Of a stretch of DNA of 34,993 nt, positions 1 to 34,993 are shown one piece after another. Numbering within the stretch: position 1 is the first letter of the stretch; the number at the start of each line of letters is the position of its first letter. The translations under genes and the position numbers were made by a program. The notes beneath the pieces were generated by a model. It was given only the letters and a program-made list of their open reading frames with translations. It had not been told where the DNA came from and ran no database searches. The stretch is from Spongiactinospora gelatinilytica (GTDB lineage Bacteria; Actinomycetota; Actinomycetes; Streptosporangiales; Streptosporangiaceae), in NCBI RefSeq assembly GCF_003236385.1, contig NZ_POUA01000031.1, positions 1 to 34,993 of the forward strand, written 5' to 3'.

Positions 1-2
1 CC

Positions 3-650
3 CCCACGGTGACCCAAACGCCCGACCCGACCGGGTTCGTGGTGACCGAGGCGCAGTTCGAGCAGATGTTCCCGAACCGCCGGCCGTTCTACACCTACGC
101 CGGGCTCACCGCCGCACTGAGCGCGTACCCCGGCTTCGCCAAGACCGGCAGCGACACCGTGCGCAGGCAGGAGGCCGCGGCCTTCCTGGCCAACGTCGAC
201 CACGAGACCGGCGGCCTGGTCCACATCGTCGAGCAGAACACCTCCAACTACCCGCACTACTGCGAGGCGAGCCGGCCGTACGGGTGCCCGGCGGGCCGGG
301 CCGCCTACTACGGACGCGGCCCGATCCAACTGAGCTGGAACTACAACTACAAGGCGGCGGGCGACGCCCTCGGGCTCGACCTGCTGCGCAACCCCTGGCT
401 CGTGGAGAACGACTCGGCGGTGTCCTGGAAGACGGCGCTTTGGTACTGGAACACCCAGAGCGGGCCCGGCACCATGACGCCGCACGACGCCATCGTGAAC
501 GGCCGCGGCTTCGGCGAGACCATCCGCAGCATCAACGGCGCGATGGAGTGCAACGGCGGCAACCCGCAGCAGGTACAGAGCCGGATCCAGGCGTACCAGC
601 GGTTCGTGCAGATCCTCGGCACCACCCCGGGCGGCAACCTGAGCTGCTGA
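3..650 (+). CDS. GH19 chitinase, 3' part (5' end outside window)
   Basis: Family 19 glycoside hydrolase that cleaves chitin by an inverting mechanism; these are normally secreted. The frame is open to the left edge and begins in a Pro/Thr-rich stretch typical of a linker, so the signal peptide and any carbohydrate-binding domain should lie upstream of the window; the GTG at 9 is probably not the start. Counting from that GTG, the motif HETGG (E66) holds the first catalytic Glu, and the Glu of VEQNTS (E75) is the likely second. YYGRGPIQLSWNYNY (residues 100-114) is the family signature, followed by the C-terminal Asn/Gly-rich part (RSINGAMECNGGN). The domain runs to its normal end, so the catalytic module is complete. 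Gene neighbours give no functional link. Confidence 0.9.
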   Translation, partial: PTVTQTPDPTGFVVTEAQFEQMFPNRRPFYTYAGLTAALSAYPGFAKTGSDTVRRQEAAAFLANVDHETGGLVHIVEQNTSNYPHYCEASRPYGCPAGRAAYYGRGPIQLSWNYNYKAAGDALGLDLLRNPWLVENDSAVSWKTALWYWNTQSGPGTMTPHDAIVNGRGFGETIRSINGAMECNGGNPQQVQSRIQAYQRFVQILGTTPGGNLSC

Positions 651-677
651 ACCACCGCCCGGGGCGGCTCGGATAGC

Positions 678-1403
678 GTGCCTGTCGTGCAGACCGACAA
701 AACACTCGTCCTATGGGATATCGACCACACGCTGATCAGCCTTCGCGGGTTCGGCCGCATGATCTACGGAGAGGCGTTCCTGAGCGTCACCGGCCAGCCG
801 ATGCGCGAGGCCGCCGACCTGACGATGGGCGGCACCGACCGCGCGATGAGCGCGGAGATGCTGCGCAGTCACGGCATCACCGACCCCACCGGCGCGCTGC
901 TCGAATCGCTGGGCGGCGCGCTGGCCGATGCATTCGTGCGGTACGAGGCTGGGCTCGGCGAGTACGGCGGTATCCTCGCCGGGGCCGTTGACGTGCTGAC
1001 CGCGCTCGCCAGGCGGGACGATGTGATCCAGTCGGTGCTGACCGGGAACATGGAGCCGATCGCGATCGGCAAGCTGCGCGCCTTCGGGCTGGACCGGTTC
1101 GTGGACTTCTCCGTCGGGGCCTACGGGATGGACCACGAGGACCGCCCCGAGCTGGTCCGGCTGGCCCAGGAGCGGGCCGCCGTCAAGTACGGCGGGCCGT
1201 TCACCCCCGCCGACACCGTGCTGATCGGCGACACGCTCAACGACGTGCGCGCCGGACGCCTCGGCGGCGCGCGGGTCGTGGCGGTGGCGACCGGCTTCTG
1301 CGACGCCGAGAGCCTGCGTGCTGCGGGGGCGGACCTGATCCTCCCCGACCTCGCCGACACCGAGCAGGTCATCGCCGCCATCCTGGGCACGGCCGCCCGG
1401 TAA
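678..1403 (+). CDS. HAD-superfamily phosphatase
   Basis: Haloacid dehalogenase-like hydrolase of about 241 residues, probably a small-molecule phosphatase in the cytoplasm; the substrate cannot be read from the sequence. Motif I is DIDHT with nucleophile D14 and acid/base D16. Motif II is VLTGN (T122), the motif III region lies around residue 170, and motif IV is GDTLNDV (D185 and D189, Mg2+ ligands). A helical cap lies between motifs I and II (residues ~25-105), as in the phosphoglycolate phosphatase/beta-phosphoglucomutase group. The start is GTG at 678; an in-frame GTG at 687 is a possible alternative. It follows the chitinase by 27 bp without an obvious functional link. Confidence 0.85.
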   Translation: MPVVQTDKTLVLWDIDHTLISLRGFGRMIYGEAFLSVTGQPMREAADLTMGGTDRAMSAEMLRSHGITDPTGALLESLGGALADAFVRYEAGLGEYGGILAGAVDVLTALARRDDVIQSVLTGNMEPIAIGKLRAFGLDRFVDFSVGAYGMDHEDRPELVRLAQERAAVKYGGPFTPADTVLIGDTLNDVRAGRLGGARVVAVATGFCDAESLRAAGADLILPDLADTEQVIAAILGTAAR

Positions 1404-1505
1404 CGCGCCGGAAAAATGGATCGCGCGCGGCGGCGGGGTGTTGCTAGCGTGTCCGTTGACACACCGGTGGAGGTTGGGCGTTCGCGCCTGGAAGGGGAAC
1501 GGTTT

Positions 1506-1562
1506 ATGTGCCAGTCAGCGCCAAGCGCGTCTCTGCGTGCCGTGCGCGAAACCCGTCACTGA
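1506..1562 (+). CDS. Candidate 18-residue upstream ORF (leader peptide) before the RNHCP genes
   Basis: A short ATG ORF (MCQSAPSASLRAVRETRH) in the 276-bp gap between the HAD gene and the first RNHCP gene. It has a strong Shine-Dalgarno (GGAAGGGG, 1490-1497) eight bases before the ATG and ends 117 bases before the downstream GTG. A TAGCGT hexamer at 1445-1450 could be the -10 element; there is no convincing -35. That a good ribosome site sits on such a short ORF and is followed directly by a stable hairpin suggests a translation-sensing attenuator, but this is inference. It could also be a chance ORF in GC-rich sequence. Confidence 0.35.
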   Translation: MCQSAPSASLRAVRETRH

Positions 1563-1578
1563 CCGCCTTCTCGTGTCA

Positions 1579-1603
1579 GCGCGGCCCGGATCCCGGCTCG
1601 CGC
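1579..1603 (+). promoter_or_regulatory. Stable hairpin in the RNHCP leader
   Basis: GCGCG (1579-1583) pairs with CGCGC (1599-1603), and CCGG (1586-1589) with CCGG (1593-1596), around a three-base loop; one G-T pair and one C-C mismatch lie between. An outer helix CGTGTC (1572-1577) / GACACG (1619-1624) could enclose it. There is no U-run after it, so it is not a classical intrinsic terminator. It lies 17 bases after the stop of the upstream ORF, as expected of an attenuator or anti-terminator. Confidence 0.4.
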
Positions 1604-1679
1604 ACGCCTGCTCTCTGAGACACGCTCGGCGCTTCCTTGCTGCTTTCCTACGCACCATCTCGGCAAGGAGTCTTCCACC

Positions 1680-2045
1680 GTGTCCGCCAAGTCCGTTCGT
1701 TCCATCGTCAGCACCGACACTTTCGCCTGCGTGCGCTGCGGGCTGACCGTCACCGCCGTCGGGCCCGCAGGGGCCCGGCGCAACCACTGCCCGAGCTGCC
1801 TCTACTCCCAGCACGTCATCGACCGGGTCGAGGGCGGGCCGTCCGAGTGCGGGTCGCGGATGGCGCCGATCGCCATCGCGGTGCTGCGCGACGGCGGATG
1901 GATGGTCATCCATCGCTGCACCCGTTGCGGCGAGCTGACCTCCAACCCGATCTGCTCGGATGACAACCAGCTCATCCTGATGCGGATGGCGGTGCGGCCG
2001 CTGGCCCAGCCGCCGTTCCCGCTGGAAGCGTTCGGTGACCTGTGA
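1680..2045 (+). CDS. RNHCP-domain zinc-binding protein, copy 1
   Basis: A 121-residue protein of the RNHCP family, named for its conserved core seen here as RRNHCPSCL. Cysteine pairs CVRCG, CPSC and CTRCG plus nearby His residues make two or more probable zinc-binding sites. The molecular role of the family is not established; a nucleic-acid or ribosome-associated role is often guessed for such small zinc-ribbon proteins. The GTG start at 1680 has AAGGAG at 1665-1670, nine bases upstream. The stop overlaps the start of the next paralogue by four bases (GTGA), so the two are translationally coupled. The long 5' leader with an upstream ORF suggests regulation after transcription starts. Confidence 0.8.
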   Translation: MSAKSVRSIVSTDTFACVRCGLTVTAVGPAGARRNHCPSCLYSQHVIDRVEGGPSECGSRMAPIAIAVLRDGGWMVIHRCTRCGELTSNPICSDDNQLILMRMAVRPLAQPPFPLEAFGDL

Positions 2046-2458
2046 AGCGCGCGAGGTCCCGGGGCAAACCGCGTCCGCGCAGGCCGCAGCGGCGAAAGGC
2101 GGATGTCCGCGATGTGGGCGGCGGCGACGCCTTCCGCTGCGTGGGCTGCCGGCTGGACGTGCCGCTGGCCGCGCCGGGCACCGCCCATCGCAACCACTGC
2201 CCGAACTGCCTGACCAGCCGGCACCTCGACGAACGGGTGCCCGGCGACCGGCGGGCGGGCTGCGGCGGCAGGATGGCGGCGCTGAGCGTCACGGCCAGGC
2301 CGGACGGGGAGTGGCTGATCATCCATCACTGCCTGTCCTGTGGCGGGCTGAGCGTCAATCGCATCGCGGGCGATGACAACGCGCTGGCGCTGATCCGCAT
2401 CGCAGTCCGGCCACTGTCCGACTCCCGCATGCCGGTGCGCGCGCTGCTCGCGCTGTAG
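2042..2458 (+). CDS. RNHCP-domain zinc-binding protein, copy 2
   Basis: A 138-residue paralogue of the preceding gene with the same cysteine layout (CVGCR, HRNHCPNCL, CLSCGG) and the same C-terminal segment (DDN.LALIRIAVRPL). It differs by an N-terminal extension of about 25 residues rich in Arg, Lys and Pro, which could contact RNA. It starts with GTG inside the stop of copy 1 and shows no independent promoter, so both are made from one transcript. The sequence similarity and tandem arrangement indicate local duplication. Function unknown. Confidence 0.78.
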   Translation: MKRARSRGKPRPRRPQRRKADVRDVGGGDAFRCVGCRLDVPLAAPGTAHRNHCPNCLTSRHLDERVPGDRRAGCGGRMAALSVTARPDGEWLIIHHCLSCGGLSVNRIAGDDNALALIRIAVRPLSDSRMPVRALLAL

Positions 2459-2463
2459 CGGGG

Positions 2464-3480
2464 TCAGGGCAGGTGGTTGGGGGAGTAGGCGTGTGCGTCC
2501 GCGTGCGTCTCGCACAGCCAGGAGAGCAGCCTGGTGAGCACCGGGTCCGGGTCGGACAGCGTCGTGTCGGCGGGCCGGCCGAGGGTGCGCGCCTGGCGCA
2601 GGCGTTCGTCGAGATGCCAGCGCAGCGGCGTGTAGCGCGGGGTGGCGACGGCGTAGCCGAGCCGGCTGAGCGCCGACTCCTCCAACTGCCTGGCCCGGCC
2701 CGCGCTGACCCCGAGCCGTCTGCCCAGGGCCTGGTAGGTCTGCGGCCGGGCGGCGAAAGTGCGCTGGGTCAAGATCAGCTCGCGCCGGCCGTCCACCTCG
2801 GTGAGCAGGGCGCGCAGGAGCACGGCGAGGTCGGGCGGGTCGGCGGCGGCCCCGACGAAGGCGCGCAGGTTGACCGCGTTGGCCTGCCGCCACTGGCTGG
2901 TGATCCCGGCCGGTAGCGGGCCGAGGGCGGGGGAGAGGACGAGGAGGTCGTCGAGGGTGGTCGCGCCGCGCTCGGCGACCGCCCAGGCGACCAGCGGGCG
3001 CAGCGGCAGCGCGATCCACTCCGGTGGCGCGGACGGCGTCGCGGCCCGTCCGGTGAACTGGTTGGAACCGTCCAGGGCGATCACGGCCATGCGCCACACG
3101 GCGGCCTCGACCACGGCGGCCAGGCAGGTGGACCCGAACATGTGGATGTCGAGGAGCCGGATCTCGTCGCAGTCCGCGAGGTCGCCCCAGGTGCGGATGC
3201 CGTCGCGGGCCAGCGCGTAGCGGTAGCGGGTGGCCATCTCCTGGGGGGCGATCTCGTGCTCGGCGATCAGGTGCAGGCCGGGCAGGGCGTCGCCGTAGGA
3301 GTCGGGGTAAACCCGGCGAATCATCTGCGCGCTGAGCTTCACCGCATTCTGGACAGACGTATCGTCACTCGGCGCGTTCGTGAACTCTCCGTCTGGAATT
3401 GTTTCGAGTGCTTCCGCCAGTATTCGTCCGGCTCTTTTGTCCCGGATCAGGGACGCAAGGACTTCCTCCGCTGATGGCAT
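2464..3480 (-). CDS. Protein combining an RNAP alpha-CTD-like fold and a sigma-region-4-like HTH
   Basis: A 338-residue cytoplasmic protein with two recognisable pieces. Residues ~85-125 (RDGIRTWGDLADCDEIRLLDIHMFGSTCL) resemble the helix-hairpin-helix of the RNA polymerase alpha subunit C-terminal domain, which binds upstream DNA and activators. Residues ~232-275 (RRELILTQR, then YQALGRRLGVSAGRARQLEESALSRLG) look like sigma-70 region 4, the -35-binding HTH. The linker contains a second weak 'GATTLDDLL' HhH-like segment. There is no region 2, so it cannot be a full sigma factor; a transcription-associated DNA-binding role is inferred. It converges on the RNHCP pair with 5 bp between stops and is divergent from the ligase gene. 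An inverted repeat lies 50 bp before its ATG. Confidence 0.65.
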   Translation of the reverse strand: MPSAEEVLASLIRDKRAGRILAEALETIPDGEFTNAPSDDTSVQNAVKLSAQMIRRVYPDSYGDALPGLHLIAEHEIAPQEMATRYRYALARDGIRTWGDLADCDEIRLLDIHMFGSTCLAAVVEAAVWRMAVIALDGSNQFTGRAATPSAPPEWIALPLRPLVAWAVAERGATTLDDLLVLSPALGPLPAGITSQWRQANAVNLRAFVGAAADPPDLAVLLRALLTEVDGRRELILTQRTFAARPQTYQALGRRLGVSAGRARQLEESALSRLGYAVATPRYTPLRWHLDERLRQARTLGRPADTTLSDPDPVLTRLLSWLCETHADAHAYSPNHLP

Positions 3481-3780
3481 GGGACCTCGCAGAGTCGAGC
3501 AGGTGGACCGGCCTGATCGGCCGATTCACTGCAATGTGGGCATTTCGTCATTGCATTTTTCCCGGTAGCCGCCTCGCATGTCTTCAGCATGTCACTCCCG
3601 CCGGGCCGTGCGCGAGGGTTCGGCGATATATCCGGGAGCGTGGAATTGGCGGCTGGAAAAGGTCCTCTTTTTACCCGTTGATTCAGGACCGGCCGGGCGG
3701 GACGGGTGATGCGGCGGAGCTCCGGGTGGCCGGACCCGACGCGGGGGGCCAAGCGGGGCTACCTGGGTATTTATCACCGT
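3481..3780. other. Divergent intergenic region
   Basis: 300 bp between the divergent alpha-CTD/sigma-like gene and the DNA ligase gene. It is less GC-rich than its surroundings. It holds the inverted repeat listed separately and AT-rich stretches around 3625-3675 and 3767-3777 (GTATTTATC just before the ligase start). I see no coding sequence that can be supported. It presumably carries promoters for both genes. Confidence 0.5.
3530..3555. promoter_or_regulatory. Inverted repeat TGCAATG-N12-CATTGCA
   Basis: Perfect 7-bp arms (3530-3536 and 3549-3555) separated by 12 bases, followed on the + strand by TTTTT. It lies 50 bp upstream of the minus-strand ATG at 3480. It could be an operator of a dimeric regulator, possibly the neighbouring DNA-binding protein itself, or a weak + strand hairpin with a T-run. 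Confidence 0.4.
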
Positions 3781-4782
3781 GTGAGTGGTTTGCCAGTGTA
3801 TGCGCCGATGATGGCGGTGCTCGGGAGCCTGCCGGAGGCGGCGGCCGAGGACCGCTTCGGGTTCGAGATGAAGTGGGACGGCGTGCGGGCGCTGGCGTAC
3901 GTGCAGGGCGGCGCGGTCAAGCTGGTCTCGCGCAACGCCAAGGACGTCACGGCCGCCTACCCCGAGCTGGCGATGATGGCCGGGGCGGTGGACGGGCGCG
4001 ATCTCGTGCTGGACGGCGAGATCGTCGCGTTCGACGACGAGGGGCGGCCCTCCTTCGAGGCGTTGCAGCCGCGCATGCACCAGCGCAGGCCCGCCCGCGT
4101 CGCGGAGCTGGTCGGCGCGGTGCCGGTGACGTACCTGCTGTTCGACGTGCTGCACGTGAACGCCGAGGCGGTGGTCGGCCTGCCGTACACCGGGCGGCGC
4201 GAACTCCTGGAGAACATCGTGACACCGGGCGCGCGCTGGCAGGTGCCCGCGTGGTTCTCCGGCACCGGGGCCGGGGCGCGGGCGGTGGAGCTGAGCAAGG
4301 AGTGGCGGCTGGAGGGGGTCGTGGCCAAGCGGCTGGACTCGCCGTACCGGCCGGGCAGGCGCACCGCCGAATGGACGAAGGTGAAGAACCTCCGCACCCA
4401 GGAGGTGATCATCGGAGGCTGGAAGCCGGGGGCGGGACGGCGAACCGGGATGATCGGGTCGCTGCTGCTCGGCGTACCCGACGCGCAGGGCCGGCTGGTG
4501 TTCGCCGGGCACGTCGGCACCGGGTTCACCGAGGCGGCGCTGCGCGACCTCGCCGGGCGGCTGGCCCCGCTGCGCCGCGACGACCCGCCGTTCGACGGGC
4601 CGGTACCGCGCGAGCACGCCCGCGAGGCGCAGTGGGTGGAGCCGGTGCTCGTCGGCGAGGTGCGGTTCGGTGAGTGGACCGGCGACGGCATGATGCGCCA
4701 CCCGGCCTGGCGCGGGCTCAAGCCCGACAAGAGCCCCGGCGAGGTCCGCCGCGAGAACGGTGAGGGCCGGATCGCGGGCTGA
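3781..4782 (+). CDS. ATP-dependent DNA ligase (LigC / LigD ligase-domain type)
   Basis: Seals nicks and double-strand breaks in DNA using ATP; the actinobacterial relatives act in Ku-dependent end joining and backup repair. The 333-residue protein has the adenylation motif EMKWDGVRA with catalytic K31, motif III/IIIa (LDGEIVAFD, then YLLFDVLHV), motif IV (EGVVAKRLDSPYRPGRR) and motif V (WTKVKN), then an OB-fold ending in the usual RHPAWRGLKPDKSPGEVRRE. No polymerase or phosphoesterase domains are attached and no ku gene lies in the window. The GTG at 3781 fits the family's short N-terminus (LPVYAPMMA); an in-frame GTG at 3706 would add 25 atypical residues. It has no clear Shine-Dalgarno, so it may be leaderless. 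Confidence 0.85.
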   Translation: MSGLPVYAPMMAVLGSLPEAAAEDRFGFEMKWDGVRALAYVQGGAVKLVSRNAKDVTAAYPELAMMAGAVDGRDLVLDGEIVAFDDEGRPSFEALQPRMHQRRPARVAELVGAVPVTYLLFDVLHVNAEAVVGLPYTGRRELLENIVTPGARWQVPAWFSGTGAGARAVELSKEWRLEGVVAKRLDSPYRPGRRTAEWTKVKNLRTQEVIIGGWKPGAGRRTGMIGSLLLGVPDAQGRLVFAGHVGTGFTEAALRDLAGRLAPLRRDDPPFDGPVPREHAREAQWVEPVLVGEVRFGEWTGDGMMRHPAWRGLKPDKSPGEVRRENGEGRIAG

Positions 4783-4800
4783 CCTCCACCGCCCCCGGCC

Positions 4801-5634
4801 TCAGCGCTTGCGGCCCACCCCGCCGACGAACGTGTGGTAGATCTCGTGCTTTTCGATGAGGTCGCCCGGATCGGGCCGCCATTCCTGAAGCGGCACCACG
4901 CCGGGCTCGACCAGCTCCAGGTCGCCGAAGAAGGAGACGATCTCCTCCTGGGTGCGCCACCGGCCCACGCCCAGCCGTTCGGTGAAGATCTGCTCGCGCC
5001 GGGCGGCCAGCTCGGACTCCTCCGGATGCTCGGGCCCCGGATCGCGGAAGTGGGAGATGGCCAGGTAGCTGCCCGGCGGCACGCCCGCCACCAGGCGACG
5101 GGCGATGCCGCCCGGGTCCTCGTGGTCGTGGATGTGGTGCAGGATGCCCACCAGCAGCAGCCCCACCGGCTGCTGGAAATCGATGAAGTCGCGGACGACC
5201 GGATTGTCCAGGATCTCGGTGGGACGCCGGATGTCGGCAGTGATGACCGTGGTGCCGGGATCGCGGGCCAGCAGCGCCCTGGCATGGACGAGCACGATCG
5301 GATCGTTGTCCACATAGACCACGCGGCAGTCGGGGTGCGCCGCCTGGGCGACCTGGTGGACGTTGCCCTGCGTCGGCAGGCCCGAACCGATGTCCAGGAA
5401 CTGCCGGACGCCCGCCACCCGCACCAGGTACCGGACCGCCCGGCGCAGGAACGCCCGGTTGTCCAGCGCGCTCGTCGAGGGGCGCCAGCCGGGCGGCATC
5501 GCCCTGATCACCTCATCGACGACCTCGCGGTCGGCGGCGAAGTTGTCCTTCCCGCCGAGAAAGTGGTCATAGACCCGTGCGACGCTCGGCACGCCGGTGT
5601 TGATCTCCGGCGGAGCCGTCTCGCGCTCGGTCAT
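4801..5634 (-). CDS. SAM-dependent methyltransferase, DUF574 (Methyltransf_19) family
   Basis: A 277-residue member of a family greatly expanded in actinomycetes. The N-terminal signature (INTGVPSVARVYDHFLGGKDNFAADRE) is followed by the SAM-binding motif FLDIGSGLPTQGNVH (~residues 80-94), the acidic strand VVYVDNDP, and HHIHDHEDP in the active-site region. Family members carry a Rossmann methyltransferase fold, but their substrates are largely unknown; many lie beside Scr1/DUF397 regulators. The ATG at 5634 is preceded by GGAGC. It is convergent with the ligase gene (18 bp apart) and divergent from cydA. Confidence 0.85.
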   Translation of the reverse strand: MTERETAPPEINTGVPSVARVYDHFLGGKDNFAADREVVDEVIRAMPPGWRPSTSALDNRAFLRRAVRYLVRVAGVRQFLDIGSGLPTQGNVHQVAQAAHPDCRVVYVDNDPIVLVHARALLARDPGTTVITADIRRPTEILDNPVVRDFIDFQQPVGLLLVGILHHIHDHEDPGGIARRLVAGVPPGSYLAISHFRDPGPEHPEESELAARREQIFTERLGVGRWRTQEEIVSFFGDLELVEPGVVPLQEWRPDPGDLIEKHEIYHTFVGGVGRKR

Positions 5635-5706
5635 TCGTGCTCCGTCCCCCCACAGTCGTGATCGTCGGTCACGAGGTGTACGGATTTTAACCAGGATCTT
5701 TCTCCG

Positions 5707-5724
5707 TTGTGTGATGTTTCATAT
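5707..5724. promoter_or_regulatory. Rex-like operator upstream of cydA
   Basis: TTGTG, six bases, TTCATAT. The Rex consensus of actinomycetes is close to TTGTG-N6-TTCACAA, so the left half is exact and the right half matches at TTCA with changes after it. Rex is the NADH/NAD+-sensing repressor known to control cyd operons in Streptomyces. Position (about 80 bp before cydA, in the divergent promoter region) fits. No rex gene is in the window. Confidence 0.5.
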
Positions 5725-5744
5725 CCGGCGCGTCGCCGCGCCGG
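5725..5744 (+). promoter_or_regulatory. Hairpin in the cydA leader
   Basis: Perfect 8-bp inverted repeat (CCGGCGCG / CGCGCCGG) with a TCGC tetraloop, directly after the Rex-like site and 60 bp before the cydA start. It has no following T-run. It could stabilise the 5' end of the mRNA or stop transcription coming from elsewhere; the role is not known. Confidence 0.4.
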
Positions 5745-5804
5745 ACTTTACCGTTTAATCCGCCGCCCGGGGGAGTGCCGCGACCGGCCGGAGGGAATCC
5801 GCCG

Positions 5805-7193
5805 GTGGTGCCCCACTGCATCGTGTGGTCGGCGATCGACGCGCTCGGGCCGGCCGCCGGCGGCGACCTCGTCGCGGCCCGCCTTCAGATGGCCCTGTCG
5901 CTCGGCTGGCACATCGTGCTGGCCTGCATGGGCGTCGGGATGCCTGCGCTGCTGCTGATCGCCGAGTGGCGGGCGGTACGGCGGGGCGACCCCGACTGCC
6001 GCCGGCTCATCGAACGCTGGGCCCGCACCACCGGCGTGCTCTTCGCGGTCGGCGCTGTCTCCGGCACCATCCTGAGCTTCGAACTGGGCCTGCTGTGGCC
6101 CGGCATGATGGGCCTGTACGGCGAGGTCATCGGACTGCCCTTCGCCTTGGAGGGGTTCGCCTTCTTCATTGAGGCGATCTTCATCGGGATCTACCTCTAC
6201 ACGGGCGGCCTGCTGTCCCCGGCGCTGCGCGCCTGGACGCTCGTGCCCGTGGCGGTCGCCGGGGTGGCCTCGGCGTTCTTCGTGGTCACCGCGAACGCCT
6301 GGATGAACCAGCCGCGCGGCTTCACCCTGGACGGCGGCAGGATCACCCAGGTCGATCCCTGGGCGGCGATGTTCAACCCGGCGACGCCGCCGCAGACCGT
6401 CCACATGATCCTCGCCGCGTTCATGGTGGCCGGGTTCGCCACGGCGAGCGTGTACGCGGTGGCGATGCTGCGCGGCCGGCGGGACCGCTACCACCGGCTG
6501 GGGTTCGCCATCCCGTTCACCGTGGCCGCGATCGTCACACCGTTCCAGATCCTGGTGGGCGACCTCGCCGCCCGCTTCCTCGCGCACTACCAGCCGGTCA
6601 AGCTGGCCGCCATGGAAGGGCTGTACCGCACCGGCCCCGACGCGCCGCTGACGATCGGCGGGTTCGCGACCGGCGAGGGGCTGCGGTACGGGCTGGAGAT
6701 CCCCGGGGCCCTTTCGATACTGGTCGGCGAGAGCACGGACACCGTGGTGCGCGGGCTTTCCGAGGTGCCGCCCGCCGACCGCCCGCCGGTGACCGTGGTG
6801 CACCTGGCCTTCGATCTCATGGTCGGGATCGGGTTCTTCCTGCTGGCGCTGTCCGCGTGGTTCGCGCTGGCCTGGTGGCGGCGGCGCGACCTGCCGCGCT
6901 CCCGCTGGTTCCCGCGCCTGGCCGCGCTGTCGGGGCTCGCCGCGGCGGTCGCGGTGGAGGCCGGCTGGGTGGTGACCGAGGTCGGCAGGCAGCCGTGGAT
7001 CGTGTACGGCGTTATGCGCACGGCCGACGCCGTCAATCCCGCGCCCGGGCTTTGGGCGGGCTTCCTGATCGTGTCCGCCGTGTACGTGGTGCTGACCGTC
7101 GTCACGGTGTACGTACTGCGCCGGCTGGCCGGCGGCGAACGGCCGCTCGCCCCGCAGGAACCGGAGCCCGAGCCGGGACAGGTGCCCTCGTGA
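5805..7193 (+). CDS. cydA: Cytochrome bd quinol oxidase subunit I (CydA)
   Basis: Membrane subunit that oxidises quinol and carries haems b558, b595 and d, reducing O2 to water; high O2 affinity and resistance to cyanide and NO are typical. About nine membrane segments can be seen. H36 in LGWHIVL corresponds to the b595/d region ligand, H200 (TVHMILAAF) and M339 (DLMVGIGF) to the b558 ligands, and FALEGFAFFIEAIFIGIY holds the conserved Glu residues. The quinol-site motif GRQPW is at 394-398. The periplasmic Q-loop is short, as in the CioA-like class. The GTG at 5805 has GGAGGG about nine bases upstream; the earlier GTG at 5775 is less likely. It overlaps cydB by four bases. Confidence 0.93.
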   Translation: MVPHCIVWSAIDALGPAAGGDLVAARLQMALSLGWHIVLACMGVGMPALLLIAEWRAVRRGDPDCRRLIERWARTTGVLFAVGAVSGTILSFELGLLWPGMMGLYGEVIGLPFALEGFAFFIEAIFIGIYLYTGGLLSPALRAWTLVPVAVAGVASAFFVVTANAWMNQPRGFTLDGGRITQVDPWAAMFNPATPPQTVHMILAAFMVAGFATASVYAVAMLRGRRDRYHRLGFAIPFTVAAIVTPFQILVGDLAARFLAHYQPVKLAAMEGLYRTGPDAPLTIGGFATGEGLRYGLEIPGALSILVGESTDTVVRGLSEVPPADRPPVTVVHLAFDLMVGIGFFLLALSAWFALAWWRRRDLPRSRWFPRLAALSGLAAAVAVEAGWVVTEVGRQPWIVYGVMRTADAVNPAPGLWAGFLIVSAVYVVLTVVTVYVLRRLAGGERPLAPQEPEPEPGQVPS

Positions 7194-8182
7194 CCGAGCC
7201 CGCCCAGCTCACCCTGGGGGTGCTGTGGGCCGGTCTCACGCTGTACGCGCTGTTCGGCGGGGCGGACTTCGGCGCCGGGCTGTGGGACCTGCTGTCCGGC
7301 GGGAGTACGGCGGGCCTGCCCAGGCGGCGGCTGATCGAGCACGCGATCGGCTCGGTGTGGGAGGCGAACCACGTCTGGCTGATCTTCGTGATCGTGGTGT
7401 TGTGGACCGGATTTCCCGGGGTGTTCGCCGCGGTGATGTCCACGCTCTACATACCGCTGACCCTGGTGGCGCTCGGCGTCATCGCGCGCGGCGCGGCCTT
7501 CGCCTTCCGCAAGGTCGGCGAGCGGCTGTGGGAGCGGCGGCTGTTCGGCGCGGTCTTCGCGCTTTCCTCGCTCTTCACCCCCTTCTTCCTCGGCACGGTC
7601 GCGGGGGCGATCGCCTCCGGCCGGGTGCCGCCCGGGCTGGCCGCGGGCGACCTGGTGGGAAGCTGGCTGAACCCCACGGGGCTGCTGGGCGGGGTGCTCG
7701 CGGTGGGCGTCTGCGCGTACCTCGCCGCCGCCTACCTGTGCGACGACGCCAGGCGGGCGGGCGAGGCGGGCCTGGCCGCGGAGTTCCGCACCCGGGCCCT
7801 GGTCACCGGGGTGGCGATGGGCGTCGTGGCGCTCGGCGGCATCGGCGTGCTGCGCGCGGACGCGCCCGCGCTCTTCGCGGGGCTCACCGGCCGCGCGCTG
7901 CCGCTGGTGGTCGTCTCCGCGCTGGCGGGTACGGCGGCGCTGGCCCTGCTCTGGCTGCGGCGCTTCGCCTCGGCCCGCGCCGCCTCCGCGCTCGCGGTGA
8001 CCGCCGTGCTGTGGGGGTGGGCGGTCGCCCAGTACCCGCTGATGCTGCCGCCGTCCCTCGGCTACCAGGAGGCCGCGGCGACCCCGGCCGTGCTCACCGC
8101 CACCCTGGTCAGCGTGGCGGTCGGGGCCGTGCTGCTGGTCCCGTCGCTGGTCTGGCTCTACTACCTCCAGCAACGCCGGTGA
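7190..8182 (+). CDS. cydB: Cytochrome bd quinol oxidase subunit II (CydB)
   Basis: Integral membrane partner of CydA, needed for assembly of the haem pair. The 330-residue protein has the family's N-terminal signature (LWAGLTLYALFGGADFGAGLWDLL), the WEANHVWLIF motif and eight or so hydrophobic segments, and ends in a Trp/Tyr-rich tail. The GTG start overlaps the cydA stop (GTGA), so the two are translationally coupled. The exporter genes cydC and cydD, which often follow in one operon, are not here, and no small CydX-like ORF is evident. The operon is probably controlled by the Rex-like site in front of cydA. Confidence 0.92.
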   Translation: MTEPAQLTLGVLWAGLTLYALFGGADFGAGLWDLLSGGSTAGLPRRRLIEHAIGSVWEANHVWLIFVIVVLWTGFPGVFAAVMSTLYIPLTLVALGVIARGAAFAFRKVGERLWERRLFGAVFALSSLFTPFFLGTVAGAIASGRVPPGLAAGDLVGSWLNPTGLLGGVLAVGVCAYLAAAYLCDDARRAGEAGLAAEFRTRALVTGVAMGVVALGGIGVLRADAPALFAGLTGRALPLVVVSALAGTAALALLWLRRFASARAASALAVTAVLWGWAVAQYPLMLPPSLGYQEAAATPAVLTATLVSVAVGAVLLVPSLVWLYYLQQRR

Positions 8183-8212
8183 AAGTCCGGTAAAGCATTC
8201 GCGCGAAATCGC

Positions 8213-8234
8213 CCGCCGCCGGACTGCCCGGCGG
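8213..8234 (+). terminator. Possible terminator after cydAB
   Basis: CCGCCG (8213-8218) and CGGCGG (8229-8234) form a GC-rich hairpin 31 bp after the cydB stop, with no T-run. The remaining 190 bp before the urea transporter gene are GC-rich, with one AT-rich stretch (AAAAGTACATTTTT near 8264-8277) that may be promoter. I found no riboswitch motif there that I could support. Confidence 0.3.
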
Positions 8235-8422
8235 ACGGAAGGGGAGGAATCCGGCAGTCGGTCCAAAAGTACATTTTTGCCCCAGGCTCACCGGCGGGGG
8301 CGCGGCGATGCCCACCCGGGGGACGGCGGGCCGGAAGCGGCCCTGAGGCCGGTCGAGGTGCCGATGGGGGCGGGCTGGTGCCGGGGGTGTCGAAGTTCAG
8401 TCATCGATCGGAGTCCGGCCAC

Positions 8423-9376
8423 GTGTCCGCCAATTCCACAGATCACCAGGACGGCCTACAGGCGCGCGAGCTGCCGCTCGCCACACTGCGCGGCGTCTGC
8501 CAGGTCGAGTTCCAGAACAATGTCTGGACCGCCCTGCTGTTCCTGCTCGCGCTACTGCTGGGCGGCTGGCGGTTCGCGGTCTTCGCGCTGATCGGCGCGC
8601 TCGTCACGACGGTCACCGCATGGGTCCTCGGCGTCGCCAGGGACCGCCTCACCATCGGCCTCGAAGGGTTCAACGGGACGCTGATCGGTGTCGCCGTGGC
8701 GCTGTTCTTCGAGATGGGCTGGGTCGCCCTGATGCTGGTGATCGCCGCGTCCGTGCTCGGCGCCGTGGTGACCGCGGCGCTGACCGTACTGCTGGCGCCC
8801 TACGACGTACCGGCCCTCACCGCTCCCTTCTGCGTGGTCACCTCGCTCATGATGATCGGCGGCCCGGCCTTCGCCCGGATATGGGACGCCCGGCTCCCGC
8901 CCGCGCCCGCCACGGCGGAGCCCACGGCCGCGCTGTCGTACACGGACGTCTGGCAGGGCCTGCTCAACGGCATCGGCCAGGTGTTCTTCCAGGACAAGTG
9001 GTACGCCGGGCTGGTCTTCCTGATCGGCCTGCTGGTCGCCAGCAGGGTCGCGGCCATCGCCGCGGTCGCGGGCAGCGCCATCGGGATCGTCGTCGCGGTG
9101 ATCCTCGGGGCCCCCGCCACCGACATCGGGGCGGGCCTTTACGGCTACAACTCGGTGCTGACCGCCATCGCCCTGGCCGGGGTGTTCGTCGCGCTCACGC
9201 CGTACGGGGTGCTGTACGCGGTGCTCGGAGCCGTCGCCTCGGTGTTCGTCACCGCGGGAGTCGCCGCGCTCTTCAGGCCGGTCGGCGGGCCGGCGCTGAC
9301 CTGGCCGTTCGTCCTGGTCACCTGGACCTTTCTGGCGGCCGTCCCGATGTTCTCCAAGATTCGCAGACCATCCTGA
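8423..9376 (+). CDS. Urea transporter (UT family)
   Basis: A 317-residue integral membrane protein of the urea transporter family, which forms a trimer of channels passing urea across the cytoplasmic membrane. The two homologous halves are visible: each has a hydrophobic bundle with the selectivity-filter region (GLEGFNGTLIGVAVAL in half 1 and GAGLYGYNSVLTAIAL in half 2) and a later LTAPF / LTWPFVLVTW segment. GQVFFQDKWYAGLVFL is another family signature. The GTG at 8423 has CGGAG about nine bases upstream; an earlier in-frame start at 8378 would add a hydrophilic tail not typical of the family. No urease genes are in the window. Thirteen bases downstream a short ORF leads to a CbiX-like chelatase gene. 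Confidence 0.85.
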   Translation: MSANSTDHQDGLQARELPLATLRGVCQVEFQNNVWTALLFLLALLLGGWRFAVFALIGALVTTVTAWVLGVARDRLTIGLEGFNGTLIGVAVALFFEMGWVALMLVIAASVLGAVVTAALTVLLAPYDVPALTAPFCVVTSLMMIGGPAFARIWDARLPPAPATAEPTAALSYTDVWQGLLNGIGQVFFQDKWYAGLVFLIGLLVASRVAAIAAVAGSAIGIVVAVILGAPATDIGAGLYGYNSVLTAIALAGVFVALTPYGVLYAVLGAVASVFVTAGVAALFRPVGGPALTWPFVLVTWTFLAAVPMFSKIRRPS

Positions 9377-9389
9377 CAAGGAGCGTCCC

Positions 9390-9452
9390 ATGAACCTCAA
9401 GCTCGGCTACAGCGCGGCCGTGGCCGGCGCCCACGGCCTGATCGGCGGATGA
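9390..9452 (+). CDS. 20-residue ORF between urea transporter and chelatase genes
   Basis: MNLKLGYSAAVAGAHGLIGG, with a very good Shine-Dalgarno (AAGGAG, 9378-9383) six bases before the ATG. Its stop is one base away from the next gene's ATG at 9454, which lacks a clear ribosome site of its own. The likely role is translational coupling, or it is the remnant of a longer gene. The peptide matches no family I recognise. Confidence 0.45.
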   Translation: MNLKLGYSAAVAGAHGLIGG

Positions 9453-9453
9453 G

Positions 9454-10185
9454 ATGCGCGCGCCGTACCGGGCCGACCCGGTGACGCGCCGCGTCGTCCT
9501 GGTGGGCGGGCACGAGAGCGGGCACGGCCGGGCCTTGGGCGGGCTGGAGCCGGAGGCCGTCGCCCCGGGCCGGGAACTGTCGGGAGTGCTCGCGACGCCG
9601 ACGCCCGTGGCGGTCGTCCCGATGACCTTGGGCAGAGACCCGGACATGCTCAGGGACGCCGCGCGGACGCTCGCCTGGGCCAGGCGGGGCCGCCGCGGCG
9701 GCGAGCTGCTGCTCACCGACCCGCTGTGCGAGATATCCGACCTGGTGAGCCTGCTGCTCGCCGCCGCCCGCAGGACCGCCGCCAAGGGGCGGGCCGCGCT
9801 TCTGGTCGCCCCGGCGGCCTCGGCCGAGGCGGACGCCGAGCTGTTCCGGGTGGCCAGGCTGGTCCGCGACGGGGCCGACATGGTCGAGGTCGCCCTGCTC
9901 GGCGGCGAGCCGGACCTGGCCGAGGGGGTGGACCGGTGCCTGCGGCTCGGCGCGGAGTCCGTCGCCGTGCTGCCCGCCGCCTTCGTGCGCCCGCCGATCC
10001 CCGCCGACCCGAGGATCGTGGACGGAGGGCCGCTGCTCGGCCCGGCCGCCATGGTCAGGCTCGTCCGCGAGCGGGTCGCCGCCGCCGAGGACCGCTTCGC
10101 GCGGTACGGCGAGGACGGCATCACCGCCGTACTCATCGCCCGCGACCACGATCACCAAGAAGGAGCGGATCACAACGCCGGATAG
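9454..10185 (+). CDS. CbiX-like (sirohydrochlorin chelatase family) metal chelatase
   Basis: A 243-residue protein resembling the class II chelatases that insert Co, Ni or Fe into tetrapyrroles: VVLVGGHESGHGRAL at the start (His as candidate metal ligand), PVAVVPMTLGRDPDM around residue 50-65, and DPLCEISDLVSLLLAAARR. A second half-domain with VLPAAFVRPPIPADPRIVDGGPLLGP supports a two-lobe CbiX fold. The C-terminus is His/Asp-rich (RDHDHQEGADHNAG), suggesting metal binding. Its place after a urea transporter suggests nickel supply for urease or a metal-related role, but this is inference; cobalamin synthesis is the alternative. Translation probably depends on the preceding 20-codon ORF. Confidence 0.6.
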   Translation: MRAPYRADPVTRRVVLVGGHESGHGRALGGLEPEAVAPGRELSGVLATPTPVAVVPMTLGRDPDMLRDAARTLAWARRGRRGGELLLTDPLCEISDLVSLLLAAARRTAAKGRAALLVAPAASAEADAELFRVARLVRDGADMVEVALLGGEPDLAEGVDRCLRLGAESVAVLPAAFVRPPIPADPRIVDGGPLLGPAAMVRLVRERVAAAEDRFARYGEDGITAVLIARDHDHQEGADHNAG

Positions 10186-10243
10186 CCGGTACGAGTGCGC
10201 CGCGTGATCACCGGCTGGCCCCGGCCGGCGCGGGTCGCGGTGG

Positions 10244-11206
10244 TCAGGCGAGTCTCTCGGCGCTTTCGCGGGTGAGGGCGTGTTCCAGTGGCAGGCCGGC
10301 GGCGAAGCGTTCCAGCTCATCGGTGACCAGGGCGCCGAGGCGGGCGCGTTCTGCGCCCAGGCTGCCCGCGAGGTGCGGGGTGACGACGACGTTGGGAAGG
10401 GTGAACAGCGGCGAGCCGGGCACGGACGGTTCGGGGTCGGTCACGTCGAGGACCGCGAACAGGTCGGGTCGCTCGGTCAGGACCTCGACCAGGGCGGGCT
10501 CGTCGATGATCCGCCCGCGGGCCGTGTTGATCAGCGTGGCCCCCCGGCGCATCGAACGCAGCAGGCTCGCGCCGACCAGCCCGGCGGTCTCCGGCAGCAG
10601 CGGCGTGTGCACGCTGACGACGTCGCAGGTCGAGAACAGCTCGGCGAGCCCGGTCAGCGGGACGCCCGCCGTCGCGGGGTCGGCGTAGGGGTCGTGCGCG
10701 ATCACCTCCACGTCCAGCGCGGCGAGCCGTCCGGCCACCAGCCGGCCGACCGCCCCGAGCGACAGCAGGCCGACGCGCGCGCCGTATGTGCCGGGCGCGG
10801 GCATCGGCGCGACCGGGGCCCGCCGCTCCCTGGCCGCAAGGACGTGCCGCCACCCCTGTTTGAGCGCGTACACGATCTGCGCGGCGGTGAAGTCGGCCAC
10901 CGGCACGGCGTTGGCCCGGTAGGCCGACACCAGCGGAACGCCCCGCGCCCAGAACTCCGGCGTGACGAACGCCCGCACCGACCCCGCCGCGTGCAGCACC
11001 AGGGACAGCCGCGGGGCCGCCGCCAGCAGCGCCGCGCCCAGCCGTGGCGCTCCCCAGCTCGTGCAGAGCACATCGACCTCGGCCATCGGCCCCGGCTCCG
11101 CGGCCGGGCCGTGGATCACCCGCGCGACCCGCCGCAGCCGGGCCAGCGACGGCCCGTACACGTCGTCGAACACCGCAGGGTCCAGCACGAACGCCGCATT
11201 CAGCAC
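10244..11206 (-). CDS. D-2-hydroxyacid dehydrogenase family protein (NAD-binding)
   Basis: A 320-residue oxidoreductase of the D-isomer specific 2-hydroxyacid dehydrogenase family (glycerate, phosphoglycerate and related dehydrogenases), which interconverts 2-hydroxy and 2-keto acids with NAD(P). The active-site triad appears as R230 (INTARGRIIDE), E259 (DVTDPEP) and H278 (TPHLAGS). The Rossmann loop reads GLLSLGAVGR (146-155), with GxLSLGxxG in place of the usual GxGxxG first glycine pair, a deviation seen in some subgroups. The substrate cannot be told. Its only minus-strand neighbour is the small unknown gene 34 bp upstream (11241-11633), and the two may be cotranscribed. Confidence 0.8.
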   Translation of the reverse strand: MLNAAFVLDPAVFDDVYGPSLARLRRVARVIHGPAAEPGPMAEVDVLCTSWGAPRLGAALLAAAPRLSLVLHAAGSVRAFVTPEFWARGVPLVSAYRANAVPVADFTAAQIVYALKQGWRHVLAARERRAPVAPMPAPGTYGARVGLLSLGAVGRLVAGRLAALDVEVIAHDPYADPATAGVPLTGLAELFSTCDVVSVHTPLLPETAGLVGASLLRSMRRGATLINTARGRIIDEPALVEVLTERPDLFAVLDVTDPEPSVPGSPLFTLPNVVVTPHLAGSLGAERARLGALVTDELERFAAGLPLEHALTRESAERLA

Positions 11207-11240
11207 CCCGCCAACCTATCGCCACCCGGCCTGCCGATGA

Positions 11241-11633
11241 TCACCCGCCGACCAGCGGCAGCAGCCTGACGAAGGAGATCACCGGGTCGGCGGTCAGGTC
11301 GATCTCCTCGTCGAGGTCTTCGATCTGACGCTCACCGGTCAGCAGGACGAACCCGTTACGGGCGAAGGCCGCCTCCGCCGCGTCGGCCTGGCGCTCCCAG
11401 TCGATCGGGCGCGGCCTGCCCGCCTCGTAGCCGTTCAGCTCGGCCTCCGCCTCGAGCGGCGCGACCAGGCCGGGGCGGCGCCGCCTGGGACCCGCGTTGT
11501 GCCGGGCGACCTCCTCGCGCACCCGCAGCCGGACGAGCGCCCGCGCGGATATCCGATCGGGCAGGCCGGGCAGCGTGAACTCCTCCAGCGGCCTTCCGGC
11601 GGAGGTCTCGTCACGAAACGTCACAGATGTCAT
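11241..11633 (-). CDS. Conserved hypothetical protein, 130 residues
   Basis: Small, charged, soluble protein with no membrane segment or signal peptide. Visible features are an Arg-rich middle (GPRRRRPGLVAP), then LNGYEAG...IDWERQADAAEAAFARNGFVLLTGERQIEDLDEEIDL and a C-terminal ISFVRLLPLVGG. The layout resembles small actinobacterial proteins often found beside DUF4132/WGR-type genes, but no such gene is present here, so the resemblance gives no function. It is divergent from kptA, and the two starts are about 70 bp apart. Confidence 0.6.
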   Translation of the reverse strand: MTSVTFRDETSAGRPLEEFTLPGLPDRISARALVRLRVREEVARHNAGPRRRRPGLVAPLEAEAELNGYEAGRPRPIDWERQADAAEAAFARNGFVLLTGERQIEDLDEEIDLTADPVISFVRLLPLVGG

Positions 11634-11705
11634 TGCCCGGCCCCGCCCTCACCGATGTCGATGGACACCACCAATGAAAGCAACGTGGTCCGACAAAATG
11701 GCGGC

Positions 11706-12250
11706 ATGATGGATGACCGCCGATCGGTACGGATCTCGAAATATCTCGCCAAACACCTGCGGCACGAGCCCGGCCGGATCGGCATCGAACTCGATCCGAA
11801 CGGCTGGGTCGGCGCCGAGACACTGCTGAGCGCCGCCGCCGCGCACGGGTTCCCGATCTCGCGGGAGGAACTGGAACGCGTCGTCGCCGACAACGACAAG
11901 CGGCGATACGTCATCGAGGGCGGCCGGATCAGGGCCAGTCAGGGGCATTCGGTGCGGGTGGACCTGGGGCTGCCGGTCGTGCCGCCGCCCGCCGTCCTGT
12001 ACCACGGCACCGTGGGCCGCGACCTGGCCGCGATCCGCGCCGAAGGGCTGCGCCCGATGAACCGCCACCACGTCCACCTGTCGCCCGACCGGGAGACCGC
12101 GACCAGAGTGGGCGCGCGGTGCGGCCGGGCGGTGGTGCTGGTGGTGGACGCGGCGGCGATGCACGGGGCGGGCCATGAGTTCCACTCAGCGACAACGGGG
12201 TCTGGCTGGTCGGGGAGGTCCCGCCGGAGTTCGTCCGCTTCCCGGGGTGA
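11706..12250 (+). pseudogene. kptA: tRNA/RNA 2'-phosphotransferase (KptA/Tpt1), frameshifted near 3' end
   Basis: Tpt1/KptA enzymes remove a 2'-phosphate from RNA using NAD+. From ATG 11706 the protein shows the N-terminal RISKYLAKHLRHEP (catalytic Arg in LRH), LYHGT (catalytic His), RHHVHLS and RCGRAVVLVVDA. After GHEFH the frame breaks: the expected continuation (HLSDNGVWLVGEVPPEFV.F) is encoded one frame over from 12187 to the TGA at 12248-12250. Restoring one C at 12185/12186 (CACTC to CACCTC) repairs it. Unrepaired, the frame runs to 12827 antisense through the next gene, which is not credible. Either a recent pseudogene, a sequencing error, or a protein lacking about 20 C-terminal residues. 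Repaired, it ends 10 bp before the convergent neighbour. Confidence 0.82.
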
Positions 12251-12260
12251 AGGCGCGGGA

Positions 12261-12902
12261 TCAGCAGAAGACGAGGGCCGCGCCGGTGATCACGGAACGG
12301 CGGGCGGCACTGATGAGCTGCAGGCAGGTGAACGCCTCGACCCCGTAGCGCCGCCACCCGGCGGCGGCCGGGCCCTCGCCGTCGATGGCCTCCTCGACCT
12401 CCTGCGACCACGGATCGAGGCCGGCGGGCAGGCCCAGCATGGCGGCCAGGCGCTCGCATTCGGCCAGCAGCCGCTGGGAGGAGCCGACATCCGCGCTGGT
12501 GATCGAGTCGTCGTAGAGGACGTCGGCGAAATCGACGGGGAGGTAGTAGCCCTCGGCGTCGCTGTGGTGGACCAGGTGGTCGAACCCGCCGCCGTCGGGG
12601 TCGCCGTCGTAGGCGGCGCGCAGCAGCGGGTCGGCCGAGGGATCGCCGCCCGCGGCGAGCGGCGGCGGCAGCATCCCGGCGTGTGCCACGTGGACGGCGA
12701 GCCGGCGCAGGTGGTGCAGCCCGCGGTAGCCGTACATCTCGTATTCGGCCGGCCGCTCCCCGGGCTCCGGTGGCTCGTGCCAGGCGGGCAGCCCGGCCAG
12801 CGTGAGCAGGCGCCGCAGGGCGGATAATTCGGCGGTGATTTCGGCCCGGGTGTCCGGGCCGTCGGCGGCGCCGAGGATGCCGACGACGATGGCGAGTCCC
12901 AT
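12261..12902 (-). CDS. Conserved hypothetical protein, 213 residues
   Basis: Soluble, acidic protein of unknown function. The ATG at 12902 is followed by GLAIVVGILGAADGPDTRAEITAELSALRRLL, then EYEMYGYRGLHHLRRLAVHVA, GGFDHLVHHSDAEGYYLPVDFADVLYDD, and a helical C-terminal part with SSQRLLAECERLAAMLGLPAGLDPW. The pattern 'YYLPVDF..VL.D..I....VGSS..LL.EC..LA..LGL' is shared with other actinobacterial hypotheticals in my recollection, none characterised. No motif gives an enzymatic role. It ends 10 bp from the repaired kptA stop and is divergent from the HTH gene that leads the resection operon. Confidence 0.7.
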   Translation of the reverse strand: MGLAIVVGILGAADGPDTRAEITAELSALRRLLTLAGLPAWHEPPEPGERPAEYEMYGYRGLHHLRRLAVHVAHAGMLPPPLAAGGDPSADPLLRAAYDGDPDGGGFDHLVHHSDAEGYYLPVDFADVLYDDSITSADVGSSQRLLAECERLAAMLGLPAGLDPWSQEVEEAIDGEGPAAAGWRRYGVEAFTCLQLISAARRSVITGAALVFC

Positions 12903-12924
12903 GGGCCCACATGATGCAGGGCGG

Positions 12925-12964
12925 CACCGACAAACCCGCGGTGTCGGTGGTCCGCTGTCGGTGG
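12925..12964. promoter_or_regulatory. Three-copy TGTCGGTG element upstream of the HerA/SbcCD/NurA operon
   Basis: In the 84-bp divergent promoter region, TGTCGGTGG occurs at 12942-12950 and again at 12956-12964, 14 bp apart, and its reverse complement CACCGACA lies at 12925-12932. A likely -10 hexamer TAGGCT follows at 12972-12977, only nine bases before the ATG at 12987, which suggests a leaderless transcript. The arrangement looks like an operator set; the HTH protein of the first gene is the obvious candidate to bind it (inference). Confidence 0.5.
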
Positions 12965-12986
12965 CCCTCGATAGGCTCGCGCTCCT

Positions 12987-13703
12987 ATGGACGCATCTAT
13001 GGACACGGCAGAGCTGTTGAGCGAGGTCCGCGAGCTGCGCGGACAGGGCAGATCGCCCAAGGAGATCGCGCGGGCGCTCGGCGTCCCCCCGGCGGTCATC
13101 ACGCCCCTGGTCCGCGCCGTGGCGGCGGAGAAGGCGGCCGGCGACGCCGGGCCGGGCCGGGCCGAGCTGGTGGGGTGCTGGGTGAGCGCCGGGTGGAGCG
13201 CAGGGCTCACGATCGACGCCTCGCGGCAGTGGCCCGACCCCGCCCCGGAGGGCGACCGCGCGGCGGGCATGGTCAGCGTGCTGGTGGCCCGCAGGCACGG
13301 CTATGACAACACGCTGGTCTGCGGCTATCTGGTGGACACCTACTGCCTGGGTGCGAAGAACGCGTTCGGGCCGCAGGTGATGAGCGAACTGGAGCTGCGG
13401 CGCTGGCGGGAGTTCTTCTTCAGCGACTACTCCTCGGGATGGACCGAGGCGCCGATCGAGCTGGCCGCCGACCTGGTGTTCGGCGGGGTCGAGTACGCCC
13501 GCGGGCTCGGCTTCGAGCCGCACCAGGACTACGCGCGCTGCGCCGATCACCTCGGGCCGTGGGAAGGGCCTTCGGCGATCACTTTCGGGCGGGACGGAAA
13601 GCCGTTCTACATGTCCGGCCCCGACGACGATGCCCGTAAGGTGATCAGAACGCTGGAGAGAACGCTCGGCGACGCCAGTAAATTCGATTATTTCATCGCA
13701 TAA
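12987..13703 (+). CDS. HTH-containing hypothetical protein leading the resection operon
   Basis: A 238-residue protein. Residues ~5-50 (TAELLSEVRELRGQGRSPKEIARALGVPPAVITPLVRAVA) form a helix-turn-helix. The rest is a distinct domain without an assigned function: VLVARRHGYDNTLVCGYLVDTYCLGAKNAFGP, then FGGVEYARGLGFEPHQDYARCADHLGPWEG and ITFGRDGKPFYMSGPDDDARKVIRTL. The pattern GVEYARxLGFxPHxD is recognisable in other actinobacterial hypotheticals. It lies 30 bp upstream of the HerA-like gene on the same strand, so it is likely cotranscribed. It may be the regulator or an accessory factor of the complex. ATG 12987 or 12999 are both possible starts; the promoter position favours the first. Confidence 0.7.
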   Translation: MDASMDTAELLSEVRELRGQGRSPKEIARALGVPPAVITPLVRAVAAEKAAGDAGPGRAELVGCWVSAGWSAGLTIDASRQWPDPAPEGDRAAGMVSVLVARRHGYDNTLVCGYLVDTYCLGAKNAFGPQVMSELELRRWREFFFSDYSSGWTEAPIELAADLVFGGVEYARGLGFEPHQDYARCADHLGPWEGPSAITFGRDGKPFYMSGPDDDARKVIRTLERTLGDASKFDYFIA

Positions 13704-13733
13704 GCGCAATTTCATTGGTTGGGGGATGGTTTG

Positions 13734-15515
13734 GTGATCGACGACGCCCCGGTCCTCGCCGGCGGTGACGCCGAGCCGGGGGAGGCCGTCGGGCGGGTGC
13801 TCGGCACCCAGGCGGCCTCGCCGCTGTCGTTCTGGGTCGGGTTCGAACCCGGCAGGATCGCCCAGCTCGACGACGTCGTGGTGACCAGGCGAGACGTGCC
13901 GGGATACGGCCCGGTCCTGGTGGCCGGGGTGGTCACGGCGGTCGAGGCGCGGCACGAAGGCGCGACCTACGACTCCGACGTCTTCCTGATCGCCGAGGGC
14001 GCGCTGCCCGCCGCCGTCGTGGAGGTCGCCGAGGTCCGCGTCACCCGGGTGGAGCCCGAGGTGTTCGTGCCGCCGCTGCCCGGCGCGCTGGTCTACAAGG
14101 CGGGGTCGGCCGACCGCGAGCAGGCGCTCTACTTCGACGTCATGGAGCGCAGGGTCCCGATCGGGCTCGGCCGCGACGGGCACCCGATGTACGTCAACTT
14201 CGACTTCCTGGACGGCACGCGTGGCGCGCACGTGTCGATCTCCGGGGTCTCCGGCGTGGCCACCAAGACCTCCTTCGCGACCTTTCTGGTCTACTCGATC
14301 TTCAACTCCCCGGCCCTGGGCGCGGAGGCCGCCAACACCAAGGCGCTGATCTTCTCGGTCAAGGGCGAGGATCTGCTGTTCCTCGACCACGCCAACACCC
14401 GGCTGGATTCGGAGGCGATCCGCGCCTACGGCCGTCTCGGGCTGCCCGCCAAGCCGTTCCAGAGCGTGCACGTCTTCGCCCCGCCCCGGCCCGGCGACCC
14501 CAACGGCGTGCCGCACGTCTCCTCGCGCACCCACGGGGTCGGCTCCTACTACTGGACCCTGCACGAGTTCTGCCGCGAGGAACTGCTGCGCTTCGTGTTC
14601 GCCGACGCCGACGACGAGCGCGCCCAATATTCCATGCTGGTCGGCCAGGTCGCGGCCAGGCTGCGGGCGTGGGCCGAGCCGGTGGGCGACGGCGGGGCGG
14701 TGCTGATCCGCACCCCGGACGGCGAGGCCACCCCCGCCATCCGCACCTTCCCCGACCTGGTCGAGGTCATCGACCAGCGGCTCGCCGACGAGGGCACCCG
14801 CGCGGTGTGGGCGGGCGCGCAGGTGCCGTTGGGCACGGTCAACGCGTTCCTGCGGCGGCTGCGCAGCGCGATCAGGCCGCTTTCGCCGATCGTCCGCGGC
14901 GACCTGCCGGCCGCGGCGGCGCATTCGATCCGCACCTCTGACGCCCAGGTCACCATCGTCGACCTGCACAACCTGCCCGAGCGGGCGCAGCGGTTCGTGG
15001 TCGGCGTGGTGCTGCGCGGCGAGTTCGCCCGCAAGGAGAGCACCGGCTCGGCCCGCCCGCTGCTGTTCGTGGTGCTCGACGAGCTGAACAAGTACGCCCC
15101 CCGCGAGGGCGACTCGCCGATCAAGGAGATCCTGCTGGACGTCGCCGAGCGCGGGCGCTCCCTCGGGGTGATCCTGATCGGGGCGCAGCAGACCGCCTCG
15201 GAGGTCGAACGCCGGATCGTGGCCAACTGCGCGGTCAGGGTCGCCGGGCGGCTCGACGCGGCCGAGGCCGCGCGTTCGGAGTACGGCTGGCTGCCCCCGG
15301 CCGCCCGGGAGCGCGCGACCATCGCCAAGCCGGGCACCATGTTCGTCGCCCAGCCGGAGATCCCGGTGCCGCTCACGGTGAACTTCCCGTTCCCGGCCTG
15401 GGCGACCCGCCCCGCCGAGGCGGCGCCGCTGCCGGTGACGACGGCGGCGAGACCGGCCGACCCGTTCGCCGGGCTGCCCGGGACCGCACCGGAAGACGAC
15501 ATCCCTCCGTTCTGA
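13734..15515 (+). CDS. HerA-like hexameric ATPase/helicase with unusual P-loop
   Basis: A 593-residue HerA/FtsK-superfamily ATPase, expected to form a DNA-translocating hexamer that works with NurA and Mre11-Rad50 in resecting DNA ends. The N-terminal ~125 residues form a HAS-barrel-like beta domain (VGRVLGTQAASPLSFWVGFEPG). The P-loop region reads GVSGVATKTS (171-180): K178 and T179 are kept but the Gly before Lys is Thr, and one residue is extra relative to GATGSGKS. Walker B is LLFVVLDELNKYAP (D449, E450), and the C-terminal sensor/Arg-finger part is IGAQQTASEVERRIVANCAVRVAGR. GTG 13734 has GGGGGA about seven bases upstream; TTG 13719 is less likely. The sbcD start follows by 7 bp. Confidence 0.85.
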   Translation: MIDDAPVLAGGDAEPGEAVGRVLGTQAASPLSFWVGFEPGRIAQLDDVVVTRRDVPGYGPVLVAGVVTAVEARHEGATYDSDVFLIAEGALPAAVVEVAEVRVTRVEPEVFVPPLPGALVYKAGSADREQALYFDVMERRVPIGLGRDGHPMYVNFDFLDGTRGAHVSISGVSGVATKTSFATFLVYSIFNSPALGAEAANTKALIFSVKGEDLLFLDHANTRLDSEAIRAYGRLGLPAKPFQSVHVFAPPRPGDPNGVPHVSSRTHGVGSYYWTLHEFCREELLRFVFADADDERAQYSMLVGQVAARLRAWAEPVGDGGAVLIRTPDGEATPAIRTFPDLVEVIDQRLADEGTRAVWAGAQVPLGTVNAFLRRLRSAIRPLSPIVRGDLPAAAAHSIRTSDAQVTIVDLHNLPERAQRFVVGVVLRGEFARKESTGSARPLLFVVLDELNKYAPREGDSPIKEILLDVAERGRSLGVILIGAQQTASEVERRIVANCAVRVAGRLDAAEAARSEYGWLPPAARERATIAKPGTMFVAQPEIPVPLTVNFPFPAWATRPAEAAPLPVTTAARPADPFAGLPGTAPEDDIPPF

Positions 15516-15522
15516 GGAACAC

Positions 15523-16680
15523 ATGAAGATCTTGCACACGGCCGACTGGCATGTCGGCAAGGTCCTGAAGGGACGTTCCCGGCTGGACGAGCACCGCGCG
15601 GTGCTCCGCGAGCTGGTCACGCTGGCCAGACGCGAAGACGTGGACGCGGTGGTCGTGGCGGGCGACCTGTTCGACACCTCCGCGCCCACCCCCGAGGCGC
15701 AGGGCCTGGTGCTGCCCGCGCTGATGGCGCTGCGCGAGGGCGGGCGCGACGTCGTGGTGCTGGCGGGCAACCACGACAACCCGCAGCTCCTGGAGGTCTA
15801 CCGGCCGGTGCTCGGCAAGCTCGGCATCCAGGTGGTGGGCGGCTTTCGCCGCCCGGAGGCGGGCGGCACGCTGTCCTTCACCGCCCGCTCGGGCGAGCCG
15901 GTCCGGCTGGCCGTGCTCCCGTTCCTGTCGCACCGGTACGTCATCCGCGCGGCCGAGGTGCTGGCCGGTACCGCCGCCGACCACAACCGCGACTACGCGG
16001 GCCGGATCGGCGAGCTGATCGGCGCGCTCACCGCCGGCTTCGCCGCCGACACCGTCAACCTGGTCACCACGCACGGCACGCTGCCCGGCGGGAAGTTCGG
16101 CGGCGGCGAGCGGGAGGCCCAGTCGATCTTCTCCTACTACTTCGAGGCCGCCGCGTTCCCGTCCACCACCCAGTACGCCGCGCTCGGCCACCTGCACCGC
16201 CGCCAGCAGATCCCCGGCCCCTGCCCGATCTGGTACTCCGGCTCGCCGCTGGCGGTCGACTTCGGCGAGGAGGCCAACGCGCCCGGCGCGCTGCTGGTCA
16301 CCGTCGAGCCCGGCCGTCCCGCCGTGGTGCGCGAGATCGCCTTCGACGCGCCCCGCGCGCTGGCCACCGTACGCGGCACGCTCGAACGTCTTTCCGCCGT
16401 GGCCGCCGACCTCGTGGACACCGAGACCTGGCTGCGCGTGATCGTGGAGGAGAAACCCCGCCCCGGGCTCGCCGACACCGTCAGGGAGATCCTGCCCGGC
16501 GCCATCGAAGTGGTGCTCGACGAGCGGTTCCGCCCTGTCAACCCGGTGCGCCAGGCCGGTCCGGCAGCGACCGGGCGCAGCCCGAGGGAGCTGTTCCGCG
16601 ACTACCTGACCGCCGCCGGACGGCACGACGACAACGTCGCCGCGCTGTTCGACCGGCTCTATGACGAGGTGACCACCTGA
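15523..16680 (+). CDS. sbcD: Exonuclease SbcD / Mre11 nuclease subunit
   Basis: Mn2+-dependent phosphoesterase that, with SbcC, cleaves DNA hairpins and processes double-strand ends. The 385-residue protein has all metal-ligand motifs: DWHVG (D8, H10), GDLFD (D48), GNHDN (N83, H84), THG (H184) and GHLHR (H223, H225). The capping domain follows from about residue 280. The ATG is preceded by GAGGA overlapping the herA stop region, and its own stop shares one base with the sbcC start (TGATG), so translation is coupled. Together with HerA upstream and the NurA-like gene downstream it forms the archaeal-style resection set. Confidence 0.95.
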   Translation: MKILHTADWHVGKVLKGRSRLDEHRAVLRELVTLARREDVDAVVVAGDLFDTSAPTPEAQGLVLPALMALREGGRDVVVLAGNHDNPQLLEVYRPVLGKLGIQVVGGFRRPEAGGTLSFTARSGEPVRLAVLPFLSHRYVIRAAEVLAGTAADHNRDYAGRIGELIGALTAGFAADTVNLVTTHGTLPGGKFGGGEREAQSIFSYYFEAAAFPSTTQYAALGHLHRRQQIPGPCPIWYSGSPLAVDFGEEANAPGALLVTVEPGRPAVVREIAFDAPRALATVRGTLERLSAVAADLVDTETWLRVIVEEKPRPGLADTVREILPGAIEVVLDERFRPVNPVRQAGPAATGRSPRELFRDYLTAAGRHDDNVAALFDRLYDEVTT

Positions 16681-19124
16681 TGCGCCCGCTGCACCTGCAC
16701 CTCGCCGACTTCGGCAGCTTCCGCGAGCCGGTCACCATCGACTTCACCGACGTCGACTACTTCGCCCTGGTCGGCCCGACCGGGGCCGGCAAGAGCACGG
16801 TCATCGACGCGATCTGCTTCGCCCTGTACGGCACGGTCCCCCGCTGGGGCAGGGAGAACGTGATCGCGCACGCGCTCGCGCCGTCCGCGGCCTCCGGCAA
16901 GGTGGCCCTGGTGTTCGAGAGCGCCGGCCGCCGGCACGGGGTGGTCCGCGCGCTGCAACGCGACGCCAAGGGCCGGGTGCACACCAAGGAGGCCAGGCTC
17001 GACGAGCTGGACCCGTCCGTGCCCGCCACCGCGGGGCTGGACGACCTGATGGGCGCGGTGCTGCGGCCGATCGCCGAGGGCGACGCGGTCACCGCCGAGG
17101 TCCAGCGGGTCACCGGCCTGGAATACCGGTTCTTCACCCAGTGCGTGGTGCTTCCGCAGGGCAGGTTCGCCGAGTTCCTGCACGCCCAGCCGCGCGAACG
17201 GCAGGACCTTCTGGTCCAGTTGCTCGACGCCGACGTCTATGAGCGGATCAGGCAGCGCGCCGTACGCGAGGAGGACGCCGCCAAGCAGGCCGCGGCCTTC
17301 GCGCGGGGCCGGCTGGCCCGGCTGGCCGACGCCGACGAGGCGGCCGAGCAGGCCGCCGCGGCCCGCCTCGAATCGCTGCGCGGCCTCGCCGAGCGGGCCA
17401 GGAGCGACCTGCGGGCGCTGCGCGAACGCGACGACGCGGCGGCGGCGCTGCGCCAGGAGCGTACGGCGGCGCGTCAGCGCCTCACCGCCCTGACCGCCCT
17501 GGCCATGCCGCCCGACGTCCCCACGCTCGCCGACTCCGTACGGCAGGCCGCCGAGGCGCTGGCCCGGATGTCCGCCGAGGTCGCCAAGCTGGCCGAGGCC
17601 GAGCAGCGGGCCGACGACGAGCGCGCCGCGCTCGGCGACAAGGCCGCGCTGACCGCCCTGCTCACCGCCGTGGACGACCAGGAGAGGGTGGCCCGCGCGC
17701 TCGGTTCGGCCAAGGCCGCCGCCGCGTCCGCCGCCACCGGGGCGGCCAAGCCGGCCGAGGCCGAACAACGGGCCGCCGCGGCGCTCGCCGAGGCCGAACG
17801 CGACCGCGAGCGGCTGCGCGACGCCCACGCCGCCGCCGACCTGGCCCGCCGCCTGGCCGTCGGCGAGCCCTGCCCGACCTGCCTGCGGGCCATCACCGAG
17901 CTGCCGCACCACCCCGCGCCCGCCGATCTCGGCGCGGCCGAGCGTACGGTCCGCGCCCGCGGAGCCGACCTCGAACGCGCCCGCGCCGACCGCCGCCGGG
18001 CCGAGGTCGAGGCCGCCAGGGTCAAGCAGAAGGCCGACGAGCTGGAAGGCCAGCTCGCGGTGCTGGCCGCCCGGGCCGCCGCCGCCGACCGGGCGCGGGT
18101 GGCCGCGGAGCTGACCGCGATCGAGGCCGCCGAAGAACGCCTGGCCCGGGCCCGGCGGGCCACCCGGGCGGCCAGAGGCGAGCTGGCCCGCGCCGAACGC
18201 CGGGCCGCGGAGCTGCGGGAGAAGTCCGAGCGGTCCTGGCGCGAGGTGGACGCCGCCCGCGACCGGGTGGTCGTGCTGGGCGCCCCGCCGATCGACCGCG
18301 CCGACCTGCACGCGGCCTGGACCTCACTGCTGTCCTGGCGGGAGGAGGCCGCCACCGCCGAGCGCAAGGCGCTGGGCGGCGTGGAGACCGAGCTGGCTGC
18401 CGTCGAGCGGGCCCGCGACCAGGAGCGGTCGGCCCTGGTGGCCCGGCTGGCCGGGCACGAGGTGCAGGTGGCGGCCGGTGCCACGCCGGAGACCATCCAC
18501 GAGACGCTGGCCCGGTCGGTCGTTCACGCCGAACACCGGCTCGCCCGGGTCAGGGAGAACCGCGTCCAGGCCAAGGAGCTGGCCGAGCAGGCCGCGGCCA
18601 AGGAGCGCGAGGAGCAGGTGGCGCACGAGCTGACCCTGCTGCTGCGGGCCAACGCCTTCGAGCGGTGGCTGTGCGCGGAGGCCCTGGCGCTGCTGGTGGC
18701 CGAGGCGTCTGTGACGCTGAACGACCTGTCCGGCGGCCAGTACGAGCTGGTGCTCGGCGAGCGCGGCGAGATCGAGGTCATCGACCACGCCGAGGCGGGG
18801 CTGCGGCGCAGCGCCCGCACGCTGTCGGGCGGGGAGACCTTCCAGGCGGCGCTGGCCCTGGCCCTCGCGCTGTCCAGCCAGGTCGCCGGGCTCGCCGCGA
18901 CCGCGGCCAGAAGCCTGGACTCGATCTTCCTGGACGAGGGTTTCGGCACGCTCGACCCGGCCACCCTCGACACGGTGGCCGCCACGCTGGAACGCCTGGC
19001 AGCCGGCAACGACCGGATGGTCGGCGTGGTCACCCACGTGCCCGCGCTGGCCGACCGGGTGCCGGTGCGCTTCGAGGTCAGCCGCGACGGCCAGGGTTCG
19101 CACCTGCGGAGGGTGGTGTCGTGA
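16680..19124 (+). CDS. sbcC: Exonuclease SbcC / Rad50 ATPase subunit
   Basis: SMC-like ATPase that clamps DNA and drives SbcD. The 814-residue protein has Walker A GPTGAGKST (32-40), a long Ala/Glu/Arg-rich coiled coil, a zinc hook EPCPTC (C398, C401) almost exactly in the middle, the returning coiled coil, the ABC signature LSGGE (715-719) and Walker B SIFLDEGFGTLD (D752, E753). It is shorter than E. coli SbcC (about 1050), mainly in the coiled coil, which would give shorter arms. It begins inside the sbcD stop and ends in a GTGA overlap with the NurA-like gene. Codon use is strongly GC-biased like its neighbours, so I see no sign of recent transfer. Confidence 0.95.
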   Translation: MRPLHLHLADFGSFREPVTIDFTDVDYFALVGPTGAGKSTVIDAICFALYGTVPRWGRENVIAHALAPSAASGKVALVFESAGRRHGVVRALQRDAKGRVHTKEARLDELDPSVPATAGLDDLMGAVLRPIAEGDAVTAEVQRVTGLEYRFFTQCVVLPQGRFAEFLHAQPRERQDLLVQLLDADVYERIRQRAVREEDAAKQAAAFARGRLARLADADEAAEQAAAARLESLRGLAERARSDLRALRERDDAAAALRQERTAARQRLTALTALAMPPDVPTLADSVRQAAEALARMSAEVAKLAEAEQRADDERAALGDKAALTALLTAVDDQERVARALGSAKAAAASAATGAAKPAEAEQRAAAALAEAERDRERLRDAHAAADLARRLAVGEPCPTCLRAITELPHHPAPADLGAAERTVRARGADLERARADRRRAEVEAARVKQKADELEGQLAVLAARAAAADRARVAAELTAIEAAEERLARARRATRAARGELARAERRAAELREKSERSWREVDAARDRVVVLGAPPIDRADLHAAWTSLLSWREEAATAERKALGGVETELAAVERARDQERSALVARLAGHEVQVAAGATPETIHETLARSVVHAEHRLARVRENRVQAKELAEQAAAKEREEQVAHELTLLLRANAFERWLCAEALALLVAEASVTLNDLSGGQYELVLGERGEIEVIDHAEAGLRRSARTLSGGETFQAALALALALSSQVAGLAATAARSLDSIFLDEGFGTLDPATLDTVAATLERLAAGNDRMVGVVTHVPALADRVPVRFEVSRDGQGSHLRRVVS

Positions 19125-20092
19125 CGACGACGATGAGAGATTCGCGGTTCAGCGTCGATCCGTGGGACCCGGGCTACGCGGCGGCGCTCACCAAGGAGGC
19201 CCTGGCCGAGCTGGGCTCCACCAGCGCCGAACTCGACCTCGATGTGGAGCTGGCGGCGGCCGACTGGCGGCCGGTCGGCCCCGCCCCCGGCGCCACCCCG
19301 CCCGGCGTACTGCTGGTCGCCGACGGCGTGCGCCGGATCGACGCCCGGGTGTGGATGCACGACCCACAGGGGGCGACACCGACGCCCGGCATCGCCGCCT
19401 CCTACGCGGCGGGGATCGTCAGGTGCGGCCCGGAGGGTGCCTCGCTGGCCGCGATCGACGTGTGCCGGTCGGTGTTCAGCGCCGCGCCGTACGCATCCGA
19501 CGTGAAGACACCGGCCGCCGTCTACCAGGCGCTGCCCGCCGCCGACGCCAGCATGGACGAGCTGTCGCTGGCGTTGCAGCGGCAGGTCACCCACCTGGAG
19601 GTCGAGCTGGCCGTACGCCACCGGCGGCAGGAGGGGGCGGACGAGCTGCTGCTGGTGGACGGCCCGTTGCGCGGCCGCACCCACCTGCCGCGCACGGTCG
19701 GCTACATCAAGACCCACCACACCGCCTACCTGCCGCCGCCACAGGCGGCGGTGGTGTCGGCGCTCGCGCCCGCGCAGCGCACCCCGATCTTCCTGATGGG
19801 CACGAGCTGGCGGCGGCATGCCTGGTATGTCCGGCTGCCATCCGGATCGGCGACCCCGTGGGCCGGGGTCGCCCGCTGCGAGGCCGGGGCCGACCTGCGG
19901 CCGGACGAGGTGATCGAGCTGGCCGACTCGATCACGCTGGCCCTGCCGCAGCTCGCCGGGGTCGATTACAAAGATCCGCGGGCCCCCCAGAACCTCACGC
20001 CGATCGGCGGCCTGGAAAAGCTGCTGCGTCACCGGCTGGGCGACCCGCGGCTGCTCTACCGCGCGCTGCGCGCCGCCGCCGCTGCGGCGTAG
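19121..20092 (+). CDS. NurA-family nuclease
   Basis: A 323-residue protein with the layout of NurA, the nuclease that pairs with HerA and degrades the 5' strand at DNA ends. VLLVADGVRRIDARVW (D68, D74) is the first acidic metal-binding segment; ELVAVRHRR-like helix follows, then LLLVDGPLRGR (D180) as the second acidic segment and YIKTHH (K197, H199, H200), which match NurA's conserved Lys/His region. The C-terminal part (SDSITLALP, DPRAPQNLTPIGGLEKLLRHRLGD) fits the family's end. It starts in the sbcC stop (GTGA). The position at the end of a HerA-SbcD-SbcC operon supports the call strongly; sequence alone would give a weaker one. Confidence 0.8.
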   Translation: MTTTMRDSRFSVDPWDPGYAAALTKEALAELGSTSAELDLDVELAAADWRPVGPAPGATPPGVLLVADGVRRIDARVWMHDPQGATPTPGIAASYAAGIVRCGPEGASLAAIDVCRSVFSAAPYASDVKTPAAVYQALPAADASMDELSLALQRQVTHLEVELAVRHRRQEGADELLLVDGPLRGRTHLPRTVGYIKTHHTAYLPPPQAAVVSALAPAQRTPIFLMGTSWRRHAWYVRLPSGSATPWAGVARCEAGADLRPDEVIELADSITLALPQLAGVDYKDPRAPQNLTPIGGLEKLLRHRLGDPRLLYRALRAAAAAA

Positions 20093-20104
20093 CTCGCGGG
20101 CAGG

Positions 20105-21103
20105 TCAGCAGCCCTTGGCGGCGGCCGGTGGCCAGCGAGTCGCGGCACAGCACGTTCGTCGCGCGGCGCAGGTCGACCTCGTACGGCTTCACCGCGTAGC
20201 CCGCGCCCTCCCGCCAGGAGCGTTCGAGCGCCAGGTAGCGGTGGTCGTCGATGGCGAGGATCTCCGACACCCCGGCGTCGGACTGGCCGTCGGGCGGCTC
20301 GGGAGCGGCGGGCAGCGGGTCGAGCGGGTAGACGTACTGGCCCCTGGGCGTGCCGCCGCGGCTCCACAGGGTGATCCGGGCCGGGGCGCCGTGTTCGGCG
20401 GTCACCGGCTCGCCGTCCTGGTGGAGCGGTCCTTCGACCATCGCGGCGATACCGTGCGGGCTGAAGGTGAGCCCCTCGAAGCCGAAGTTGCGGCGGGGGC
20501 CGGTGTCGGTGTCGGTCATGGTCAGGTTGCCGGGCACCCGCAGCTCGCCGGTCTCGGTGCCCTTCTTGTCCATCCAGCGCACGCTGAGCGGAAAGACGGG
20601 CACGGTGGTGGTCCCGCCGGGGCGGTCGCCCTCGCTGCTCCACAGCAACCGCCCGGTGAACCGGTCGAAGCGGATCGCTTCGGGGTCGGGCGAACCGGCC
20701 TTGCCGTACTCGGGGTAGCCGGAGCCGTCCGGCCGCCGCAGCGAGGCGACGCCGGTCAGCTTGACCCCGCTGAACTTCCCGGTCTTCCTGTCGATGTCCA
20801 GGGTCCCGGTGTAGAAGCGCGGCGGCTGGTAGCGCCAGCGGTCGTCGGACAGGAAGTACCAGGTGCCGGTGCGCGGGTCGCGGTCCAGTCCGGAAAGGCC
20901 GCCGACCGTCGTGTTGCGGAACTGCAGCTTGTGGGGGAGCGTCTGCCCAGGAAACGGGTGATGCGGACCCGCGCGGGCGCGGCCTCGGCGGCCGGTACGA
21001 CGGTGGCCACGGTCGTCACGAACGGCAGGGGGAGCGCGGCGGCCACCGCGACCGCCCGCCGCCTGGACCCCTTCCCGGGCGGGGGGCGAAGGCGGTCCTT
21101 CAC
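20105..21103 (-). pseudogene. Secreted phytase-like esterase domain protein, frameshifted and 3'-truncated
   Basis: Related to the 'esterase-like activity of phytase' family, secreted six-bladed-propeller-like proteins. A GTG at 21103 starts a signal peptide (RRRAVAVAAALPLPFVTTV...AEAAPA) and the first mature residues RVRITRFLG. The rest (QTLPHKLQFRNTTVGGLSGLDRDP, ..DPEAIRFD, NFGFEGLTFSPHG, VSEILAIDDHRYLALERS) is in another frame; one missing C near 20953 joins the two. After VLCRDSLATG the conserved C-terminal segment of about 50 residues is absent, and the frame runs on to 19995 antisense to the NurA-like gene; stops in other frames lie at 20105 and 20056, so the 3' end is uncertain. The gene therefore looks degraded, though sequence error could explain the first break. 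Confidence 0.7.
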
Positions 21104-21178
21104 TCGCGCATCCCGGCCGGCATCGCCATGGGCCGCCGGGGAAAGGCCCGCTCGCCCCAACGCGCCCCGGCGGTCTGT

Positions 21179-22087
21179 TCAGCCGGGCGTGGCGAGGCGG
21201 TCGGCCAGGCGGCGAACGTCGGTCAGGGCCGGGCCGGTGAGGCGGTGCCAGGGGGAGCGGCAGCGGCCGGTGTCCGGGCCGCCGAGGAGGGCGGCCAGTT
21301 CCTTGACGACCGGGAGCGTGCCGTGCCTGTCGGCGACGTCGGCGACCTCGCGGAACGGGCGGTGCAGGCGTACCGCGTCGTCCAGGCGGCCGGAGGTCGC
21401 CGCCGCGTACACCTCGCGGGCCGCGGGGGCCAGGAAGTTGTAGAGGCTGCCGATCACCGCGTGCCCGCCCATCCCGAACGCGGCGGGCAGCAGTTCGTCC
21501 CTGCCGAAGTAGACCCGGACATGCGGGGAGACCTCCTGCGTGCGGGCGAACTCCAGCAGGTCGCCGTCGGTGAACTTGACCGCGCCGAACGCGGGAATGC
21601 GCTTGGCCGCAACGGCGGCCACGGCGGAGGCGGGCACGCGCAGGCCGCTCATCTCCGGGGCGTGGTAGTAGCAGAACGGCACGCCGGGCGCCGCCGCCGC
21701 GATCTCCGCCAGGTGGTCCACCACCGCCTCCGCGCCGGACGGCGAGCCGTAGTACGGGGCCACCGCCGCGATCATGTCCGCGCCCTGCTCCCCCGCCTGC
21801 CGGGCCAGCGCGGTGGCCTCGCCGAGCGCGGTGTGCCCCACATGGACGCAGAGCCGCAGCCCCGGCGGCCGGTACGCGGCCCACGCCGCCACCAGCTCCA
21901 GCCGCTCCCCGGTGGACAGCGCGGCGAACTCCCCGGTCGTCCCGCCGACGAACGCGCCGCTCACCCCGGCCGCGGTCAGGTGGCGGGCCTGCTCGGCGAC
22001 GACGTCGGGGCGCAGCTCCCCGTCGGGCCCGAACGGGGTCGGGGTGGCCGCCCAGATCTCCAGGCCGGCGCTGGGTGGGTGGTGCAT
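21179..22087 (-). CDS. N-acetylneuraminate lyase / dihydrodipicolinate synthase family aldolase
   Basis: Class I TIM-barrel aldolase of 302 residues. The 2-keto-acid binding motif is GGTTGE (48-53), the catalytic Tyr is Y141 in YYHAP, and the Schiff-base lysine is K171 in GAVKFTDGD. The FCYYHAPEMSGLRVP stretch is closer to sialic-acid-lyase-like members than to true DapA, which has YNVPGRT. It likely splits a sugar-derived 2-keto acid to pyruvate plus an aldehyde. It is the last gene of a four-gene operon behind a sugar ABC importer (24 bp after the MalG-like permease gene), so the imported compound is probably its substrate or a precursor (inference). Confidence 0.8.
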   Translation of the reverse strand: MHHPPSAGLEIWAATPTPFGPDGELRPDVVAEQARHLTAAGVSGAFVGGTTGEFAALSTGERLELVAAWAAYRPPGLRLCVHVGHTALGEATALARQAGEQGADMIAAVAPYYGSPSGAEAVVDHLAEIAAAAPGVPFCYYHAPEMSGLRVPASAVAAVAAKRIPAFGAVKFTDGDLLEFARTQEVSPHVRVYFGRDELLPAAFGMGGHAVIGSLYNFLAPAAREVYAAATSGRLDDAVRLHRPFREVADVADRHGTLPVVKELAALLGGPDTGRCRSPWHRLTGPALTDVRRLADRLATPG

Positions 22088-22111
22088 CGGGTGTCCTTCG
22101 CTCGTAGTGGT

Positions 22112-22939
22112 TCAGCCCTTGGTCGCCCCGGCGGTCAGCCCGCCCACGACGAACCGTTGCAGGAAGAGGAACGCCAGGAAGATCGGCAGGGCGACGACCG
22201 CCGAGACGGCCATCACGTCGTTCCAGCGGGTGCCGAAGGCGTTGGTCAGCCCGGCCAGTACCACGCTGACCGGCTGCATCTCCTCCCGCGTGGTCAGCGA
22301 CAGCGCGAACACGAACTCCCCCCAGGCCCCCAGGAAGCTCACCACCGCCACGGTCACCATCCCCGGCACCGACACCGGCAGCGCGACCCGCCAGAACGCC
22401 GACCAGTGGCCGCAGCCGTCCACCCGCGCGGCCTCCACCACCTCCCCGGGCACGGTGAGGAAGTAGGGGCGCAGCACGGTCACCGCCAGCGGCAGCGCCA
22501 GCGAGCAGTTGGCCAGCACCAGCCCGGCATAGGTGTTGACCATGTCCAGGCGGCTGAAGATCACGAACATCGGCAGGGCCACGTTGATCGCCGGGATCAT
22601 CTGCGCGACCAGGAAGAGCAGCAGGACGGCGTTGGCGAACCGGATGCGGAAGCGGGCCAGGCCGTAGGCGGCGGGCAGCGCGAGGGCCAGTGTCACCAGC
22701 GTGGTGGCCAGGCCGATGATCGTGCTGTTGGCCAGCCCGCGCAGCACCCCGGGACTGCCCAGGACGCTGCCGGTGTACGCGCCCAGGGTGGCGGGCGCGG
22801 GAAGCAACCGGGGCGGCGTGGCGAAGATGTCGCCCGGCTCCTTCAGCGAGGTGACCACCATCCAGTAGACCGGGACGAGGTACGCCCCCGCCACCACGAC
22901 CCCCAGCACCGTGCTCAGCCAGGCCCGCGACCCCTTCAC
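22112..22939 (-). CDS. Carbohydrate ABC importer permease, MalG type
   Basis: A 275-residue inner-membrane permease with six hydrophobic segments. The EAA loop that contacts the ATPase is EAARVDGCGHWSAFWRVALPVSVPGM (~residues 165-190). The N-terminal LVPVYWMVVTSLKEPGDIFATPP is typical of MalG/CUT1 permeases. The GTG start at 22939 overlaps the upstream permease stop (GTGA), with GGAGG just upstream. It forms the channel with the MalF-type protein encoded before it. No ATPase gene lies in the operon; in actinomycetes a shared MsiK-like ATPase elsewhere usually serves such importers. Confidence 0.9.
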   Translation of the reverse strand: MKGSRAWLSTVLGVVVAGAYLVPVYWMVVTSLKEPGDIFATPPRLLPAPATLGAYTGSVLGSPGVLRGLANSTIIGLATTLVTLALALPAAYGLARFRIRFANAVLLLFLVAQMIPAINVALPMFVIFSRLDMVNTYAGLVLANCSLALPLAVTVLRPYFLTVPGEVVEAARVDGCGHWSAFWRVALPVSVPGMVTVAVVSFLGAWGEFVFALSLTTREEMQPVSVVLAGLTNAFGTRWNDVMAVSAVVALPIFLAFLFLQRFVVGGLTAGATKG

Positions 22940-23844
22940 GCGACCTCCTCCCTGCGCAGCGCGCGGAAGTAGAACAGGCTCAGCGCCAGCGGGATCAGCA
23001 GCATGATCGTGGTGGCCGCGGCCCCGGTGCCGAACCGGAAGAACGAGAACGCCTCCAGGTAGGCGTGGATGGGCAGGATCGTGGTGGCGTCGCCGGGGCC
23101 GCCCCTGGTCATCAGGTAGATCGTGTCGAAGGTCTTGAACGTGGTGACGAAGAGCAGCAGCAGTACCGTCACGCTGACCGGGCGCAGCAGGGGCAGCGTG
23201 ATCCGCGAGAACCGCTGCCAGGGCCCGGCCCCGTCGATGGTGGCCGCCTCGTGCACCGGGCCGGGGATGCTCTGCAGCCCGGCCAGCAGCAGGATCATCG
23301 CGAACGGCGCGGTGGACCACACCGTGGCCACGATGACCGACGCCAGCGCGGTGGCCGGCTGCACCAGCCAGAACACGTCGGCGTCGAGCAGTCCGAGCCC
23401 GCGCAGCGCGGCGTTGAGCAGGCCGTAGGTGCCGTCCAGCAGCCAGCGCCAGATGTTGGCGCTGACGACGGAGGGCAGCACCCAGGCCACCAGCAGCGCC
23501 GAGCGCAGCAGGCCGCGGCCGGGGAACCTGTGGTTGAGGAACACCGCGAGCGCGAGCCCGGCGGCGAACGACAGCGCCACGCTGACCACGGTGTAGACCA
23601 TGGAGGTCCACAGCGCGGAGCGGAACTCCGCGCCGCCCAGCTCGGCCCGGTAGTTGGCCAGGCCGGCGAACTCGCCGCCGCCGGCCACGATCTCCCTGAG
23701 CCCGACGTCGCGAAAGCTCAGGTCGACGGTGAAGGCCAGCGGGTAGAGCACCGTCGCCACCATGAACAGCACGGCGGGCAGCACGAACGCATAGGCCACC
23801 GGCGGCACGCTCGGCCGCCCTGCCCGGGCGCGGGAGGGCTTCAC
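22936..23844 (-). CDS. Carbohydrate ABC importer permease, MalF/UgpA type
   Basis: A 302-residue permease with an N-terminal hydrophobic segment (YAFVLPAVLFMVATVLYPLAFTVDLSF) and about six membrane spans. The EAA loop is HEAATIDGAGPWQRFSRITLPLLRP (~residues 195-220). The GTG start is in a four-base GTGA overlap with the binding-protein stop, and its stop overlaps the MalG-type start in the same way. The tight coupling indicates equal production of the two channel subunits. Confidence 0.9.
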   Translation of the reverse strand: MKPSRARAGRPSVPPVAYAFVLPAVLFMVATVLYPLAFTVDLSFRDVGLREIVAGGGEFAGLANYRAELGGAEFRSALWTSMVYTVVSVALSFAAGLALAVFLNHRFPGRGLLRSALLVAWVLPSVVSANIWRWLLDGTYGLLNAALRGLGLLDADVFWLVQPATALASVIVATVWSTAPFAMILLLAGLQSIPGPVHEAATIDGAGPWQRFSRITLPLLRPVSVTVLLLLFVTTFKTFDTIYLMTRGGPGDATTILPIHAYLEAFSFFRFGTGAAATTIMLLIPLALSLFYFRALRREEVA

Positions 23845-25070
23845 CGGGTCAGCGCCTCGTCGATCTTCCGCTGGGCGTCGGCGAGGGCCCGCTCCACCGG
23901 TACCGAGCCGCTGACCGCGGCCTGGAGCGCCCCCTGGATGTGGGTGAACACCTCGGTCGAGTTGCGGGCCAGCGCGCCGGTCGGGGCCCAGGCCGAGCGG
24001 AGTTGTTCACGGAACACCGCGCGGATCTCGTCGCCGTCGTCGGGGACGTCGGTCCTGGCGGGCAGCTTGTTCCGCGCGGGGAGGTACTCGGCGAGCACGT
24101 CGGGCCGCTGCATCCAGGTCAGCAGGTCCCAGGCGGCGTCCGGGCGCGCGCTGCCGGAGGTGATCGTCAGGTTCTCGGCGGCGAGGAAGGTGGTCCGCCG
24201 GGCGTCGCCGGGCAGCAGCGCCACGTCCCACTTCAGGTCGGGGTTCTCAGTGCGGAGCGTGCTCACGTAGGTGGCCGAGTTGATCATCATGGCCGCCCGG
24301 CCGTTGGCGAACTGGTTCTTGACGTCCTCCTCGTTCCAGCCGAGCATCCCCTTGGAGACGGCCCCGCGGTCCACCATGACCTTGAGGTGGCGGAGGGCCG
24401 CCCGGCCCTGCGGGGTGTCCACCTTCGCCGGGTCGCCGCCCGCCGCGAGCAGCCGGATGACGAGCGCGGTGGCCCCTTCCTCGCCCTCGATCCCGCTGAT
24501 GGCCAGGCCCTGCCGGCCGTCGCGGGCCAGTTTCCGGGCCGTCTCGCCCAGTTCGGCCCAGGTCTTGGGCGGTTCGGTCCCGGCCCGGCGGAAGATGTCG
24601 GTGTTGTAGTAGATCGCGTAGCTGTCGGCGACGTGGGGCAGGCCGTACGTCTTGCCGCCGACCTGGGTGGTGTTCCAGCTCGCCGGCAGGAAGCCGGCCT
24701 GCTTCCCCCAGGCGGTGACCCGCGGGGTGAGGTCCGAGATGATGCCTGCCTCGGCCATGGCCTGCGTCGCGGTGGCCCCGATCAGCGCGACATCCGGCAG
24801 CTCGCGCCCGGCCGCCGCCTGGAGCAGCGTGCGGTTGAACTCCCCGAACGGGATGTGCCTGACCTCGACCGTCACGCCGGGGTGGGCCCGCTCGTACTTC
24901 TCGATCAGCTTGACCAGCGGGCCTCCGGTGGCGCTGTCCGGCGGGCCGTAGAAGTGCCAGAAGCGGAGCGCGCCCGGCCCGTCTCCGCCGTCGCCGCCGC
25001 CGCAGCCGGTCAGGGACGCGGCGAGCACCACCAGCAGCGCCGCCCACCGAGCAGGTCCGACCCTCCGCAT
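23841..25070 (-). CDS. Carbohydrate ABC importer solute-binding lipoprotein
   Basis: A 409-residue extracytoplasmic binding protein of the CUT1 (MalE-like) class. The signal peptide ends in the lipobox LTGC (C23), so the mature protein is lipid-anchored outside the membrane. Typical landmarks are LRFWHFYGPPDS near the N-terminus, YERAHPGVTVEVRHIPFGEFNRTLL, YGLPHVADSYAIYYNTDIFRRAG, and AAMMINSATY. Ligand specificity cannot be read; the linked sialic-acid-lyase-like aldolase suggests an acidic or amino sugar. It is the first gene of the operon, with a clear promoter 38 bp upstream of the ATG. Confidence 0.9.
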   Translation of the reverse strand: MRRVGPARWAALLVVLAASLTGCGGGDGGDGPGALRFWHFYGPPDSATGGPLVKLIEKYERAHPGVTVEVRHIPFGEFNRTLLQAAAGRELPDVALIGATATQAMAEAGIISDLTPRVTAWGKQAGFLPASWNTTQVGGKTYGLPHVADSYAIYYNTDIFRRAGTEPPKTWAELGETARKLARDGRQGLAISGIEGEEGATALVIRLLAAGGDPAKVDTPQGRAALRHLKVMVDRGAVSKGMLGWNEEDVKNQFANGRAAMMINSATYVSTLRTENPDLKWDVALLPGDARRTTFLAAENLTITSGSARPDAAWDLLTWMQRPDVLAEYLPARNKLPARTDVPDDGDEIRAVFREQLRSAWAPTGALARNSTEVFTHIQGALQAAVSGSVPVERALADAQRKIDEALTR

Positions 25071-25107
25071 CGCCCCTCCAGCGTGTGTCGTGGGTCACAC
25101 GGTTCGG

Positions 25108-25136
25108 ACCATAGGTAAGACATCTGACGTCGTCAA
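25108..25136 (-). promoter_or_regulatory. Sigma-70-type promoter of the sugar uptake operon with operator-like spacer
   Basis: Read on the minus strand: TTGACG (25136-25131), 17-base spacer, TATGGT (25113-25108), a near-consensus vegetative promoter. The spacer holds GACGTCAGATGTC, in which GACGTC and GATGTC form an imperfect repeat of the sort bound by GntR- or LacI-class sugar repressors. No regulator gene is adjacent. The predicted transcription start leaves a leader of about 30 nt before the ATG at 25070. Confidence 0.6.
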
Positions 25137-25218
25137 CGCTATGGCGGAGAGTCGCGATTATGGGTCGCCCCGGATCCTTGTTATGTTGCGAGGCTTGCCC
25201 GCGGAAAGGAGATCATCG

Positions 25219-25809
25219 ATGACATCGGCCCAGAGCGGCGCCGAGCCCGCGTACACCAGCGACGCGGACGTCCAGAAGTACCGGCTCGGGCCGGTCCGGC
25301 CGCACAACGCGCCCGTCCGCCTCGCCGAGTACGACCCGCGCTGGCCCGAGTTGTTCGCCAGGGAGGCCGAGCGGGTCCGCTCGGTGCTCGGCGGCACCGC
25401 CCTGCGCGTGGAGCACGTCGGCTCCACCTCGGTGCCGGGCCTGTGCGCCAAGCCGGTCATCGACATGCTGCTGGTCGTACCGGACTCCGCCGACGAGTCC
25501 GCCTATGTCCCGCCTCTGGAGGCGGCCGGGTACCGGCTGTGGATCCGCGAGGCCGAATGGCTGGAGCACCGGCTCCTCAAGGGACCGGACACCGACATCA
25601 ACATGCACGTGTTCAGCGAAGGGGTCGCCGAGACCGACCGGATGCTGAGGTTCCGTGACCGGTTGCGCGCCGACGAGGCCGACCGGAACAAGTACGCGGA
25701 CGCCAAACGCGAGCTGGCCCGGCGTATCTGGCGGCACGTGCAGCACTACGCCGACGCCAAGACCTCGGTCGTCCAGGACATCATGGAACGCGCGGACCCG
25801 GCCCCCTGA
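25219..25809 (+). CDS. GrpB-family protein (UPF0157)
   Basis: A 196-residue protein of the GrpB/UPF0157 family, which has a nucleotidyltransferase-like fold; its biological role is not established. Family signatures are EYDPRWPELFAREAERVRSVLG (37-58), RVEHVGSTSVPGLCAKPVIDMLLVV (63-87) including the GSTSVPG and K-P-x-I-D residues, and a C-terminal YADAKRELARR. The ATG at 25219 has AAAGGAG eight bases upstream, better than the earlier in-frame GTGs. The gene is divergent from the sugar operon and ends at a strong bidirectional terminator. Confidence 0.85.
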   Translation: MTSAQSGAEPAYTSDADVQKYRLGPVRPHNAPVRLAEYDPRWPELFAREAERVRSVLGGTALRVEHVGSTSVPGLCAKPVIDMLLVVPDSADESAYVPPLEAAGYRLWIREAEWLEHRLLKGPDTDINMHVFSEGVAETDRMLRFRDRLRADEADRNKYADAKRELARRIWRHVQHYADAKTSVVQDIMERADPAP

Positions 25810-25827
25810 CCTGGCCGCGCGGTGCTC

Positions 25828-25878
25828 GCCCCGCCGGGGAGCCCCCAGCGACCTGGAGGGCTCCCCGTACGGCGGGGC
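25828..25878. terminator. Strong bidirectional terminator
   Basis: GCCCCGCCG (25828-25836) pairs with CGGCGGGGC (25870-25878), and GGGAGCCC (25837-25844) with GGGCTCCC (25858-25865); a four-base bulge (25866-25869) and a 13-base loop complete it. That is 17 base pairs. It lies exactly between the stop of the GrpB gene and the stop of the convergent DUF397 gene, so it can serve both. Confidence 0.8.
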
Positions 25879-25881
25879 CGG

Positions 25882-26103
25882 TCAGCGCTCCAGTCGTCCG
25901 GTTTTGATATCGGCGATGAAACGCCGGAAATGTCGCTCGCCGAGCAGCAGTACGGGGCCGTCGGGATCCTTGCTGTCCCGTACTGCCACGATTCCGCCGT
26001 TCAGCACGGCGGTCTCCACACAATCTCCGCCCGCGTTGCTGTGGCTGGACTTGCGCCATGCGGCGGCTCTCAGTTCTTCGGGTGTCACTGTGATCATGTC
26101 CAT
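25882..26103 (-). CDS. DUF397 family protein
   Basis: A 73-residue protein typical of actinomycetes. The motif AAWRKSSHSNAGGDCVETA (13-31) is the DUF397 signature, followed by VAVRDSKDPDGPVLLL. Such proteins are encoded next to Scr1-type XRE regulators and have been proposed to act with them in developmental or antibiotic regulation, somewhat like a toxin-antitoxin pair; the molecular function is unsettled. It begins 21 bp after the regulator's stop and is probably cotranscribed with it. Confidence 0.9.
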   Translation of the reverse strand: MDMITVTPEELRAAAWRKSSHSNAGGDCVETAVLNGGIVAVRDSKDPDGPVLLLGERHFRRFIADIKTGRLER

Positions 26104-26124
26104 GATCGATCCTTCTGGCGGCTG

Positions 26125-26979
26125 TCAGCCGGCCGCGCTCTTCGCGAAGCCGGTCAGGAGAACATGCGTCTCTTCGCGGCTGAGGGATGCCTCGTGCAGG
26201 TCGCGATAAACGCAGTTGTAGCTCTCGACCTGGGTGGCGTCTTCCAGGAACAGGCTGTTGCGTCGATACTCGATGTAGACGACGTCGGGGTCGGGCGGCG
26301 CGAAACCGAGCAGCACGAAACCTCCGTCGATGCCGGTGTGCATCCCCGCGGAGAACGGCAGGATGCGCAGGTCCACGTTGGGTAGTTCGGCGAGCTCGGT
26401 CAGCCGGGTGAGCTGGCCCCGGCTGGTCTCCGGGTCGGCGCGCAGACGGTGCAGGCACGCCTCGTTGATGATGAACGAGAGGTCCTGGGACTCGTTGCCG
26501 ACCAGCCGTTCCTGCCGGGCGAGCCGGAAGTCGATCATGCGCTCGATGTCGTTCGATCCGGACGTGGGATATTGGCTGATGAGCAGTCTGCGGTAGTAGT
26601 CGGCGGTCTGCAGCAACCCGGGGATGAGTTCGACGGTGTAGGAACGCAGCCGGGTCGCCTCGGCCTCCAGGCCGATTCTGACCTGAAACCATTCGGGAAT
26701 GGCGTCGCCATAAGAATGCCACCAACCGCGTTGCCGGGATTGGCGGGCGAGGGTCATCAACTCCTCGCGTTGGTCCGTCGGGACGTGGTAGATGTCCAGC
26801 AGCACCCGTAGGTCGTTCAGCCGGATACCTTGACGCCCGGATTCGACGCGGCTCATCCATGATTGCGCCAGACCTACCTGCTGGGCAACGTATTCTGACG
26901 TCAGGCCGGACTCTTTTCTAAGTCTGCGAAGCTCGGCGGCCAACCGCCTGCGCCGCACCGTCGGACTGGTGTCGGCCAT
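26125..26979 (-). CDS. XRE-family regulator, Scr1/WhiJ-like (DUF5753)
   Basis: A 284-residue DNA-binding protein. The N-terminal HTH spans ~residues 12-60 (LRRLRKESGLTSEYVAQQVGLAQSWMSRVESGRQGI). The rest is the DUF5753 domain, with SYTVELIPGLLQTADYYRRLL and LSFIINEACLHRL as its landmarks. WhiJ-type proteins in Streptomyces repress development or antibiotic genes together with small partner proteins. The DUF397 gene directly downstream is the expected partner. Repeats of GCATWCCGT upstream, one overlapping the likely -35 region, suggest autoregulation (inference). The start ATG 26979 has GAGGTG seven bases upstream. Confidence 0.9.
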   Translation of the reverse strand: MADTSPTVRRRRLAAELRRLRKESGLTSEYVAQQVGLAQSWMSRVESGRQGIRLNDLRVLLDIYHVPTDQREELMTLARQSRQRGWWHSYGDAIPEWFQVRIGLEAEATRLRSYTVELIPGLLQTADYYRRLLISQYPTSGSNDIERMIDFRLARQERLVGNESQDLSFIINEACLHRLRADPETSRGQLTRLTELAELPNVDLRILPFSAGMHTGIDGGFVLLGFAPPDPDVVYIEYRRNSLFLEDATQVESYNCVYRDLHEASLSREETHVLLTGFAKSAAG

Positions 26980-27299
26980 GATTCACCTCACACTATGGAG
27001 TCGTTGCCCCGAGCATTCCGTAAATCAAACTACGGACAAAATTGGATAATCCCCCGAGCATACCGTGTTCCACTACTTCTGGTATGCATCTTCGGAATGC
27101 ACGGTATCACAGACAATGAGGGCGCTTCTTCCCTTCCCGGCAATGCGCGCGTATCACCCTTTCTATTACAAAGCGTGCATTTCTTAGCGAACAGGAGATT
27201 TCTGGCCAGGCCGCCATGATCACGGGTGGCCGGAGCCGGTCACGCTTGGTGCTCCCGTTCGCCTTGACGGTCACTGAGGGTGAGAGGAGGATTTCACGC
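26980..27299. promoter_or_regulatory. Intergenic region with repeated GCATWCCGT elements
   Basis: 320 bp, markedly more AT-rich than the rest. GCATTCCGT lies at 27013-27021 and GCATACCGT at 27058-27066, 45 bp apart. The inverse motif appears as GGTATGC (27081-27087), CGGAATGC (27093-27100) and ACGGTATC (27101-27108), making both direct and inverted copies. A -10-like CATAGT before the regulator gene lies about 17 bases from the first copy, which would overlap the -35. These look like binding sites of the adjacent regulator. I see no gene here that can be supported. Confidence 0.6.
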
Positions 27300-27620
27300 G
27301 TGATCGACGGCACGTGGCACCAGCTCACCATCCACGATCCCCGCGACGTGTGCGAGGGCGACGTCGTGCGCCGCGCCGTACAGGATTACCTGAGCCCGGA
27401 GCGGCTGATCGACCTCGGCGACTGGCTGGTCATGGAGCCCGCCTACATCTGCGGCAACTACATCGGAGTGGACGCCGAGGGCCGGGCCTACGACGTCGCG
27501 GCCATCCACCGGCACTGCCGGTCGCTGGCCACCGAGCGCGACGAGTGGGTCGCCTTCCCGATGGACCGGCCGGTGGCGGTCAGGCGCAGGAGCGGCACGT
27601 GTCCGGCTACGCCAGAGTGA
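27300..27620 (+). CDS. Hypothetical protein, 106 residues
   Basis: Soluble protein of unknown function. The GTG at 27300 has AGGAGG (27285-27290) nine bases upstream and is a better start than the ATG at 27216. The sequence contains WHQLTIHDPRDVCEGDVVRRAVQDYLSPERLIDLGDWLVMEP, two central Cys/His positions (YICGNYIGV, IHRHCRSLA) and a basic C-terminus. No family is recognised. It is convergent with the GH31 gene and overlaps its 3' end by 14 bases. Its GC content matches coding DNA of the neighbourhood. Confidence 0.5.
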   Translation: MIDGTWHQLTIHDPRDVCEGDVVRRAVQDYLSPERLIDLGDWLVMEPAYICGNYIGVDAEGRAYDVAAIHRHCRSLATERDEWVAFPMDRPVAVRRRSGTCPATPE

Positions 27621-30135
27621 AGGCGAACGTCTTGGCCGCGCCCACGTCCATCGCGGCGGACTTGGCGAGCACGTAGCCGTCCCCGCCGTCGTACCACCCG
27701 CTGCCCGCCGTCTCGAAGGCGTCCCTGGTGGCGTGCCGGGGGAGCGGCGCGCCGTTCAGGCTCACGGCGGAGGCGCGCCCGGCCAGCTCGACCACGTTGG
27801 GCCGGGCCGGCACGGCGCCCGGGTGGTCGCCCTCGGCCGGGCCGACCACGACCGTGGCGGTGGACCCCGTCACCTGCTGGCGCAGCGCGGTGGTGCGGAC
27901 CTCGCCCCGCTGGTAGCCGGTGGTCGTGCCGTCGTCTTCGTACAGGGTGAACTCCGAGGCCGTCGCGCCGGGATAGACCCTGACGATCAGCTCGTCCCTG
28001 CGGGTGCCGTCGGTGCGCCTGCCGAAGACGTTCATGGTCGCCTCGTCCACCGCCATCTTCGGGATGATCGCCCCGGCCCTGGCGTACGCCGGCAGCCGGA
28101 ACTCCCCGTCCACCCACAGCGGCCGGCGGCCCGTCCACTGCCCGGCGCTCTCCGTCCGCGCGCCGGAGTAGTAGTCGTACCAGACGCCCGCCGGAAGGTA
28201 GACGTCGCGCTCCCGCTCGCCGCGCCCGGCCACCACGCCGACCAGCAGGCCACGGCCGATCAGCTTCTCATGGCCCAGCTCCCGCACATTGGGGTCGTCC
28301 TGGTGGTGGTAGACCAGCGGCGGCACCAGCGGCTCCCCGGTGCGGTGCGCCCGGTGCGCCAGCGAGTAGTAGTAGGGCGTCAGCTCATAGCGCCGCCGCA
28401 GGTTGGCGAGGTTACTCGCGGTGTGGCCGACCCGGTCGGGGGAGGTCTGGAAGCAGTTGCAGAGGTTCTCCGTGTGCGGGCGGATCGGCACCTCGAACCA
28501 CGCGGCGTCGGCGAACCACTGGGTGTAGAGCTCGGACAGGTCGGAGTCGAGCATCTCGCGGCGGAAGCCGCCGATGTCGGAGCCGAAGTAGTCGATCCCG
28601 GACATCGACATGTGCATCTGGGCGTTCTGCTGGTCGGCCAGCGCGGTCAGCCGGGAGCCGATGTCGGCCGACCACATCGCCACGCCGTACCGCTGGATGC
28701 CGGCCGCGCCCGAGCGGGTCAGCAGGAACGGCCGGCGCGGCTCGGCCGCATACCCCCTGGCCACGCTCGCCGCCCACGCCAGGTTGTAGAGGTTGTGGTA
28801 ACCGGCGTGGGCGTGCTCGCCCGGCAGCAACCCGGCGGTCCAGTCGCCCGCGTCGTAGATCTCCGGCTCGCCGAGGTCCAGCCAGTGGCCGAGGACGCCC
28901 TGGTCGATCAGCGGCTTGCGCTTGACGGCGTGCCAGTGGTCGCCTGCCGCGCCGAGCGTCCAGTCGATCATGCCGCCCCTGCCCCACCAGTCCTTGTCGT
29001 CCTGGGCCAGGTAGACCGGCGGGCAGGTGGCGCAGCCGGCCCTAACCAGGAAGCCGCGCCCGGCCAGGTCGGCGTGCTCGGGCAGCGCCCTGCCGACGTA
29101 GGACTCCTCGATCGGGATCAGCCCGACGCCCTGCTCGGCCTCGTACCGGGCGATGCGCCCGGCCGGGTCGGGGAACTTCGTCAGGTCCCAGGTCAGCGAG
29201 CCCATCCGGGTGTCGTCGGCGCCCTCGCGCACCCCGCCGAACCACTGCAGGTCCAGTACGAACCCGTCCACCGGGAACCGCGCGGCGCGCAGGCCGTTCA
29301 GCCGGTCGTCGACCTCCGCCCAGTCGTCGAACCCGTACTCCGACACCCACATGCCGAACGCCTTGCGCGGCGGCACCGGCGGCCGGCCGGTCAGCTCCAT
29401 GTAGTCGCGCCGCAGGTCGGGAAGGTCGGGGCCGGTCATGATGTACCAGCGGAGTCGATCGCCCGAGGTCTCGACGGTCCACGGGTCGCCGGTGAGGTCC
29501 CACTGCTGCCTGTGGGCCTGGTCCAGGAACATCCCGTAGTTGAGGCCCGCCGCGCCCACCGCGAACAGCACCGGGATCTGCGCGTTGCCGACCGACCCGT
29601 TGTCGGGGTCGAAGACCATGGCGTTGCCGTACGGCCCGCCCGGCGTGCGGACGCGGCCCACCCAGTCGCCGTCGGCGGTGCCGCCGCGCGGGAACTGCTC
29701 GCCCAGGCCGTAGGCGTGCTGGACGCCGCCCCTGGTGATGGTCAGCCCCTTCCATGGCTGGTCGAGGTTGCGCGGGCACGCCTGGTGCAGCAGGCGCCCG
29801 GCCGCGTCGTGGACCGTGACGCACAGCGACGCGGGCGCGACCTCGACCCGCAGGCCCGGCGTGGTGAACGTGTCGCCGTTCCTGGCGAAGTCGCTCGGCC
29901 CCGGATAGCCGGTCTCGGCGACCTGCGGGGTGACGAACAGCGGCGCGTCGGTGCCCGGACCCGGCCCGGCCGCCGACAGCTCGAAGTGCACCAGGTCGTC
30001 GTCGAGGAACTCGACGATCAGATAGGCCCCGCCGGAGACGAACCCGGCCCGCCGGACGGCGGAGGCCGAGGTCTCGGGGGCGAGCGCGAACAGCCCGCCG
30101 GCCAGCAGCACCAGCGCCGCCACCGCGCGCTTCAT
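27607..30135 (-). CDS. Secreted GH31 glycosidase (alpha-glucosidase/alpha-xylosidase type)
   Basis: An 842-residue retaining alpha-glycosidase. A signal peptide (VAALVLLAGGLFALAPETSASA) directs export. The N-terminal beta domain (~30-260, GLTITRGGVQHAYGLGEQF) precedes the TIM barrel: FPVDGFVLDLQWFGG, the nucleophile D420 in GHWLDLGEPE, the acid/base D491 in MWSADIGSR, and YFGSDIGGFRRE. C-terminal beta domains follow, with a DUF5110-like part (LIVRVYPGATASEFTLYEDDGTTTGY). The nucleophile motif LDLGEPE differs from the WNDMNEP of classic alpha-glucosidases and the LDEAEPE of some xylosidases, so the substrate stays open; transglycosylation is possible. It is a single gene, convergent with the small hypothetical gene. 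Confidence 0.88.
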   Translation of the reverse strand: MKRAVAALVLLAGGLFALAPETSASAVRRAGFVSGGAYLIVEFLDDDLVHFELSAAGPGPGTDAPLFVTPQVAETGYPGPSDFARNGDTFTTPGLRVEVAPASLCVTVHDAAGRLLHQACPRNLDQPWKGLTITRGGVQHAYGLGEQFPRGGTADGDWVGRVRTPGGPYGNAMVFDPDNGSVGNAQIPVLFAVGAAGLNYGMFLDQAHRQQWDLTGDPWTVETSGDRLRWYIMTGPDLPDLRRDYMELTGRPPVPPRKAFGMWVSEYGFDDWAEVDDRLNGLRAARFPVDGFVLDLQWFGGVREGADDTRMGSLTWDLTKFPDPAGRIARYEAEQGVGLIPIEESYVGRALPEHADLAGRGFLVRAGCATCPPVYLAQDDKDWWGRGGMIDWTLGAAGDHWHAVKRKPLIDQGVLGHWLDLGEPEIYDAGDWTAGLLPGEHAHAGYHNLYNLAWAASVARGYAAEPRRPFLLTRSGAAGIQRYGVAMWSADIGSRLTALADQQNAQMHMSMSGIDYFGSDIGGFRREMLDSDLSELYTQWFADAAWFEVPIRPHTENLCNCFQTSPDRVGHTASNLANLRRRYELTPYYYSLAHRAHRTGEPLVPPLVYHHQDDPNVRELGHEKLIGRGLLVGVVAGRGERERDVYLPAGVWYDYYSGARTESAGQWTGRRPLWVDGEFRLPAYARAGAIIPKMAVDEATMNVFGRRTDGTRRDELIVRVYPGATASEFTLYEDDGTTTGYQRGEVRTTALRQQVTGSTATVVVGPAEGDHPGAVPARPNVVELAGRASAVSLNGAPLPRHATRDAFETAGSGWYDGGDGYVLAKSAAMDVGAAKTFAFTLA

Positions 30136-30201
30136 GTCCGCCTCACCGGCAGCACACCCCCACTGTACGCGGGCAGAACGGCACGCGCCCCCTTCGCGTC
30201 C

Positions 30202-31020
30202 TCACCCGGCCCTCGCCATCCGCCGGGCCGCCAGCAGCAGGGCCAGCAGCCCCACGACCGCCGTCACGGCCAGTTCGCGGACCGCCGCCGGCTGCCCCGC
30301 GGTCATGGACGCCCGGCCGTTCAGGTAGGGCGCGATGGTCTGCCGCAGCGGGTCGATCACGTACGTGAGCGGGTTGGCCAGCGCCAGGCCGGCGAGCCAG
30401 GACGGCAGGCCGGACACCGGGAACAGCGCCCCGGACAGGAAGATCATCGGGGTGATCGTGAACCCGAGCACGGCGTGCAGGGTCTGCCGCCGGCCGACCG
30501 ACACCGCCAGCAGCGTGACCAGCGTGGTCAAGGTGAACGCGATGAGCGTCAGCTCCGCCGCCAGCGTCGCCAGCAGCGCCGGGTCGTAGGGCAGCCGGGC
30601 CACCCCCGCCAGCGCCAGCACCAGCGCACCCTGGCAGGCGGCGACCGTCGTGCCGCCCGCGCACCGCCCGGCCAGCAGGCTGGCCCGGTGTACCGGGGCG
30701 ACCAGCATCTCGCGCAGGAAGCCGGTCTCCCTGTCGATGGCGATGGACACCCCCGTGGCGACGGCCGGCAGGTAGACCGTCATCACCAGCACGCCGGGGA
30801 ACAGGTAGGTGCGGTAGTCGCCGACCGGCGGGGCGTCCGGGATGAGCGAGCCGAGCCCGGTGCCCAGCACCACCAGGTAGATCAGCGGCTGGGAGAGGAC
30901 CAGCGCCACCTGGGCGGGGTTGCGCAGGCAGCGCAGGATCTCCCGCCGCCAGACCACCCCGGCGGCCCTCGTCTCCCACAGCATCCGCCGCCGCGCTCCG
31001 GCGCGGCCGATCCAGATCAT
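30202..31020 (-). CDS. ABC-2 type exporter permease (DrrB-like)
   Basis: A 272-residue integral membrane protein with six hydrophobic segments and the ABC-2 permease layout: REILRCLRNPAQVALVLSQPLIYLVVLGTGLG near the N-terminus, RETGFLREMLVAPVHRASLLAGR in the cytoplasmic loop, and ITPMIFLSGALFPVSGLPSWLAGLALANPLTYVIDPLR near the end, typical of daunorubicin-resistance-type exporters. The ATG start overlaps the ATPase stop (ATGA). With the ATPase it would form an exporter, here probably for the product of the linked cyclase (inference). Confidence 0.88.
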   Translation of the reverse strand: MIWIGRAGARRRMLWETRAAGVVWRREILRCLRNPAQVALVLSQPLIYLVVLGTGLGSLIPDAPPVGDYRTYLFPGVLVMTVYLPAVATGVSIAIDRETGFLREMLVAPVHRASLLAGRCAGGTTVAACQGALVLALAGVARLPYDPALLATLAAELTLIAFTLTTLVTLLAVSVGRRQTLHAVLGFTITPMIFLSGALFPVSGLPSWLAGLALANPLTYVIDPLRQTIAPYLNGRASMTAGQPAAVRELAVTAVVGLLALLLAARRMARAG

Positions 31021-32012
31021 GCCGGGGACCCTCCCATTCTCTGGCCGGTGTAGTGCAGGAAGACCTCGTCCATCCCCGGCCGCCTGACCTCGACCGACAG
31101 CACGGGGACGCGCAACTCGGCGCACAGCCGCGGGATCGCCGCGGCCGCACCGGGGAGCCGCAGGTGCAGGCCGTCCGGGCCGCGGGTGGCCGACACGCCC
31201 ATCCGCTGCGCCAGCAACATCGCGGCGGTGCGGTCGTCGGCGGTCCGCAGGTGCACCCGGTCGGTGCCGAGCGCCGCGCGCAGCGCCGCGGGCGAGTCGT
31301 GGGCGAGCAGCCGGCCGCCGTCGATGATGCCGACGTGGTCGCAGTGGTCGGCCTCCTCCAGGTAGTGGGTGGTCAGGAACATGGTGAGGGCCCTGTGCTG
31401 GCGGAGCTGGAGCAGGTGCTCCCAGACCTGGGCGCGGGCGGCCGGGTCGAGCCCGCGGGTGGGCTCGTCCAGGAACAGCACCTGCGGGGAGGTGAGCAGC
31501 CCGCGGGCGATGGCCAGGCGGCGTCTGCCGCCGCCCGACAGGGCCCGCGCCCGGATGTCGCGCTCGTCGTACAGGCCGAGCAGGTCGAGCGCCTCGTCCA
31601 TGCGGCGGCGGGTCTCGTGCCTGCCCATGCCGTGCAGCGCGGCGTGGAAGCGCAGGTGCTCGGCGACGGTGAGGTCGCCGTCGCACGCCGAGTCCTGGAG
31701 GACCAGGCCGATGCGCCGCCTGACCTCCACCGGGTCGGCGAGGACGTCGACCCCCGCCACCCGCGCCTGGCCCGCGGTCGGGCGCAGCAGCGTGCACAGC
31801 ATGGCCATGGTGGTGGACTTGCCCGCCCCGTTGGGGCCGACGAACGCGAACAGCTCGCCGGCCTCCACGCTGAGATCGATCCCGGCCACGGCGGGCACGC
31901 CCCGGTAGGACTTGGCCAGCGCCCGGGTGTAGACGGCGGGCGAGGCCCCCCAGGGCGCGTTGCGCCGGTGCAGGCCGGTCCGGCGGTGGTGGGTGGTGTC
32001 GGGTGCCATCAC
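31017..32012 (-). CDS. ABC exporter ATPase (DrrA-like)
   Basis: A 331-residue ATP-binding subunit. Walker A is GPNGAGKST (59-67), the Q-loop is LVLQDSACDGDLTV, the signature is LSGGG (158-162, with Gly in place of Gln), Walker B is LFLDEP (D182, E183), followed by LTTHYLEEAD with the switch His. The C-terminal ~80 residues form the DrrA-type regulatory domain (VRRPGMDEVFLHYTGQRM). GTG 32012 and ATG 32009 are both possible starts; the first has only a weak ribosome site. It lies 75 bp after the cyclase gene and overlaps the permease start, so all three genes look like one operon. Confidence 0.9.
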   Translation of the reverse strand: MMAPDTTHHRRTGLHRRNAPWGASPAVYTRALAKSYRGVPAVAGIDLSVEAGELFAFVGPNGAGKSTTMAMLCTLLRPTAGQARVAGVDVLADPVEVRRRIGLVLQDSACDGDLTVAEHLRFHAALHGMGRHETRRRMDEALDLLGLYDERDIRARALSGGGRRRLAIARGLLTSPQVLFLDEPTRGLDPAARAQVWEHLLQLRQHRALTMFLTTHYLEEADHCDHVGIIDGGRLLAHDSPAALRAALGTDRVHLRTADDRTAAMLLAQRMGVSATRGPDGLHLRLPGAAAAIPRLCAELRVPVLSVEVRRPGMDEVFLHYTGQRMGGSPA

Positions 32013-32087
32013 GCCCCCGGCCGGGCGTGGTCGGTCGGGCCCTTCATGGGGCCGGTGGCGGCGCGGGCGCGCAGGTCACGGGCGGCA

Positions 32088-33932
32088 TCAGCGTCCTCCG
32101 ATCGCCATCGCGGACAGCCGCTCCCGCCCCGACAGCGAGCGCAGCCAGATCTCGCAGGCGAGGGTCCGCGACAGCGGGGCGACGGCGTGCAGCGGCGGCC
32201 GTGGCCCGGTGAGGGCGGCCCGCAGGGCCGCGGGGTCGATCAGCCCGAGCCGGGCGAGCAGCGAGGAGGAGAACAGGTCCATCAACTCCGTGCGGTGCCG
32301 GCGCAGCCCCGCGTAGAACTCGGCCGCGGGCCCGCTGCGCGGCGGGCGGCCGAGGAAGGGCCGCGGCACCAGCCCGTCCATCGCGGCGGCGAGCAGCGGC
32401 TTGCGCAGCCCGGGCGCGCCGCGTTCGTGCGGCCGTACCGACAGCGCCGCCTCGATCACGGGGTCGTCCAGGTAGGGCGCGGCGTAGGGCAGCCCGAGGC
32501 GGACGGTGGCCTGCTCGACCTGCCGGAGCCCGGCGCCCGCCGTACGCGCCTGGAGCAGGGCCGCGTGCTGGGCCCGGCGCCGGCACAGCGGCGGCGGCTC
32601 GTCGTCGGCGATCCCGGACAGTACGCCACGGGCCGCCTGGACCGCCTGCCCGGTGGCCCACACGGGCATCCGCGGCGGCGTGCCCCAGGTCAGCGCGAGC
32701 GCGCCACCGGACGCGGGCTCGCTGCTCAGGCCGCCCGCGCACTCCGCCAGCCACGCGGCGTGCGAGTCGCGCTCGGCCAGTTCCCGCAGCGCCCGCCACC
32801 ACGGCATGCGGTGGGCGCGCAGGTGCGCGAGCGCGGTCAGCGGCCGGCGCCGGACGAGATCGTGCAGATAGGACGGCTGGACCGAGAACAACTCGTCGCC
32901 GCCCACCCCCGTCAGGTGCAGGTAGGAGCCGGCCGCGATCAGCCGGTCGGTCACGTAGGCGATCCGCGCGGTGTCACGCACCCAGCCGGAGGGCTCCTCC
33001 AGGGCCTGCCGGGGCTCGGTCAGCCCGCCGAACCACGGCGGGACGTCGTCGCGCTCGGCCGTGAGGTGCCTGGCGTTGGGCAGCGCCGCGGCGGCCCGGC
33101 GCGCCCACACCGTGTCGCCCGCCCCGCTGGGGCCGGTGTCGGCGCCCTGGCGGTGGATGGTCACCAGGCGGCCCGAGCCGCGCCCGGCCAGGAAGCACAG
33201 AGCGGTGGAGTCGAGCCCGCCGGACAGGTCGGCGCTGATCGTGTCGCCGTAGTGGGAACCGCCCTTGGCGCAGGAGCCGACCGCCGCGACCAGCGCGTCG
33301 CGCACCGCCTCCGCGCCCTCGGCCAGCGGCAGCGCCGGCTCCGGCGGACTCCACCAGCGGCGCAGCGTCGCCGTGCCGTCCGGCTCCAGGATCAGGCAGT
33401 GGTCGGGCGGCACCCCGGTGACGCCGCGCCACACCCCCGCCTGCTGGAGCGGCCAGGCCGCGCAGTACGGCAGCAGCCGCGCGGCGAGGACGCCCTCGTC
33501 GACCGGCGCGCCGGTCACCGTGGCCAGCACGTCGGAGCGGCTGGCCGCCACCGTCACGCCCGCCACCCGGGCCTGGAATATCCGGCGCACCGCCGAGGCG
33601 CTGCCCCGGGCTCGCACCCTGCCGCCGACCGCGGCGATCAGGTGGAAGCTGCCGGGCAGCCCCGCGACCACGCGTTCCACCTCGTTCAGATCACGTATCC
33701 GGTCCAGCCGCCGCGCCAGGTCGGCGGTGGTGACCGGGCATCGCCCGAGCACCGCCACCTGCGCCGAGCCCGCGCGGGCGTGGCGGATCTGATCACACGG
33801 CCACTCGCCGACCAGCCACGGACGGCCGGACGCGTGATCGATCACACCGCTCGCCCACGGGCGCAGCGCCCCTGCCGCGGCGGCCCCGGCCGCCCCGTCG
33901 GGAAGGACGGCGAACCACGGCTCCCCTCGCAC
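32088..33932 (-). CDS. Lasso-peptide-type isopeptide-forming cyclase (asparagine synthetase-like)
   Basis: A 614-residue homologue of lasso peptide macrolactam synthetases. In known systems this enzyme adenylates an Asp/Glu side chain of the core peptide and joins it to the N-terminal amine. The glutaminase-like N-terminal domain (residues ~1-200) has no Cys2, starting MRGEPWFAVLPDG, as in lasso cyclases. ASGRPWLVGEW and VAVLGRCPVTTADLARRLDRIRDL are typical of the actinobacterial group. The ATP-binding PP-loop SGGLDST is at 237-243, followed by LTGVGGDELFSVQPSYL and YAAPYLDDPVIEAAL. The usual B1 (RRE) and B2 (protease) genes are absent on both sides. GTG 33932 has GGGGGA about six bases upstream. 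Confidence 0.82.
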   Translation of the reverse strand: MRGEPWFAVLPDGAAGAAAAGALRPWASGVIDHASGRPWLVGEWPCDQIRHARAGSAQVAVLGRCPVTTADLARRLDRIRDLNEVERVVAGLPGSFHLIAAVGGRVRARGSASAVRRIFQARVAGVTVAASRSDVLATVTGAPVDEGVLAARLLPYCAAWPLQQAGVWRGVTGVPPDHCLILEPDGTATLRRWWSPPEPALPLAEGAEAVRDALVAAVGSCAKGGSHYGDTISADLSGGLDSTALCFLAGRGSGRLVTIHRQGADTGPSGAGDTVWARRAAAALPNARHLTAERDDVPPWFGGLTEPRQALEEPSGWVRDTARIAYVTDRLIAAGSYLHLTGVGGDELFSVQPSYLHDLVRRRPLTALAHLRAHRMPWWRALRELAERDSHAAWLAECAGGLSSEPASGGALALTWGTPPRMPVWATGQAVQAARGVLSGIADDEPPPLCRRRAQHAALLQARTAGAGLRQVEQATVRLGLPYAAPYLDDPVIEAALSVRPHERGAPGLRKPLLAAAMDGLVPRPFLGRPPRSGPAAEFYAGLRRHRTELMDLFSSSLLARLGLIDPAALRAALTGPRPPLHAVAPLSRTLACEIWLRSLSGRERLSAMAIGGR

Positions 33933-33949
33933 CGCTGTTCCCCCGCCCG

Positions 33950-34009
33950 TCAGGCTTGGAGATCGGGAAACCGGGACTGCCGGGCAGGCCGGATATCTGT
34001 CGCGCTCAT
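33950..34009 (-). CDS. 19-residue ORF upstream of the cyclase (possible remnant or unusual precursor)
   Basis: MSATDIRPARQSRFPDLQA, with AAAGGAG about nine bases before its ATG and the cyclase GTG 17 bases after its stop. Its position is where a lasso precursor gene is usually found. It is too short for one (typically 35-50 residues) and lacks the Y-x-x-P-x-L leader motif and a ring-forming core. It could be a deleted precursor, a coupling ORF, or chance. Confidence 0.35.
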   Translation of the reverse strand: MSATDIRPARQSRFPDLQA

Positions 34010-34082
34010 GGGACCGCGCTCCTTTCCGCGATAGACCTTCGGTCACCCGCCATGTTCTACCCATCAGGAAGTGGTCACCATA

Positions 34083-34112
34083 AGTATCCGAAGGGTTACG
34101 CTCCGCGAACAA
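34083..34112 (-). promoter_or_regulatory. Candidate promoter of the cyclase-exporter operon
   Basis: On the minus strand, TTGTTC (34112-34107), 18 bases, GATACT (34088-34083). It lies about 75 bp before the 19-codon ORF. The region 34113-34172 between it and tenA holds a CCCCGA/TCGGGG hairpin (near 34157-34169) that could end tenA transcription. Confidence 0.4.
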
Positions 34113-34172
34113 TCTTGGTATGCATCCCTGGGCGCGCCGGATATCGACAGCGGCCCCCGACTCGGGGTCGGC

Positions 34173-34868
34173 TCAAAGTGAGACCCACTCCGCGGTGGGC
34201 CAGGTCTCCTGTCGCCACGCGCTGTCCCAGAACATCCACTCGTACTCGGTGGCCCGGCAGAAGGCGTGGACCATCTGCTCGCGGGTCTCCGGGCCGGCCG
34301 CCGCGGCCAGCCGGTCGGTGATCTCCTTGGCCTGGGTGACCGACTCGGCGAACGCCGGGTCGGCGTAGGTGGAGATCCAGGCGCGGTAGGGGTGGTCGGC
34401 GGCGCCGGCGGTACGCTCGAGCAGCGCCGCGCCCACGTCCTGGTAGACCCAGAAGCAGGGGAGGACCGCCGCCGCGAGCACCGGGTAGGGCGCCGACAGC
34501 GCGGTGGCCTGCAAGTACGACGAGTAGCCGAGACAGGTCGGCGAGGTCGCGATCCCGGACAGGTCGTCCGGGCTCAGGCCGTACTCCTCGACGTAACCGG
34601 CGTGCAGCGACGCCTCCGCGGTCAGCGCGGTGTTCGCGCTCTGCGCGTAGAAGGCCGCCTCGCCGACGTCGCCGGCGCGCGTGGAGGCGGTGGCCAACGC
34701 CTTGGAGAACGCCTCCAGATAGCGGGCGTCCTGGACGATGTAGAACGCGAACTTGTCGCGGTCGAGCGTGCCCGCGCCCAGCGCGGTGTTGAACGGGTGC
34801 TCGTGGATGGCCCGCACCAGCTTCGCGGTGCGCTGCCAGACCTCAGTGCAGAACGAACCCTCACCCAC
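34173..34868 (-). CDS. tenA: TenA-family aminopyrimidine aminohydrolase / thiaminase II
   Basis: A 231-residue helical enzyme that hydrolyses aminopyrimidines (thiamin salvage of HMP) or thiamin itself. D47 (YIVQDARYL), C138 (LPCFWVY, the nucleophile) and E208 (RATEYEWMFWD) match the Bacillus subtilis TenA catalytic residues D44, C135 and E205 by motif. The GTG start at 34868 has GAAGGGA about nine bases upstream, which lies inside a TPP riboswitch, so thiamin pyrophosphate should shut off its translation. The start codon coincides with the first base of the terminal palindrome. It is transcribed toward the lasso-type cyclase gene but the two are unrelated in function. Confidence 0.93.
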   Translation of the reverse strand: MGEGSFCTEVWQRTAKLVRAIHEHPFNTALGAGTLDRDKFAFYIVQDARYLEAFSKALATASTRAGDVGEAAFYAQSANTALTAEASLHAGYVEEYGLSPDDLSGIATSPTCLGYSSYLQATALSAPYPVLAAAVLPCFWVYQDVGAALLERTAGAADHPYRAWISTYADPAFAESVTQAKEITDRLAAAAGPETREQMVHAFCRATEYEWMFWDSAWRQETWPTAEWVSL

Positions 34869-34993
34869 GGTGACGTCCCTTCGCTAGTCCGAACTAGAGC
34901 AGGTTCTACGGGTGTGATCTCAGCCCGGCGCGCCGGGCTGAGATCACACCCGTAGAACCTGCTCTAGTTCGGACTAGCGAAGGGACGTCACCG
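34868..34993. repeat. Perfect 126-bp palindrome at the window end
   Basis: Bases 34868-34930 and 34931-34993 are exact reverse complements with no spacer, centred at CGGCG/CGCCG, the P3 stem of the TPP riboswitch. It begins at the tenA start codon and is cut by the window edge, so it could be longer. It contains the riboswitch 3' part twice, once on each strand, and no complete copy. Confidence 0.97.
34871..34940 (-). promoter_or_regulatory. TPP riboswitch (THI element), 3' part only
   Basis: On the minus strand, P3 stem CCCGGCGCGCCGGG, then CTGAGA, ACCCG, GAACCTG, then the P4/P5 arm and GCGAAGGGA: the conserved 3' two-thirds of a thiamin-pyrophosphate riboswitch, ending just before the tenA start. 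The expected 5' strand (the GGGGTGC-like P2 segment before P3) is missing; the sequence beyond P3 is an inverted copy of the same region. The Shine-Dalgarno lies in the last conserved segment, consistent with control of translation initiation. Confidence 0.8.

Follow-up and report, generated by a model that had tools for sequence, protein, structure and literature searches.

An actinobacterial operon joining HerA and NurA to SbcCD: a probable DNA-end processing machine with an SSB-like tail on HerA

Background

What does an archaeal-looking set of four DNA-end processing genes do in an actinobacterium, and does it serve repair or defence? We know of no experiment on a HerA-NurA/SbcCD operon in any actinobacterium, and the archaeal herA-mre11-rad50-nurA operon is reportedly known from Constantinesco et al. 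(2004). The archaeal arrangement is also described in PMC2288612 and in a review (PMC8708640) that lists Actinobacteria among the bacteria possessing NurA and HerA and gives D. radiodurans as the only one in which the pair has been studied. According to a 2023 structural paper, NurA-HerA is confined to a small number of bacteria, Deinococcus-Thermus for example, that are without RecBCD (PMC9960219).

The locus considered here lies in a 34,993-nucleotide stretch of the Spongiactinospora gelatinilytica genome (contig NZ_POUA01000031.1), referred to below as the window. It probably encodes a conserved bacterial DNA-end processing machine that acts mainly in DNA repair and whose HerA carries SSB-type docking tails.

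Gene layout and protein identities

The features of the locus, in window coordinates, are the following.

12987-13703, plus strand: gene of a 238-aa upstream protein, a neighbour judged to lie outside the conserved unit
13719-15515, plus strand: HerA gene, 598 aa from TTG 13719
15456-15512, plus strand: C-terminal DPF motif and SSB-like tip of HerA, a tail motif of low pLDDT
15523-16680, plus strand: SbcD/Mre11 nuclease gene, 385 aa (TIGR00619, Metallophos, SbcD_C)
16680-19124, plus strand: SbcC/Rad50 ATPase gene, 814 aa (TIGR00618, AAA_23, SbcC_Walker_B; CPTC zinc hook)
19121-20092, plus strand: NurA nuclease gene, 323 aa from GTG 19121 or 319 aa from ATG 19133

HerA, SbcD, SbcC and NurA are encoded head-to-tail on the plus strand across 13719-20092, with overlaps of a few bases between SbcD and SbcC (at 16680) and between SbcC and NurA (19121-19124). 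For HerA, a codon-based gene caller favors GTG 13734 as the likelier start, which gives a protein of 593 aa. The overlapping or near-overlapping layout, the individual gene assignments and the four-gene set proposed in the initial annotation of this DNA are all borne out, and an HTH protein as probable first gene is not. The 238-aa protein has no Pfam HTH model over cut-off; no homologue of it was found at 23 loci of the class or at 80 loci of named genomes, some of which have little upstream sequence, and a relative that possesses both (G131) encodes the homologue on contig C110 and the operon on contig C142. On these grounds an HTH regulator as the first gene of the operon was rejected.

The identities of SbcD and SbcC follow from TIGR and Pfam matches. 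SbcD matches TIGR00619 at 6.1e-51, and Metallophos and SbcD_C, in each case over the cut-off; SbcC matches AAA_23 and SbcC_Walker_B over the cut-off and TIGR00618 at 3.8e-72, below the model cut-off of 478.5 bits, as expected of a short SbcC, and its CPTC zinc-hook motif is at residue 398. Among 99 SbcD calls, GNHD and GHxH are present in all, DxH in 95 and GDxFD in 88, and a loose pattern for the fifth phosphoesterase motif in only 34; among the 84 SbcC calls longer than 700 aa, the SGGE signature and Walker B are universal, the CxxC hook is found in 83 and the Walker A pattern in 75. Judged by these phosphoesterase motifs, Walker A/B motifs, SGGE signature and CxxC hook, the two proteins are predicted to form SbcCD. 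A second full SbcD is encoded elsewhere in the S. gelatinilytica genome, on contig C281.

The HerA-like ATPase call is vindicated by a sequence match to HerA of D. radiodurans (DrHerA, 7f6d_B) over most of its length at 8.4e-141; no Pfam family exceeds its cut-off for this protein. AlphaFold2 models were made of monomers only, for the window proteins and named relatives, and that of HerA (pLDDT 76.3) has as its top Foldseek match DrHerA 7wrw (1.1e-55, 46% identity, TM 0.82). The predicted architecture is that of a Deinococcus-type HerA, a HAS-barrel followed by a RecA-like motor with Walker A (GVSGVATKTS) and Walker B (LDELNKY) motifs. K175/T176, D487/E488 and R495 of DrHerA, reported as important in D. 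radiodurans by mutagenesis or structure (PMC9960219), correspond to K183/T184, D454/E455 and R462 of the window protein, and all five are invariant across 16 aligned sequences. A dead HerA with a degenerate Walker A was ruled out, because the same SGxSGVATKTS stretch carries K175/T176 of DrHerA.

A NurA-domain match for the last protein is lacking in the literal sense, as Pfam NurA (PF09376) has no match in the whole S. gelatinilytica genome and the protein itself hits nothing in Pfam, PADLOC or NCBIfam at E-values up to 1. The NurA call nevertheless stands, because both its sequence (5.5e-18 to 7f6d_H) and its predicted fold match D. radiodurans NurA (DrNurA) and overrule the Pfam result. The AlphaFold2 model (pLDDT 87.5) has 7f6d_G as its top Foldseek match (9.6e-18, TM 0.68, 28% identity), followed by Thermotoga TM1739 (1zup), which is also a weak sequence match at 0.04, archaeal NurA 2ygk (2.6e-7, 11% identity) and a chain of TdpAB (8wfd_G, 1.2e-5). 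DrNurA D53, K201 and R309, again reported as important by mutagenesis or structure in D. radiodurans (PMC9960219), correspond to window residues D68, K197 and R287 if 20 residues of the PDB chain are taken to be a tag, an assumption under which the three fit together. They are invariant in 19 aligned sequences, and in a wider alignment of 23 sequences K197 and R287 remain invariant and D68 is conserved at 90% or more. The model thus points to an RNase H-like fold of Deinococcus type with the key acidic and basic residues.

Does the window hold an archaeal-style set, as originally proposed? The same four functions are joined in one operon, whose genes follow each other on the same strand and are conserved together, which is the archaeal organization. 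The proteins, in contrast, are of bacterial (Deinococcus) type, with HerA 46% identical to DrHerA versus 13-14% to S. solfataricus HerA and NurA 28% identical to DrNurA versus 11% to archaeal 2ygk; the window HerA further carries an SSB-like tail, and the set turns up widely across the phylum. With the D. radiodurans NurA-HerA pair (PMC9960219; 7f6d, 7wrw, 7wrx) the window pair shares the families, the key residues and the unusual Walker A SGxSGVATKTS, and it differs in being joined to sbcCD in a genome that also has an AdnAB-like pair.

Conservation of the operon

Far from being scattered and unlinked in relatives, the four genes are linked in three samples of loci. A NurA search of 394 Actinomycetes genomes gave 24 matches, in 11 of 138 genera; one of the matches is spurious and another is a fragment. 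The complete set of four genes is found in 20 of the 24 NurA-positive genomes, including the window (in one of the 20, contig ends truncate HerA and NurA). As for the remainder, L047 is cut within SbcC by a contig end, L033 has no operon genes and looks spurious, and two are degraded remnants, one (L039) with NurA beside an SbcC fragment and neither HerA nor SbcD, the other (L032) a broken piece of NurA. NurA is missing from most of the sampled Actinomycetes, an observation that we count against a mainly repair-related role.

A scan of named genomes with a HerA alignment yielded at least 566 relatives, and among the best 80 of these the order HerA-SbcD-SbcC-NurA on one strand is found in 65. 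Another 14 are cut by contig ends (13 before NurA and L089 right after HerA), the sole exception being L074, with HerA alone. The named loci span Streptosporangiaceae, Actinomadura, Micromonosporaceae, Glycomyces, Actinophytocola, Pseudonocardia, Nocardioides and Microlunatus. For the deeper branches, 396 genomes of the phylum were searched with HerA, which gave 129 matches at E ≤ 1e-3, distant and chance ones included. From these, 42 were chosen manually, first the top 28 from outside the class and then a selection of the rest, and 40 loci were fetched. All four genes occur in 32 of the 40, NurA being last in 18 and first (NurA-HerA-SbcD-SbcC) in 14; in five the locus is truncated by a contig end (L193, L195, L205, L208, L213), L198 and L201 have HerA without SbcD within about 9 kb, and L214 has no NurA match. 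Such linkage is too regular for chance, since 20/24, 65/80 and 32/40 loci are complete and contig ends account for 1, 14 and 5 of the incomplete ones.

An earlier record of the linkage is hepA-sbcD-sbcC of Oceanithermus profundus (PMC5448004), which likewise has a bacterial herA-type gene with sbcD and sbcC downstream. It concerns one species of Thermales, whereas here the arrangement extends across Actinomycetota, with NurA last in many loci. The NurA-first order is also present on plasmids of the cyanobacteria Sphaerospermopsis and Aulosira and of Chlorohelix (Chloroflexota). The Chlorohelix and Aulosira plasmids further share an upstream sigma factor, a protein of unknown nature and an IrrE-like peptidase.

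These arrangements bear on whether the operon encodes one machine or two that have only a promoter in common, HerA-NurA performing one task and SbcCD another with no hand-over between them. Three observations would suit two machines: HerA and SbcD are kept apart by unrelated genes in several of the deeper loci, AdnAB-like proteins occur as well, and work on D. radiodurans did not settle whether SbcCD is connected with HerA-NurA (PMC4663267). Nevertheless, the four genes stay together in two orders across the phylum and on the cyanobacterial and Chloroflexota plasmids, and Mre11 interacts with HerA in Sulfolobus acidocaldarius (PMC2288612); we regard a shared promoter as the whole connection as unlikely. 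A recurring fifth gene between HerA and SbcD was considered and rejected, the inserts inspected differing by eye, although some resemble each other.

In one family the operon is a constant feature. In a sample of 81 genomes, whose identity as Micromonosporaceae was deduced from neighbours in common with named Micromonospora loci, HerA is present in all 81 genomes and all 44 genera (split in two pieces in four genomes), and SbcD likewise in all 81. SbcD starts less than 500 bp from HerA on the same strand in 73 genomes and lies within 10 kb in six more; in the other two (G821, G858) the genes are on different contigs. A second SbcD over the family cut-off exists in three genomes and in none of the other 78, 14 of which have no more than weak matches below it, so the operon is usually the sole source of SbcD in this family. 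Across 102 loci, a reductase-type gene (cluster c5, RibD-like by inspection) occurs in 51, mostly just upstream of HerA. Family-wide presence, the sole SbcD and the recurring c5 neighbour form the pattern of a housekeeping gene. Pairwise distances across 78 loci were compared among the four operon proteins only, and their matrices correlate at 0.90-0.96, as expected for joint inheritance.

The operon does not take the place of AdnAB. S. gelatinilytica encodes two adjacent proteins, each with UvrD helicase and PDDEXK_1 domains, which we take to be the layout of AdnAB, and the presence of this AdnAB-like pair in the same genome rules out the operon as an AdnAB replacement. All 20 genomes chosen for a PDDEXK_1 search encode such proteins over the cut-off; 13 of these genomes have NurA (G311 among them with a remnant operon only) and seven do not. 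The coexistence of AdnAB-like proteins with the operon is counted against a main role in repair.

An SSB-like tail on HerA

The window HerA ends in a disordered tail (model pLDDT below 50 at residues 560-580 and 584-598) with the terminus PEDDIPPF. Past the conserved core, actinobacterial HerA proteins have a variable tail of 29-60 residues, tip included. We compared 101 HerA proteins, representing 100 distinct sequences, with some genomes possibly in both the class and the named sets. PF is the C-terminus in 100 and PY in the remaining one, the exact terminus being DDDIPF in 43 and DDIPPF in 13, and at least two of the last six residues are acidic in 94. PF is the terminus of none of 1095 other called genes at the same loci, and it is likewise missing from the ends of all 101 SbcC, 99 SbcD and 83 NurA calls. 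DPF or DPW within the last 45 residues is found in 96 of the 101 HerA proteins versus 3 of the 1095 other genes.

The same pattern, an acidic-xPF terminus after a variable disordered linker, is that of the SSB C-terminus (SSB-Ct), whose tip in E. coli is DDDIPF (PMC5872125) and which recruits at least 17 proteins including RecO (PMC10018359). The main SSB proteins read from these genomes end in EPPF in 10 of 10 cases, preceded by DPW in at least six, and SSB paralogues in the same genomes are without the tip. The likeness lies in the acidic residues and IPF/PPF at the very C-terminus after a disordered linker; the difference is that the HerA tip sits on a hexameric motor for double-stranded DNA and the SSB tip on a single-strand binding protein.

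Among 40 deeper-branching HerA proteins, 11 end in PF and 29 do not, PF together with two acidic residues occurring in four; PF is missing in all 14 NurA-first loci, and a cyanobacterial HerA (L057) is without the tip. A DPF near the end is present in 31 of the 40. Because the deeper HerA proteins mostly lack PF and mostly have DPF, the PF tip looks like a lineage-specific addition onto an older DPF tail. The absence of PF from most of the deeper-branching HerA proteins was counted against the docking-tail reading of the operon as a repair machine.

Repair or defence

HerA-nuclease pairs serve in defence, and TdpAB, one chain of which matches the NurA fold at 1.2e-5 as noted above, has a defence role. 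The operon might then be a device against phages and plasmids that degrades the linear ends of foreign DNA, with repair as a secondary task. SIR2-HerA, DUF4297-HerA and TdpAB resemble the window pair in combining a HerA-type motor with a nuclease, and SIR2-HerA and DUF4297-HerA appear among the distant fold matches of the window HerA. These complexes, however, are not known to include SbcCD, and in the Foldseek search the defence HerAs rank below DrHerA, at 11-16% identity among the matches listed as opposed to 46%. MADS, Lamassu or another named defence system was ruled out, as only single components match in PADLOC: mad3 at 1.2e-25, LmuB at 1.2e-19, mad8 at 1e-8 and HerA at 2e-6, the last being the best match of the window HerA to a PADLOC HerA model.

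Also in keeping with defence, the set is patchy in Actinomycetes, with a NurA match in 24 of 394 genomes, and some copies have defence-type neighbours. When the HerA query was run against plasmid records it gave six matches, one of them to a chromosome-sized Nonomuraea record. A Streptomyces plasmid copy adjoins restriction-type genes and the Wadjet type II genes for JetA, JetB and JetC (matches up to 3.7e-162), the Chlorohelix plasmid operon comes after TIR and Swt1-HEPN genes, and the Sphaerospermopsis plasmid copy is near cas2/cas6. Among chromosomal copies, that of Nocardioides L090 is flanked by a type IV restriction enzyme and, across the operon, by an Orf5/HEC-06-like protein; a type I methyltransferase immediately precedes the copy of Microbispora L061, and L053 has a PDC-S27 match; the defence-type matches were traced to L090 and L061 by scanning 20 proteins singly.

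The surroundings at large do not clearly bear out this picture. Two genes per side at 32 loci outside Micromonosporaceae and Glycomycetaceae, window included, were compared with PADLOC, and these 112 proteins matched 82 families. The 25 families listed of these were all kinase-type models, in seven proteins that are general protein kinases by the Pfam matches listed (25 of 132 families). With the kinases removed, the matches listed include type I methyltransferases (two proteins), the type IV restriction enzyme and HEC-06. The adjacent non-kinase neighbours (105 proteins, 32 loci) matched 49 families and genes 3-5 places away (111 proteins, 31 loci) matched 34, with restriction enzymes and Druantia-like helicases among the matches listed for the latter; these counts do not differ clearly because one protein can match many models. 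No defence-type match was traced to the window's own four scanned neighbours, nor was either of the two families with two or more members, and the gene at 12264-12902 matched no PADLOC family. A few chromosomal copies thus lie in regions rich in defence genes, and no clear enrichment is seen beside the operon. A search of 50,697 phage records found no NurA, a result that says little about defence, and IMG/VR contained four contigs with a distant HerA (26-27%) in which no NurA was found.

Weighing most against defence is the family in which 81 of 81 genomes carry HerA, usually together with the only SbcD over the cut-off and often beside the same gene. We consider a primarily anti-invader role unlikely, and read the plasmid copies as a repair machine that is also carried by mobile elements, possibly for their own ends.

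Proposed mechanism and significance

If the operon encodes a machine mainly for repair, SbcCD would bind and clear broken or blocked ends, a HerA hexamer would then pull the duplex into a NurA dimer, and the latter would cut the 5' strand to leave a 3' overhang for RecA. The flexible acidic-PF tails of the six HerA subunits would most likely dock SSB partners, such as RecO, at the site of resection. We infer the formation of the complex, the hand-over from SbcCD and the partners of the tail, and the polarity of resection would follow that in D. radiodurans by analogy with its biochemistry. A more far-reaching version, which we put forward tentatively and with some doubt, makes HerA both a motor and an SSB mimic: its six tips might recruit RecO or other SSB partners to the resected end, coupling end cleaning, resection and RecA loading without prior coating by SSB, and whole families might rely on the operon as their main repair route linked to SbcCD, beside AdnAB.

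Experiments on the relatives of these proteins point in different directions. In favour of repair, a HerA homologue of Thermus reportedly plays a part in UV survival (PMC5448004). Deletion of nurA or herA in D. radiodurans or Thermus reportedly caused a modest change in resistance or even improved it (PMC9960219), and for the Thermococcus complex a 2026 study calls end resection into doubt and proposes an antiviral role instead (PMC12977600); both are counted against the proposed repair function.

A literature search covering titles and abstract openings, with few subscription papers, found no report of conservation of the operon in Actinomycetota, of the operon as the usual sole source of SbcD in a family, or of an SSB-type tip on HerA, and no paper joining NurA, HerA and Micromonospora or dealing with HerA and SbcD together in defence. 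These first three points, namely conservation in Actinomycetota, the usual sole SbcD source in one family and the SSB-like tail of HerA, are what is new here.

The HerA-NurA pair is thus found in one operon with SbcCD in many actinobacteria, and in every sampled genome of one large family, beside AdnAB-like proteins. The disputed role of HerA-NurA, in repair or in defence, can therefore be tested in mesophilic bacteria that grow in culture, and the SSB-like tail opens the way to a specific and cheap experiment.

Variation among homologues

The NurA proteins encoded at eight loci from the search of class genomes (L014–L021, mostly of family f17) contain a central insertion, long and variable, which falls near residue 170-175 in the numbering of the window NurA. 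At L039, recovered by the same search from genome G311, a fragment of SbcC adjoins the surviving NurA; HerA and SbcD were not found beside them, and no SbcD over the cut-off is present in the genome, so that this locus is probably an operon in decay.

Distant HerA homologues, with E-values of about 1e-20 to 1e-30, were detected by the HerA search of the phylum in genomes of family f58, where the frames are mostly 630-1070 aa long. Four viral contigs of IMG/VR (L158-L161) also encode distant HerA homologues (26-27% identity), accompanied in L161 by a weak match to SbcD; NurA was not found in these four contigs with the queries used.

Genomic context

The following features were noted near the operon and its plasmid-borne counterparts:

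Window 11499-12200, + strand: reading frame with its C-terminal part seemingly lost, as if frameshifted
L232 (Chlorohelix plasmid) 5514-7505: sigma-70 factor, unknown protein and ImmA/IrrE-type peptidase, immediately upstream of NurA-HerA-SbcD-SbcC
L233 (Aulosira plasmid) 5324-7439: the same set, in the same position

The window frame resembles RNA 2'-phosphotransferase (Tpt1/KptA), and its apparent truncation would reflect an assembly error or a pseudogene. The three upstream proteins are mutually related between the two plasmids and look like a damage-responsive control module. In Nocardioides sp. URHA0020 (L090), restriction-type genes lie on both sides of the operon, and this locus is a good site for seeking a defence role of the operon.
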